A stretch of 64,000 bases of DNA from Flectonema sp. DT1601 (Eukaryota; Euglenozoa; Diplonemea; Diplonemida; Diplonemidae): NCBI GenBank assembly GCA_964019425.1, contig OZ025804.1, positions 496,001-560,000 of the forward strand, in the 5' to 3' direction. Positions 1 through 64,000 of the stretch are shown here, one piece after another. A model generated the notes under the pieces. That model did not search any database and had not been told where the DNA came from. It saw nothing but the letters and a program-made list of their open reading frames with translations. The stretch's first letter is position 1, and the number at the start of each line of letters is the position of its first letter. The position numbers and the translations under genes were made by a program.

Positions 1-3000
1 CGTCCACCCTCTTGGGGACTCTCACGGGTGAACTCCCTATCTCCGCCCACGAGGGCAGCGTCTCCGCTCCCGGTGTCTCAGGCCCTATCGTCGGCTCTTC
101 CGAGAGGTGCTCCCCAGCCTTGTAGTCTCCCAGGGACGCCTTCCGACAGCGAGGGTGCGACCCCGTCTTACTCTTCGTGAGGCCTCCACAGAACGCACAG
201 GGTCTCGCGTCCAGGGCCCTCAGCTCCGGCTCCGACAGGGGTCTATCTGAGAGCAGGTGTTGCCTGGTCAGGTGCGCCATCAGCCCCGCGATTGAGTCAT
301 ACCCGCTGTGCTGCTGCGCCCTTGACCTCGAGCAATCGCTCCGTGGGCAGAAGAAGGGTCCGTTCCCCATCGTACCTGCCTTCGCTCCCGTTCCCAGCCC
401 CATCCGTTTGGCTGCTTGGTCAGGGTCCTCATCCGCCGCCCCGGTGATGTGGACCGCCTCGGCCTCGCCTTCTACCTGTTCCAACGACTCGCGCGACGCC
501 CCCACTACCGCTTCGTAGTGGCTCCCTCGTAGGTGCAGCCAGACCGGCACGGGGTGGTCTCGGCTCGCGGGCAAGAACTTGCGGTGTCTGTCCCCCTCCG
601 TCACCACGATCACTGTGTGCAAGAGATTCGCGGCCACTTGCAGGGTGGTATTGTCTCCCCAGGCTTTCGTCCTTACGCCCTGTGCGAAACTCTCCTTCGA
701 GCTCCCGTCCGTGAACCACCGGTCTCCCTCAGGGTCAACCAGCAAGGCGTCCGCCACGTGTCCCCGCAGTCCCTGCGTACCGACCCTCGGATTCCAGACC
801 TTCTTCGCCGTGAGGATCGCCCTGAACTGGCAGTCTCCGTTCGGCCTCGTCCGTGAAACCGTCACCTCCGGCCACTTCGACTTCAGCCTCCCCATCGCGT
901 CCCCGCCACCCTCCGCACGTCGCGCTTCCGCTCGGATCAGGTTGTCGCACAGTGGGTGCGGTTCCCCTCCACCTCTGGCGCACTTCTTGCAGGGTTTCAG
1001 GTCCACCGCCTCCCACTGTTTCTCCGAGAATCCTTGCCCGTGCACCCCGTACACATGCTTCCGGAGGCCCGTCTTTGACGTGAACCTCTCGTCACACGCC
1101 GGGCAGCTCATCCCGCCACCCTCCATCTCATGCGGGCGCTGTCTGCACCCTGACGGGACCCTCATGCGGACTTCCGGGGCTGCCGGGCGTGTACCTTTCT
1201 TCAGAGACATACTTCTCCGCAGGCGCTCCCATCGTTTCTCGGCCTTTCTGTTCCGGGGGGCCGCCATGGGCCTCTCCCACACCGTTCGCCCCAGATCCTC
1301 CCTCTCCTCCACCTCAACCCTTCGGATCTGGTTCTCGTCAGGGAGGTACCGCCGGCCTTCTCGCCTAGCAAGACACGAAGGTATCAACAAGGGGAAGTAC
1401 CTTTCCGAACGTAGGGGTTCCCACCTCCGGGTCATCGTCAGGAGCGCAGTCGCCTTCCCCGTCAGGTTCCGGAGGGACTCCCAGCACTCGTCCACCAACA
1501 TATCTTCCGCGTCCGAACCGTATTCTGTCCGGTCCACACTCGCCCGGATGTCGGTTGCGCGGATATCGTCGGTCACTCCCTCCGCCTTCCTTACCGAAGA
1601 AGTTAGGCCTGTGGCTCTAACAGGTAGAGGATACACGCATTCACACCCCCAGATGCCACCTGTTTGCATAATCGGGCCATCGTACGCCCGTCCATCAGTC
1701 GTATACATCGGAGATCGATTCTTGTACCCATCAGACACACACGCCGTCACGGCCGCAAGCGTTGGGTCAACGCATACCTGCCCGTGCCCCAGGCCTCTCG
1801 AGCAGTGTCCATTATCCTCATCTAACGTGACACTATCGTCAAACTCACAGACCATCGGTTGTGTCAGAATGGAGGCCCAATCGTAGCATGACCGGGAACT
1901 AAGACCAAAGAAGTCAAGAGCAGCGATATCAAAACAGTGAGACGGGCAACAATCATTAATCGTGGTGACACTTCCAGGACCTAGTAGGTCGGTGACTTCT
2001 GAACAGCTAACAGGTAGAGGTACGTACTCACACCCCCAGGTGCTGCCTGTTTGCAGAATCGGGTCATCGTACGTCCGTCCATCCGTCGTACACATCGGAG
2101 ATCGACCTTTGTTCTCATCGAACACACTCGCCGTCACGGCCGCAAGCGTTGGGTCAACACATACCTGCCCGTGCCCCAGGCCTTTTGAGCTGTGTCCCTT
2201 ATCCTCATCGAACGTGACACTATCGTCAAACTCACAGACCATCGGTTGTGTCAGAATGGAGGCCCAATCGTAGCATGACCGGGAACTAAGACCAAAGAAG
2301 TCAAGAGCAGCGATATCAAAACAGTGAGACGGGCAACAATCATTAATCGTGGTGACACTTCCAGGACCTAGTAGGTCGGTGACTTCTGAACAGCTAACAG
2401 GTAGAGGTACGTACTCACACCCCCAGGTGCTGCCTGTTTGCAGAATCGGGTCATCGTACGTCCGTCCATCCGTCGTACACATCGGAGATCGACCTTTGTT
2501 CTCATCGAACACACTCGCCGTCACGGCCGCAAGCGTTGGGTCAACACATACCTGCCCGTGCCCCAGGCCTTTTGAGCTGTGTCCCTTATCCTCATCGAAC
2601 GTGACACTATCGTCGAACTCACAGACCATCGGTTGTGCCAGAATAGAGGCCCAATCGTAGCATGACCGGGAACTAAGACCAGTGAAGTCAAGAGCAGCGA
2701 TATCAAAACAGTGAGACAGGCAACAATCATTAATCGTGGTGACACTACCAGGACCTAGTAGGTCGGTGACTTCTGAATAGTGCGAGAAGTGACCTTCAAT
2801 AGTGGCGACCCGCAGCCTGATTAAGCTGTTAGAGCTCAAATCGCCGATAGTTACCCGCTCGGCGTACGGAGGAAGCAAGCCTCCCCGTGCTGTGTCGTGT
2901 TCACGAGTAGACAAGAGTCCACCACCCTCCGGAACGCCATCCCCCTCTCCAGCGGCATCTGTGGCTTCACCGACGACCTCGTCACGCGTATACATAATCG

Positions 3001-4663
3001 CACCTCCTGCAACTCCAGCAATTGTCACCCCGTCCTCACATCCTACAGTGTACCCTCCCCTCGCACAGATGTTCGCTCCTACGAAGAGAAGCACCCGTGC
3101 TAACGCGACAGCCATCGCCAAAGTGCTCCCGGGAGCGCGGACCTTATCCAGCTCTCCTAGAGTGTGTGATTCCACCACTCCGGCCGTATTGGCAATTGAC
3201 AGAGGCCGACATTCGCAGGTGAGTTTGTTCTGTGAGGAATAGGTCCAGTTGGCACCATGGCAGGTCTGGTCGCCGGTGGCATGGGCGGTGCTTACGGAGC
3301 TCCTGTTACTACCACACTCCGTCGCCTTGGTTGTTGCAGATCCCACAGCCGGCTCATCGCTGGCGCATGTCCACTCGGTTGCATTCGCCGGATCCCTACT
3401 TGCCTGCACTGCTACACTATCCGCCGTGCTGGCTCCCTCAGGACGGCTCAAGATGGCGCAAACCGCGTGTTCGTGCGTATCGTACTCAGTCGTGGCCATG
3501 CCCCTCCTAGAATTTTCCGCGTCCGAACCGTACCCTGTCTGCAAAATCGGGTCACCAAACGTCCGTCCACCCGTCGTACACTTCGGAGATCGACCCTTGC
3601 ACTTATTGAACACACATACCGCCACGGCTGTCAGCGCTGGGGCTCCGCCGGACGACGGAGGAGGACACTCACTCTTGTAGTCTCTCTCCGACACGCAGCT
3701 CGCGTTCGGCCCCTCACTTATATGCTCATCTGTTCCCGTAGCCGACGACCCCGCAGCTGGAGAAGTATCAATTCCTGCCTGCCCACATGTAAAGTCCGAA
3801 TCTTTTTCGGATTTACGAGTACACAGGATGCCAGGAGCAGCGGTTACAGCAGAGAACGGTTGCTGAATCGGGTCATCGTACGTCCGTCCATCCGTCGTAC
3901 GCATCGGAGATCGACCTTTGTTCTCATCGAACACACTCGCCGCCACGGCCGCAAGCGTTGGGTCAACACATACCTGCCCGTGCCCCAGGCCTCTTGAGCT
4001 GTGTCCCTTATCCTCATCGAACGTGACACTATCGTCAAACTCACAGACCATCGGTTGTGTCAGAATGGAGGCCCAATCGTAGCATGACCGGGAACTAAGA
4101 CCAGAGAAGTCAAGAGCAGCGATATCAAAACAGTGAGACGGGCTACAGTCATTAATCGTGGTGACACTTCCAGGACCTAGTAGGTCGGTGACTTCTGAAC
4201 AGCTAACAGGTAGAGGTACGTATTCACACCCCCAGGTGCCGTCTGTTCGCAGAATCGGGTCATCGTACGTCCGTCCATCCGTCGTACACATCGGAGATCG
4301 ACCTTTGTTCTCATCGAACACACTCGCCGTCACGGCCGCAAGCGTTGGGTCAACACATACCTGCCCGTGCCCCAGGCCTTTTGAGCTGTGTCTCTTATCC
4401 TCATCGAACGTGACGCTATCGTCGGACTCACAGACCATCGGTTGTGCCAGAATAGAGGCACAATCGTAGCATGACCGGGAACTAAGATCAGAGAAGTCAA
4501 GAGCAGCGATATCAAAACAGTGAGACGGGCAACAATCATTAATCGTGGTGACACTTCCAGGACTTAGTAGGTCGGTGTTCCCGGGGGCGCGGACCTTTTC
4601 TAGTTCACCCAGTGTGTGTACCTTCGACATACCAGCTAACAGACATGCTAATGCGCTTGCCAT
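1..4663 (-). CDS. Retroelement-like ORF (element B): Cys-rich repeats fused to zinc finger and OTU protease, runs off the window
   Basis: An uninterrupted frame of at least 1554 codons from the ATG at 4663 (in-frame TAG upstream) to the window edge. Residues 1-~1020 are five full or partial copies of a 129-residue cysteine-rich unit with degenerate spacers. Each unit carries CTTDGRTYDDP, resembling the Kazal CxTDGxTY core. Then come a C2H2 finger (C1187, C1190, H1203, H1208), an OTU cysteine-protease domain (NGDCQF with C1278; H1382 in GSHYEAV), a second C2H2-like motif from C1439 and a CxxC...HxxC motif. The order finger-OTU-finger-CxxC matches the neighbouring element A, so an RT would be expected past the window edge. 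OTU domains remove ubiquitin. A start at 1267 (54 residues before the finger) is an alternative, which would leave the Cys-rich part as another gene. The open frame and domains are seen; one continuous protein is inferred. Confidence 0.65.
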   Translation of the reverse strand, partial: MASALACLLAGMSKVHTLGELEKVRAPGNTDLLSPGSVTTINDCCPSHCFDIAALDFSDLSSRSCYDCASILAQPMVCESDDSVTFDEDKRHSSKGLGHGQVCVDPTLAAVTASVFDENKGRSPMCTTDGRTYDDPILRTDGTWGCEYVPLPVSCSEVTDLLGPGSVTTINDCSPSHCFDIAALDFSGLSSRSCYDWASILTQPMVCEFDDSVTFDEDKGHSSRGLGHGQVCVDPTLAAVAASVFDENKGRSPMRTTDGRTYDDPIQQPFSAVTAAPGILCTRKSEKDSDFTCGQAGIDTSPAAGSSATGTDEHISEGPNASCVSERDYKSECPPPSSGGAPALTAVAVCVFNKCKGRSPKCTTGGRTFGDPILQTGYGSDAENSRRGMATTEYDTHEHAVCAILSRPEGASTADSVAVQASRDPANATEWTCASDEPAVGSATTKATECGSNRSSVSTAHATGDQTCHGANWTYSSQNKLTCECRPLSIANTAGVVESHTLGELDKVRAPGSTLAMAVALARVLLFVGANICARGGYTVGCEDGVTIAGVAGGAIMYTRDEVVGEATDAAGEGDGVPEGGGLLSTREHDTARGGLLPPYAERVTIGDLSSNSLIRLRVATIEGHFSHYSEVTDLLGPGSVTTINDCCLSHCFDIAALDFTGLSSRSCYDWASILAQPMVCEFDDSVTFDEDKGHSSKGLGHGQVCVDPTLAAVTASVFDENKGRSPMCTTDGRTYDDPILQTGSTWGCEYVPLPVSCSEVTDLLGPGSVTTINDCCPSHCFDIAALDFFGLSSRSCYDWASILTQPMVCEFDDSVTFDEDKGHSSKGLGHGQVCVDPTLAAVTASVFDENKGRSPMCTTDGRTYDDPILQTGSTWGCEYVPLPVSCSEVTDLLGPGSVTTINDCCPSHCFDIAALDFFGLSSRSCYDWASILTQPMVCEFDDSVTLDEDNGHCSRGLGHGQVCVDPTLAAVTACVSDGYKNRSPMYTTDGRAYDGPIMQTGGIWGCECVYPLPVRATGLTSSVRKAEGVTDDIRATDIRASVDRTEYGSDAEDMLVDECWESLRNLTGKATALLTMTRRWEPLRSERYFPLLIPSCLARREGRRYLPDENQIRRVEVEEREDLGRTVWERPMAAPRNRKAEKRWERLRRSMSLKKGTRPAAPEVRMRVPSGCRQRPHEMEGGGMSCPACDERFTSKTGLRKHVYGVHGQGFSEKQWEAVDLKPCKKCARGGGEPHPLCDNLIRAEARRAEGGGDAMGRLKSKWPEVTVSRTRPNGDCQFRAILTAKKVWNPRVGTQGLRGHVADALLVDPEGDRWFTDGSSKESFAQGVRTKAWGDNTTLQVAANLLHTVIVVTEGDRHRKFLPASRDHPVPVWLHLRGSHYEAVVGASRESLEQVEGEAEAVHITGAADEDPDQAAKRMGLGTGAKAGTMGNGPFFCPRSDCSRSRAQQHSGYDSIAGLMAHLTRQHLLSDRPLSEPELRALDARPCAFCGGLTKSKTGSHPRCRKASLGDYKAGEHLSEEPTIGPETPGAETLPSWAEIGSSPVRVPKRVD
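1612..2775 (-). repeat. Three tandem 387-bp repeats
   Basis: Three head-to-tail copies of a 387-bp unit (period measured between 1962 and 2349). 387 is 3 x 129, so the minus-strand frame is kept. The middle and right copies differ at only a few positions. The left copy is more diverged and passes directly into the zinc-finger/OTU part of the ORF. Confidence 0.9.
3860..4585 (-). repeat. Second block of the 387-bp repeat, one full and one truncated copy
   Basis: One full copy (about 4158-4544) and a truncated copy (about 3860-4157), with the start of another at 4545-4585. A further degenerate fragment lies near 3515-3630. The 500-bp spacer at about 2775-3260 holds a duplicate of the ORF start region (HTLGELDKVRAPG at the spacer, HTLGELEKVRAPG near 4600), followed by a hydrophobic stretch. 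Confidence 0.85.
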
Positions 4664-4705
4664 GCTTGCAAGACTATACTATTGCACTCTACTCTTTCCT
4701 TTGAT

Positions 4706-4707
<2 letters not shown>

Positions 4708-4744
<37 letters not shown>

Positions 4745-4814
4745 TTTTTTTGTTTTTTTGTTTTTTTTTTTTTTGTTTTTTTTGTTTTTTTGTTTTTTTG
4801 TTTTTTTTTTTTTT

Positions 4815-4876
<62 letters not shown>
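4708..4876 (-). other. Interrupted poly(A) tail of element A
   Basis: 169 bases of T broken only by single G bases in the left half (4744-4815), an A tract with single C bases on the minus strand. It follows the 3' UTR of element A and ends 45 bases before the ATG of element B. The periodic single-base breaks could be real or a long-read homopolymer artefact. Confidence 0.75.
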
Positions 4877-5604
4877 CGGGAAGATAAAATGGAAACTACT
4901 TTCTTTGTCCTTTCTCATTTTACAGCAAATTTGTAAAATCTTTCTACTGACTCTGATCGTTGTCTCGACATACAGCGACAGGGAAAACCCGCGAGCTGGG
5001 GACGACAGTCTTCTTTAGCATTTAAGCATTTTTCGACTTGAAAAGACATGACCCTTCAATTTAATGAGTTCTCATGTTTCTGGGTTTGGGATGGGGAATG
5101 TGCACTTCTTCTCTTGATCCTTTGTTCTCATGGACCCCTTGTCTCTGTGCACAAAAGATAATTCGTCGTCTACCCAGCTTTACATTTGTCGCTGTACCAG
5201 TAAATAAAATGGGGCGAAAGAAGGGGGTGTGAGTCGTCCGTCCTTTGATCTCTGGGGCGTACGGACGTCAAGTTTTTTCGCTTGAAAGTTTTTCATCCTT
5301 TTCTTGGGTTGGGGGGCGGCCTTTGATTTTTATAATATGTGTGCGGCCTTTGGCTCCACTGGTCGGTGTTTCCTGGGGGGGGTGAAAAGCATGTTTTGGT
5401 CCGAGTTTGCCTCGTTGACCGGGGTTTTTTTTTTTGGGGGGGTCTGGTTGCAGGTTGTGTCTCCTGCTTCGCGGGGGCTTTGGTCACGTTTCTAACCTCG
5501 CTCCCGCTCTTGTTCTCCCTCGTCCTCTACCATGTGTTTTGGGTTGGCTCTGGGGTCTTGGCTCTGTCTTTTCCTCGACTCTTGAGACCTCCTTCGTGGA
5601 GTCC
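4877..5604 (-). other. 3' UTR of element A
   Basis: 728 bases between the stop codon of the element A ORF and its A tract. No coding potential is supported: the small open frames are low-complexity or shadows. I see no clear hairpin by eye. Confidence 0.6.
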
Positions 5605-8600
5605 CTAGCGCCTTCCCCCTTTCGACGAGAAGTCCAGGACCCTTCGCGTTGGATCCCCTTCTCTCTCCCTCATCTCTCCTTGGGTGCTTTTCTCACTCTG
5701 TGACGACGACCTTGTGACCAACTCTACTCCTGCCACACCTTGTCCGTCTCGCTCCGCCGGCTCCGGGCGTACGCCCGCGTCCGTGAACGAGGTCAGGGAG
5801 CCCGGGGGCCCGTGTGCGTACCCCATTGTGTCGGGTGTGTCTCCCTTACCTACCCGACGCAGTGTGGGTTTCCTGTTGTAACTCCGCGGCGCCTGTTCCC
5901 TCGTGGTGCCCTCCACTGGCTCCGGTTCCTTCTGCTTGCGTCTCTTCCTCTTCGCTTTCCTGCTCGGGTCTGGGGAGAGAACCTCTATCCTCTCCCTCTC
6001 TTCTCCCTTCCTGTACCTCCTCCTCGCCTGCCGTTCACCTGAGCTCGGGGTGGACTCTCCCATTTCCGCCTGCAACACCTGCGGACTTGGGTCCTCCTTT
6101 CCGGCCCCCTTTGCCCTCGTCTTTGCCTTCCGGCCTCTCGTGCGTCCCCTTCCCGTATTTGTCTTCGGCGACACACACTCCTCCCTCTCCTCCTCCATTC
6201 CCTTTCTGTACTTCGTCCTCCCTCTCGTGCTCGGTGTCGACACCGTGCCCGGCGATCTCTCTGCGTCTTCCCCGCTCCCGTCACTACCCACTGCGCGTGG
6301 TCCCATCTTCGCCCCCAAACTGGATCTCTCGGCCATTGGTTTTGATTCGCCTGAGTTCACCAGCTTTGAAAGGGGCTCCGATTGGCCCTCCCGTCGTGTT
6401 TCCGCGTTCCCTCCTTCTGGGTGTAGTCCCAGCATCCAGGCCATCTGACCTGCGTTCCCCTCGGGCGCCGCTCCCTCTTCCCATTCCTGTTCATCGACCG
6501 TCATGGTCATTTGGGAGTCTGACGATCCCTCCTCCTCTGTGTCCGACTCTGCCACCTGGACCACGTCCTCTGACGTCTCCTCGACGTACTGGACTACTGA
6601 CCCTTCCGTCACATTTTCTCCGTCAACTTCCATCTCCGACTGTGAGTCTTCCAGGTCCTCCAACCCCTCCACTCCGTCCATGCCGTCTGACGACGGTGGC
6701 TCTCCTGAGTGGTGGGACGTCTCGTCCAGCTCGTCCCCCTTCTCGGCTTGCAGGTCCTCGGCCAGGTGATGGTTTTCGCCTGAGGTCTCTGCTGCCGACG
6801 GGTCTACTGACTGGTCCCTTTCGTCCGTCTGTTCTTCTGCTTCCATGTCCGACGTCCCTGGACTCCCCAAGGAGCCTCCCGACATGGAACCGTTCCCTTC
6901 GTCCTGCCCTGTCGCTGGGGAGGATGATCTATCGTCATCTCCCTCCGACCCTTCCGAGCTCAACTCCAGGACTCCCGCCTCTACCCTTTGCACGGCCCCC
7001 TTCGGGGTTGGGACCGGGCTCTGCTCGTCTCGGCCCTCTACCCTCGCGTCTTCTCCTTCCACCGACTCTCGGCCGCCTGACGATCCCGTCCCCTCTTCTG
7101 TGTACTGGGGTTCCAGACGCAGTTGTCTTCCCTCCCACCGCACCGTGAAGGGACCCGTCTGTGTCCCGTGTCCCAGGCAGTTCTTTGCCCCCTCTGTGAA
7201 AACCTTCATCACGGCTTCCGTCACTGAGGTCGAGCCCTCCTTCGCCGCTTTTTCAGCCTCCTCCGTCGCGTGTGTTCTCATCCTCTCTGGCATCTCCACC
7301 AGCGTCGTACGCCTCCCCATCAACTCCGCCTCCTCCAGCACCTCTCTCTGGCCCGTCGACCAGTGTGTCGTGCTTCCTCGCAGCAGCAGGGATGCCTCCG
7401 CTGGGACGAGGCCTCCACACGCCTTGGCCGCTACCAGCCCCACCAGGGCTGCGAAGTATCGCCCCCAGTGTGTGTCTCCCGCTGGCAGGCCAGCTGACCA
7501 TGTGCCCAACACCTCGAAACGGTGTGTGTCCAACCAGCTCGCCGCCGCCCCCAGACGGCCCGTTACCGGGTCTTCCTCGCATGCGTACACCAAGGTGTAC
7601 CTCGTCCCTACTTCGCCAACCACCTCCCCCAGCAGGTGGGTTCGGAGGTATCCCTCCGCCTCCCCCTTGCTTGCGAAACTCTTGTGTCTCGCCGCCGCGT
7701 AGCCTGACACCATCGAGTTCGCCTCGTTCCAGCATTGGAACAGGCCTACCGCCCTGCCCCTCGCCACTGCGTACCACTTACGTGGGCTGACTCCCTCCGT
7801 GGCCCGGGTCGGTTCCCTGGTCTCCGGCTGCCACCTCTCTACGAACCTGTCCGCCTCCTTCCTGGAGGAGAAACTCTGGTGTGTCGCATTCGAGCACCCT
7901 TCCGTCTGTGCCTTCGCCTCCTCCCACGATGCATACACTCCCGGTTTCCATCCCACCGCCACCGCATACAGCTTCTCCTCCTTCGACGGGGGGTCGGGGG
8001 ATGGGGGCTCTTTTTCCTCGGGTTGTCCCACTTCCTGTGCTGGCTCGTCTCTCAGCCCTACTGCTTCCGCTCCTTGTGCTTCCGTCGTCTGCGCTTCCAC
8101 CTGGGCTGGCGCTTCGGCTCGTGGTCTGTCTTCGCCTGATGCCGTCGACCCTCCTGGGAGCGACTGGGATTCATCCGGTTCCACCGCCTTTCCCCTCAAT
8201 TGGGACAGCCCCAGATTCATCTCCAGCTCGATCACCAAGTAGTCGAGCCCGTCCTCCGAGAGTTCCACCGGCTCGTCCCATGCCGCCGATTCCGCTTCCC
8301 AGAGGGCCAGGTTCTCCACCCCTCGTGAGCTTTCCGTCACCTGGTGTTCTATCACCGACGGGAGCGCTACCAACTTCAGCGCCTCCTGCTGCTCGGCTCC
8401 CCACCCCTGCTGCGGTGTGACCACCTCGATCTGTGTCTCACCCCCCAGCAGTTGCGATCTCTCCCTGATCGCGTTGAGCCCTAGCAGCGCTGCCACGTAC
8501 TCCGCAGTCGCTTCGTCCCATGTCGGTAGGCAGCCCGACCACGTGAACCTCCTGTCGAGCGTTCCCATGTGTATCAGGCATGCCGCCGCCCCCAGCTTCT

Positions 8601-11600
8601 CCATCTCCGCGTTCCAGACGCTCGATACCAGTAAGAGCAGCTTGCGCTGCGTCTGCCCCCCTACTACTCGCGTCCGGAGGACACACTCCGCCTCTTCCCT
8701 GGACGTGTACCCCGCGGTGTCCTCCTCCGACGACGGTGCCTCGCGTACCTCCATCCGGTCCTTGTTCGCCACCGGAATCCATCTCACCGGCACCCCGACG
8801 TCCTCTTGGGTCGATCCCTCCACCCTCGAGTAGACCACTACTACTGGTTTCGTCCCGTGGATCTCCTCTGTCGACACTTGGCTTATTGCCTTGTCGTCTT
8901 GCTTCTGCCAGCCTACTCCGTCCCACGTGTATGACACGTAATGCCCCGCGTTGTCACTCCCGAGGTGTGCGATCGCTCCCGTTTGCTGGTACGTCATCAC
9001 CCTCTCCCCGACCTGCACCTGGAAGCGCTCTTCCCATCCCAAGGACCCTTGCGTGTCCTGCTTGTCTCTCTGGAAGATCAAGGAGCTTGGGAGCGAGGCG
9101 AAACTCTCTTCCAGCGTGGCCTCATTGCTGCCGCACAGCTTCTCGCAGGACCGCTCGACTCTCTCCTTCGTCGGCTGAAGCCTCACTTGTGGTGTACGGC
9201 CACACAGTGGGATCAGCGTCAACTCATCCGTCGATCCGGAGGCGTCCGCACATCCCGTGCAGACCAGCTGTTTCAGCTGTACTGCCGAGAACAACGGTTC
9301 GCACACCTCTTTCTTCTCCTCCAACAGGGCGTCTACTATGGACGTCAGGGTTCCTACTACCTCCCCCTGCCGCCTGTCTTGTAGCGGGTCGAACATCTCG
9401 GACAGCTTCTCCAGGCACTCCCCACTCCCTTTGACCACTCCACTCAGGAGGCCCGACATCCCCACTTCCTCCTTCCCCGTCAGCACTTGTGTCAGTGCCG
9501 TGCCCTTCAGCAGGCACTGTACGGACGCGTTGAGGTAGCAGGAGTTCCCGATGTTCGGCAAACCCCTCATCGTCGGGGGCGGTCCTGCCGACTGTCGCAT
9601 TACTTCCGGCTGCTGGATCTCTTCCGTTTCCGCTCTCGGTCTTGGTTCTCTCTCTTGTGATGTCGGCTTCTCCGTCATCTCGGGCGGCGGTTTCGTCCTT
9701 GGCAATGGGTTCACTGAGTCCATCGCCACCGACGCCTCCCTCGCTCTCAGTGCTTCCGCCGTCGCCACTACCACCGATGTCGAGATCCTCCTCGCCATCT
9801 CCCCCGCGATCTCCCGGTGTGGCACCGTCGAGTTCGTTGCGCAGATCTGCACCAACTTCTTCAGGGTCCCCACTGCTTCCCGTCCCATCCCTCCGTACGC
9901 TTCCAGCGCGATTGTCGAGAAATTAATCCCGTGTTTCGTGCACTGCTCCGCGTACTTGTTCCCTTTCAGGGACTCTGCTTCTCTCGCGGCTTGCCCCGGG
10001 GTTTTATACAATTTAATTTTCCCCGGGTTTACCACTGTGATGTCGAAGGCTCTGCCTCTCCCCTCCCTCAGCCCCTCTTGGCAGTACCAGTCCCCCGGTC
10101 TCTGCTTGTTGGGTCCCAGTAGGTGGCTGGGTTCTCTCAGCAGCGGCAATCCCGCCTGCTTAAAGATGGAGATGAACTCCTCCTTCACCCTCTCGTGTCG
10201 CTGGTGCACGTGGCCGTTTTTGATACAGATTGAGGCATGGTATCCCTGCCTATCCTGTGGGCCTGAGCATATCCTGCATACTGCCCCTTCCGCGAACAGC
10301 GCTGCGCCCAATCGCATCCCACATGCGATCCTGAACGTCTCTGGGTCCATCGCGCACTCTTCATCTGCTTGTTGCAGCCATGCGCTCGCCTTATCCATGC
10401 GCAGGGAGAGCAGCCTCCCTTTATCGCGCGGGTCATTCGCCCCCGCCAGCAGGCAGTCTCTCTTGACCTGGTCCAGTTTCGCCGAGGACAGCCTCTGGGG
10501 GTTCGGCCCCGGCCCGTCTTCTTCTATCCTTAGCTCCTCCGGGAGGGCGAGGTTCAACCCCTTCTTCAGTGCTGGCATCAGCACCCCCTTGAACCCCTCC
10601 CACAGTGACTTGCTCACCCCTTGGACTAATTCCAGGGATCCCAATAGTGCTGCTCCCCTGTGCTCTGCACATGACCGCAGCCCCAATCCCCCCATCCGGG
10701 TCGGCAGTTGTGCTTGCATCCACTTTGGCCCCTCCAGTGTCAGGCCCAACACTCGGCTCGCCGTGGACCTCATCAGCTCGTCCACCTTCCGCATCGAGGT
10801 GTCCATTTTCCCATGCGTGCAGCATCGCATCAGGTGGGTCACCTTGCAGAAGCCCATGCATTGCCTTAGGAGCACCATGGCCACCTGCCGGTCCTGCAGG
10901 TCTGCTAGCAGCTCCGCTTTCTTCTCCAGCTGCGCCACCTTCCTGTCGACGAACTCCTGGCAGTGTTCCTCCGTCCCGAACGGTGCCCCCAGGAAGTCCC
11001 CGTTGTACAGTGGGGGTCTCATCCCTTCCAACCCCCACCCCAAGGGCAGGGTGTTCTGGGCTGAGTCGAGCACGTGCGTCTGGCACTTGTCCGGCCTCAG
11101 CGTCAGCCCCAGCTCCGCCGTCTCCTTCTGCAGGATTTGGAGGGCCTTGTCTACCTGTTCCAGGGTGCCCGCCACCAGCCCATCGTCCAGGTAGAAGCAC
11201 GCCAACTCCGGCTTCGCCTCCAACACCTTCTGCAGCGCCGGCTTGATTGCCAGCGAGAACAGCAAGGGACCCAACGGATCCCCCTGCTGAGCGCCCTCCT
11301 CCGAGCTCAGCCTCTCGTCCCCAAACAGCAACCACGTCGGCGCTCCGTAACACCAGCTGACCCAGCTCTCCAGCAGGGTATCCCTCGTCGAATCCAGGAA
11401 CGCCCCCCTCTTCACGCAGTTGAAGGCGTTCGAGAAGTCTATCTTCACGAACACTTTCTGTGACGAGAGCGCGTGCTCCGCGCGGAACTCATGCAGGGTG
11501 TGCACCGCCGCCTCCACTCCCCCCGACACCGCTACTCCCAGCTGTCTCACTTCTAGCAACGAGCTCCTCGCCTGGGACCTATATGCCCCGCACAGGATCT

Positions 11601-14127
11601 TCGCCACCAGCCGCCTCCATGTTTCCCCCACCGCGACTGGCCGGTGCTCCCCCGGCTTCCCTTCTTTCTCCAGCGCCGTCAGGTTCGCCCCCGCCAGCAG
11701 CGGCGCTACTTCCCGCGGCGCCCTCCCGTTCGCCAGAATCCTCACCACCTCCGTGATCGAGGCTACCAGCCCCGGCACCTCACCCCGCTCCACCACGTCC
11801 TTCAGGTGTTGCGGCGCGAGGCCCGAAGGCCCTCCACTCGACCCCCTGTGGAAGGAGCGTAGGCATGCTAGCAGCTCCACCTCTGCTATCTGCACCTCCT
11901 GCCCTGCCGTGGCCGATGGGGGTCCGCTCGCCCTCGGGTGTAGGGTGCGCATCTGCTCCAGCACCTTCTCGGTTCGTTCTGCTGGCGGCGGCGCGTCTAG
12001 GGCCGAGATCGCCTGTGACAGGCAACCCTCCCTCGCTAGCGACGTGGCCCTGTCGTTCCTTCCTTTTTGCCCCGCCTCTTTCACTGCTGGCCTTCCCGTC
12101 GCCTTGCGGGGGGCCGCCGCTTTCCACAGTCCCTCAAATTCCCCCCGAATCCATGCTTGCAGGTCGTCGACCGCCCCTGTCAGATCGCTGGTCGACAACC
12201 TCCTACCCCCCCTCCGTATCCTCCGCAGTGTACATGTCGGGAGCATCAAGAGCAGCTTCCATGCCCACTCATCGTTCCGCTCCACGACTAGGTCGAGCGA
12301 CAGCTTGAGTGCTCGCCCCAGATGATGCAACAGGGACACCGGCAGCTTCTTCGCTATCGGCCTCCTCCTGCTGGCTATTTCCTCCAAAGAGGGGAAGCTC
12401 TGGCTCTCCAGCACCCGCTTCCGGAACGCCGTGTACACGTCCCCCAGTTGGACCTTCTGCAGTTTCTCACTGCACCCCGGATGCATCGGCTGGTCCTGCC
12501 CGATGATCCCACAGCACACCGGACATTCCCGGAGGCCTAGCCTCGCCAACTGTCCATGCGTCAGCGGGTTGCCACTGAATGCGTGCTCGTCCACGTGTCT
12601 TAGGAGCTCCGCCCACTCCTCGAAGCCTCCCTTGTGTTTCGGGCACTCCGCTTGGGGGCACTCGTGCAGCTGGGCCTGTCGGGAGGCTGTCTGCAGCACT
12701 GCCGGCTCGCCTCCTGCTGCTTGCGACAGCGGGCCTGGCGACACTAACTCCAACCTCCGGGCGCTCTGTAGCAGCCGCGCGACGCAGTCCTCGGATGCCT
12801 CCACTGGGTCGTAGTGGCACCCGTTTTGCAGGGTCAAGACCAGCGTCCGCTTCGGGTCCGATGGCCCTTCCACCACCAGCGTTTCCGTCCTCACCACGAC
12901 GACGAAGCGGCACTGTAGGTCCTCTGCCATGACCTGTAGGGCCAATGCATCGCCCCAGCATCCATCCTCTTCCAACGCCCTCGCATATACTCCGAATGCG
13001 TCCGCGTCCTGGAAGAAGACCTCGAACCTTTCCCTGTTCTTGGTCAGGTATCCTGCCGTTCTCCTGCGGAGCTCTCCATGTCTGCCCTTCCACCCCTCTG
13101 GCGTCTCTAGGAGTTGGCACACACTCCTGAACAGGCAATTCCCATCCCCAATCACCCGGAATACTTTTGCTCCCTCGCACTTCAGGCTTGCCAGTTCCGG
13201 CGTGGGTCCCGTCGCTACCCCCAGCCGTCCCTTGAGGTCCAACATCTCCCGACACCTCACTGTCTGGTGCACCAATCCGGTACTCAGCTCCCCGCAGGCC
13301 TTGCAGATCTGCTTTCCGAGTCTGTCGGATGCCATCTGGGCCGTTACCTCCCCCGGTACCACTCCCTTCAGGTGTTGTTTGAAGTGGTACTCTAGGTCAC
13401 CCCTCACCCAGACGCTGCACCCCACCACCGGGCACTTCGTCCTCCCCTTGCTTTGCCCTCCTCCTGCCAGGTCTGACGGCCTCGCATACCATGGTCTGGG
13501 CTCCGCCTTGTGCCCTCCTGGCTTTGTCCAGTCCCTTTCGGGCCCTGCCCGTCGCTTCCTCGGTGTCTCCGCCTTGTTCTTCCTTGGCCTCTCTGTCTCC
13601 GCGCGGAACCTCTCTCGCCTGGCGTGGAACTTCTCCAACTCTCCCGCCCACCGCTCCCACCTCTCCTGCCGTTCCTTCAGCAGCTTCCTCCTCCTCCTTT
13701 CCAGCCGCCTTGCCGCCTTGGACGCCACTTTCGGGGACGCCCTCTTCAGGAGCTCCCTTCCTCCCTTGTCTGGAGGTGGCTTTGGGTGGTCTCGCCTCAC
13801 CCGGTTCCCGGCCGTTTCCGTTCCCCTCCGCGGGACCCACACCCCCTCTCGTCCATGTTGGAAAGCGCGTCCGCTTGCCGTATTGTTGGGGCTGTTTGAG
13901 CTGTTGGGGGTTATAAATGGGTGCGGGGGGATCGGGCGTGTTACGCGTCGGCTGATGCGCGATGAAAACAGTGGGCCTTTGTCCAGCGTTGTGAAAAGAG
14001 GGGTGTGCCATCCGCCTGGCACTGGGGCTAACCTCTGCTTACCCACTCCGGACGTCTGTTGCGCCCTCGTTCCACTTAGTAGTGCCCACAGCAGCACGTA
14101 CCCACACAGTAACATTGTTTTCTCCAT
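5605..14127 (-). CDS. Element A polyprotein: zinc fingers, OTU protease, RT, REL endonuclease, USP protease, viroplasmin-like motifs
   Basis: 2840 residues from the ATG at 14127. The frame is open further upstream, but that part is mostly lysine from two A tracts. In order: hydrophobic start (YVLLWALLSG), basic region, C2H2 finger (C232, C237, H248, H252), OTU domain (D328, C331 in GDGNCLFR; H438), C2H2 (C490, C495, H511, H515), CxxC...HxxC, RT about 813-1023 (D897 in KIDFSNAF; FYLDD with D981 and D982 replacing YADD), CCHC knuckle (C1284, C1287, H1297, C1301), REL endonuclease (RPGDW, AFDITVV; D1346, D1362), USP domain about 1520-1768 (C1530 in GNSCYLNA; H1729 in GHYVSYTW), two viroplasmin/RNase H1 hybrid-binding motifs (2052-2099, 2117-2164), degenerate RNase H-like segments, then acidic and basic tails. 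Expected role: target-primed reverse transcription. The two proteases may act on ubiquitin or on the polyprotein (inference). No frameshift or stop, so possibly active. Confidence 0.9.
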   Translation of the reverse strand: MEKTMLLCGYVLLWALLSGTRAQQTSGVGKQRLAPVPGGWHTPLFTTLDKGPLFSSRISRRVTRPIPPHPFITPNSSNSPNNTASGRAFQHGREGVWVPRRGTETAGNRVRRDHPKPPPDKGGRELLKRASPKVASKAARRLERRRRKLLKERQERWERWAGELEKFHARRERFRAETERPRKNKAETPRKRRAGPERDWTKPGGHKAEPRPWYARPSDLAGGGQSKGRTKCPVVGCSVWVRGDLEYHFKQHLKGVVPGEVTAQMASDRLGKQICKACGELSTGLVHQTVRCREMLDLKGRLGVATGPTPELASLKCEGAKVFRVIGDGNCLFRSVCQLLETPEGWKGRHGELRRRTAGYLTKNRERFEVFFQDADAFGVYARALEEDGCWGDALALQVMAEDLQCRFVVVVRTETLVVEGPSDPKRTLVLTLQNGCHYDPVEASEDCVARLLQSARRLELVSPGPLSQAAGGEPAVLQTASRQAQLHECPQAECPKHKGGFEEWAELLRHVDEHAFSGNPLTHGQLARLGLRECPVCCGIIGQDQPMHPGCSEKLQKVQLGDVYTAFRKRVLESQSFPSLEEIASRRRPIAKKLPVSLLHHLGRALKLSLDLVVERNDEWAWKLLLMLPTCTLRRIRRGGRRLSTSDLTGAVDDLQAWIRGEFEGLWKAAAPRKATGRPAVKEAGQKGRNDRATSLAREGCLSQAISALDAPPPAERTEKVLEQMRTLHPRASGPPSATAGQEVQIAEVELLACLRSFHRGSSGGPSGLAPQHLKDVVERGEVPGLVASITEVVRILANGRAPREVAPLLAGANLTALEKEGKPGEHRPVAVGETWRRLVAKILCGAYRSQARSSLLEVRQLGVAVSGGVEAAVHTLHEFRAEHALSSQKVFVKIDFSNAFNCVKRGAFLDSTRDTLLESWVSWCYGAPTWLLFGDERLSSEEGAQQGDPLGPLLFSLAIKPALQKVLEAKPELACFYLDDGLVAGTLEQVDKALQILQKETAELGLTLRPDKCQTHVLDSAQNTLPLGWGLEGMRPPLYNGDFLGAPFGTEEHCQEFVDRKVAQLEKKAELLADLQDRQVAMVLLRQCMGFCKVTHLMRCCTHGKMDTSMRKVDELMRSTASRVLGLTLEGPKWMQAQLPTRMGGLGLRSCAEHRGAALLGSLELVQGVSKSLWEGFKGVLMPALKKGLNLALPEELRIEEDGPGPNPQRLSSAKLDQVKRDCLLAGANDPRDKGRLLSLRMDKASAWLQQADEECAMDPETFRIACGMRLGAALFAEGAVCRICSGPQDRQGYHASICIKNGHVHQRHERVKEEFISIFKQAGLPLLREPSHLLGPNKQRPGDWYCQEGLREGRGRAFDITVVNPGKIKLYKTPGQAAREAESLKGNKYAEQCTKHGINFSTIALEAYGGMGREAVGTLKKLVQICATNSTVPHREIAGEMARRISTSVVVATAEALRAREASVAMDSVNPLPRTKPPPEMTEKPTSQEREPRPRAETEEIQQPEVMRQSAGPPPTMRGLPNIGNSCYLNASVQCLLKGTALTQVLTGKEEVGMSGLLSGVVKGSGECLEKLSEMFDPLQDRRQGEVVGTLTSIVDALLEEKKEVCEPLFSAVQLKQLVCTGCADASGSTDELTLIPLCGRTPQVRLQPTKERVERSCEKLCGSNEATLEESFASLPSSLIFQRDKQDTQGSLGWEERFQVQVGERVMTYQQTGAIAHLGSDNAGHYVSYTWDGVGWQKQDDKAISQVSTEEIHGTKPVVVVYSRVEGSTQEDVGVPVRWIPVANKDRMEVREAPSSEEDTAGYTSREEAECVLRTRVVGGQTQRKLLLLVSSVWNAEMEKLGAAACLIHMGTLDRRFTWSGCLPTWDEATAEYVAALLGLNAIRERSQLLGGETQIEVVTPQQGWGAEQQEALKLVALPSVIEHQVTESSRGVENLALWEAESAAWDEPVELSEDGLDYLVIELEMNLGLSQLRGKAVEPDESQSLPGGSTASGEDRPRAEAPAQVEAQTTEAQGAEAVGLRDEPAQEVGQPEEKEPPSPDPPSKEEKLYAVAVGWKPGVYASWEEAKAQTEGCSNATHQSFSSRKEADRFVERWQPETREPTRATEGVSPRKWYAVARGRAVGLFQCWNEANSMVSGYAAARHKSFASKGEAEGYLRTHLLGEVVGEVGTRYTLVYACEEDPVTGRLGAAASWLDTHRFEVLGTWSAGLPAGDTHWGRYFAALVGLVAAKACGGLVPAEASLLLRGSTTHWSTGQREVLEEAELMGRRTTLVEMPERMRTHATEEAEKAAKEGSTSVTEAVMKVFTEGAKNCLGHGTQTGPFTVRWEGRQLRLEPQYTEEGTGSSGGRESVEGEDARVEGRDEQSPVPTPKGAVQRVEAGVLELSSEGSEGDDDRSSSPATGQDEGNGSMSGGSLGSPGTSDMEAEEQTDERDQSVDPSAAETSGENHHLAEDLQAEKGDELDETSHHSGEPPSSDGMDGVEGLEDLEDSQSEMEVDGENVTEGSVVQYVEETSEDVVQVAESDTEEEGSSDSQMTMTVDEQEWEEGAAPEGNAGQMAWMLGLHPEGGNAETRREGQSEPLSKLVNSGESKPMAERSSLGAKMGPRAVGSDGSGEDAERSPGTVSTPSTRGRTKYRKGMEEEREECVSPKTNTGRGRTRGRKAKTRAKGAGKEDPSPQVLQAEMGESTPSSGERQARRRYRKGEERERIEVLSPDPSRKAKRKRRKQKEPEPVEGTTREQAPRSYNRKPTLRRVGKGDTPDTMGYAHGPPGSLTSFTDAGVRPEPAERDGQGVAGVELVTRSSSQSEKSTQGEMREREGDPTRRVLDFSSKGGRR

Positions 14128-14130
14128 TCT

Positions 14131-14166
<36 letters not shown>

Positions 14167-14277
14167 ACTCTTCCTTTTCCGTTCTCTTCGCTGTGGATGA
14201 TTTGTGTATGGAACCCGAAAAAAGACAATCGACTTACCTGCTCTTCTCCTTGTTAGCCCTGTACGTGTGTGTGGAGT

Positions 14278-14308
<31 letters not shown>

Positions 14309-14477
14309 CTGGCTCGCGTATCCTCCGCTTTCCGAACTCTTCTGTCTATGCGGTCACCCCCGTACAGTTCCGACGCAGAATGGTAGTCACCACCACGGGC
14401 ACCAAACAAAGCTAGTGAGAGAGTTCTTCCTTCTCCTCTCCCGCAGGCTGATTCGTAACGCTTTGTCTTAAAAAAGA

Positions 14478-14792
14478 GTTTTAACAGGAACAAAAAAAAG
14501 ATTTGCTCTGTTTGCAGGTCTTAAAAGCAAAGTTTAAACGAGAACAAGAAAAGATATGTTCTTCTCGCGCGCTGACTAGCGGAAGACCGTGTATCAAAGC
14601 AGAGTTTAAACAAGAACAAAAAAAAGGATATGCTCTTTTCGCTGTCTTAAAGCGGTGTTTAAACGAGAACAAGAAAGGATATGTTCTGTTCGTGCGATGT
14701 ATTGCGGAAGACCGTGTCTCAGTGTAGTTTTAATGAAGAACAAAAGAAAAAATTTGTTCTGTTTGCGCGTTCACCAGCGGTCCAGTCTCCAG
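14478..14792. repeat. Five imperfect repeats in A-B-A-B-A order
   Basis: Repeats begin near 14478, 14531, 14604, 14658 and 14728. Each holds AGTTTAAACGAGAACAAG or a close variant, then a GATATGTTCT-like box. Spacings alternate at about 53 and 72 bases, and the longer type also carries GCGGAAGACCGTGT. They lie just upstream of element A. They could be a 5' UTR/promoter repeat of the element or part of the target DNA. Confidence 0.7.
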
Positions 14793-15011
14793 AAAAGATG
14801 AGAAGGACGTATGTGCTGGATGAATAAGTAACTTTTTTTTGACCAAAGCAAAGTACTCTCGAAGACAACTCGAATCAGAATGCAGGTGGGGAAAATTTCA
14901 ACTCCTTCTTCAGCAGAGCAAGGTTTCCACAGCAACAACAATTATCCGCGCCTTCAATGTCCGTTTGTGACTGCTGGCCGACTCAAAGCGTTCGTAGACC
15001 GAAGATAGATG

Positions 15012-15055
<44 letters not shown>

Positions 15056-15513
15056 CCTACCCCGCCGATGTACTAGAGCTTACTGAAGGACCCGCGTTTA
15101 TCTCCTCCTCTGCAAGTATGCCTATGCAAAATCTAATTTCTTTTTTTTTTTTTTTTTTTTTTTTCTTCCTCTTTCTTCCTTAGTATTTTCTAAATAAACA
15201 ACGACAAGTAATACCAAATTCTTCTAAATAAATATGACCTAATTAATATATATAATAAACAATAAAAATTTTTTTTTCCAACTTTTTTTTTTTTTTTTTT
15301 TGATACTGGATATGTTGTGATACAGAGAAGGTTAATTCTCTGTTCACTTGATATCCTGTTTATGAGCGGGGTAAGTTGACCCCAAAAGGTTCGTTCATAA
15401 ATAGAAAGGAATACAATAGAGAAACAGAAGACTGAGCTAGTTTAGTCTAATGTGCAGCAAGAGTTACGTAAAAATAAAATTAATCAGCATAATAGTTACA
15501 ACAGCATGGTTTG
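14793..15513. other. AT-rich spacer with T tracts, no gene seen
   Basis: Holds T tracts near 15015-15055, 15142-15164 and 15283-15301 in AT-rich sequence. No open frame or RNA gene can be supported. It ends at the assembly gap. Confidence 0.6.
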
Positions 15514-15713
15514 NNNNNNNNNNNNNNNNNNNNNNNNNNNNNNNNNNNNNNNNNNNNNNNNNNNNNNNNNNNNNNNNNNNNNNNNNNNNNNNNNNNNNNN
15601 NNNNNNNNNNNNNNNNNNNNNNNNNNNNNNNNNNNNNNNNNNNNNNNNNNNNNNNNNNNNNNNNNNNNNNNNNNNNNNNNNNNNNNNNNNNNNNNNNNNN
15701 NNNNNNNNNNNNN
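15514..15713. other. Assembly gap of exactly 200 N
   Basis: 200 consecutive N. The round number suggests a scaffolding join of unknown true size. It abuts the satellite array, so the left end of the array is unresolved. Confidence 0.99.
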
Positions 15714-18700
15714 CACACGAACGTACGTGAGACCTACGGTCTGCCGATTTTTTTTTTTTTTTTGTGGGGTGGGAGGGTGGTCGGGTTTGCGAAATTCGTT
15801 AGCTCGAGTAAAAAAATCCGAGGTTCACGAAAACGCCTCTGACGAGGTGGGGAAAAACTGAGAGGAAAGGAAGGATGGGATAAATGTAACAGAGAGACAA
15901 ACAAACAAAACAAAAATCCACCTGCGGTATCTTTCACCTCCAGCGACAGCCCTCTCACCTTCTTTGTCTATCGAAGACGCAGAAGCGCAAGACTCGCAGC
16001 ACGCACACGAACGTACGTGAGACCTACGGTCTGCCGATTTTTTTTTTTTTTTTGTGGGGTGGGAGGGTGGTCGGGTTTGCGAAATTCGTTAGCTCGAGTA
16101 AAAAAATCCGAGGTTCACGAAAACGCCTCTGACGAGGTGGGGAAAAACTGAGAGGAAAAGGAAGGATGGGATAAATGTAAACAGAGAGACAAAACAAACA
16201 AACAAAAATCCACCTGCGGTATCTTTCACCTCCAAGCGACAGCCCTCTCACCTTCTTTGTCTATCGAAGACGCAGAAGCGCAAGACTCGCAGCACGCACA
16301 CGAACGTACGTGAGACTACGGTCTGCCGATTTTTTTTTTTTTTTTGTGGGGTGGGAGGGTGGTCGGGTTTGCGAAATTCGTTAGCTCGAGTAAAAAATCC
16401 GAGGTTCACGAAAACGCCTCTGACGAGGTGGGGAAAAACTGAGAGGAAAAGGAAGGATGGGATAAATGTAACAGAGAGACAAACAAACAAAACAAAAATC
16501 CACCTGCGGTATCTTTCACCTCCAGCGACAGCCCTCTCACCTTCTTTGTCTATCGAAGACGCAGAAGCGCAAGACTCGCAGCACGCACACGAACGTACGT
16601 GAGACCTACGGTCTGCCGATTTTTTTTTTTTTTTTGTGGGGTGGGAGGGTGGTCGGGTTTGCGAAATTCGTTAGCTCGAGTAAAAAAATCCGAGGTTCAC
16701 GAAAACGCCTCTGACGAGGTGGGGAAAAACTGAGAGGAAAAGGAAGGATGGGATAAATGTAACAGAGAGACAAACAAACAAAACAAAAATCCACCTGCGT
16801 ATCTTTCACCTCCAGCGACAGCCCTCTCACCTTCTTTGTCTATCGAAGACGCAGAAGCGCAAGACTCGCAGCACGCACACGAACGTACGTGAGACCTACG
16901 GTCTGCCGATTTTTTTTTTTTTTTTGTGGGGTGGGAGGGTGGTCGGGTTTGCGAAATTCGTTAGCTCGAGTAAAAAAATCCGAGGTTCACGAAAACGCCT
17001 CTGACGAGGTGGGGAAAAACTGAGAGGAAAAGGAAGGATGGGATAAATGTAACAGAGAGACAAACAAACAAAACAAAAATCCACCTGCGGTATCTTTCAC
17101 CTCCAGCGACAGCCCTCTCACCTTCTTTGTCTATCGAAGACGCAGAAGCGCAAGACTCGCAGCACGCACACGAACGTACGTGAGACCTACGGTCTGCCGA
17201 TTTTTTTTTTTTTTTTGTGGGGTGGGAGGGTGGTCGGGTTTGCGAAATTCGTTAGCTCGAGTAAAAAAATCCGAGGTTCACGAAAACGCCTCTGACGAGG
17301 TGGGGAAAAACTGAGAGGAAAAGGAAGGATGGGATAAATGTAACAGAGAGACAAACAAACAAAACAAAAATCCACCTGCGGTATCTTTCACCTCCAGCGA
17401 CAGCCCTCTCACCTTCTTTGTCTATCGAAGACGCAGAAGCGCAAGACTCGCAGCACGCACACGAACGTACGTGAGACCTACGGTCTGCCGATTTTTTTTT
17501 TTTTTTTTGTGGGGTGGGAGGGTGGTCGGGTTTGCGAAATTCGTTAGCTCGAGTAAAAAAATCCGAGGTTCACGAAAACGCCTCTGACGAGGTGGGGAAA
17601 AACTGAGAGGAAAAGGAAGGATGGGATAAATGTAACAGAGAGACAAACAAACAAAACAAAAATCCACCTGCGGTATCTTTCACCTCCAGCGACAGCCCTC
17701 TCACCTTCTTTGTCTATCGAAGACGCAGAAGCGCAAGACTCGCAGCACGCACACGAACGTACGTGAGACCTACGGTCTGCCGATTTTTTTTTTTTTTTTG
17801 TGGGGTGGGAGGGTGGTCGGGTTTGCGAAATTCGTTAGCTCGAGTAAAAAAATCCGAGGTTCACGAAAACGCCTCTGACGAGGTGGGGAAAAACTGAGAG
17901 GAAAAGGAAGGATGGGATAAATGTAACAGAGAGACAAACAAACAAAACAAAAATCCACCTGCGGTATCTTTCACCTCCAGCGACAGCCCTCTCACCTTCT
18001 TTGTCTATCGAAGACGCAGAAGCGCAAGACTCGCAGCACGCACACGAACGTACGTGAGACCTACGGTCTGCCGATTTTTTTTTTTTTTTTTGTGGGGTGG
18101 GAGGGTGGTCGGGTTTGCGAAATTCGTTAGCTCGAGTAAAAAAATCCGAGGTTCACGAAAACGCCTCTGACGAGGTGGGGAAAAACTGAGAGGAAAAGGA
18201 AGGATGGGATAAATGTAACAGAGAGACAAACAAACAAAACAAAAATCCACCTGCGGTATCTTTCACCTCCAGCGACAGCCCTCTCACCTTCTTTGTCTAT
18301 CGAAGACGCAGAAGCGCAAGACTCGCAGCACGCACACGAACGTACGTGAGACCTACGGTCTGCCGATTTTTTTTTTTTTTTTGTGGGGTGGGAGGGTGGT
18401 CGGGTTTGCGAAATTCGTTAGCTCGAGTAAAAAAATCCGAGGTTCACGAAAACGCCTCTGACGAGGTGGGGAAAAACTGAGAGGAAAAGGAAGGATGGGA
18501 TAAATGTAACAGAGAGACAAACAAACAAAACAAAAATCCACCTGCGGTATCTTTCACCTCCAGCGACAGCCCTCTCACCTTCTTTGTCTATCGAAGACGC
18601 AGAAGCGCAAGACTCGCAGCACGCACACGAACGTACGTGAGACCTACGGTCTGCCGATTTTTTTTTTTTTTTTGTGGGGTGGGAGGGTGGTCGGGTTTGC

Positions 18701-21700
18701 GAAATTCGTTAGCTCGAGTAAAAAAATCCGAGGTTCACGAAAACGCCTCTGACGAGGTGGGGAAAAACTGAGAGGAAAAGGAAGGATGGGATAAATGTAA
18801 CAGAGAGACAAACAAACAAAACAAAAATCCACCTGCGGTATCTTTCACCTCCAGCGACAGCCCTCTCACCTTCTTTGTCTATCGAAGACGCAGAAGCGCA
18901 AGACTCGCAGCACGCACACGAACGTACGTGAGACCTACGGTCTGCCGATTTTTTTTTTTTTTTTGTGGGGTGGGAGGGTGGTCGGGTTTGCGAAATTCGT
19001 TAGCTCGAGTAAAAAAATCCGAGGTTCACGAAAACGCCTCTGACGAGGTGGGGAAAAACTGAGAGGAAAAGGAAGGATGGGATAAATGTAACAGAGAGAC
19101 AAACAAACAAAACAAAAATCCACCTGCGGTATCTTTCACCTCCAGCGACAGCCCTCTCACCTTCTTTGTCTATCGAAGACGCAGAAGCGCAAGACTCGCA
19201 GCACGCACACGAACGTACGTGAGACCTACGGTCTGCCGATTTTTTTTTTTTTTTTGTGGGGTGGGAGGGTGGTCGGGTTTGCGAAATTCGTTAGCTCGAG
19301 TAAAAAAATCCGAGGTTCACGAAAACGCCTCTGACGAGGTGGGGAAAAACTGAGAGGAAAAGGAAGGATGGGATAAATGTAACAGAGAGACAAACAAACA
19401 AAACAAAAATCCACCTGCGGTATCTTTCACCTCCAGCGACAGCCCTCTCACCTTCTTTGTCTATCGAAGACGCAGAAGCGCAAGACTCGCAGCACGCACA
19501 CGAACGTACGTGAGACCTACGGTCTGCCGATTTTTTTTTTTTTTTTGTGGGGTGGGAGGGTGGTCGGGTTTGCGAAATTCGTTAGCTCGAGTAAAAAAAT
19601 CCGAGGTTCACGAAAACGCCTCTGACGAGGTGGGGAAAAACTGAGAGGAAAAGGAAGGATGGGATAAATGTAACAGAGAGACAAACAAACAAAACAAAAA
19701 TCCACCTGCGGTATCTTTCACCTCCAGCGACAGCCCTCTCACCTTCTTTGTCTATCGAAGACGCAGAAGCGCAAGACTCGCAGCACGCACACGAACGTAC
19801 GTGAGACCTACGGTCTGCCGATTTTTTTTTTTTTTTTGTGGGGTGGGAGGGTGGTCGGGTTTGCGAAATTCGTTAGCTCGAGTAAAAAAATCCGAGGTTC
19901 ACGAAAACGCCTCTGACGAGGTGGGGAAAAACTGAGAGGAAAAGGAAGGATGGGATAAATGTAACAGAGAGACAAACAAACAAAACAAAAATCCACCTGC
20001 GGTATCTTTCACCTCCAGCGACAGCCCTCTCACCTTCTTTGTCTATCGAAGACGCAGAAGCGCAAGACTCGCAGCACGCACACGAACGTACGTGAGACCT
20101 ACGGTCTGCCGATTTTTTTTTTTTTTTTGTGGGGTGGGAGGGTGGTCGGGTTTGCGAAATTCGTTAGCTCGAGTAAAAAAATCCGAGGTTCACGAAAACG
20201 CCTCTGACGAGGTGGGGAAAAACTGAGAGGAAAAGGAAGGATGGGATAAATGTAACAGAGAGACAAACAAACAAAACAAAAATCCACCTGCGGTATCTTT
20301 CACCTCCAGCGACAGCCCTCTCACCTTCTTTGTCTATCGAAGACGCAGAAGCGCAAGACTCGCAGCACGCACACGAACGTACGTGAGACCTACGGTCTGC
20401 CGATTTTTTTTTTTTTTTTGTGGGGTGGGAGGGTGGTCGGGTTTGCGAAATTCGTTAGCTCGAGTAAAAAAATCCGAGGTTCACGAAAACGCCTCTGACG
20501 AGGTGGGGAAAAACTGAGAGGAAAAGGAAGGATGGGATAAATGTAACAGAGAGACAAACAAACAAAACAAAAATCCACCTGCGGTATCTTTCACCTCCAG
20601 CGACAGCCCTCTCACCTTCTTTGTCTATCGAAGACGCAGAAGCGCAAGACTCGCAGCACGCACACGAACGTACGTGAGACCTACGGTCTGCCGATTTTTT
20701 TTTTTTTTTTGTGGGGTGGGAGGGTGGTCGGGTTTGCGAAATTCGTTAGCTCGAGTAAAAAAATCCGAGGTTCACGAAAACGCCTCTGACGAGGTGGGGA
20801 AAAACTGAGAGGAAAAGGAAGGATGGGATAAATGTAACAGAGAGACAAACAAACAAAACAAAAATCCACCTGCGGTATCTTTCACCTCCAGCGACAGCCC
20901 TCTCACCTTCTTTGTCTATCGAAGACGCAGAAGCGCAAGACTCGCAGCACGCACACGAACGTACGTGAGACCTACGGTCTGCCGATTTTTTTTTTTTTTT
21001 TGTGGGGTGGGAGGGTGGTCGGGTTTGCGAAATTCGTTAGCTCGAGTAAAAAAATCCGAGGTTCACGAAAACGCCTCTGACGAGGTGGGGAAAAACTGAG
21101 AGGAAAAGGAAGGATGGGATAAATGTAACAGAGAGACAAACAAACAAAACAAAAATCCACCTGCGGTATCTTTCACCTCCAGCGACAGCCCTCTCACCTT
21201 CTTTGTCTATCGAAGACGCAGAAGCGCAAGACTCGCAGCACGCACACGAACGTACGTGAGACCTACGGTCTGCCGATTTTTTTTTTTTTTTTGTGGGGTG
21301 GGAGGGTGGTCGGGTTTGCGAAATTCGTTAGCTCGAGTAAAAAAATCCGAGGTTCACGAAAACGCCTCTGACGAGGTGGGGAAAAACTGAGAGGAAAAGG
21401 AAGGATGGGATAAATGTAACAGAGAGACAAACAAACAAAACAAAAATCCACCTGCGGTATCTTTCACCTCCAGCGACAGCCCTCTCACCTTCTTTGTCTA
21501 TCGAAGACGCAGAAGCGCAAGACTCGCAGCACGCACACGAACGTACGTGAGACCTACGGTCTGCCGATTTTTTTTTTTTTTTTGTGGGGTGGGAGGGTGG
21601 TCGGGTTTGCGAAATTCGTTAGCTCGAGTAAAAAAATCCGAGGTTCACGAAAACGCCTCTGACGAGGTGGGGAAAAACTGAGAGGAAAAGGAAGGATGGG

Positions 21701-24700
21701 ATAAATGTAACAGAGAGACAAACAAACAAAACAAAAATCCACCTGCGGTATCTTTCACCTCCAGCGACAGCCCTCTCACCTTCTTTGTCTATCGAAGACG
21801 CAGAAGCGCAAGACTCGCAGCACGCACACGAACGTACGTGAGACCTACGGTCTGCCGATTTTTTTTTTTTTTTTGTGGGGTGGGAGGGTGGTCGGGTTTG
21901 CGAAATTCGTTAGCTCGAGTAAAAAAATCCGAGGTTCACGAAAACGCCTCTGACGAGGTGGGGAAAAACTGAGAGGAAAAGGAAGGATGGGATAAATGTA
22001 ACAGAGAGACAAACAAACAAAACAAAAATCCACCTGCGGTATCTTTCACCTCCAGCGACAGCCCTCTCACCTTCTTTGTCTATCGAAGACGCAGAAGCGC
22101 AAGACTCGCAGCACGCACACGAACGTACGTGAGACCTACGGTCTGCCGATTTTTTTTTTTTTTTTGTGGGGTGGGAGGGTGGTCGGGTTTGCGAAATTCG
22201 TTAGCTCGAGTAAAAAAATCCGAGGTTCACGAAAACGCCTCTGACGAGGTGGGGAAAAACTGAGAGGAAAAGGAAGGATGGGATAAATGTAACAGAGAGA
22301 CAAACAAACAAAACAAAAATCCACCTGCGGTATCTTTCACCTCCAGCGACAGCCCTCTCACCTTCTTTGTCTATCGAAGACGCAGAAGCGCAAGACTCGC
22401 AGCACGCACACGAACGTACGTGAGACCTACGGTCTGCCGATTTTTTTTTTTTTTTTGTGGGGTGGGAGGGTGGTCGGGTTTGCGAAATTCGTTAGCTCGA
22501 GTAAAAAAATCCGAGGTTCACGAAAACGCCTCTGACGAGGTGGGGAAAAACTGAGAGGAAAAGGAAGGATGGGATAAATGTAACAGAGAGACAAACAAAC
22601 AAAACAAAAATCCACCTGCGGTATCTTTCACCTCCAGCGACAGCCCTCTCACCTTCTTTGTCTATCGAAGACGCAGAAGCGCAAGACTCGCAGCACGCAC
22701 ACGAACGTACGTGAGACCTACGGTCTGCCGATTTTTTTTTTTTTTTTGTGGGGTGGGAGGGTGGTCGGGTTTGCGAAATTCGTTAGCTCGAGTAAAAAAA
22801 TCCGAGGTTCACGAAAACGCCTCTGACGAGGTGGGGAAAAACTGAGAGGAAAAGGAAGGATGGGATAAATGTAACAGAGAGACAAACAAACAAAACAAAA
22901 ATCCACCTGCGGTATCTTTCACCTCCAGCGACAGCCCTCTCACCTTCTTTGTCTATCGAAGACGCAGAAGCGCAAGACTCGCAGCACGCACACGAACGTA
23001 CGTGAGACCTACGGTCTGCCGATTTTTTTTTTTTTTTTGTGGGGTGGGAGGGTGGTCGGGTTTGCGAAATTCGTTAGCTCGAGTAAAAAAATCCGAGGTT
23101 CACGAAAACGCCTCTGACGAGGTGGGGAAAAACTGAGAGGAAAAGGAAGGATGGGATAAATGTAACAGAGAGACAAACAAACAAAACAAAAATCCACCTG
23201 CGGTATCTTTCACCTCCAGCGACAGCCCTCTCACCTTCTTTGTCTATCGAAGACGCAGAAGCGCAAGACTCGCAGCACGCACACGAACGTACGTGAGACC
23301 TACGGTCTGCCGATTTTTTTTTTTTTTTTGTGGGGTGGGAGGGTGGTCGGGTTTGCGAAATTCGTTAGCTCGAGTAAAAAAATCCGAGGTTCACGAAAAC
23401 GCCTCTGACGAGGTGGGGAAAAACTGAGAGGAAAAGGAAGGATGGGATAAATGTAACAGAGAGACAAACAAACAAAACAAAAATCCACCTGCGGTATCTT
23501 TCACCTCCAGCGACAGCCCTCTCACCTTCTTTGTCTATCGAAGACGCAGAAGCGCAAGACTCGCAGCACGCACACGAACGTACGTGAGACCTACGGTCTG
23601 CCGATTTTTTTTTTTTTTTTGTGGGGTGGGAGGGTGGTCGGGTTTGCGAAATTCGTTAGCTCGAGTAAAAAAATCCGAGGTTCACGAAAACGCCTCTGAC
23701 GAGGTGGGGAAAAACTGAGAGGAAAAGGAAGGATGGGATAAATGTAACAGAGAGACAAACAAACAAAACAAAAATCCACCTGCGGTATCTTTCACCTCCA
23801 GCGACAGCCCTCTCACCTTCTTTGTCTATCGAAGACGCAGAAGCGCAAGACTCGCAGCACGCACACGAACGTACGTGAGACCTACGGTCTGCCGATTTTT
23901 TTTTTTTTTTTGTGGGGTGGGAGGGTGGTCGGGTTTGCGAAATTCGTTAGCTCGAGTAAAAAAATCCGAGGTTCACGAAAACGCCTCTGACGAGGTGGGG
24001 AAAAACTGAGAGGAAAAGGAAGGATGGGATAAATGTAACAGAGAGACAAACAAACAAAACAAAAATCCACCTGCGGTATCTTTCACCTCCAGCGACAGCC
24101 CTCTCACCTTCTTTGTCTATCGAAGACGCAGAAGCGCAAGACTCGCAGCACGCACACGAACGTACGTGAGACCTACGGTCTGCCGATTTTTTTTTTTTTT
24201 TTGTGGGGTGGGAGGGTGGTCGGGTTTGCGAAATTCGTTAGCTCGAGTAAAAAAATCCGAGGTTCACGAAAACGCCTCTGACGAGGTGGGGAAAAACTGA
24301 GAGGAAAAGGAAGGATGGGATAAATGTAACAGAGAGACAAACAAACAAAACAAAAATCCACCTGCGGTATCTTTCACCTCCAGCGACAGCCCTCTCACCT
24401 TCTTTGTCTATCGAAGACGCAGAAGCGCAAGACTCGCAGCACGCACACGAACGTACGTGAGACCTACGGTCTGCCGATTTTTTTTTTTTTTTTGTGGGGT
24501 GGGAGGGTGGTCGGGTTTGCGAAATTCGTTAGCTCGAGTAAAAAAATCCGAGGTTCACGAAAACGCCTCTGACGAGGTGGGGAAAAACTGAGAGGAAAAG
24601 GAAGGATGGGATAAATGTAACAGAGAGACAAACAAACAAAACAAAAATCCACCTGCGGTATCTTTCACCTCCAGCGACAGCCCTCTCACCTTCTTTGTCT

Positions 24701-27700
24701 ATCGAAGACGCAGAAGCGCAAGACTCGCAGCACGCACACGAACGTACGTGAGACCTACGGTCTGCCGATTTTTTTTTTTTTTTTGTGGGGTGGGAGGGTG
24801 GTCGGGTTTGCGAAATTCGTTAGCTCGAGTAAAAAAATCCGAGGTTCACGAAAACGCCTCTGACGAGGTGGGGAAAAACTGAGAGGAAAAGGAAGGATGG
24901 GATAAATGTAACAGAGAGACAAACAAACAAAACAAAAATCCACCTGCGGTATCTTTCACCTCCAGCGACAGCCCTCTCACCTTCTTTGTCTATCGAAGAC
25001 GCAGAAGCGCAAGACTCGCAGCACGCACACGAACGTACGTGAGACCTACGGTCTGCCGATTTTTTTTTTTTTTTTGTGGGGTGGGAGGGTGGTCGGGTTT
25101 GCGAAATTCGTTAGCTCGAGTAAAAAAATCCGAGGTTCACGAAAACGCCTCTGACGAGGTGGGGAAAAACTGAGAGGAAAAGGAAGGATGGGATAAATGT
25201 AACAGAGAGACAAACAAACAAAACAAAAATCCACCTGCGGTATCTTTCACCTCCAGCGACAGCCCTCTCACCTTCTTTGTCTATCGAAGACGCAGAAGCG
25301 CAAGACTCGCAGCACGCACACGAACGTACGTGAGACCTACGGTCTGCCGATTTTTTTTTTTTTTTTGTGGGGTGGGAGGGTGGTCGGGTTTGCGAAATTC
25401 GTTAGCTCGAGTAAAAAAATCCGAGGTTCACGAAAACGCCTCTGACGAGGTGGGGAAAAACTGAGAGGAAAAGGAAGGATGGGATAAATGTAACAGAGAG
25501 ACAAACAAACAAAACAAAAATCCACCTGCGGTATCTTTCACCTCCAGCGACAGCCCTCTCACCTTCTTTGTCTATCGAAGACGCAGAAGCGCAAGACTCG
25601 CAGCACGCACACGAACGTACGTGAGACCTACGGTCTGCCGATTTTTTTTTTTTTTTTGTGGGGTGGGAGGGTGGTCGGGTTTGCGAAATTCGTTAGCTCG
25701 AGTAAAAAAATCCGAGGTTCACGAAAACGCCTCTGACGAGGTGGGGAAAAACTGAGAGGAAAAGGAAGGATGGGATAAATGTAACAGAGAGACAAACAAA
25801 CAAAACAAAAATCCACCTGCGGTATCTTTCACCTCCAGCGACAGCCCTCTCACCTTCTTTGTCTATCGAAGACGCAGAAGCGCAAGACTCGCAGCACGCA
25901 CACGAACGTACGTGAGACCTACGGTCTGCCGATTTTTTTTTTTTTTTTGTGGGGTGGGAGGGTGGTCGGGTTTGCGAAATTCGTTAGCTCGAGTAAAAAA
26001 ATCCGAGGTTCACGAAAACGCCTCTGACGAGGTGGGGAAAAACTGAGAGGAAAAGGAAGGATGGGATAAATGTAACAGAGAGACAAACAAACAAAACAAA
26101 AATCCACCTGCGGTATCTTTCACCTCCAGCGACAGCCCTCTCACCTTCTTTGTCTATCGAAGACGCAGAAGCGCAAGACTCGCAGCACGCACACGAACGT
26201 ACGTGAGACCTACGGTCTGCCGATTTTTTTTTTTTTTTTGTGGGGTGGGAGGGTGGTCGGGTTTGCGAAATTCGTTAGCTCGAGTAAAAAAATCCGAGGT
26301 TCACGAAAACGCCTCTGACGAGGTGGGGAAAAACTGAGAGGAAAAGGAAGGATGGGATAAATGTAACAGAGAGACAAACAAACAAAACAAAAATCCACCT
26401 GCGGTATCTTTCACCTCCAGCGACAGCCCTCTCACCTTCTTTGTCTATCGAAGACGCAGAAGCGCAAGACTCGCAGCACGCACACGAACGTACGTGAGAC
26501 CTACGGTCTGCCGATTTTTTTTTTTTTTTTGTGGGGTGGGAGGGTGGTCGGGTTTGCGAAATTCGTTAGCTCGAGTAAAAAAATCCGAGGTTCACGAAAA
26601 CGCCTCTGACGAGGTGGGGAAAAACTGAGAGGAAAAGGAAGGATGGGATAAATGTAACAGAGAGACAAACAAACAAAACAAAAATCCACCTGCGGTATCT
26701 TTCACCTCCAGCGACAGCCCTCTCACCTTCTTTGTCTATCGAAGACGCAGAAGCGCAAGACTCGCAGCACGCACACGAACGTACGTGAGACCTACGGTCT
26801 GCCGATTTTTTTTTTTTTTTTGTGGGGTGGGAGGGTGGTCGGGTTTGCGAAATTCGTTAGCTCGAGTAAAAAAATCCGAGGTTCACGAAAACGCCTCTGA
26901 CGAGGTGGGGAAAAACTGAGAGGAAAAGGAAGGATGGGATAAATGTAACAGAGAGACAAACAAACAAAACAAAAATCCACCTGCGGTATCTTTCACCTCC
27001 AGCGACAGCCCTCTCACCTTCTTTGTCTATCGAAGACGCAGAAGCGCAAGACTCGCAGCACGCACACGAACGTACGTGAGACCTACGGTCTGCCGATTTT
27101 TTTTTTTTTTTTGTGGGGTGGGAGGGTGGTCGGGTTTGCGAAATTCGTTAGCTCGAGTAAAAAAATCCGAGGTTCACGAAAACGCCTCTGACGAGGTGGG
27201 GAAAAACTGAGAGGAAAAGGAAGGATGGGATAAATGTAACAGAGAGACAAACAAACAAAACAAAAATCCACCTGCGGTATCTTTCACCTCCAGCGACAGC
27301 CCTCTCACCTTCTTTGTCTATCGAAGACGCAGAAGCGCAAGACTCGCAGCACGCACACGAACGTACGTGAGACCTACGGTCTGCCGATTTTTTTTTTTTT
27401 TTTGTGGGGTGGGAGGGTGGTCGGGTTTGCGAAATTCGTTAGCTCGAGTAAAAAAATCCGAGGTTCACGAAAACGCCTCTGACGAGGTGGGGAAAAACTG
27501 AGAGGAAAAGGAAGGATGGGATAAATGTAACAGAGAGACAAACAAACAAAACAAAAATCCACCTGCGGTATCTTTCACCTCCAGCGACAGCCCTCTCACC
27601 TTCTTTGTCTATCGAAGACGCAGAAGCGCAAGACTCGCAGCACGCACACGAACGTACGTGAGACCTACGGTCTGCCGATTTTTTTTTTTTTTTTGTGGGG

Positions 27701-30700
27701 TGGGAGGGTGGTCGGGTTTGCGAAATTCGTTAGCTCGAGTAAAAAAATCCGAGGTTCACGAAAACGCCTCTGACGAGGTGGGGAAAAACTGAGAGGAAAA
27801 GGAAGGATGGGATAAATGTAACAGAGAGACAAACAAACAAAACAAAAATCCACCTGCGGTATCTTTCACCTCCAGCGACAGCCCTCTCACCTTCTTTGTC
27901 TATCGAAGACGCAGAAGCGCAAGACTCGCAGCACGCACACGAACGTACGTGAGACCTACGGTCTGCCGATTTTTTTTTTTTTTTTGTGGGGTGGGAGGGT
28001 GGTCGGGTTTGCGAAATTCGTTAGCTCGAGTAAAAAAATCCGAGGTTCACGAAAACGCCTCTGACGAGGTGGGGAAAAACTGAGAGGAAAAGGAAGGATG
28101 GGATAAATGTAACAGAGAGACAAACAAACAAAACAAAAATCCACCTGCGGTATCTTTCACCTCCAGCGACAGCCCTCTCACCTTCTTTGTCTATCGAAGA
28201 CGCAGAAGCGCAAGACTCGCAGCACGCACACGAACGTACGTGAGACCTACGGTCTGCCGATTTTTTTTTTTTTTTTGTGGGGTGGGAGGGTGGTCGGGTT
28301 TGCGAAATTCGTTAGCTCGAGTAAAAAAATCCGAGGTTCACGAAAACGCCTCTGACGAGGTGGGGAAAAACTGAGAGGAAAAGGAAGGATGGGATAAATG
28401 TAACAGAGAGACAAACAAACAAAACAAAAATCCACCTGCGGTATCTTTCACCTCCAGCGACAGCCCTCTCACCTTCTTTGTCTATCGAAGACGCAGAAGC
28501 GCAAGACTCGCAGCACGCACACGAACGTACGTGAGACCTACGGTCTGCCGATTTTTTTTTTTTTTTTGTGGGGTGGGAGGGTGGTCGGGTTTGCGAAATT
28601 CGTTAGCTCGAGTAAAAAAATCCGAGGTTCACGAAAACGCCTCTGACGAGGTGGGGAAAAACTGAGAGGAAAAGGAAGGATGGGATAAATGTAACAGAGA
28701 GACAAACAAACAAAACAAAAATCCACCTGCGGTATCTTTCACCTCCAGCGACAGCCCTCTCACCTTCTTTGTCTATCGAAGACGCAGAAGCGCAAGACTC
28801 GCAGCACGCACACGAACGTACGTGAGACCTACGGTCTGCCGATTTTTTTTTTTTTTTTGTGGGGTGGGAGGGTGGTCGGGTTTGCGAAATTCGTTAGCTC
28901 GAGTAAAAAAATCCGAGGTTCACGAAAACGCCTCTGACGAGGTGGGGAAAAACTGAGAGGAAAAGGAAGGATGGGATAAATGTAACAGAGAGACAAACAA
29001 ACAAAACAAAAATCCACCTGCGGTATCTTTCACCTCCAGCGACAGCCCTCTCACCTTCTTTGTCTATCGAAGACGCAGAAGCGCAAGACTCGCAGCACGC
29101 ACACGAACGTACGTGAGACCTACGGTCTGCCGATTTTTTTTTTTTTTTTGTGGGGTGGGAGGGTGGTCGGGTTTGCGAAATTCGTTAGCTCGAGTAAAAA
29201 AATCCGAGGTTCACGAAAACGCCTCTGACGAGGTGGGGAAAAACTGAGAGGAAAAGGAAGGATGGGATAAATGTAACAGAGAGACAAACAAACAAAACAA
29301 AAATCCACCTGCGGTATCTTTCACCTCCAGCGACAGCCCTCTCACCTTCTTTGTCTATCGAAGACGCAGAAGCGCAAGACTCGCAGCACGCACACGAACG
29401 TACGTGAGACCTACGGTCTGCCGATTTTTTTTTTTTTTTTGTGGGGTGGGAGGGTGGTCGGGTTTGCGAAATTCGTTAGCTCGAGTAAAAAAATCCGAGG
29501 TTCACGAAAACGCCTCTGACGAGGTGGGGAAAAACTGAGAGGAAAAGGAAGGATGGGATAAATGTAACAGAGAGACAAACAAACAAAACAAAAATCCACC
29601 TGCGGTATCTTTCACCTCCAGCGACAGCCCTCTCACCTTCTTTGTCTATCGAAGACGCAGAAGCGCAAGACTCGCAGCACGCACACGAACGTACGTGAGA
29701 CCTACGGTCTGCCGATTTTTTTTTTTTTTTTGTGGGGTGGGAGGGTGGTCGGGTTTGCGAAATTCGTTAGCTCGAGTAAAAAAATCCGAGGTTCACGAAA
29801 ACGCCTCTGACGAGGTGGGGAAAAACTGAGAGGAAAAGGAAGGATGGGATAAATGTAACAGAGAGACAAACAAACAAAACAAAAATCCACCTGCGGTATC
29901 TTTCACCTCCAGCGACAGCCCTCTCACCTTCTTTGTCTATCGAAGACGCAGAAGCGCAAGACTCGCAGCACGCACACGAACGTACGTGAGACCTACGGTC
30001 TGCCGATTTTTTTTTTTTTTTTGTGGGGTGGGAGGGTGGTCGGGTTTGCGAAATTCGTTAGCTCGAGTAAAAAAATCCGAGGTTCACGAAAACGCCTCTG
30101 ACGAGGTGGGGAAAAACTGAGAGGAAAAGGAAGGATGGGATAAATGTAACAGAGAGACAAACAAACAAAACAAAAATCCACCTGCGGTATCTTTCACCTC
30201 CAGCGACAGCCCTCTCACCTTCTTTGTCTATCGAAGACGCAGAAGCGCAAGACTCGCAGCACGCACACGAACGTACGTGAGACCTACGGTCTGCCGATTT
30301 TTTTTTTTTTTTTGTGGGGTGGGAGGGTGGTCGGGTTTGCGAAATTCGTTAGCTCGAGTAAAAAAATCCGAGGTTCACGAAAACGCCTCTGACGAGGTGG
30401 GGAAAAACTGAGAGGAAAAGGAAGGATGGGATAAATGTAACAGAGAGACAAACAAACAAAACAAAAATCCACCTGCGGTATCTTTCACCTCCAGCGACAG
30501 CCCTCTCACCTTCTTTGTCTATCGAAGACGCAGAAGCGCAAGACTCGCAGCACGCACACGAACGTACGTGAGACCTACGGTCTGCCGATTTTTTTTTTTT
30601 TTTTGTGGGGTGGGAGGGTGGTCGGGTTTGCGAAATTCGTTAGCTCGAGTAAAAAAATCCGAGGTTCACGAAAACGCCTCTGACGAGGTGGGGAAAAACT

Positions 30701-32444
30701 GAGAGGAAAAGGAAGGATGGGATAAATGTAACAGAGAGACAAACAAACAAAACAAAAATCCACCTGCGGTATCTTTCACCTCCAGCGACAGCCCTCTCAC
30801 CTTCTTTGTCTATCGAAGACGCAGAAGCGCAAGACTCGCAGCACGCACACGAACGTACGTGAGACCTACGGTCTGCCGATTTTTTTTTTTTTTTTGTGGG
30901 GTGGGAGGGTGGTCGGGTTTGCGAAATTCGTTAGCTCGAGTAAAAAAATCCGAGGTTCACGAAAACGCCTCTGACGAGGTGGGGAAAAACTGAGAGGAAA
31001 AGGAAGGATGGGATAAATGTAACAGAGAGACAAACAAACAAAACAAAAATCCACCTGCGGTATCTTTCACCTCCAGCGACAGCCCTCTCACCTTCTTTGT
31101 CTATCGAAGACGCAGAAGCGCAAGACTCGCAGCACGCACACGAACGTACGTGAGACCTACGGTCTGCCGATTTTTTTTTTTTTTTTGTGGGGTGGGAGGG
31201 TGGTCGGGTTTGCGAAATTCGTTAGCTCGAGTAAAAAAATCCGAGGTTCACGAAAACGCCTCTGACGAGGTGGGGAAAAACTGAGAGGAAAAGGAAGGAT
31301 GGGATAAATGTAACAGAGAGACAAACAAACAAAACAAAAATCCACCTGCGGTATCTTTCACCTCCAGCGACAGCCCTCTCACCTTCTTTGTCTATCGAAG
31401 ACGCAGAAGCGCAAGACTCGCAGCACGCACACGAACGTACGTGAGACCTACGGTCTGCCGATTTTTTTTTTTTTTTTGTGGGGTGGGAGGGTGGTCGGGT
31501 TTGCGAAATTCGTTAGCTCGAGTAAAAAAATCCGAGGTTCACGAAAACGCCTCTGACGAGGTGGGGAAAAACTGAGAGGAAAAGGAAGGATGGGATAAAT
31601 GTAACAGAGAGACAAACAAACAAAACAAAAATCCACCTGCGGTATCTTTCACCTCCAGCGACAGCCCTCTCACCTTCTTTGTCTATCGAAGACGCAGAAG
31701 CGCAAGACTCGCAGCACGCACACGAACGTACGTGAGACCTACGGTCTGCCGATTTTTTTTTTTTTTTTGTGGGGTGGGAGGGTGGTCGGGTTTGCGAAAT
31801 TCGTTAGCTCGAGTAAAAAAATCCGAGGTTCACGAAAACGCCTCTGACGAGGTGGGGAAAAACTGAGAGGAAAAGGAAGGATGGGATAAATGTAACAGAG
31901 AGACAAACAAACAAAACAAAAATCCACCTGCGGTATCTTTCACCTCCAGCGACAGCCCTCTCACCTTCTTTGTCTATCGAAGACGCAGAAGCGCAAGACT
32001 CGCAGCACGCACACGAACGTACGTGAGACCTACGGTCTGCCGATTTTTTTTTTTTTTTTGTGGGGTGGGAGGGTGGTCGGGTTTGCGAAATTCGTTAGCT
32101 CGAGTAAAAAAATCCGAGGTTCACGAAAACGCCTCTGACGAGGTGGGGAAAAACTGAGAGGAAAAGGAAGGATGGGATAAATGTAACAGAGAGACAAACA
32201 AACAAAACAAAAATCCACCTGCGGTATCTTTCACCTCCAGCGACAGCCCTCTCACCTTCTTTGTCTATCGAAGACGCAGAAGCGCAAGACTCGCAGCACG
32301 CACACGAACGTACGTGAGACCTACGGTCTGCCGATTTTTTTTTTTTTTTTGTGGGGTGGGAGGGTGGTCGGGTTTGCGAAATTCGTTAGCTCGAGTAAAA
32401 AAATCCGAGGTTCACGAAAACGCCTCTGACGAGGTGGGGAAAAA
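15714..32444. repeat. 291-bp satellite array, about 57.5 copies
   Basis: 16.7 kb of a 291-bp unit. Copies from about 16900 to 32444 look identical by eye; the first four next to the gap have single-base indels. The unit holds a 16-17 base T tract, a G-rich run (GTGGGGTGGGAGGGTGG) and, on the minus strand, a pyrimidine tract ending in CTCTCAG. A 62-codon minus-strand frame recurs in each unit but has no support as a gene: it runs through low-complexity sequence, and the first ~250 bases after the trans-splice site contain no ATG. I find no 5S rRNA, tRNA or SL RNA gene in the unit. Confidence 0.97.
32154..32181 (-). promoter_or_regulatory. Trans-splice acceptor in the satellite unit (last full copy)
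   Basis: On the minus strand, a pyrimidine-rich run ends in CTTTTCCTCTCAG, followed by TTTTTCCCCACC. In the final partial unit, 291 bases away, the bases from this AG upstream are replaced by the SL, and the sequence continues with the same TTTTTCCCCACC. That marks this AG as a used acceptor. The same site is present in every unit. Confidence 0.75.
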
Positions 32445-32483
32445 CAATAAAGTACAGAAACTGTAGCTTTAGAATCGTTGGTT
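32445..32483 (-). other. Spliced-leader exon sequence, retroposed copy
   Basis: 39 nt on the minus strand starting AACCAACG and ending ACAGTTTCTGTACTTTATTG. Length, start and 3' half match the euglenozoan SL pattern, and the full form agrees with the diplonemid SL as I remember it. The next base is T (TTTTTCCCC), not the GT donor of an SL RNA gene. So this is an SL already joined to an RNA body, i.e. a DNA copy of a trans-spliced transcript. Eight A bases, two of them within the SL, lie at its 5' side. Confidence 0.85.
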
Positions 32484-32745
32484 TTTTTTGTGTGCACCAC
32501 GACCCGTGAGTCTGTGATGCTGATTGCGCTGTTAGGCGCGGTTGTTCTTTTTCTTTCTTTCTTTCTTTCTTACTTTCTTTGTTTTGGGGGTTGGGGGTGG
32601 GAATCCCGTAGGCTTCGTATCTCCTTTCTTTGTTTTGATAACTTAAAACTAATACTACAGAATAAATTGTCCACTTGGACGACTTCAGATGTGTTGCAAT
32701 GATGCCTTCAATGTTGATATTCGAAATGTCGATGTTTTAATAATA
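32484..32745 (-). other. Spacer, possibly the 3' UTR of the truncated LINE
   Basis: Sequence between the LINE fragment stop codon and the SL. It holds a TTTC microsatellite near 32549-32576 and ends, on the minus strand, with a run of A bases leading into the SL. If it is the LINE 3' UTR, those A bases are its poly(A) tail. Confidence 0.4.
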
Positions 32746-33834
32746 CTACCGTCCTAATAGTTGTGCCAGTCTGTCTAAGGTTGTGACAAAACCAGTCATC
32801 TGCTGTTGATTCGCAGGTAAGTAGCAGTCCTCCAGTTGGCATGCTTCCTCTCCCTTGTCATTCATCATGTGACTGATGTATTTTTCCCTCAAGGTTTCTA
32901 TACACCAATGTTCGCATATAAATAATACATGATGTGCTGTCGCCTTTCCAAGTTTACAGAAAAAGCACAGCTCGTTCAGTCCTTTGATTATCAGAGATCT
33001 GCAATGTCCCACTCTAAAGCGTGACATCAGTACTTCCTCTGGTCGTGTTAGAGCTTCGATGTACGGAGGGTGTCTTACCTCTCCCGGTCCGATCCAGTTC
33101 TCCCGTTTTCTCCGCTTGTGAAACGTCATCAATGTTCCCATGTCAAGTTGAGTCGGCAGTTGTTTAATAATAACATCTTCGTGAGGTGGATCTTCCTTCA
33201 GGCCTGCAGCGAATTTCGCCAGTTGGTCCGCTACTTCGTTGTACCGCACGTTTCTGTGTGCCGGTACATACTGCATGTTGACTTGGATTCCCTTCTTCTC
33301 CAGTTTTATTGCCAACTTCCAGATCTTTTTGTTCATTGGGGACCTTTGTTTATATGGCCCTTGTTCCAATGCCTGCATGACTGACATCGAATCAGTCAAC
33401 AGGTGCGTCGTTGTTGTTAGAGATTCATGTTCATCCTCCGCCACCTGAACTAAATTTTCCAACGCCATTTTTACTGCAATCTGCTCGGTCCTATAAGAGG
33501 AACCCGCTACTGGTATTTTATATCCAAGTAGACGCATCTTGCTTCCGTTAACCATGACCACAGCGGCAGCCGAGTCTGTCATGTAAGTGTTGGGTTTGTG
33601 TCTTATCGACCCGTCAGTGTAGACTTTCATCTCGTGAGCTGGTAATTCAGTTTCTCGCTGTTCAGCCTCTTCCTTGTTGCGTGAATATGTGAATTTCATC
33701 GCATTAGTACTTTTCCATGGAGGGACAGTGTAGTGTTCTGGGTTCACTTCCAGGTTGGTAATGCTCCGGTAGTTGTCAAGGCCAGGGACACCAGAGACAT
33801 GGTCTATCCAGACATTCAAAGAGTTTGGTAGCAC
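32746..33834 (-). pseudogene. 5'-truncated LINE ORF: RNase H domain and zinc knuckle
   Basis: 362 residues without an RT. A type I RNase H domain spans about 68-210 with all four expected acidic residues: D74 (VYTDGS), E117 (SYRTEQIA), D148 (LLTDSMS) and D203 (EVADQLAKF). It is followed by a zinc knuckle, CFFCKLGKATAHHVLFIC. The order RNase H-knuckle is that of the C-terminus of I/ingi-like LINEs and of the plus-strand LINE next to it, but the two differ a lot in sequence. The RT and endonuclease parts are missing, typical of incomplete reverse transcription. No independent cellular function is implied. Confidence 0.8.
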
Positions 33835-33882
33835 AGACGAGTGTAACCAAAAAAAAAGAAAAACGCAATAATTTCTTTTTTT

Positions 33883-34034
33883 AGGGGCGCTCTAGTCGAG
33901 GGGTAGTGTGTTTGGATTCAAGGTCTGCAGGCCTGGGTTCGATCCCTGCTCTGGTGAAATTTGGAGCAGCATGCCAAGGTGGAGGCGAAAACACCAGTGA
34001 GCTGCAGGAGAGCAATCCGGGTTGGGGCCCAACC
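33883..34034 (+). mobile_element. tRNA-derived SINE (copy 1), fused to a LINE body
   Basis: A 152-base segment almost identical to 37433-37584. Internal Pol III-type A box TAGTCGAGGGG (33893-33903) and B box GGTTCGATCCC (33936-33946). Unlike copy 2, its 3' end runs straight into the LINE sequence, with no A tail or target duplication between them. Confidence 0.8.
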
Positions 34035-37000
34035 CGGTTCGTCATAATCTTGATTACAGACTGAGCAAGGCGAGTTCTTCCGGTGACGTTGGGACTAGAG
34101 CTCGGACGTTTAACCACATCCTGCTGGCGTCTGCAAGGAACAACATCAGAAGGAGACTGAGGATAAAAGGGAAGAGGAGGAGATTGTGGAATGCCTCTGC
34201 CCCTGAGACCAAGCAAGCCAAAGGCAAGTTTATTTCCGAAAGGCTCTCAAAGGGTGAAGGCTTCGCCTTTGCATTCAAGAAAATTAAAGACCTTGAAGCT
34301 GATAGGGGGCAGGATATTTGTATTACTGAGTTCGATGAGAAACAGCTGCCCGAAAAGTTCCTAGACCAATATGTCAAGACCTCAAATAGACCGAAGTTGA
34401 AATCACCGTCTGTTAAACCTAGCGACTACAAAGATGTGTGTAGGCCTGTAGTAATGTCTGAACTAGAGTTTGCACTGAAAAAAGTTAAGTCAGGCAAGGC
34501 TCCTGGTCCGGATGGGATTCATGGAACGATGATTAAGAATTTATCCCCGCTGGGCAAGGTGCACCTTCTGTCTCTAGTTAACGACTCCTGGTTGTCGACC
34601 GAAGTGCCGAAGATCTGGAAGGAAGGCTTGATCAAGCCTGTTCACAAACTTGGCAAACCAAAAGAAAAGGTGGCAAGCTATAGACCAATTACGCTGACTT
34701 CAGTAGTTGGTAAGGTTCTAGAACGAATTATTTATGACAGATTGATGTTTTGGCTCACCCAGAACAAAGTTCTGTCTTCGATCCAAGCTGGCTTTAGAAG
34801 AGGAAGGAACACATGTGAACAGATTTCCCTACTTGTGAATGCACTACATGAGGCCGATGCAACCCAGAAGAGTTCTATATTACTGTCATTCGATTTCACG
34901 GAAGCTTTTGACAGAATAAATCACACCAAACTCCTTGCAAAAATGAAAGCTATGGGCATTCCCTCCCCGTTCATTGGGTGGATAGCCAACTTCCTTTCAG
35001 GAAGACGCACAAGGGTGGAAGCTAACGGAAACTTTAGTTCATACAAGACGGTCTCAATGGGTGTTCCTCAAGGTTCAATCGTGGGTCCGCTTCTTTACCT
35101 GATCTATGTGGATGACCTCGCAAAGACTTTGGAGAAAACTGGTTCTATCTCGGCTCTTTATGCCGATGACACTGCTTGTGTCATATCGGATAGGGACCTA
35201 TCAAGTACGAATAAGAAGGCTCAATGGATACTGGGACTCGTTGATACTTGGTGTAGGGACAACGACATGGCCTTGTCTGTTTCAAAAACGTGCGGGATGC
35301 CGGTGGGATGTCCGAAGAATGTGTACTGGAGACTGGGCTTCCCCAGGACGGTGAAAGACAATTTCTATCTGGTGAACAGGGATGATTTGAGGAAGATGTT
35401 GCAACCAAATGACTCTAAGAGGCCAATATTAAGAAGTGGTGAAACAATTCTAAAGATCGATGACACTGAAGTCCTTAGCACTGATGATTTAATGAGGGTC
35501 ATACTCGCTGGCCCGCAACGGACTCGGGTAAGATTACTAACATCGGTTCTCTTGCCGATGGTGGACAGCGTAAAGTACCTTGGGGTCCACATCGATGATG
35601 ATCTCAAGTACGATACACAAGTTGATAAAATACTGAACGAATCTAGGAAGGGACTGGCTCTGCTGAGGAAGCTCGAACCTTATAACCTCGATTTTAAGTC
35701 ATTACAGATGGTAAAAAACCTCTACATCCTCTCAAGGGTGTCCTACGGTCTGGAAAGCTTCGGCCCATTCCTAACTGATGAACAACTTGGGCCAATCGAT
35801 CTCAGTCTTAGGAAAGTCGCGAGGAGGATCACGGGTTGCAGTGACTTTACACGCTCCTTGCCGCTGTTGTGGGAAGCGGATATGCTGCCAATGCGCCTTC
35901 TGATCGAAAAACAAGCAAGGACTGCCCTCTTCAGGTACAGATCTCTGAAGTGGGTCCCCTCAACTCGTTCAATTGCTAGTGGTCTATGGAGTTTAAAACT
36001 ACCGCCTGAGGATCGACAGATCTCAATTCAAGATATAGTACAGCCCGACAGTATTGAACCGTGGGCAGATGTACCGAACCTCTCGATATCGTGTGGCTAC
36101 GGACACTCCAAAACTGTCGATGCTGCAGCTGATAAACTAAAGTTTGATGAATACTGCAGGGAACTCAGACCCTCTGACTCCACGATATATACTGATGGAT
36201 CTCATGACCCTAAGAACTACACTGCTGGTGCAGCGGCCGTGCAGGTCTTACCGGTAGAGTGTACCAGGGCATCCAGACTTGTGGCCACCGAAAGTAGTTA
36301 CAAGTCTGAACAGATAGCTCTGAAATTATTGGTTTATGAAATTGGCAAGATAAACTCGCCGTTTGGATCTACCTGCGGGATCACAAGGATATTTAGTGAC
36401 TCGAAGTCGAATTTAGATGAACTGAAGGGAGGTATTGTGGCTCAGAGGAAGGTGAATTCGCTGTCGATACTGAACAAAATCAAACAATTGGGGACCTTTG
36501 TCCATCTTCAATTCATCCCATCGCATGTAGGGATTGATCCTCACGACAAGGCTGATAAACTGGCTAAGGCAGCTTCTAAAGATTTGGATGGGAAGCCAGT
36601 TAATTCAAAAATGGACTTCTTTGCACACAAGTCGAGGGTTGCACGCGAAACCGGTAGGAAGCTATTTGGCAGGATGCTTGAAGGTGCTGAGACTGCGAGG
36701 CCCCCTGTCAAGCGTGTCATGCTGAGACAATACCTGGAAGCCACTGGGGGTTACAAGGCTGCTCGTTACCCCCCCAACATGCTGAGGTCATCAGAAATTA
36801 GAATAGCTAGATTCAGGACTGGATCTCATCACTTACTTAGAATTAAAGAAGTTCCTCGGATGTGTCTCTTTTGTCAAAGAACGGAGTCTTCACCACGTCA
36901 TCTGATACTGGAATGCACTGCTGCGGCGCTGATGTACATTCGAAAAGGAACTATTGGTGAAATTATTGAGGAAGCAAGAATCTCGAAGACTGCCTTGAGT

Positions 37001-37081
37001 CTTCCGTTCATGTTTGCTACACGTAACTTGCATGCCCTTGCCGGATTCATATGGAACATGGAGCAATGGGTTCAAACCTGA
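34022..37081 (+). CDS. LINE ORF: reverse transcriptase, RNase H, zinc knuckle (5' truncated)
   Basis: 1019 residues; the first few codons lie in SINE sequence, so the start is artificial. RT about 140-530: KAPGPDGIHG, D291 in SFDFTEAFDRI, MGVPQGSIVGPLL, LYADD with D382 and D383, and KYLGVHIDDDL. Between the YADD palm and KYLG is an extra ~70 residues (435-510) resembling half a PDZ domain. RNase H about 715-850: D725 (YTDGS), E763, D793 (FSDSKS), SHVGIDPHDKADKLAK. A C-terminal knuckle, CLFCQRTESSPRHLILEC, follows. The endonuclease expected at the N-terminus is missing. The clade is probably ingi/I-like, as in trypanosomatids (inference). The frame is intact and transcription could start in the SINE Pol III promoter, but without an endonuclease it is unlikely to be autonomous. 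Confidence 0.85.
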   Translation: MGPNPVRHNLDYRLSKASSSGDVGTRARTFNHILLASARNNIRRRLRIKGKRRRLWNASAPETKQAKGKFISERLSKGEGFAFAFKKIKDLEADRGQDICITEFDEKQLPEKFLDQYVKTSNRPKLKSPSVKPSDYKDVCRPVVMSELEFALKKVKSGKAPGPDGIHGTMIKNLSPLGKVHLLSLVNDSWLSTEVPKIWKEGLIKPVHKLGKPKEKVASYRPITLTSVVGKVLERIIYDRLMFWLTQNKVLSSIQAGFRRGRNTCEQISLLVNALHEADATQKSSILLSFDFTEAFDRINHTKLLAKMKAMGIPSPFIGWIANFLSGRRTRVEANGNFSSYKTVSMGVPQGSIVGPLLYLIYVDDLAKTLEKTGSISALYADDTACVISDRDLSSTNKKAQWILGLVDTWCRDNDMALSVSKTCGMPVGCPKNVYWRLGFPRTVKDNFYLVNRDDLRKMLQPNDSKRPILRSGETILKIDDTEVLSTDDLMRVILAGPQRTRVRLLTSVLLPMVDSVKYLGVHIDDDLKYDTQVDKILNESRKGLALLRKLEPYNLDFKSLQMVKNLYILSRVSYGLESFGPFLTDEQLGPIDLSLRKVARRITGCSDFTRSLPLLWEADMLPMRLLIEKQARTALFRYRSLKWVPSTRSIASGLWSLKLPPEDRQISIQDIVQPDSIEPWADVPNLSISCGYGHSKTVDAAADKLKFDEYCRELRPSDSTIYTDGSHDPKNYTAGAAAVQVLPVECTRASRLVATESSYKSEQIALKLLVYEIGKINSPFGSTCGITRIFSDSKSNLDELKGGIVAQRKVNSLSILNKIKQLGTFVHLQFIPSHVGIDPHDKADKLAKAASKDLDGKPVNSKMDFFAHKSRVARETGRKLFGRMLEGAETARPPVKRVMLRQYLEATGGYKAARYPPNMLRSSEIRIARFRTGSHHLLRIKEVPRMCLFCQRTESSPRHLILECTAAALMYIRKGTIGEIIEEARISKTALSLPFMFATRNLHALAGFIWNMEQWVQT

Positions 37082-37419
37082 CAGCACTCAGCTGTAGTTA
37101 AACAAGTCAATACTATTATCTTTTAGTATACATCTTCTCCATTCTTTCTCCTTATCTCCTAGTTCTATGAGGACAACCGTAGGGCCCTTTCGGCTCGCAG
37201 GTGACCCAGTGGTCTTTGGCCACCGTCTTTACGTTGATCTCTCGCTTTGCAAGCACAGTGTCAGGAGCTGCCGATCCGTGGAGGTCCTCTAACGGACTCC
37301 TGACAGTTGCACGCGTATCTTTGTCTTGTTAAAAAATAAGAAGAGCGTTGGTGCTCAGAATATAAAAAAAGCAAAATGAAAGAGAGACAAGAAAGATGTG
37401 ACAAAATAAAAAATAAAAA
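34035..37419 (+). mobile_element. 5'-truncated LINE body with 3' UTR
   Basis: LINE sequence from the SINE junction through the RT/RNase H ORF and a ~340-base 3' UTR that becomes A-rich (repeated AAAATAAAA-type runs) at about 37370-37419. There SINE copy 2 has inserted. I could not find a target duplication for the whole SINE-LINE unit. Confidence 0.65.
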
Positions 37420-37607
37420 GTCAGAAATTTTTAGGGGCGCTCTAGTCGAGGGGTAGTGTGTTTGGATTCAAGGTCTGCAGGCCTGGGTTCGATCCCTGCT
37501 CTGGTGAAATTTGGAGCAGCATGCCAAGGTGGAGGCGAAAACACCAGTGAGCTGCAGGAGAGCAATCCGGGTTGGGCCCCAACCTCTGACCCCAGGTCAG
37601 AAATTTT
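37420..37607 (+). mobile_element. tRNA-derived SINE (copy 2) with 12-bp target duplication
   Basis: Same 152-base element as copy 1 (37433-37584), with A box at 37443-37453 and B box at 37486-37496. It is flanked by the direct repeat GTCAGAAATTTT at 37420-37431 and 37596-37607, so it is a clean insertion. It carries a short CTCTGACCCCAG end rather than an A tail. Confidence 0.85.
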
Positions 37608-37864
37608 ATTGGGGTGAAAGTAGTCTAATGGTAGGACGCTCCCTGGGTAATGTGTCGACCCAGGTTCGAGTCCGGCCATAGACAACTTTCAGGGTAGGAT
37701 CCCTGCAAAAAATCCAGTCTAATGACACTAAGGCAAACGGTCGGGCCCCGGACTTTGAGAGCTTGCTCGCCTTCCAAGTACACACCTTCACTCACCTACC
37801 AACAGAAAGGGTAGAGAAAGGCGACTCACTTAGCAGGGGTTGAAAGTACGGCTAGGAAGGTTCC

Positions 37865-37905
<41 letters not shown>

Positions 37906-37907
37906 TT
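37601..37907 (+). mobile_element. Second family of tRNA-derived SINE with poly(A) and target duplication
   Basis: About 290 bases from 37611, unlike the other SINEs. A box TAGTCTAATGG (37621-37631), B box GGTTCGAGTCC (37663-37673), a tRNA-like end pairing TGAAAGT with ACTTTCA, a body without coding capacity, and an A35 tail (37866-37900). AAATTTTATT flanks it at 37601-37610 and 37898-37907. The tail ends 13 bases before the tRNA-Asp gene. Confidence 0.8.
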
Positions 37908-37913
37908 TTTAGC

Positions 37914-37985
37914 TCCTCGGTAGTATAGAGGTCAGTATTTCCGCCTGTCACGCGGAAGACCCGGGTTCAATTCCCGGCCGGGGAA
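37914..37985 (+). tRNA. tRNA-Asp (GUC)
   Basis: Cloverleaf folds by eye. Acceptor TCCTCGG pairs with CCGGGGA (one T-G pair). Anticodon arm CCGCC-TGTCACG-CGG gives anticodon GTC. T arm CCGGG-TTCAATT-CCCGG. A box TAGTATAGAGG and B box GGTTCAATTCC are intact. No intron. It looks like a functional host gene rather than a SINE head, because it is followed by a T5 stop and lacks a tail. Confidence 0.95.
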
Positions 37986-37990
37986 TTTTT
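37986..37990 (+). terminator. Pol III terminator of tRNA-Asp
   Basis: TTTTT directly after the discriminator base. Confidence 0.85.
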
Positions 37991-38264
37991 CTCCTTGTAT
38001 TCAAGCTTTTCCAAGGTAGGCCTGCAGCACAGACACCTCTGGTCCGGCCTTTTCTTGGTCATAAATCGAGGCGAGACAACTTTCATAAGGCATTTCAATG
38101 GAGGACGCAGTCGGTCATGGAAGTCATAACCAACTTAGTTAATTATGTGACTCGTCTACTGACACGGCTAACATAGGAATAAAAAAAGAAATCGAGTGCT
38201 GAAACCCTCATGGGTACTATAGGGATTTAGTTAAGAAACTCTTTTACGTGGAGCCATTGATAAT

Positions 38265-40329
38265 GAGGATGTGCCAAAAGTACAGGACTATTTAGGCCAA
38301 AGGTAACTGACGGCACCTTGACCATATTCTGACCACTTTTCCAACAATGTTCTATACTCGAAAAATTGAATCCCGTGTCTGGGATCCCACTTTACTCATC
38401 GCCAGTTCCAAAATTCCGTATTTTCACATGCAAAATGGTTATTTTACACTGACTGTGGGTACAATTGGGGCGGTTTTTATGGTTTCTACCCAACTTCAGC
38501 CAACATAAGGCATACAACTGGTACAACGCTCTTCCAAAGCACGGAATTCCCAACTGTACCTCTCAGTAGAGTGGGTACATCCCCCCAGATAGACACTCGA
38601 GCAGCTTCCTAATGACCTTTACCCACTTCTTCGTTGTGCCACTCGTCTTGTTCCTTTCTCCCCACCGAGGTTGTGTTCGCATCGCATGCATGATCTCTTC
38701 AAACCGCTCAAGGGTGCTCGGCGAGAAGCTGGTCAAGATGGAAACCGGATCGGTGTGAGGTTATGCAGAGTTTGGCGGAAGAAGGATGGACTCACACATT
38801 CTTGAGGCAGCTATACCCTTTAAGAGAACTGCGTGGCTTAACAGGGATCAGCAGCCAGCAGAGATTGGTAGCCCAAGGAAGATATGTCCGGAATTAGAAC
38901 AAGTGGTAGATACAGAGTACTGGGCATCATCCTCCAAGACAAGCATCGTCATGAAGCGGCTGTCTAAGCAGCGCAACTCTACTGTAACGATACAGACTCT
39001 ACTGTAACGTCCCTCGGCACGGCTCAATCTATGCAAACAGTGTGCTCAAAGGCGTATCCCACACGACTTATCGTCGGGCCGTAATTGCAATCTCCCTTCT
39101 GTTTCAGAGAAAAGGATTGGCAAACTTAAAACACTTGATGTAGTTACACTGATGGGGTTTGCTCGTGCACGAACTAGGTACTAATAGAACACTCAACATG
39201 CTGTCACAATTGTTTGGTAGTGTGCTGGTGCACTCACTCCTTTCTTCGTTTGAGATACATTCTCATGGCCATCGCTTTGCCGAAATACTGAGGAACTTAC
39301 ACTTCTCTGCGATGTTACCTGCTCCCGAGGATGAGAATCCGAAGTGGAGACGTGTATTTTGAATTCCTTTATCCTGATGCGACGTGGGCATGGTGGAATT
39401 TGGACGGATAGTAGTGAATCTGGCTGGAGAAGCAAAAGATTCTTATCCTTCAAATTGGCTTTGTTTTGGGCAGCTTATAGGTACATTTAAACGTACCAGA
39501 GCGGCACCAACACTATTAATAACACCATCAGTACCGCCTTCTCCACAATCAGTGGTGGGGTAAAGAGGTATAGATCCAGCCCAACACGATCTGAGTAGCT
39601 GCACTGTTACTAATGAAGTTCCATGATCTGGGATCGATGTTATTTATATTTTTCGAGCTTATCAACCCCGATGCGGTAATCCTCCTGTGTGTCTGAACCT
39701 GCTGGTTGTTTGTGTATTTTCCGCTACCACAGAGGGCTTTTACAAGCTCAAAAAACAGGGAGTGATTTTTCGATTTAATATCGGCCGTGATTTGGCATTC
39801 TCTTTACTTGGGCTCCCTCTGACATGATGTTGCGCAGAAACATCATCCCTTTCAAAATACGGGAAGGGAATAACATGCAGCTGCTATGAATGGAAACCGT
39901 TGAGACTTTGTTAGTTCTGCTGAATGTGCAACAACGCACCAAGGTACGTACCGTTGGGTGTGGGTGACAGGTGCTATTGACCCGTAGGAGTAGTTGTGTC
40001 CAGTTTGGTACATAGGTGGGGTACCTTTTCTCTTTTTGAAAAAACAGTAAATTTTTGGACCCGTTGTTTTGGGTTCTTACGGTGGTGTAAGGGTTAAGTA
40101 GGAACTTTGTACTAACCTGCTTCCCCTTAGTTACAGGCACCCACAGTGCAAATACAACCTTTTTGCATGAGAAAATATGGAATTTTGGAACTGGCGATGA
40201 GTAAAGTGGGATCCCAGACACGGATTTCAATTTTTCGAGTAAAGAACATTGTAGGAAAAGTGGTCAGAATATGTTCCAGGTGCTGCCAGTTACCTTTGGC
40301 CTAAATAGTCCTGTACTTTTGGCATCCTC
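38265..40329. mobile_element. Non-coding element with long terminal inverted repeats
   Basis: Left arm 38265-38461 and right arm 40139-40329 are inverted copies, roughly 85-90% alike by eye with small indels. Both start, read inward, with GAGGATG(T)GCCAAAAGTA. The ~1.7-kb interior has no open frame that I can support and no transposase motif. This is the form of a non-autonomous DNA transposon. No clear target duplication is visible at the outer ends, so a simple inverted duplication stays possible. Confidence 0.65.
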
Positions 40330-40730
40330 TCGATATTATACTTTTGTTGTGGCCTTGATATTTATAATGCATGTTAATTTACTCCTTCTTCCTTGTCAAG
40401 TGCATACAGTGATAGAAAGCTAATTACTCTCAAGAGCATACCTGATTGAGAAGAAATAAACATTACAAAAGAATAAAAACTGACAGTACACAACGACATG
40501 GATACAGAATATCTAAACAAAGGGGACTCTAACAAAACGAGGGTACAACGGGATCTACAATAATAGCGATCACAGAAATAACGGGCTACAAAATTTTTCG
40601 GGTACCACAAATTTGGGAATAGAAGACCTTGTCTGAATTTTTTTTAACAACTTAAAATACAAAGAGAATAAGGGTTGCATGCATGCATCCCACAAGGAAC
40701 ACGAAATAGACCGAAAGGAGGGTTTTGAGC
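40330..40730. other. AT-rich intergenic stretch
   Basis: Contains the 3' flank of the coiled-coil gene at 40731. No gene or RNA supported. Confidence 0.6.
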
Positions 40731-43700
40731 TCAGTGCCTCCTTGAAGGTGAAATCCGAGAAGAATTGCTACCAAACTGCGGCTGCTGTTGTGATCGCTGC
40801 TGCTGGTTCTGTGTTTTGAGTGCTGCGACTTCATTCCTAAGGGATCCACAAACCATGGCACATTCTTCCTTAGTTTTTTCTTGCTGAGTGGCAACTGCCA
40901 CAAGACCAGTTTGAAGCCTCCCGATTAAAGTGTTCAGATCTTTCAACTCTTTGTTGGAGCTGTTGTCATTTCGGAGTTTCTTTACAGTTTCAAGTATGGC
41001 GTTTAAATCGGGAATAGAAGTCTCAACAGCTTGCAGACGAGGCATCACCTGTCCCTCAACAATCTTTATCAGTGGTGTAAGCATCTCTTGAATCTGACTC
41101 GGCTTTTTCAAATCTTTTTTTATATCTGGAATCAGTTGTTCGATTTCCAACAATCGCGGTAAGATGTTGTTTTCAACTGCCTTAAAGCTTTGAGGGAGGG
41201 AGTCTTCTAGGGTCTTTATTCTCGGGGCAAGGTCGGGTTCTGGTTGTTTTTGCATCTGCAATTCCTCTTGATTCCTCTCCGAAGAATCTTGCAAGTTCAA
41301 TAACGATTTCTCAATAACTTTTAATCTCGGTAGTATTTTTGTTTCTACGGTGCTATCTGTATTTGTTGTCCGTGACTCTAAATCATCAACCTTGACCTTG
41401 ACGCCTTGCAAAACCGGCATCTGTTCTGCCAGTGCACTTATTTGTTGCTGAACTGCAGGACCCTGGCTTTCAATTATTGATAGTCTTGTTTTTATTGAGT
41501 CTTCGTCTACTATGGCTTGTGCAAGTTGCGATCCAGCTTTCTCCAAGGATTCGTTCTTTTTCTCGAGGCGTTGGATCTTTAAGTCGGTTTCTTTATTGCT
41601 TATCGTTTGACTTGTTTTAACTTTTTCTTCAATTTGAGCTATTTTGTCATGGATTTCACCCTTGACACCACTCAGTTGTTCTTTGACCTTCAACGGGACA
41701 ACAGTGTTTTCGAAGTGGTCCACCTTACTCTCCACACCTCCGATATGGCTCTGAAGCTCTTTCACTTTGAGTGGGATGATGGTGTGCTGCACTGTATCAA
41801 GCTGCTGCTCTACAGAGCTCATATGTGTTTTCAGCTGGTTGTTAACTTTGGGCAATAGTTGATTAGTCTGGTTTTGAATATTGGCCATGCTTTCATTCAT
41901 TTTATTCAAATTAATGTTGATATCCGATTCAACCTGCGATATATGATTCTTAATAGTTGGTAGAGTAGTGGCCTCAATATTATCGATTTTGGTCGATAGT
42001 CGGGATTGAACTGCACTGACGTGATCCTCAATCGTTGGTTGCAATGCCTCAAGCTTACTGATTTTATCATTTAGTAGATCATGAGCCACAGAGATTTTCT
42101 CTTGTATAGCAGGCATGATGGCGTCTTGGATGGTGCTGGTTTGGTTTTGGAGCTGGTCCATCCTTGCGCTTATCATGCTGTTATAATCTCCAATTTGTGT
42201 TGATACGTGATCGTGAATTTCCGACATTGGACTGGCAGATACTCTCGAATTCTTCAACTGGTCTTCAACCAGTTCAACTCTAGGTAATATTCTCTCCTCT
42301 AACCCCAACAGTTTTTGAGTTAAAGAACCCTCTGCTGCGCGAATCCTCGGAACAACCACACTATCTATTGATCTAACCTTTGGAATAAGTGTGTCTTCCA
42401 ACTGTTTAACTTTTTGTTTCAAAGCTTCTTCAGCAGATGACAGCTTCGGAAGGTCAGTATCAAGAAGTTTTTTGTAACGAGGGAGTTGGTCTTCTATTGT
42501 CTTGATACGAGGCAGTACTCGATCTTCCAATCCAGAGACACGGAGGTGAATGCTATCCTCTAATGATTGAACACGGGGGATGACTGCTTCCTCTATGGTG
42601 CTGAATTTCGGTAGTTGTTCTTCAACGTGTCTTAGTCGCGAAGGGATGTCACTTTCAAGAGCAGACAATCTGGGAAGGACTTGGTCCTCAACAGCCTTAA
42701 CACGTGGAAGAACTCTGTCGTCGATGGTTGAAATCTTGCATGTCGTTCTATCGATTTCGTCAACACGTTTTTGAAGGTTATAACAATATGAAATATTGGT
42801 GTCGAGATTGTCTAAACGAGCACTTATCTGGGCTGCCGAGACTTTGTTGTCAGAAAGTTGATCAATTCTGGTTGACATTCGTCGTTCTATCTCAACTACA
42901 GCTCGTTCGACATTACCCATCTTATCGACAACAGGGTCTAATCTGTCGGATACATGTCGTTGAACGCCACGCTCTAATGCTTGTGCGGAAGTTAACTCTT
43001 CCATTGTTTCTAGTCTGGCTGAGATAGTGTTGACTGCACCTCTAGTGTCTGTTAGTTCATCTACTCGTCTCTTGAGTTCTTGATGAGCAGGTTGTGATTC
43101 AAGCATTTCTAACCTTACCATAATACTTTTATTAACAGATGCCAGTTCTTGTACTTTAGAAGTTTGATTTTCTATTCCGTCAAGTCTTCGTTTGATATTA
43201 GCCGACTGGTTCACAGATGAGTCAATGGAATCGAATTTATTAATACTCGACTGAAGCTTTGATCGGTGATCAATTATTTCATCAATTCGTCGGTGGAGGT
43301 TTCGCTCAACATCATTGACACGTGGAGCAGCTTCAATAGCTGCCAATCTAGATGAGAGACCAGTGCGAAGATCTCTTGCTTCCTCAGTCGCTTCATTCAA
43401 ATTCTCAATCTTAAGAGCCAGGTCATCAAGCCTAGCCTGCTGCTCATGTCTCACATGAAATTGAGAGGCCTCTGCGGGTTCGCTTGGTGGTGGTGGTGGA
43501 GGTGGTTGCCATGCACTGCTAATTTCTAATCCTTGGACTCTTGCTTCCAATTGTGTCACTCCAACACCAGCAGTATTGTGTTTGGCATCAGACAGGTCAC
43601 CTCTTACACCGTTTAAGTCATATTCCAGTTTTTGTAATTTTACATTTTGCTCATCCATTTCCCTGTTAATCTGTCTCTGCACATGGGATTGGATTGTGTT

Positions 43701-45383
43701 TTGAATTTGCTGATGCAGTCCTGTGGTAAGCTGTTCTTGTAGCTGATCCCTGACTTGAGACTTAACGTTCGTAGAAAGCTGATCTTGCAATTGTGATTTA
43801 ACCTGCGTCCTGATCTGTTGAGGAATGTGACTGGTGTGAGCTTTTAATTGCATTTCTATCTCTGGAGATACTTCTACAGAAGGGTGACTGACTATTGATG
43901 AAGCACGTCTGGCAACTTCATTAGCAACTTCTGCCTGGATTCTTTCATCCATCTGTTGTCTTATTCCAACAGTTAACTGTTCGTGGACTTGCTTTCGAAC
44001 AGCCTGTTCAACTGTTTTTTGAACGTCGCCTTTAACTCGTAATGCAACGGCATCGACATCAGATTCTTGAAATGCGCCGTGTGCATTACTAACCATTGAA
44101 CCAATAGGTGTAAGGCCACCACCACCTTGTAATTCATGTTGCATTTCTGAATGTACGATTTGAGCTACCTTTGCATCTAAAGTACCCTCTAGCCTGTCTA
44201 CTTGTGACTGCAGCATTTCTGGTATTTGTCCAATCTCGTCCTGAACCTTAGAAACAACAAGAACAGGAATATCTGACCGTAGCATTTGCTCAACCTGCGT
44301 TCGTACAATCGACGGGACTTCCTGGGAAATACGAGATGTGATTTCTTCACGTAATTCAGGTACCTGTAAATTAATAGATTGCAAAGGTGGCGGAGCCAAG
44401 TGGTGCTCAGCTGCTGTTGGTAGCGGTCCTACAGGAATCATATTCTCTGATGCTGATGATCGAAGACGATTAATCATTCCTTCTAATTCATTCATTTTTA
44501 ACATTTGTGGTTCAAGATGCGAAGCAACAAGTTCCTGAAGACTTTGGATTTGTTCAGAGACTCCGTTATCTAAATTGTGTTCAATTTTTGAAACACGACT
44601 TTGATGAGGAATCATAAGCTCTTCAACAACATCAGCAATGCGCTGTCTTGAAGCAGGTGCGTTACTGTCATGTCCCTGAAAGTTAACACTGTCAGTTCGA
44701 CGAGTTGGGCTTGGAAGAGGATCGCGTTCAACCTCCGTGCGATTAGACAAAGCAGTAGATCTTCTAGAATAAGGTTTCTCTTCTATTCTGCTATTCTTTC
44801 TTGAAGCGTACATCTCCTCAGACAAAGCTCCTGAAACTTCGCGAACTGGGATAGTGAAATCATTAAATCCTGCAGCCCTTTGTACTTCGTTTTTAATCAC
44901 TTTCTCCTGTTCCTTCATCAGGTTAGGAACGATAATGTGTTTCACGTCGTCAAGTAGGCTCTCTCTAAACTTCATGAAGACGTTTTTCGAGGCATCCTCA
45001 GCGATGCCTTCCATGCCTATTGAAAGTCGAGAAATTTCACGTTCGAGTTTGTGGATTTGACCCTTTAGTTGGGAAACTTCAGAGTCACGTTGTGGATTGC
45101 TTACAATGAGGGGTTGTGTTAGAGGGATAGGTGCCTGTGCAGCAACACCTCTTTGTAAGATAGTTAAGTCTACTGGAAGGTCTGGTTCAACTCTCCTTCT
45201 GATAGGAGAGACGTGTTTCGATGTACATATTTGTTGCTGCAAATTCAACGACGTCACGTTTGCCATCTGTGGTGGAAGCTGCGAAATCTGCGGCGGGGTC
45301 TCAGAACCTCGTTCCCTACTCGATGATCCACCATGTCTCGTAGCCCAGATGTCAACAGCATTGATTCGGTTTGCAGACCACAT
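40731..45383 (-). CDS. Large coiled-coil protein, function unknown
   Basis: 1550 residues from the ATG at 45383. The frame is open 43 codons further upstream, but that part looks like leader or intron sequence, and an acceptor (AAAAAAAACAG) sits 8 bases before this ATG. Residues 1-~330 are low-complexity with Ser/Arg/Gln patches. From about 380 nearly the whole chain is predicted heptad coiled coil. Two repetitive zones stand out: a Q-rich zone (about 500-630) with repeats like RTQVKSQLQDQL, and a zone (about 880-1100) built on a 13-16 residue unit with the core LPRxxxxE (DQVLPRLSALESDIPSRL). A cytoskeletal or flagellar structural role is plausible (inference). No family recognised. Confidence 0.85.
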   Translation of the reverse strand: MWSANRINAVDIWATRHGGSSSRERGSETPPQISQLPPQMANVTSLNLQQQICTSKHVSPIRRRVEPDLPVDLTILQRGVAAQAPIPLTQPLIVSNPQRDSEVSQLKGQIHKLEREISRLSIGMEGIAEDASKNVFMKFRESLLDDVKHIIVPNLMKEQEKVIKNEVQRAAGFNDFTIPVREVSGALSEEMYASRKNSRIEEKPYSRRSTALSNRTEVERDPLPSPTRRTDSVNFQGHDSNAPASRQRIADVVEELMIPHQSRVSKIEHNLDNGVSEQIQSLQELVASHLEPQMLKMNELEGMINRLRSSASENMIPVGPLPTAAEHHLAPPPLQSINLQVPELREEITSRISQEVPSIVRTQVEQMLRSDIPVLVVSKVQDEIGQIPEMLQSQVDRLEGTLDAKVAQIVHSEMQHELQGGGGLTPIGSMVSNAHGAFQESDVDAVALRVKGDVQKTVEQAVRKQVHEQLTVGIRQQMDERIQAEVANEVARRASSIVSHPSVEVSPEIEMQLKAHTSHIPQQIRTQVKSQLQDQLSTNVKSQVRDQLQEQLTTGLHQQIQNTIQSHVQRQINREMDEQNVKLQKLEYDLNGVRGDLSDAKHNTAGVGVTQLEARVQGLEISSAWQPPPPPPPSEPAEASQFHVRHEQQARLDDLALKIENLNEATEEARDLRTGLSSRLAAIEAAPRVNDVERNLHRRIDEIIDHRSKLQSSINKFDSIDSSVNQSANIKRRLDGIENQTSKVQELASVNKSIMVRLEMLESQPAHQELKRRVDELTDTRGAVNTISARLETMEELTSAQALERGVQRHVSDRLDPVVDKMGNVERAVVEIERRMSTRIDQLSDNKVSAAQISARLDNLDTNISYCYNLQKRVDEIDRTTCKISTIDDRVLPRVKAVEDQVLPRLSALESDIPSRLRHVEEQLPKFSTIEEAVIPRVQSLEDSIHLRVSGLEDRVLPRIKTIEDQLPRYKKLLDTDLPKLSSAEEALKQKVKQLEDTLIPKVRSIDSVVVPRIRAAEGSLTQKLLGLEERILPRVELVEDQLKNSRVSASPMSEIHDHVSTQIGDYNSMISARMDQLQNQTSTIQDAIMPAIQEKISVAHDLLNDKISKLEALQPTIEDHVSAVQSRLSTKIDNIEATTLPTIKNHISQVESDININLNKMNESMANIQNQTNQLLPKVNNQLKTHMSSVEQQLDTVQHTIIPLKVKELQSHIGGVESKVDHFENTVVPLKVKEQLSGVKGEIHDKIAQIEEKVKTSQTISNKETDLKIQRLEKKNESLEKAGSQLAQAIVDEDSIKTRLSIIESQGPAVQQQISALAEQMPVLQGVKVKVDDLESRTTNTDSTVETKILPRLKVIEKSLLNLQDSSERNQEELQMQKQPEPDLAPRIKTLEDSLPQSFKAVENNILPRLLEIEQLIPDIKKDLKKPSQIQEMLTPLIKIVEGQVMPRLQAVETSIPDLNAILETVKKLRNDNSSNKELKDLNTLIGRLQTGLVAVATQQEKTKEECAMVCGSLRNEVAALKTQNQQQRSQQQPQFGSNSSRISPSRRH

Positions 45384-45730
45384 CCGAATTCTGTTTTTTT
45401 TGGGGGGAAAATAGTTTTTAACGAACGCATTCAGTTTTTGTCTTACACAACAGTCGAAAGTATTGATGTACCTGCAAGAGAGAATAAAGTGTTCTAAGTA
45501 ACAGTAAGCCATCTACCTGAAATTCAACCTCACAGGGGTACATCGACACAAAGCCATGACCCGTGACTTATCACAGTTGTGCAGTCAGAAGTTTGTAAGT
45601 GGGAGAAGGAAGGAGCAGTGGTAAAGGCTAGGGAGTGCTCTGACTGGAGGGAGAGATCATCCGGAAAGAAATTCTAGATGCTAAGAAAGAAGGAAAAAAA
45701 GTGGAAATAATCAAAAACTAAATAGTGCCG
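45384..45730. other. Intergenic region with candidate acceptors
   Basis: On the minus strand it holds TTCTCTCTTGCAG (near 45474) and AAAAAAAACAG (45391). The segment between, beginning GTACAT, could be a ~80-nt 5' UTR intron of the coiled-coil gene. The rest is the 3' UTR of the archaemetzincin gene. Confidence 0.4.
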
Positions 45731-46753
45731 TTATTTTATTTTACGAACTGTTTTCTTAACACGCGGTTTAGTAGGCGGCTCTTTGTCTTCTCGCGCCATA
45801 ATTGCCAGAGCCGCAGTTACTCTGTCGGTGTAGAATTTGAATGCCTTTTTCCAAACTGGTTCCTTCATCATGATTGAAGATAATTGTTTGTATCGTTCAA
45901 CGGGATCGAAAGCTACGGCAAGTTGCAGTTTTTTAAGGCAGACAGGACAGAGGTAGGGAGGCTTACGACAGGACTCAGAACTAGAATTCGAACCGTTCAT
46001 CATACAGTTGTAATAGATACAATGTTTTATACCAAACATGTGACAGATCTCATGAGCCATAACCCTACAGCTTCTGTAGTGCAGCATCGACTTGTTAGAA
46101 ACAATCGTTTCGAGTTCTGTTTCTGAACAGCTGCTTTCTTCTTCACCAGACTCAGTATCGTCATCACAAAAGTTTGGATCGTATCTTGCAAATGAGAAGA
46201 CACCAACTCGGTTGCTTACGGATGCTAAACCAAAACAGAAATTCCACCCTTCACGTGGATAGATGTCTTCTTTTGATATTCCAATCATACAGTAGGCGTC
46301 AGATGGTATTAAGGATATCAATTTTTTCAACATTTGACCAGCATTGTACTGAAATTGACCAGTGTAAGGATTACTTCTTGATGATACTTCCAGTTTTGAT
46401 GCTGATTTGGCTGGGAGAACCTTCACAACCATTCCTTTGAAGAACGCAGAACAATAGTTCTGAAGATATGACAGAAACTTTTCATCCATATCACCAGAGA
46501 AAGGAAGGATGTAGATTACTGACCTCTTCTTGTCAACTTTATTACGTAAACATGTTTTAAATTGATCAAACGTCTGTCCTTTTTCGGTATGCTCTTCTAA
46601 CCAATCTCCATATTTTGGTTCCCTCATTGGTTCCCAATATCTGTCAGCATTCTGCACACAGTTGTCAAGGTTACCTTTAGTGGGCTTTCCAAAAGCTTCT
46701 TTTCGCTCTGATGCATTCGGGACGGTGAAGCTTAGTTTGCGTGTCTTCGGCAT
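45731..46753 (-). CDS. Archaemetzincin-type zinc metalloprotease
   Basis: 340 residues; start chosen at MPKTRKLSF because an acceptor (TTGTTGTTCAG, ending 46767) lies 13 bases upstream. The frame also opens eight codons earlier. The archaemetzincin signature is complete: HEICHMFGIKHC (zinc ligands H234, H238, H244; catalytic E235), then C245, C250, the Met-turn region CMMN and a second CPVC pair (C269, C272). The family binds one catalytic and one structural zinc; animal AMZ1/AMZ2 are aminopeptidase-like with poorly known substrates. Length is close to the family's. An acidic Ser/Glu insert (DDDTESGEEESSCSETE) before the motif is unusual. Probably soluble: no signal or membrane segment is seen. 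Fifth from last in the minus-strand cluster, between the coiled-coil gene and an unknown gene. Confidence 0.9.
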   Translation of the reverse strand: MPKTRKLSFTVPNASERKEAFGKPTKGNLDNCVQNADRYWEPMREPKYGDWLEEHTEKGQTFDQFKTCLRNKVDKKRSVIYILPFSGDMDEKFLSYLQNYCSAFFKGMVVKVLPAKSASKLEVSSRSNPYTGQFQYNAGQMLKKLISLIPSDAYCMIGISKEDIYPREGWNFCFGLASVSNRVGVFSFARYDPNFCDDDTESGEEESSCSETELETIVSNKSMLHYRSCRVMAHEICHMFGIKHCIYYNCMMNGSNSSSESCRKPPYLCPVCLKKLQLAVAFDPVERYKQLSSIMMKEPVWKKAFKFYTDRVTAALAIMAREDKEPPTKPRVKKTVRKIK

Positions 46754-46769
46754 AGTACTATATGAACTG

Positions 46770-47178
46770 AACAACAATAAGATGATATAATTAAACTAAC
46801 AAAAACAAAACGGAGCTCAGCGATGTTGTCAAACTACCACAGGGAGATAGCTTACATATTTGTGTGTCATTTTTTGGACAGAAAGGGGAGATAAATATGA
46901 AATTTAAAGAACAAAGTGAAAGCAGCAGAATAGATAAATAGCAGCGATAGTGAGGTTTGACACTCTGCTGACCGAACGAGTTGATACCCTCGACACTTCA
47001 TAGAGGTTATCTTTCTTTAAAAGAGTGCGGATGGTTGGCGACAATAACAGAAAAGAAGGAAAAGAAGAAAACAGACAGCTGAAGATCGCTAAATCCTCAG
47101 CTGCGAACAGTAGCAGTCTGCGTAGGTCCGCTGCTGTGTATTAAAACTAGATCGGTATCCATGTAACGCATTGCTGTA
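46770..47178. other. Intergenic region
   Basis: 3' UTR of the gene starting at 48864 plus the leader region of the archaemetzincin gene. A TTTTGTTTTTG pyrimidine-rich run precedes the acceptor on the minus strand. No gene seen. Confidence 0.5.
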
Positions 47179-48864
47179 CTAGCTGATTATGACTTCTGAC
47201 TCTGCAGTAGTTCGCTTTCTTTCATCCCATGACCACTCTTTTCGGATCACATCTCCAGTGAGGTCCCAATGAAAATGTCTTTGAAGAGTTGCTACTAATT
47301 CATTTCTATAAATCTCTTCAAAGAATTGTAATTGTGATCTTGTCACTACAGCTCTGAATCTAATATCAAACCCAGTTGACTTAACGCTGTCAATTCTTTC
47401 TGGTAGCATGTCTATTGGAAAAATGAAATCAACATGAGGCCAAGACCTCCATCCCAACCTATCTAAGAAGAGAGTAATCGGGCTATACTTTGCCATGTCT
47501 ATTCTGTACATATTTCCGTAAAGTATTAGTTCTTCTTCGTGTTGATGATTAGCCGATTGAATGTCAGCCTTACAGGCTGGGCAGGAACCCTGAGTGAAGA
47601 TTTCGTTACACTTTTCAGCAATATAAAGACAGCCAGTTTTGCCTGGTTGTTTGAAATTTTCTGAAACAGCAGCGTATTCTTTTGTGACATTTATTTTTAA
47701 ATTTTTAAGTTTATCTCCTTGGATTCGTCGTCTGCGAACACCAACTATCTGAGTGTGCACGTATTCTATTAATGAGTCTGTGTCTGCTTCAGAAGGTTCG
47801 ATAACACCACCAAGACTTCCAGAATTGGTGTAGGCCTGGATTCCTTTTCCCATGGAAACAAGTGCCCAGTCCAGTACAAAAGGATCACTTAACAATTGAA
47901 TCAAATCACTGTTACTAACAGCTTGAGTTTGTAACGCCACTAATGTTGGGTATGGGATGAACCCGCTGTTGTCACTTACTACTTTGTCTTGTTCCGCAGT
48001 GTTTGACGATTTTATGATTTTTGCTGCTTTTAGTAACGCTTTTGAAAACAATGCCACGATACATGGTGGAGAGTCGTCAACATGGAGGGGGGTTTGAACG
48101 GTTAAGGAGAACGAGTCTTGAGGATCCGACCCTTTTTCAATTTTAAACATTCGATTTTCAAAATGAGTTACAAAAGACTCGAGAGGGCTCTCTGCATTAA
48201 TAAGCGACTTGTTAATCTTTCTTATCCTCGTACCGGCGGATACATGAAACGGTAGTTGCTCAGTTTCTTCAACTTTTCGTCGTTTTTTTTCTTTTGAATA
48301 TCTCAAAGGTGACGACTCAGGTATTTGAGTAAAAACAGCACCACAGCTGGTGATGAAATTAATTTTACATTCCAAGTCTTTGTTGATGACCATTTCCTCC
48401 ATCTCAATCGCTGATGCGATGAAAGTAACATTTACAATAATTGGGCTCCTAGACGCCGCGTCTCTAATTGCCTCGGTAATTGCTCCAAAATGGTCCTCAA
48501 CAATACCTCCGCAGGGAACTTCATTTCCATTCCATTCAAGCTTATGAAGCGTCGGTCTGCTTTTTAAAAATTGATCGGTGTCAACTCCCATCTGTGCGAG
48601 TGCTCTTTTCACTGATGATTTTGCAGAAAAACTCTTTATGGTTCCTTTCTTATCAAACATTGGCACGATGCCAAACTTAGCACTGCTGGGACTGAATCGG
48701 ACGGGTACCTGTTTTTTTTTTTTTTTTTTTGATTAATTTATTGTAAAGGTTTGAATCACAAAACATCATAAAACACAAACCTTTAATTTATATCGGTATT
48801 GAAGTTGGTACCTCCTCAGCTCCAACTCATTCTTGAGTTCGGCAGGAAGGTCCGTCCACTGCAT
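47179..48864 (-). CDS. Hypothetical protein, two exons
   Basis: Exon 1 is 48781-48864 (28 codons, MQWTDLPAELKNELELRR...). Exon 2 is 47179-48708. The 72-nt intron 48709-48780 begins GTTTGT and ends in an A18 run plus CAG; phase 0. The join gives 537 residues with no gap in frame; without it the gene would have no ATG near its start. The protein has a basic KKRRKVEE patch like a nuclear signal, a C-terminal CPAC pair followed by HQHEEE, and a mixed alpha/beta pattern. I do not recognise the family. A trans-splice acceptor candidate (CACCCGCAG, 48929) precedes an A-rich leader. Confidence 0.75.
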
Positions 48865-49213
48865 TTCGTTCCCCCTCCTTTTTCTTTTAAATTTCTTTTT
48901 TTTTTTTTTTTTTTCTTTGGATAACCTTCTGCGGGTGGAAAATAATTGTTAAAAAGTAAGTCGTGTCACGTATACATCACGAATAGCTATTGGAACTGTA
49001 TTGTAAAATACTAATTGCGTTGCAGCTGACGGGATGGCGGAGGTTGATTTTACATATCTGATGAACCTGTTTAGTAAAGTTAGAAATCAATGCAAGGTTT
49101 AAAAAACAAAAGACAGGAGAAAAAAAAAAAGAAGGGAAAAAAAAAACCAAACAGGGAGACCTTTTCCATTCCCTTTTCCCTGAAGATGAGAGATTGTACG
49201 CCGTACATGAAGA
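48865..49213. other. Intergenic region with T tracts
   Basis: Leader of the two-exon gene (A-rich on its strand) and the 3' UTR of the trypsin-like gene. No gene seen. Confidence 0.5.
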
Positions 49214-51313
49214 CTACTTTTGCTGAGGTGCAGCAACTTCGTATTCAGCAGTCGAGTTGTTATGGGATTCATTAAACGAGTAGGCAGATTTCCCCCAAAT
49301 TATATCTTTTTCATTGTCTTTATTAGTGTTTATGTTATTCATGTTGCTACCAGACCTTGACTCTCTTCCTCGAGACATTATCGACTGTAGAGCCATTTCA
49401 TCAACAGGGGTGTCAGTTGGTTGAGAAGAACTCCGTTTGTGTTTCAAAGCCTCCGTTATTTTTAGATGAGTAGAATCTGTTTTTGAAGATTCATCGTCGT
49501 GTTCTTCTTCTTCAGGTGAGGTTGTTTGTTCAATAAAATAAAGAGGATCTTGTGAAGTTTGAGGGATAAGTGGTTGGCCTTCAGTTAACTTGCCCTTCGG
49601 CTGGATAGTCTTGTCACCTCTTGCCCATGAAATGTCGCGTTCTGTTTGTTTAAAGTCTTTAATTTTATTTTTAGCAGCAGTAATGAGCTTCTGATCTCCA
49701 GACTCAATAGCAGAGGTCTCTTCTGCTGTAAGTCTAGTAATGGTTTCACGGATTCGGTCTTGTCTTGCAGTGATGTACTCTTCTTGACCAAAACTGTCTT
49801 CTAAAAGTTCCCGTCGTTCAACTTCATCATCTTGCAGTATGAGATTAGGAACGTCTACTTCAGTCTTATCGCATAGTAATCCATACGGTCGCATCCCTGT
49901 TGGAATCTGATTGAATGTTTCCTTATTAATATCTTTGTCTAAGTGAGGAGCAATATAATTCTTAAAAGGTTGGTATTTGCTAGTGTCAGCTGGGTCGATT
50001 CCATGAGCAATTAAATAGTTTTCCTGACACCCATATTTCAACAACCACGCGGGTTTATCAATGTCGTCTTGAATGAGAGGGTTTGGTTTGTATCCAGGAA
50101 ATAGTTTTAATGAAGGTATGTTGTGTCCACCGTCAACAGAGTCGTGACCGTATGGGTTGGTTCGGTCTCGTGACACAATCTGATGTCGTTTCCCGACATC
50201 CAACAATTTCGGAGGAGCAAAGTCTACTGGAAGCGGATTATTAAATTTCACATCAATAAAATGACGAACGTCATCTCCGGAGAGCGATTTTGGAAATTTC
50301 GTTGGCATATCATAACGTTGTGGGAGTTGCTGTAAAGCTTCTTCCTCAGCTGTTAACAATCCTCGTTGTTTCAGTAAATTAAAAGGTGGTGGTGAAGGGT
50401 ATCTCCACTTTTCTTCAATTCCCAGGATTTCTTTTCTAATATGAGCTGATATCGAAACTATACCCTCACCACTCGCCAACTTCACAGTAGTCAGCATACC
50501 AACTACTCTTCCGTCTCGAAGTACTGGTGCTCCAGATATTCCAGGTTCAAAATCATCATCAATCTCGACAAAAAAAACTCCTGCCTCGGGAATCGAACTT
50601 GTTGATGTTACACGACACTTAATGACTAAGGGTATCATTCTTGGTGTGACATCTTCGATGTCGCTGTATTTATGTCCGTGGATCATAAGCTGTTCGCCTT
50701 CAGCAACTGGTCGGCAGTCGAAAGCCATCATTTGAATATGAAAAGGGAACTGGACAGCATCATCGTGAGAATCTTTCTTTTCCAAATCTTCGAAATTCTT
50801 CATAAGACAATTCTTACTATCACTGTGAGTCAAGTGACACACTGCGATATTTAATGGCTTATCAGGATGGCAATACGTCTCATTGACATCACATGAGAAG
50901 TTAGCACAAGACTGTAAACCGTCAAAAGTTGAAGTACTGACCTCAGGAGTGAAGTCGTGTTCTCCGAAATACTGTAGCGATTCATCTTCTGGAAACATTT
51001 CTTGATAATTATAAGGTTGGATATTATGATTACTTGTTATGATGTGAAAGAGTGGCGATGATAACTTTCTCCTTCCGATGTGTGGAACTGCGAACCAACT
51101 TCCATAAGTCATAGCTTCTCCTCTTGATTGCCAAGGTAGTCTTCCGTAATTTACGAGAACACCTGAATAGTGTCTCCACCTTTTTGAGTAGCCATCAAAT
51201 TTCTTTTTTAACGTCGTATTTCTGATGTATTCATGATTACCATCTGACACTATAATACTTCCTTTAAAGGGTGTGATGTTGGAGCTGAGGAGTCCCCGAG
51301 ATCTGATAAACAT
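49214..51313 (-). CDS. Trypsin-fold (S1-like) protein with long disordered tail
   Basis: 699 residues; the ATG at 51313 follows an acceptor (TCACACAG, 51335) that itself follows a T tract of about 36 bases. Residues ~45-300 look like a chymotrypsin-fold domain: H96 in FHIITSNHNI fits the TAAH box, S260 in EPGISGAPVLRDGRVVGMLT fits the GxSGxP box. At the usual DIAV position the sequence reads NIAVCHL, so the catalytic Asp appears to be Asn155 (a D151 lies four residues before). It may be a weak protease or a pseudoprotease. Residues 300-699 are charged and mostly disordered; the last 150 are Ser/Thr/Asn-rich. No signal peptide or membrane segment. Substrate and role unknown. Confidence 0.7.
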   Translation of the reverse strand: MFIRSRGLLSSNITPFKGSIIVSDGNHEYIRNTTLKKKFDGYSKRWRHYSGVLVNYGRLPWQSRGEAMTYGSWFAVPHIGRRKLSSPLFHIITSNHNIQPYNYQEMFPEDESLQYFGEHDFTPEVSTSTFDGLQSCANFSCDVNETYCHPDKPLNIAVCHLTHSDSKNCLMKNFEDLEKKDSHDDAVQFPFHIQMMAFDCRPVAEGEQLMIHGHKYSDIEDVTPRMIPLVIKCRVTSTSSIPEAGVFFVEIDDDFEPGISGAPVLRDGRVVGMLTTVKLASGEGIVSISAHIRKEILGIEEKWRYPSPPPFNLLKQRGLLTAEEEALQQLPQRYDMPTKFPKSLSGDDVRHFIDVKFNNPLPVDFAPPKLLDVGKRHQIVSRDRTNPYGHDSVDGGHNIPSLKLFPGYKPNPLIQDDIDKPAWLLKYGCQENYLIAHGIDPADTSKYQPFKNYIAPHLDKDINKETFNQIPTGMRPYGLLCDKTEVDVPNLILQDDEVERRELLEDSFGQEEYITARQDRIRETITRLTAEETSAIESGDQKLITAAKNKIKDFKQTERDISWARGDKTIQPKGKLTEGQPLIPQTSQDPLYFIEQTTSPEEEEHDDESSKTDSTHLKITEALKHKRSSSQPTDTPVDEMALQSIMSRGRESRSGSNMNNINTNKDNEKDIIWGKSAYSFNESHNNSTAEYEVAAPQQK

Positions 51314-51336
51314 TTTATTTATTTTTCTCTTTAACT

Positions 51337-51384
51337 GTGTGAATATGAATTAGTAAAATACAAAATAACATTGTTACGAGGAAA

Positions 51385-51424
<40 letters not shown>

Positions 51425-52763
51425 GGGTCGGTTGATCGTAAACGATTTTCTTTTTTATCTCATTCAAAACTGATGTCATATTTGGGGAATCGATATTTTC
51501 TTGTCCTCCCTTCTTCATCCTTCACGATAGATCACTTTTTTTTTTTTTTTTTTAAAGGCACACCTCCCCCTACCCAGTAACACAGTTCACTCTGGAAAAA
51601 AGGAAAAAAAAAAAAAACACAAAACAGAATAATTAACCAGAGGAAGAATTTAAAAAAAAGAAAACAAAAAAGAATTGGCTTTTTAACTTAAAACCATACA
51701 GAAAGAAAATAATAATATAACACTTTGTTGATGTTTTGCTTGTGTCACGAAACTGTGAACCGATTTAAACTGATAAAGGTGAAGGTGCTGCCTAACACTT
51801 TTTTTTTCGCTCTTACAATACTAGTAGTTAAATGCAAAAGAAAAAGAAAAGGATAAAGAGAAGAAAAAAAACACACTAAATAATCCTGTTGTGTAGACGT
51901 GTATACAACCACAGTCCATAACAACCACTCAAACAGTCGATTAGTAGATGAAGATGAAGGGGCGAAGTGATATTTAATTTATTTTTATTATTATTTTTTT
52001 GTCTCCCTCGATAATAAACCAGGCAAACAATGATAAGAAGAAAATAGAACAGAGATAGAAATGGCGACATAATACAAATCAACTTAAGTACGAAGGCACG
52101 AAGAGCTTCGAAGAGCTGGTTTCTTTTTTTTTTTTTTTTTTTTCAGAAATTGTCTGAAGTACAGAAGCTTTAGCAAGTCCAGAACTGATGACCGCAGGAG
52201 GGGTTTGGGTACACCCACCTTTTGTGTGCAAATAATCAAGCATAGGATTGCTGGAAAAAATTGGTCGAACTCCACTTGCAGAAAAATTACACAGAAAAAG
52301 AAAACGTCTTAAACGAGTAAGCACGTAATGACATGAAATAAAAAGCCTCCCCTAACATCCCTCAGCGAATGATTGCAGAAAACTGTTTGCACCTCATGCT
52401 GAAGAACTACAAGATTCTCAAACACGAGTTACACAGAGAGCTAACAAAAAGAAATAAAGAGATGGGCATGTCGCCACACCATAGCTTCGAATGAGAGCAT
52501 TGACTAAGACAAGGAACAAACTAACTGGAATAACTTGACTTCTTTTTATTTATTTATTTTTTTCTCTTGAGAAAATCAAAAAAAAAAAACAAAAAAAAAG
52601 AGAGTCAAGGAAGAATCTGTTTATCTTCTTCTTTTTCTTAAACTAAACACACGTAACTTGAGACCTTGGAAGGTTTGTCTCCGTCACGAGGCAGGTAAAA
52701 AAAAAAAAAAAAAAAAGGATCCGGAGAACGAACTTTTTTTTTCCCCCCCTTACTTTTTTCTTT
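51337..52763. other. Intergenic region rich in A/T tracts
   Basis: 1.4 kb with an A tract (51387-51421), T tract (51537-51554), T tract (52124-52143) and A tract (52697-52717). Part is leader of the trypsin-like gene, part 3' UTR of the dioxygenase. A frame of 60-80 codons near 52080-52320 overlaps a T tract and is not supported. No RNA gene seen. Confidence 0.5.
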
Positions 52764-53969
52764 TTAAAAATGATCTCCATTTCCAACGCTGTGCTCAACT
52801 GTCGTATCATCAGCATGTTCGAGAGACATGTTGTGATATTTGTTAAGAAAGTCATCAATAGAGATGTAGCAGCCTTGGAGGTGTCGGTGTCCACCACCAA
52901 GTGTGAATGATTCTCTACCATGAAGAAGACGTCTGTTGTTAAAGATAACAACCTCACCTTCTGATAATCTAAAGCGGTATCCGTATTCACGAGTAGTGTT
53001 GGTATCTTCTATTATTTTAGCGAATGTGTTGTATGCTTCGTAGTAACCTGCGTGTTCTTCAAAAGGGGCTTCTAAATTGCCTTCGAAAGGAGGACTCCAG
53101 AAGACACCAATTACTTCACCAGCAGAGTTTGTTGATATGTGAGGACGTCTGTAAAAGAACTGTGCCGGGTTGTCTCTTTCAAGATGATCTTTTTGAAATT
53201 TTGCGCTGACTCTACAGAGAGTCTCAAAGTGTTGTGGATGGTCTCTTCGAAGCAGCTCTGCTGCAGCATGCGCATCAACGAAGTTTGATATTCCTCCTTC
53301 AACTTCTTTACTGAATTTCCTACAATGAAGCAACTGCATCCCCGGAGGCGATTCATAATAAGGTAAGTCCATGTGGTATGCTAATCTCTCACCAGTATAA
53401 GCGATATTAATAGGATCTGGTGTAGCCTTAACATCAAATGGAGTCACATACAATGTTTGCATCAGAGGTCCAATCATCTGCGCAATATCACAACAGATTC
53501 CTTCTTCATCAGGCGCACCTTCGATAATTGCTACGCCATCTGTGTTCGTTGATTGGAGAAGATTCCAAAGAGCCTTCTGATTACCTGATCTTAATTCATT
53601 ATAGCTAATCTTCGATGGAGGATCCGTTCTTTTTCTAAGAGGATGCCTGGCAGTTGTGTTTCTTTGCTTTACCTCTTTAGTGTGTTTTGACAACATGCTA
53701 AGTTCCAATTTTGTGACGTGTCCATCCTCGAATTCAATACTAAGCTCATTATCAGATACGTCAGCATTCTTAATTAAAGTAGTTCCCAAATCCTGACTAT
53801 TTATGATCATTTGACTCGTAGCATGCCGACATGAACTGCACGCAAGTCTCAACCAGGTGCTGTAAAATGAATTTTCTTTTCCATTCATCGTCAGTTTTAG
53901 TTCCTTTCCGGCATCAGCAACCACAGCAGTGCTGTTCCACCTGCGGGATATTAGTCGCCGCAGCATCAT
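52764..53969 (-). CDS. Gamma-butyrobetaine dioxygenase-like 2-oxoglutarate oxygenase, mitochondrial
   Basis: 401 residues. Fe(II)/2-oxoglutarate oxygenase of the TauD/BBOX type, which hydroxylates gamma-butyrobetaine to carnitine, the last step of carnitine synthesis; trimethyllysine dioxygenase is a close relative and cannot be excluded. Iron ligands H199 and D201 (YHMDLPYY) and H350 (NNRRLLHGRESF); R362 likely binds 2-oxoglutarate. The N-terminal part (30-110) resembles the small domain of this family, with a CSSC pair. It starts MMLRRLISRRWNSTAVV, a good mitochondrial presequence. Start fits: acceptor CACAAAAACAG at 53996, then an A/T leader. Length matches animal BBOX1 (about 390). Intronless. 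Confidence 0.85.
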   Translation of the reverse strand: MMLRRLISRRWNSTAVVADAGKELKLTMNGKENSFYSTWLRLACSSCRHATSQMIINSQDLGTTLIKNADVSDNELSIEFEDGHVTKLELSMLSKHTKEVKQRNTTARHPLRKRTDPPSKISYNELRSGNQKALWNLLQSTNTDGVAIIEGAPDEEGICCDIAQMIGPLMQTLYVTPFDVKATPDPINIAYTGERLAYHMDLPYYESPPGMQLLHCRKFSKEVEGGISNFVDAHAAAELLRRDHPQHFETLCRVSAKFQKDHLERDNPAQFFYRRPHISTNSAGEVIGVFWSPPFEGNLEAPFEEHAGYYEAYNTFAKIIEDTNTTREYGYRFRLSEGEVVIFNNRRLLHGRESFTLGGGHRHLQGCYISIDDFLNKYHNMSLEHADDTTVEHSVGNGDHF

Positions 53970-53997
53970 TTTTATTTTTATTTTATTTGAGATAGCT

Positions 53998-54790
53998 GTT
54001 TTTGTGAGAAGAATACGTGATAAAAGAGTAACAACTCTCTTTTAGTAGTCATATTGGTTGCATTTGATATCACTTTTGTGAAAATATTTGTGAAGGTATC
54101 TCGAAAACAGACTTCGCTTTCCAAAATTGAACAGCAATTCACTGGATGTCTGAACCTTTCAGATTCCCTGATATTTACGGATGCTACCTCCTTTTTTTTA
54201 TTTCCTTTTTTGTTTTTATTTCTCTTTTTTTTTTTCCTTATTGATTTTTTTATTTTTTTTCTTACTTTTCTTCTCCACCTTTTTTTTTCTTTCTCCCTCC
54301 CTTTTCTACACAGCTACAGGTAAGTTTTAAAGTGGTTAGAAAAAAAAAAAAGAAGAAAAAAAAAAAAGGGAGGGCACCAACTCAACACCTGCTGCGAAGA
54401 TGTTATCTTACACGATAAACTAATTTTCGAGGTGAAAAAAAAAAAACACATGAATAATAACGCAATCTTTTGTGCAAAAAAAAAAAAAATAAATAAATAA
54501 AAGGGTTACCCTATTACCAACAACAACAAAATTAAAAATAGCGGATACGTAACGAGCGATGAGTAACACATGTCGTTTGTTTTTGCACAAAAACTATTAA
54601 ATTGGAATTCAAACTGACTAAACGAAGTCAACAAAAGGTATTTAATTGAGGAAGTGTTTAAGAGGACAGGTAGGTTTGATCTAATAAACAACTTTACCCG
54701 AAACTAGAACAGATGACTCAACTCGTTTTTGTTTACAAAAACGAGAATTTCTGAAAAAAAATTAAAACCAAAAAAAAAAAGAACACACTA
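53998..54790. other. Intergenic region with homopolymer tracts
   Basis: T-rich run 54189-54300 and A runs near 54340-54366 and 54475-54490. These form pyrimidine tracts on the minus strand upstream of the dioxygenase acceptor, and the 3' UTR of the ISD11-like gene. No gene seen. Confidence 0.5.
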
Positions 54791-55069
54791 TCAATCCGAA
54801 ATATCGAGACTCCCTAAACCAGTGTCAACTCTCGGGTCTAACAATTGAGGTCTGGCTTTGTACATCTGTTGAAGTGAGATTACTCTTTCCACAACGGCTA
54901 AGTCTTTAAGTCCTTGTTCGAACATAGACTTCGCAACCTCCTTATCGGCTATCTTCTTTGTAAAATCTTCTCTCGCTCTTCTGACGATGTATTGTTTGAT
55001 GTTATTGTCCGGCATTTTTGCTGCTCCTTTCATTAGACTTCTGAACAAAGTCTTCGCTTCAATTGACAT
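54791..55069 (-). CDS. ISD11 (LYRM4)-like LYR protein
   Basis: 92 residues. LYR-type three-helix protein: LFR replaces LYR at residues 8-10 (KTLFRSLMKG), then NNIKQYIVRRAREDF, which fits the ISD11 pattern of N-x-x-x-Y-x-x-R-R-x-R-x-x-F, and a third helix ending in SLQQMY. ISD11 stabilises the cysteine desulfurase NFS1 in mitochondrial Fe-S cluster assembly, with acyl carrier protein bound in the LYR groove. Size is typical. Another LYR member is possible but the middle motif favours ISD11. The leader is notable: acceptor CATCCTAACAG (55101), 12 bases, then a run of about 20 A directly before ATG. Confidence 0.7.
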   Translation of the reverse strand: MSIEAKTLFRSLMKGAAKMPDNNIKQYIVRRAREDFTKKIADKEVAKSMFEQGLKDLAVVERVISLQQMYKARPQLLDPRVDTGLGSLDISD

Positions 55070-55102
55070 TTTTTTTTTTTTTTTTTTTTGGTAGAAAGAT
55101 CT

Positions 55103-55388
55103 GTTAGGATGGGAAATGAAAAAGATTAGTAAAAAAAAAAAAACTGAATAAAAAATGCAGTTGTTTTGGTACAGTCATCACCCGTCAATACGACATTCTT
55201 ATTTGTTTTTTCTGGTTTTTTTTTTTTTTTTATTTTTATTTCGAATAATACGTGATGTGAGTTGAATACTTTAAGGCAACCACAATATAATAGCATTGCT
55301 GCATTACTCAACAGCTGAGGGTTAGACTGGTGCAGGTGACGCGGGGAATAAAAACTAATATTCGGGCTTTTTTGCGAGCAAAAAAAGC

Positions 55389-55423
<35 letters not shown>

Positions 55424-55741
55424 CCCCCTTCTCACAGTTTGGCCATGATCCTTAGAAACGAAGAACGTGAAGTTGGGCTCCCGGAAGAAAAAAAAAAATC
55501 CCATTCAGATTTAGCTAGCTGTTGAATGCAGGAAGAATCCTGTCGCACGTCGGTACAAAAAAAAAAGAGGGAAACAAGCGGTTGCTGCACTTGATGTGTT
55601 TTATGTTACAGGCGACGTGTTTGTTCTTCTCGATGACGGTTTCGTCTCCTTATCCAATGTTTGAGAAACTGGCTTTGAGGATATTTTCAGGAACCCCGAA
55701 AAAAAAAGACAAAAAAACAATTATCAATGACCAAACCGTAG

Positions 55742-55778
<37 letters not shown>

Positions 55779-56258
55779 TAGAAAAAATGAACTCCATCAG
55801 GCCACAATTAAAGGAAAAAAATAATTTTCATTATTGCGCCTGAGAACAATCACTACCAATGAAAGCCAGCAGTGCTTTTGAACACCAGCCTTGCCTAGGT
55901 AGGCTTTTCTTTTTTTTTTTTTTTTTCCAAAGCCTCAAATAAAGGAGTTCTCCAAAGAAAATACACACACGCACACGTGTTGTGGGATATGCGAAATTTA
56001 ATTAAAATGTGACTTGTGAATCAAGCCCAATTTATATTATTATTTTTAGATAATTCTGTTGTGCGTATGTTTTTTTTTTTTTTTTGACGAAGACAAACCA
56101 AACAAAACGGAAAATTTAAAAAAAAAAAAAAAGGGGGGAAGGAAAAAATTAACAAACAGGTGTATCACACAGTTAGAAAGTAGAAGAAATATTACAGAAC
56201 AACGTCATTTCATCACACAGATGACTTATTTAATACGAAAACAGAGAAGCAAATCATA
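55103..56258. other. Intergenic region with long homopolymers
   Basis: 1.15 kb with A13 (55130), T18 (55213), T31 (55393), A33 (55741) and T21 (55908). The A runs are pyrimidine tracts for the minus-strand gene downstream. Open frames here are built on homopolymers. No gene supported. Confidence 0.5.
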
Positions 56259-58409
56259 TCAATCAAGATCTAACCTCGAAGGAGTACTAACGTTGATGGT
56301 GTCAGTGAGTGAGGTAGGATTATTAATTGCTTGCTCTCTAAATGAAGGGAGTTCTGTAAGAAGCTCAAGAGGCTGATCATCAGTCATGTCGTCGTCACTG
56401 TACTCATCTACGGCATCACAAGCTCCGTAGATATCTTGTTCTTGGAGATCGTCGAGTTGTTTCTCTGCTCTGCTGTAGAATAGAATATATGGAACATCCG
56501 TACGGGTGAATGCATTTGAAACTTTTCCGTTAACAACATCACAACGGCTGTCGTTACAGATAACCCAACCAGCTTCTGAGTGTTTTGCTACGCAGTAGTA
56601 GTGACCTCCGTATGAACTTGGACCCGAATGAGCAACAATAGACACCAATTGATATATCTTATTACGAACAGTTATCGTTTCAACAAATTGAGTTGGCGTG
56701 CAGATCTTTTTTCTGACCCCAAGTTTAGGATCGTATCGAAATCGACCGAGTGATAGAATTAAAGTTTTCGGAATTCTCGAAACAGTAGTATTCTTAGTAG
56801 CGTCAGTTTTTAAATTACAACTATCGCACTGGTAGCGATTCTCTCCTCTGAGTACTTCTGTTGAGTCCAGTGTCGCATCTAAAAGACATTGAACGTTTGT
56901 TACTTCTGTTTCATCTCCGTACATCAAATTAAGTCCAACATACTCTTCAGTAGTTGATCTCTTTATCTTACATCTACTGCATGTTGTTGTTGATATTATT
57001 TCTCCCGTTACATGTCTCGGGATGTTCGCAATGCTATTCGGGTTGGCTGAACTCGAACTCGGACAGACGCTTAAGATTTCTCTCTCTAAAGTACTCAACA
57101 TTAAAACACCGAATTCACTACTATCGTGTTGCCTATTGTCAGTAAACATATCCGGAAGTGATCTGTACACATTCGATGGCTTTAAGTAAGACGCCTTAGT
57201 CAGTTCCATACAACCAAACAGTGTTGCCATACTACGAAGTAGATGAGTGTTCTTCCAGCTCGACGGGTCGTCTGGGTACGATGAGTGAGGTGTTAGTAGT
57301 AATCTTCTGAACGGAACTACAAAATATAAAGCTTGCAGATACGAAGCCATAAAACAGGTGTTCCCGAGATTCAAGAGACCTGTAACACCCGAATGAACTT
57401 TGGTATAATAATTACTACTACTTAGACTCCCTTTGGCAGGTGATGACAACGCCAATGGCTGTGAAGCAGATGACCTAACCATCGGACCTCTCAAAAAACA
57501 AATTTCTCTCCCAGACTGTACCAGTTTTGTAACCGCCCCTGCCGGTAACACTTGTGGTATCCATTTAATAACACAATGTCCACTCCCAGCTAAACACTTA
57601 AAGTAGAGTACCGATGCAGCATAACCATAAGCAACCCTTATAACTGATGACCTATGAGGTTGTAAAATATCACTCGTTGAGTAAGGTGGATCGACCTCCT
57701 CTGGACAAACTTTGTGTCTTTCTGCGTATTCAACGGCTTGAGAAGCAGCGTCCGAAAGAAGAAGTTGCATTTCATTATTTTTTTGATAGCCAACTAGAAA
57801 AAATGACAACACAGTAGCACAACCCCGAGCTATTTCTGATAAATGACAACTCGGAGTGTCTAATTCAAGTTCTTTAATGAATTGAGGTGAGATTTGTTTT
57901 GCTGCGTCAATGACCACCCGTTGAAGCACTGCGACCCTACCAACTATTTCGAGAGACTTTACTAATGATATGATCCAATTAGCTATTTTAACTGAACATG
58001 GGAGAGATGACAACTGGTCTCCTAATTTCTCAATGGCATCATCAGACCAACACGCTCTCTGTGATAATGATCCTGTAATGTGATTACAAAAAAGAATTTT
58101 TCGTCTGACATTCGTCTTCAAGCAAACAACAGGAGACGAGTATAAATTTTCGAGAAGTAGTTTCATTCCAATATCTCCATAAATAACATTTTCTACCGAA
58201 CCTAATGCAGCGAAAACATGTCTGGCGACTTCAAATTGTGCTGCAACTGATTTTCTCCATATCAATTGTAAGATATTAATGCATTCTGTTATGTTGATTT
58301 TAGTTGTTTCAACGTTGAGACAGACGTCAACGAGCCATTTTATTAAATTAATTGTTAATACTCCGAGCAGGTTACCTTCATCTGATTTCGTTGACGCTAC
58401 CCTCGCCAT
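56259..58409 (-). CDS. Ubiquitin carboxyl-terminal hydrolase, USP35/USP38-like
   Basis: 716 residues. Residues 1-~330 form a helical N-terminal region. The USP catalytic domain is at about 340-650: Cys box GLLNLGNTCFMASYLQAL (C352), QHDSSEF, zinc-binding pairs C477/C480 and C528/C531, His box YGGHYYC (H603) and VICNDSRC (N619/D620). All catalytic residues are present, so it should be an active deubiquitinase. The helical N-terminal extension and NDSR after the His box recall USP35/USP38, which also have a long helical front end. A 60-residue acidic tail follows. The start follows acceptor ACAACAACAG (58449) by 40 bases. Cytosolic or nuclear; no membrane segment. It is unrelated in detail to the short USP domain in element A. 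Confidence 0.88.
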   Translation of the reverse strand: MARVASTKSDEGNLLGVLTINLIKWLVDVCLNVETTKINITECINILQLIWRKSVAAQFEVARHVFAALGSVENVIYGDIGMKLLLENLYSSPVVCLKTNVRRKILFCNHITGSLSQRACWSDDAIEKLGDQLSSLPCSVKIANWIISLVKSLEIVGRVAVLQRVVIDAAKQISPQFIKELELDTPSCHLSEIARGCATVLSFFLVGYQKNNEMQLLLSDAASQAVEYAERHKVCPEEVDPPYSTSDILQPHRSSVIRVAYGYAASVLYFKCLAGSGHCVIKWIPQVLPAGAVTKLVQSGREICFLRGPMVRSSASQPLALSSPAKGSLSSSNYYTKVHSGVTGLLNLGNTCFMASYLQALYFVVPFRRLLLTPHSSYPDDPSSWKNTHLLRSMATLFGCMELTKASYLKPSNVYRSLPDMFTDNRQHDSSEFGVLMLSTLEREILSVCPSSSSANPNSIANIPRHVTGEIISTTTCSRCKIKRSTTEEYVGLNLMYGDETEVTNVQCLLDATLDSTEVLRGENRYQCDSCNLKTDATKNTTVSRIPKTLILSLGRFRYDPKLGVRKKICTPTQFVETITVRNKIYQLVSIVAHSGPSSYGGHYYCVAKHSEAGWVICNDSRCDVVNGKVSNAFTRTDVPYILFYSRAEKQLDDLQEQDIYGACDAVDEYSDDDMTDDQPLELLTELPSFREQAINNPTSLTDTINVSTPSRLDLD

Positions 58410-58450
58410 CTTCCGTCGTTTGATATTCTGATCAATGCTGTGGTGTTCCT

Positions 58451-59510
58451 GTTGTTGTAATAAACAAATAAATACTTTATTTCAACACATAAGCTACTGG
58501 AATTCGGAAGTTTACGTCGTCATCACATTTACAAAATCCTGGAAGAAGAAAAAAAAAAAATAATAATAAACAATAAATAATAATAAACACGAGATTAAAC
58601 TGAGAAGTCGTAAGAAATGCTCTACTGTACAAACGACACGCTTAAAAAATAAATTGGGTTGGGGAGGGAAACTCGACTGAGTTGTAACAAAAATGGGTAA
58701 GACTGAAGTAGAATCGCTAACTGCTAGTTGGTACAAGAATTATCCCATTCATTGATTGTGGGATTTCAGACGTGCTACAATTGTGCCTTTGGGAAAAAAC
58801 ACACAAAAAAAAAAAAAAAAAAAAAAAAGAATTGCGGCGCTAACCGTATGAATTACATATGAGGACAGTTTTATGGAAAGTCATTCTCGTAGTTACTTCT
58901 GCTTTATAATAATTTTTTTTTTTTTGTTGTGTTTTTTTGTTTTTTTTGTTCTCTTAATTAGAGAAAATAACCAACGAGACTTCAGAATGGGTTTTGGGAG
59001 GGCAAACAAATAATAATAGTTACGCAACATGCATCACAATGATGTGATGCAATCTTATTTTTTTAACAAAAAGAATTTTTTAAAAACAATTTTTATATTG
59101 TTTCGGGAAATTTACACGAAAAACAAACCTAGATCAGGTTTCTTCTTCTTCCCAGTAACAGGTTGGAACGACCCAAGTCCAAATGCTACGAAGGTCCAAT
59201 CTTAGAAGGGGTTCCTTAAAACTATTTTCATTTCTAAAAAAAAACTACTGAGAGGAGGAGGAAAGAAAGAAAGAAAAAAAAAAGTAACCATTCAGATAAA
59301 GCCTTATATTTTGTTGATCGCAGACAGTAGTTACTGGCGGCACAGGGAAAATAGATAACATTTTTGACCATAATAAATAAAACGGCTCTTAATCTGAAAT
59401 AGTTTTCGTTCTCCGACTTCGTCGGTACAAAAAAGAAAGAAAAGAAAAAAAGAACAGAAAAAGAAAGAAAAACAACATCTGATCAGAACTATAGTGACCC
59501 ATCTGGGCAC

Positions 59511-59546
<36 letters not shown>

Positions 59547-59875
59547 AAACAAAAACAAAGAGAGAAATCCTTTTTATGTATACTTTTGTTTTCTTCTTGA
59601 TGCTCGTAAGGCACATTGCGCACAATTAACGAGCTAATCAATCGAATCGCTGGGGATGGGAGGAGAAGTACAGCGAGGTAGGTAAGCTTTCCTACTTCAC
59701 TATTACAAGTGTACGAGAAACAGCCCTCCCCCAGAAAGTATAATTCGTGTCTGTGGAGAGACACAAAAACAACATCTTCGATAAACAACAACAACACGGG
59801 AGGGAGGAGGGCAAGAACTCATCTTTTTACTTTTATTTCTCTCATCGGATAAAGTTTCGATCTGATGCAGACTTT
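58451..59875. other. Intergenic region with low-complexity tracts
   Basis: 1.4 kb: A tract 58805-58828, T-rich run 58914-58950, and a CAA microsatellite of about 12 units at 59511-59547. The 3' UTR of the gene at 59876-60881 lies at its right end. No gene seen. Confidence 0.55.
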
Positions 59876-60881
59876 TCAGTTGCCAGAACCGAAGATGTTG
59901 GAATGCGTGTCAGTCGTTGAGAATATTCTAGTGCGTGGTCTGAACTCCGCTCTGTTTGTTTGTTTTTGTAAAAAAGATTATCAAGAACCACAAGAAGGAA
60001 TACAAACAGATTATGACATACCTTTTACCAGCGTCATACCTTCCAGAACTCTTCATAGCTCCAGAAGATGAATCGTAAGGTGTTCTGACATTGACAGAGT
60101 CTACACGTCGGATTCCACTGAGGGAGTTGGTACGAGTACGGCCCAGTACTGACGGATCTTCGAAAGGAGACATATCACTTCCGAGGTGGGTCGCAAAAGG
60201 ACTTTTTGGACCCCCGTCGACAGAGTTGCTTCTGATGGCCTTCCCTCTTGGGCGTTCCATCGAATTAGAGCGGCCGAATAGAGAAGTGCGTTCTTGATCA
60301 GATTGTTGAATTATATGTTTACTCTCGTGACGTTTTGGTTGCATGAAATCAGCTGAATGACATCTGTGCATCACCGATGATGTTTTCTTTGTCGGTTTCC
60401 AATCACTTTCCCTACTCTCATTGTTAATCGACCAATCAGTTTGTGTTCTTCTTCCTTCATGCTTTGATGCTGGTTGCCTGTCAGGATAACACGCTGTTGC
60501 TCTTTTACAACCTGGCCAGTCAGGAATTGTGATTGGCCTTCCATGTTTTTTTTCTCTATTATATGCGCTAATATCGATATTCTTTTTACCCGTGTGGTCT
60601 GGTCGGGCTGACAGTTGGTCGGGTTGCCATGGACAACGAGAAACATTGTTTACGGTCATGCCTTCTGTTCGATGTCTTCCAATCTTCTCAGCCCTCTGAT
60701 TATCAGGAAACATGTGCGGGATATGATCATGTTTATTTGCAACACCAGTACTCATCTTTCTTCGCAGAGGATCATTTTCGTAACTTCGGCTCCTCCTAAT
60801 CTGCGCAGTGTCATAAAATGATTTTCTTCCAACGTGAAGGGGAATCGGTTCCTTGTTAAATGGTCCTTTACTGCTAGCCAT
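59876..60881 (-). CDS. Basic, disordered phosphoprotein-like protein, two exons
   Basis: Exon 1 is 60022-60881, exon 2 is 59876-59951; the intron 59952-60021 is 70 nt (GTATGT...AAACAG, phase 2). Total 311 residues. Reading through the intron would give a false hydrophobic tail. The protein is rich in Arg, Ser, Asp and Pro, with no fold expected. It has many basophilic kinase-type motifs (RSNSMERP, IRSNSVDGG, RTNSLSGIRR) and ends THSNIFGSGN. The SNIFG ending recalls Jupiter/HN1 microtubule-associated proteins, but one short motif is too little for a call. Acceptor: a CTCTCTCTCT tract, then TCAACAG 28 bases before ATG. Unknown function. Confidence 0.75.
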
Positions 60882-61324
60882 GTCGTTTTGTTCAAATTAT
60901 TACTAATTCCTGTTGACAGAGAGAGAGAGAGAGGATGACAATTAAAAAAAGAAAACAGCGTGTGTAAATTTTAAATTGAGAAGCAGCTGAAAGCAAAAAA
61001 AGCACAAAAAAAAAAAAAAAGAAAAAAAAAAAAAATCATCCCATCGAGGAGAGTATAAACCTAAAAAGGATGTTACCCCCACTTCGAAGTGGTGGTGTTG
61101 TGTTGCTGTACGATTAAAGACGCATATCTGTAAAGGATGCGCTCATTTCCGTTTGACGAAACAATAAATATCGATTAACGTTGATGGTGAAAGTTCAAGG
61201 CAGTCTGCCTCACTCTCACCCTTACAAAGATGACATTATCGATCCTGACGAGGTGTATCAAGAAAAAGAGAGACTGCAAACCTGTAAAGGCAGCACATGA
61301 AAAAAAAAACATAAAAAGAAAATA
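60882..61324. other. Intergenic region
   Basis: A GA microsatellite (60917-60932; pyrimidine tract on the coding strand of the gene to the left), A tracts at 61006-61035 and the 3' UTR of the TPH gene. No gene seen. Confidence 0.55.
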
Positions 61325-62776
61325 TTATTTTATTTTAATTTGAATACCTCTCGCCGCGTTGTATTTCTTCAGCTTCACCAACAGCTCTTGAGTGGCGACG
61401 TGGTCGACGTGTTTGATTGCCTTCTTGCGATCCAAGTCCAGCTGCTTGCGGTGAATCTCCGTCTGGTGATCTTTAATTAATTGTTCCTGCTCCGTGTTAT
61501 GAAGTATCTGAAGAGATGCTGCTGCAGCCTTTTGTTGTAGTTGAGATTCAAGAACAGCTCTCTGTTCGATATTTCGTTTTGTAATAGCAGCTTTCCTACT
61601 TCTCTCGTCATCAAGTGCGGCTTGTTCTACCTTCTTGATAGCTGCTTCTTCTAAGAGGAGGAGTTTGCGTTTCTTTTCTCGTTCGGCTGTTTTAATTGAT
61701 TGGCCGAAGATTTCTTGTTTATTCTGAACTTCCAATCTGCGATACAATTCCTTTTTGTGAACGTCGCTGCTATCATGTGCGAAGGCTGCTGGATTGCAGG
61801 CGCAGTGTTGTTCTCTTTGTTTGTCAAGTTCTCGTTTTCCAGGAGAAGTAATTTCAGTATTCTGAAGATGTGTCTTCCAAGTGTTAAAGAGTTTCTGTCG
61901 GTGTAGTCGACGGTTGGTTTTGTGTTGTTCAAGTTCTTCAGTGACTTTAGCGATTCGATTTTCTTCATCACGACGAGCATTAGCAGTTTGTCGATCTCTT
62001 ACCTGTCGTTGTTGTAGTAAAACTTGTTCCAATTCTTGTTTTGTTTGAAGTTCTCGTTCTTTATTCTCTCTTGTTGTCTTCGCTTGTTGATCTAACCACT
62101 TGGCATGGTCGGTAATCGCAACCTCTCTTTCTCGTTCTTTTTCTTCCCTTTTTCGGGCTCGTTCCATCTGGAGAACTCTACACTGGGTGTCTAAGAATTC
62201 GGCCTGTTCCTTGATCCGTCCCCTTTTCAAAGATAGTTCTTTTGCCTTTTCCTCTTTGTCTAATTTTATCTGTCGTTGGATTTCAGTTATCCAAACCTTG
62301 TCGAGAAGCATTTTATTTTTTTGAGCAGCAGTTCTGCTTTCCTTTAATAAGTTGTGACGTCCTTGGTAATTCAACAACGGCAGAGATGCGGCTTCCACTG
62401 CGTTGCGAGTAACATCTAAGAAATCTTTGGCTTTGCGTTCCCTCGTTGACAATTGGTATTTCTTTTTTAATTTCTTTCTCACCTGTTTTCTCGCATGAAC
62501 AACTCCTTTTTCAAGTTCTTCTTCTGCTTTTCTTTTTTCTATTATTTCTGCTTCTAAATCACCCATCTTCTTGTTACACTTATCAACAATATATCGATAA
62601 GCTGTCCTGCTTCTCATTTTCGTCGTATCTTTTACCAGACCTCTGAAGTATACGTTGGCATTTTCTCGAGGGCTTGGAGGGAGTTTCATACATGAATGGT
62701 TTCCTGTTATGTTAATAAAGTTTTCAGTCAGCATAATGTGGTTATTTAAATCAATACTTCTGCTCGTCAATCCCAT
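61325..62776 (-). CDS. Trichohyalin-plectin-homology (TPH) domain protein, probable axonemal inner protein
   Basis: 483 residues from the ATG at 62776. An upstream ATG at 62839 lies inside a likely 66-nt intron (62785-62850, GTAAGTG...TTTTAATTCAG). The chain from ~60 on is one long charged helix rich in Arg, Glu, Lys and Gln (ERARKREEKEREREVA, QTKQELEQVLLQQRQ), the TPH pattern (Pfam TPH). Known members, such as MNS1, CFAP45, CFAP53 and CFAP210, sit inside doublet microtubules of cilia. Length (480-550) fits them; I cannot tell which one. The middle has a short cysteine stretch (QREQHCACNPAAF) that breaks the helix. A flagellate host fits. If the AG at 62785 is a trans-splice site instead, the 5' UTR is only 8 bases. 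Confidence 0.8.
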   Translation of the reverse strand: MGLTSRSIDLNNHIMLTENFINITGNHSCMKLPPSPRENANVYFRGLVKDTTKMRSRTAYRYIVDKCNKKMGDLEAEIIEKRKAEEELEKGVVHARKQVRKKLKKKYQLSTRERKAKDFLDVTRNAVEAASLPLLNYQGRHNLLKESRTAAQKNKMLLDKVWITEIQRQIKLDKEEKAKELSLKRGRIKEQAEFLDTQCRVLQMERARKREEKEREREVAITDHAKWLDQQAKTTRENKERELQTKQELEQVLLQQRQVRDRQTANARRDEENRIAKVTEELEQHKTNRRLHRQKLFNTWKTHLQNTEITSPGKRELDKQREQHCACNPAAFAHDSSDVHKKELYRRLEVQNKQEIFGQSIKTAEREKKRKLLLLEEAAIKKVEQAALDDERSRKAAITKRNIEQRAVLESQLQQKAAAASLQILHNTEQEQLIKDHQTEIHRKQLDLDRKKAIKHVDHVATQELLVKLKKYNAARGIQIKIK

Positions 62777-62784
62777 GTCAGTAA

Positions 62785-62850
62785 CTGAATTAAAATGGGG
62801 GGGGTGAATGGTGAATATTTGTTTCATTTTCAACCGCATAAGTCACTTAC
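62785..62850 (-). other. Putative 5' UTR intron or trans-splice region of the TPH gene
   Basis: GTAAGTG at the 5' side and CCATTTTAATTCAG at the 3' side, 66 nt, with a C8 run inside. The size matches the two coding introns in this window. The upstream piece contains ATGGCGTAG, a two-codon frame. Confidence 0.5.
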
Positions 62851-63649
62851 ATTCTACGCCATTTTTTTTTTTTTTTTTTTTTTTATATTGTTATTTTTTT
62901 CGCGTACACTTCTTGTTAAGGACAGTGTTAGTTGCATACTGTCAGTTGTTTTCATTGCGAAAAAATCCGCTGAAAATTAGCTGGTTCGCCAAGGCAGGGG
63001 TGTTTTTTTTTTTTTTTTTCCCTTCTATTTTTTTCGCGAAAAAAAATATATAAAAAAAAAACGGGTTTCTGGGGAATTGTCAAGGTTGCTACGCAAGGAG
63101 TAGTAAAAATGAAAAAGGCCGGGGGAAAAAACTGGTAGTGTTAGGCAATGGTTTTCAGTTTCTTTTTTTACGCAATTATACTCTGCCTTACTGCAGTATT
63201 CTCTTTTTCTTCTTTTTCTTTATAGCAAAAACAGTAAGGCGTGCGCTACTATGGGGAAGACCAAAACAAACAACAAACCAGCAAATTGTTAACCCTCACG
63301 TGAAATGTACATATCAGACGTTTCTATTAATTTGTTTTCAACGTCAAAAAAGGGCTGAAGAAAAAGGAGCGCAATATTTTTACGAAAACTAACTTAATCA
63401 GACTTTTGATAGCTTGGGAAGACCATACTTCAACAACAAAAAAAAAAAAAAAAAAACGAATAGTATTTAACTAAAAAAGTGAACCTGAAACATGCGAGCG
63501 AATCATTCAGAAGAGGTAAGCACCACCGTTCCCCATTTCCTGTAAATTTCATTGTCAAAGCCCCTCCTCTGTAAAGCTGTAAAATTTCTATTTTTTTTTT
63601 TTTGCAACACATTCCTTTTCTTCACCTTAGAGTTACTTAGCATTGTTTC

Positions 63650-63680
<31 letters not shown>

Positions 63681-63840
63681 GATTTAGGGGGGAAGTTAAC
63701 GGAAAAAAAGCAAAGAGTTTCATATGTGGGTTAAATAGCACTAAATGATGAGCGAACTACGAAAAGAGAATGAATCGCAAAAAAAAAAAAGAAGGGGGGA
63801 AAAAGCTGTTCCAGTGCAACTTCCATAGTCAAGTACCTAC
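62851..63840. other. Intergenic region with T and A tracts
   Basis: T23 (62862), T19 (63003), A19 (63438), A28 (63650) and shorter runs. Small open frames here include homopolymers and are not supported. No RNA gene seen. Confidence 0.5.
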
Positions 63841-64000
63841 CGTTATTTTTATACTTCCGAATAGGGGAATCGATTCCCGTTTGTTTTAAGAACGTGGAGG
63901 AAGGTAGTCTACTCCAGCAATCGGAACAGTTACTGCCGCCCGCCAAGAATGGTCGAAAAAGTTGTAACAACGTTCTAATGAATTTCCCCGTACTGAAGCA
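63841..64000 (-). CDS. Possible exon of a further minus-strand gene, cut by the window
   Basis: A frame without stops enters from the right edge (FIRTLLQLFRPFLAGG...) and ends at a good donor, AACG|GTAGGTAC, at 63840. After it the frame becomes low-complexity. The protein piece (about 53 residues) is not recognised. Support is only the donor and the open frame. Confidence 0.3.

Follow-up and report, generated by a model that had tools for sequence, protein, structure and literature searches.

The stretch of DNA that was analysed here, called the window, is 64,000 nucleotides long (C25:496001-560000) and belongs to a genome that was searched over 89.5 Mb in 92 contigs. Its minus strand carries a tandem array of 291-bp units, joined at its outer end to a spliced leader (SL), and the giant open reading frame of a retrotransposon, the array being located 5' of the frame, across a run of 200 N. 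In minus-strand order, the features are the following:

32484 to 33834, minus strand: 3' part of another LINE with an RNase H domain (ORF 32746-33834), the presumed landing site; six A directly before the SL
32445 to 32483, minus strand: complete 39-nt SL, very probably the 5' terminus of the inserted element; counterparts in SL RNA gene arrays of the same genome
15714 to 32444, minus strand: 58 monomer starts of 291 bp, the last copy cut by the gap
32154 to 32183, minus strand: closest intact acceptor (CCTTCCTTTTCCTCTCAG) downstream of the SL, which substitutes for the equivalent position at 32445
15514 to 15713, no strand: run of exactly 200 N, an assembly gap between the array and the element body
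15283 to 15513, minus strand: fragment of another repeated sequence, ending in an A-run and lying between gap and body (95% to L072 over 235 columns)
14125 to 15278, minus strand: 5' leader of the element (97.8% to the C2 copy, L106, over 1607 columns; 97% to the C52 copy, L032, over 815 columns)
5605 to 14493, minus strand: 2962-codon open frame, probable ATG near 14127, with OTU, reverse transcriptase, ubiquitin hydrolase (UCH) and RNase H1 N-terminal (Cauli_VI) domains
4877 to 5604, minus strand: 3' untranslated region, whose last 401 bp (4877-5277) were matched genome-wide
4708 to 4876, minus strand: poly(A) tail, a 169-nt A-rich run

A 387-bp tandem repeat in three copies (1617-2777) lies to the left of the element and is unrelated to the SL finding.

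The SL joint and the SL RNA genes

Read on the minus strand, the joint runs from AAAAAA through the SL (AACCAACGATTCTAAAGCTACAGTTTCTGTACTTTATTG) into TTTTTCCCCACC, which is the start of the 291-bp unit. The SL is exact and complete at 32445-32483, occurs only once in the window, and is matched in none of 100 shuffles. Intact array units end with a pyrimidine-rich tract and CTCTCAG, which by sequence is a trans-splice acceptor, and it is at this AG that the SL is fused to the first unit of the array. One period further inside, the position equivalent to the joint reads CCTTCCTTTTCCTCTCAG and then TTTTTCCCC, i.e., a pyrimidine tract and AG, and the C at 32445 is separated from the C at 32154 by precisely one 291-bp period. 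The position of the joint is ambiguous by one base because the minus-strand G at 32445/32154 is common to the acceptor AG and to the SL end TTG. Between 15834 and 32444, 58 copies of the 24-mer following the acceptor succeed one another at steps of about 291 bp. Units 1-49, counted from the SL, are letter-identical, and the variants adjoin the 200-N run; since this assembly gap forms the left end of the array, the array length is a minimum only. The earlier note had claimed a fusion exactly at the acceptor, in register over one period, having the look expected of a DNA copy of a trans-spliced RNA, and all of this is borne out by the exact 39-mer and the measured 291 bp. It had also taken the copied RNA for that of a satellite; here we depart from it, the unit turning out to be the 5' monomer of a retrotransposon. 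Hence, of its proposal that the satellite is transcribed, spliced and copied back, the form of a DNA copy of trans-spliced RNA stands, the free satellite does not, and the steps themselves would apply to the element.

Judged by its genomic context, the 39-mer is the real SL of the organism, i.e., the exon of tandem SL RNA genes. With 3 mismatches or fewer allowed, 717 genome matches are obtained for a 33-mer from the SL, and 675 for the SL running into its intron (ATTG followed by GTACAGTCTC); nearly all of the 100 places listed for the latter form tandem arrays, whose periods include 623 and 610. At one of them (L018), three 5S rRNA genes lie between SL exons. The available part of a study of Diplonema papillatum describes a 39-bp SL exon, a 75-nt intron and a linkage of the SL with 5S rRNA (PMC10161547). 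Exon length and SL-5S linkage fit, and the host is likely a diplonemid; the diplonemid-like lineage named in the earlier note thus gains support, short of proof. The SL letters of a published diplonemid were not found in the accessible part of PMC2663770.

Two further observations concern the SL genes. The SL RNA gene array at C20:1248652-1318628 (G000) has a 610-bp period with recurring 1695-bp steps (about 1085 bp extra, possibly insertions within SL units), and it switches from the plus to the minus strand between 1292021 and 1306059. At L011 and L070, the SL-gene upstream motif (tttttaaggtt) precedes the SL, but non-intron sequence follows it; these are possibly retrocopies that recombined into an SL gene.

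SL genes being so plentiful, and array ends being easily misassembled, one could imagine a DNA-level recombination between the array and an SL RNA gene, or take the junction for an assembly artefact. We consider this extremely improbable. The tandem gene copies that were read (L018-L030) have TTTATTG followed by GTACAG, and a fixed upstream sequence of their own. At the joint, neither the intron GTACAG after the SL nor the upstream sequence before it is present, and recombination with an SL RNA gene was rejected on these grounds. Moreover, the same joint occurs 22 times in the genome, next to flanks of several kinds.

SL-monomer junctions and the element body

Genome-wide, and at up to 3 mismatches, the SL joined to a monomer start is found at 22 loci, window included. 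Other SL-satellite junctions, which the earlier note had proposed to look for, therefore exist at 21 more places; the monomers there are related to those of the window, and the window junction is not unique. By type, 2 junctions are of the window type TTTTTCCCCACC (window and C52), 16 have TTTTTTCCCTCC and 4 have TTTTTTCCCATC. An intact acceptor precedes a monomer start in 11/22 (ten loci covered for 1.2-1.5 kb beyond the SL, plus the window); at the other 11, including all 4 of the TTTTTTCCCATC type, only the SL and the first monomer bases were read.

Either the leader or the 3' end of the element ties 15 of the 22 junctions to it. In twelve of these, an element 3' end follows downstream on the same strand, at a distance of 11.15-27.6 kb; four of the distances are 11.23-11.25 kb, and five fall between 11,231 and 11,472 bp. 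Three more ties come from C2, C6 and C73, where the leader of the element follows; for C24, C27, C38, C47, C49, C63 and C67, the read range was too short to decide. In the window, the distance from junction to 3' end is 27,606 bp, which matches the expectation of about 11 kb plus 57 units. The C2 copy is contiguous: from an SL at 1787034, 52 monomer starts succeed one another at exact 463-bp steps, and the last monomer runs on into a leader and a frame 97.8% identical to that of the window, all in register. The C52 copy carries, after the SL, the first half of a 291-bp unit before sequence of the 463-bp type takes over, and its scored 3' end is 100% identical to that of the window. A further monomer family is represented by L069 and L078, each with an SL and five identical 288-bp units (79% identity to the 291-bp unit over 198 columns; body not read). 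As at C2, a related array follows the SL at C24, where the body was likewise not read. In anatomy, copies of the family start with an SL that directly abuts a 5' monomer at its first base, and go on through one to more than 50 head-to-tail monomers, a leader and a giant R2-like frame to poly(A).

These copies bear on the nature of the 291-bp array. In the window, the link between array and frame rests on strand, distance and the C2 and C52 copies, because the 200-N gap and a foreign fragment intervene. A free satellite could have been transcribed, trans-spliced and copied back alone, with the retrotransposon adjoining it by coincidence. Besides the gap that parts array and frame, the distribution of the 40-mer spanning the intact acceptor speaks for this: its 57 genome matches at up to 3 mismatches all lie in the window array, with none elsewhere in the genome at this threshold. 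A free satellite is nevertheless very unlikely, given that the element begins, at other loci, with related monomers joined in the same way to an SL, contiguously in C2 and C52, and that the 15 tied junctions involve the element itself. A satellite independent of any mobile element was rejected, the C2 array being contiguous with the body and the C52 copy opening with the 291-bp unit. By this comparison of copies, the array is the element's own front-end repeat and not a free satellite.

The body is that of a non-LTR retrotransposon. The frame at 5605-14493 encodes a reverse transcriptase of the non-LTR type (Pfam RVT_1, E 7.7e-17), whose best PDB match is the R2 protein (E 4.5e-06); among solved structures it is nearest R2, in likeness to R2-type elements. 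CCHC and RPGDW...FDIT-like stretches come after the reverse transcriptase, where no Pfam model matches, and we take them to resemble a restriction-like endonuclease motif. The OTU and UCH domains and two Cauli_VI stretches in the same frame make an unusual deubiquitinase-like set for one LINE. The elements SLACS, CRE and NeSL insert into SL genes; unlike in these, the SL described here is part of the insert and not the target. Indeed, an SL-gene-targeting element was tried as an explanation and rejected, the upstream flanks of the 22 junctions being A-runs and other elements, not SL gene repeats.

Dispersed copies with a 3' poly(A) and differing flanks were observed for the window and ten fetched 3' ends. 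Of 119 candidate matches to the last 401 bp, 40 were scored, all with 96-100% identity, and one of these 40 is that of the window itself. Twelve of the 40 3' ends have an SL partner. Of the other 28, covered at the 3' end only, some lie 0.3-2 kb from another 3' end (e.g., C55, C59 and C6) and are probably truncated copies. No target-site duplication was found for the window copy, the best candidate being two 10-mers, at 32989 (inside the neighbouring LINE) and 54890. None was convincing in 10 other flank pairs, whose longest non-simple shared words have 10 nt (C16) and 8 nt (C54a). In the C1 pair the shared word is a T-run, and A-rich sites hide short duplications. The possibility that the element is itself a retrogene, i.e., a host mRNA copied by the enzyme of another element, was discarded, since the copy encodes its own reverse transcriptase; what it has in common with retrogenes bearing SL relics is an SL in DNA joined at an acceptor.

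Landing sites, chains and other SL copies

On this evidence, the SL is very probably the 5' end of an inserted non-LTR retrotransposon, the RNA of which would have been trans-spliced at a monomer acceptor and then copied back. The SL-bearing copies carry a DNA copy of the SL, which is most simply read as meaning that the copied RNA had been trans-spliced. In the process that we propose, the RNA of the element, which probably belongs to a longer transcript, would be trans-spliced at a monomer acceptor and so acquire a cap, an SL and a fixed 5' end. The element's own reverse transcriptase would copy the RNA up to the cap, with insertion beside A-runs that often are the A-tail of another retroelement. 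The acceptor that was used would be lost with each insertion, and unequal exchange between the leftover homologous units would regrow the array, as in the window, and supply fresh acceptors.

At least three A directly precede the first SL nucleotide in 19/22 junctions versus 1/19 distinct non-LINE SL copies (the non-LINE count drew on 24 rows, from which 3 duplicates of the same place and 2 members of the further monomer family were dropped). In 14/22 junctions, the A-run is the tail of another retroelement. The upstream partner is an element called X in nine cases, the same family in three (C23, C30 and C73), a LINE like that at 34022-37081 in one (C52), and the RNase H LINE (32746-33834) in the window. 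Element X has at least 41 genome matches (40 of 93 candidates scored).

The chains of an element, a short A-run and an SL-element could also be products of template jumping, in which the reverse transcriptase would pass from the capped end of the SL RNA to the tail of another RNA, rather than of insertion into an A-tail. Several features speak for this reading: the A-runs at the 19 joints are short (3-8), while six of the eight X copies fetched without an SL-element have longer or interrupted tails (L114-L119); C73 is a chain of three elements; at L113, the X tail joins an internal A-run of the giant element's leader, and at L112, a 5'-truncated copy of the giant element comes directly after X and eight A; and an SL stub with 8-9 A precedes truncated copies at L122 and L123. 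The C52 copy points the other way. There, 13 nt separate the 3' flank of the SL-element from a tRNA gene downstream, the same spacing as for the window copy of the LINE that precedes the SL, and this geometry is expected if the SL-element entered the tail of that LINE. Template jumping is a plausible account of the chains, to which we give less than even weight.

The two loci also inform on the LINE itself. In the window, it occupies 34022-37900 on the plus strand, with a reverse transcriptase, a weak RNase H match and a 35-A tail that stops 13 nt short of a tRNA-Asp gene (37914-37985). The C52 locus has a relative of this 3' end, together with the SL-element, 13 nt before a tRNA-Asn gene. Their positions suggest that LINEs of this type may target the upstream side of tRNA genes.

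Some SL copies fall outside the monomer plan. At L122 (C71:606640-607400) and L123 (C73:15300-16060), the SL is joined to internal frame sequence of truncated copies (98.8% and 99.9% to the window's frame), with TTC-A9 or T-A8 in between and no monomer acceptor joint. Because of these intervening letters, the SLs near a 3' end on C71 and C73 were rejected as short acceptor-spliced copies. Both copies resemble the chains above, the upstream partner here being an SL stub, and show that an SL can arrive at the element in a second way; the source of the SL at L122 and L123 seems to be either a very short SL-bearing RNA or template jumping.

More generally, the SL not followed by G has 83 exact genome matches, of which 22 are the SL-monomer junctions, versus 0 for a reversed control. 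Among 30 such loci fetched, stacked SL relics occur at six places (L054, L060, L061, L064 with L065, L073 with L074, and L080), the newer SL following AAAG or CTACAG of the older one in five of the six, L054 differing. One gene (ATGTCCGGAACACAAGAATCG...) is represented by several retrocopies, at L060, L061, L064, L068 and L074, whose SL relics are single or stacked, as if this gene had been trans-spliced and retroposed repeatedly.

Proposed array growth, known systems and significance

Large arrays appear to have grown after insertion. The first three units are letter-identical within each of C2, C17 and C24, and the units of these loci differ from one locus to another by 10-15 aligned columns; identity within and difference between loci suggest such growth. 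In the simplest reading, an insertion would bring with it, after the SL, one complete monomer and part of another; exchange between the two would amplify the first. Many-unit arrays may also have been copied through RNA, since the 1501 nt that follow the SL are the same at L069 and L078, and an identical first unit is common to C6 and C24, and likewise to C1 and C16.

The anatomy leads to a further idea, which we advance tentatively and think rather unlikely to hold as stated. Trans-splicing would be obligate, each round would spend the outermost acceptor monomer, replaced by the SL, and only regrowth by unequal exchange, locus by locus, would keep a copy mobile. By analogy with telomeres, which are spent and then rebuilt, the copies with long arrays (window, C2 and C24) would, on the same tentative footing, be the masters. 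Two near-identical loci (L120 and L121, C24:955060 and 960936) were considered as single-monomer daughters of such a cycle and rejected, their partial SL being followed by only 155 nt of monomer and then by other sequence. This sequence resembles by eye the start of the giant frame, and the two loci are perhaps a spliced and captured leader duplicated in tandem.

Several components of this organisation are known separately. As far as the accessible parts of the cited papers describe them, these are SL relics of retrogenes, 5' monomers of mouse L1, and the solutions of trypanosomatid LINEs for their 5' end, and a single paper touched the same idea (PMC5832876). The retrogenes of dinoflagellates carry DinoSL relics, including stacked ones, in the available text of PMC6050394. 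As there, a DNA-encoded SL marks the copy of a trans-spliced RNA, and stacked relics occur here among the non-LINE copies. Unlike those retrogenes, the present element is a self-encoding retrotransposon with a 5' SL, whose tandem monomers hold further acceptors, and, unlike at stacked relics, no second SL is found within the 36-45 nt upstream of the 22 junctions. Mouse LINE-1 has tandem 5'UTR monomers before its ORF region, in a number that varies between copies (cf. PMC9022269). The likeness ends with their role: the mouse monomers are part of the promoter, whereas those described here end in what, by sequence, is a trans-splice acceptor.

The trypanosomatid elements L1Tc and ingi carry Pr77; according to the consulted parts of PMC4035085 and PMC8190864, they rely on a promoter and an HDV-like ribozyme, and their RNA is unspliced. 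They are likewise non-LTR elements of Euglenozoa that need an RNA 5' end defined within longer transcripts. In contrast to them, SL addition would set the 5' end here, and no ribozyme family, HDV-like included, reaches the Rfam gathering score in the window, L031, L032, L069 or L111. In Schistosoma mansoni, six SL sequences are fused to mobile elements, and trans-spliced, retro-transcribed elements were suggested (PMC5832876, in its accessible part). The authors of that study leave room for chimeric assembly, whereas the joint described here recurs at 22 places and matches the acceptor of the element. The search, which extended to papers outside subscription, turned up no description of a retrotransposon family that combines a genomic 5' SL with acceptor-bearing monomers.

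How a retrotransposon defines its 5' end under polycistronic transcription and trans-splicing is an open problem. This genome records, at base resolution and in many copies, what appears to be another answer, namely borrowing the SL of the host. If this is true, each insertion would be a 5'-complete record, array size may be a measure of the element's remaining mobility, and an apparent satellite would be explained as the front end of a mobile element.
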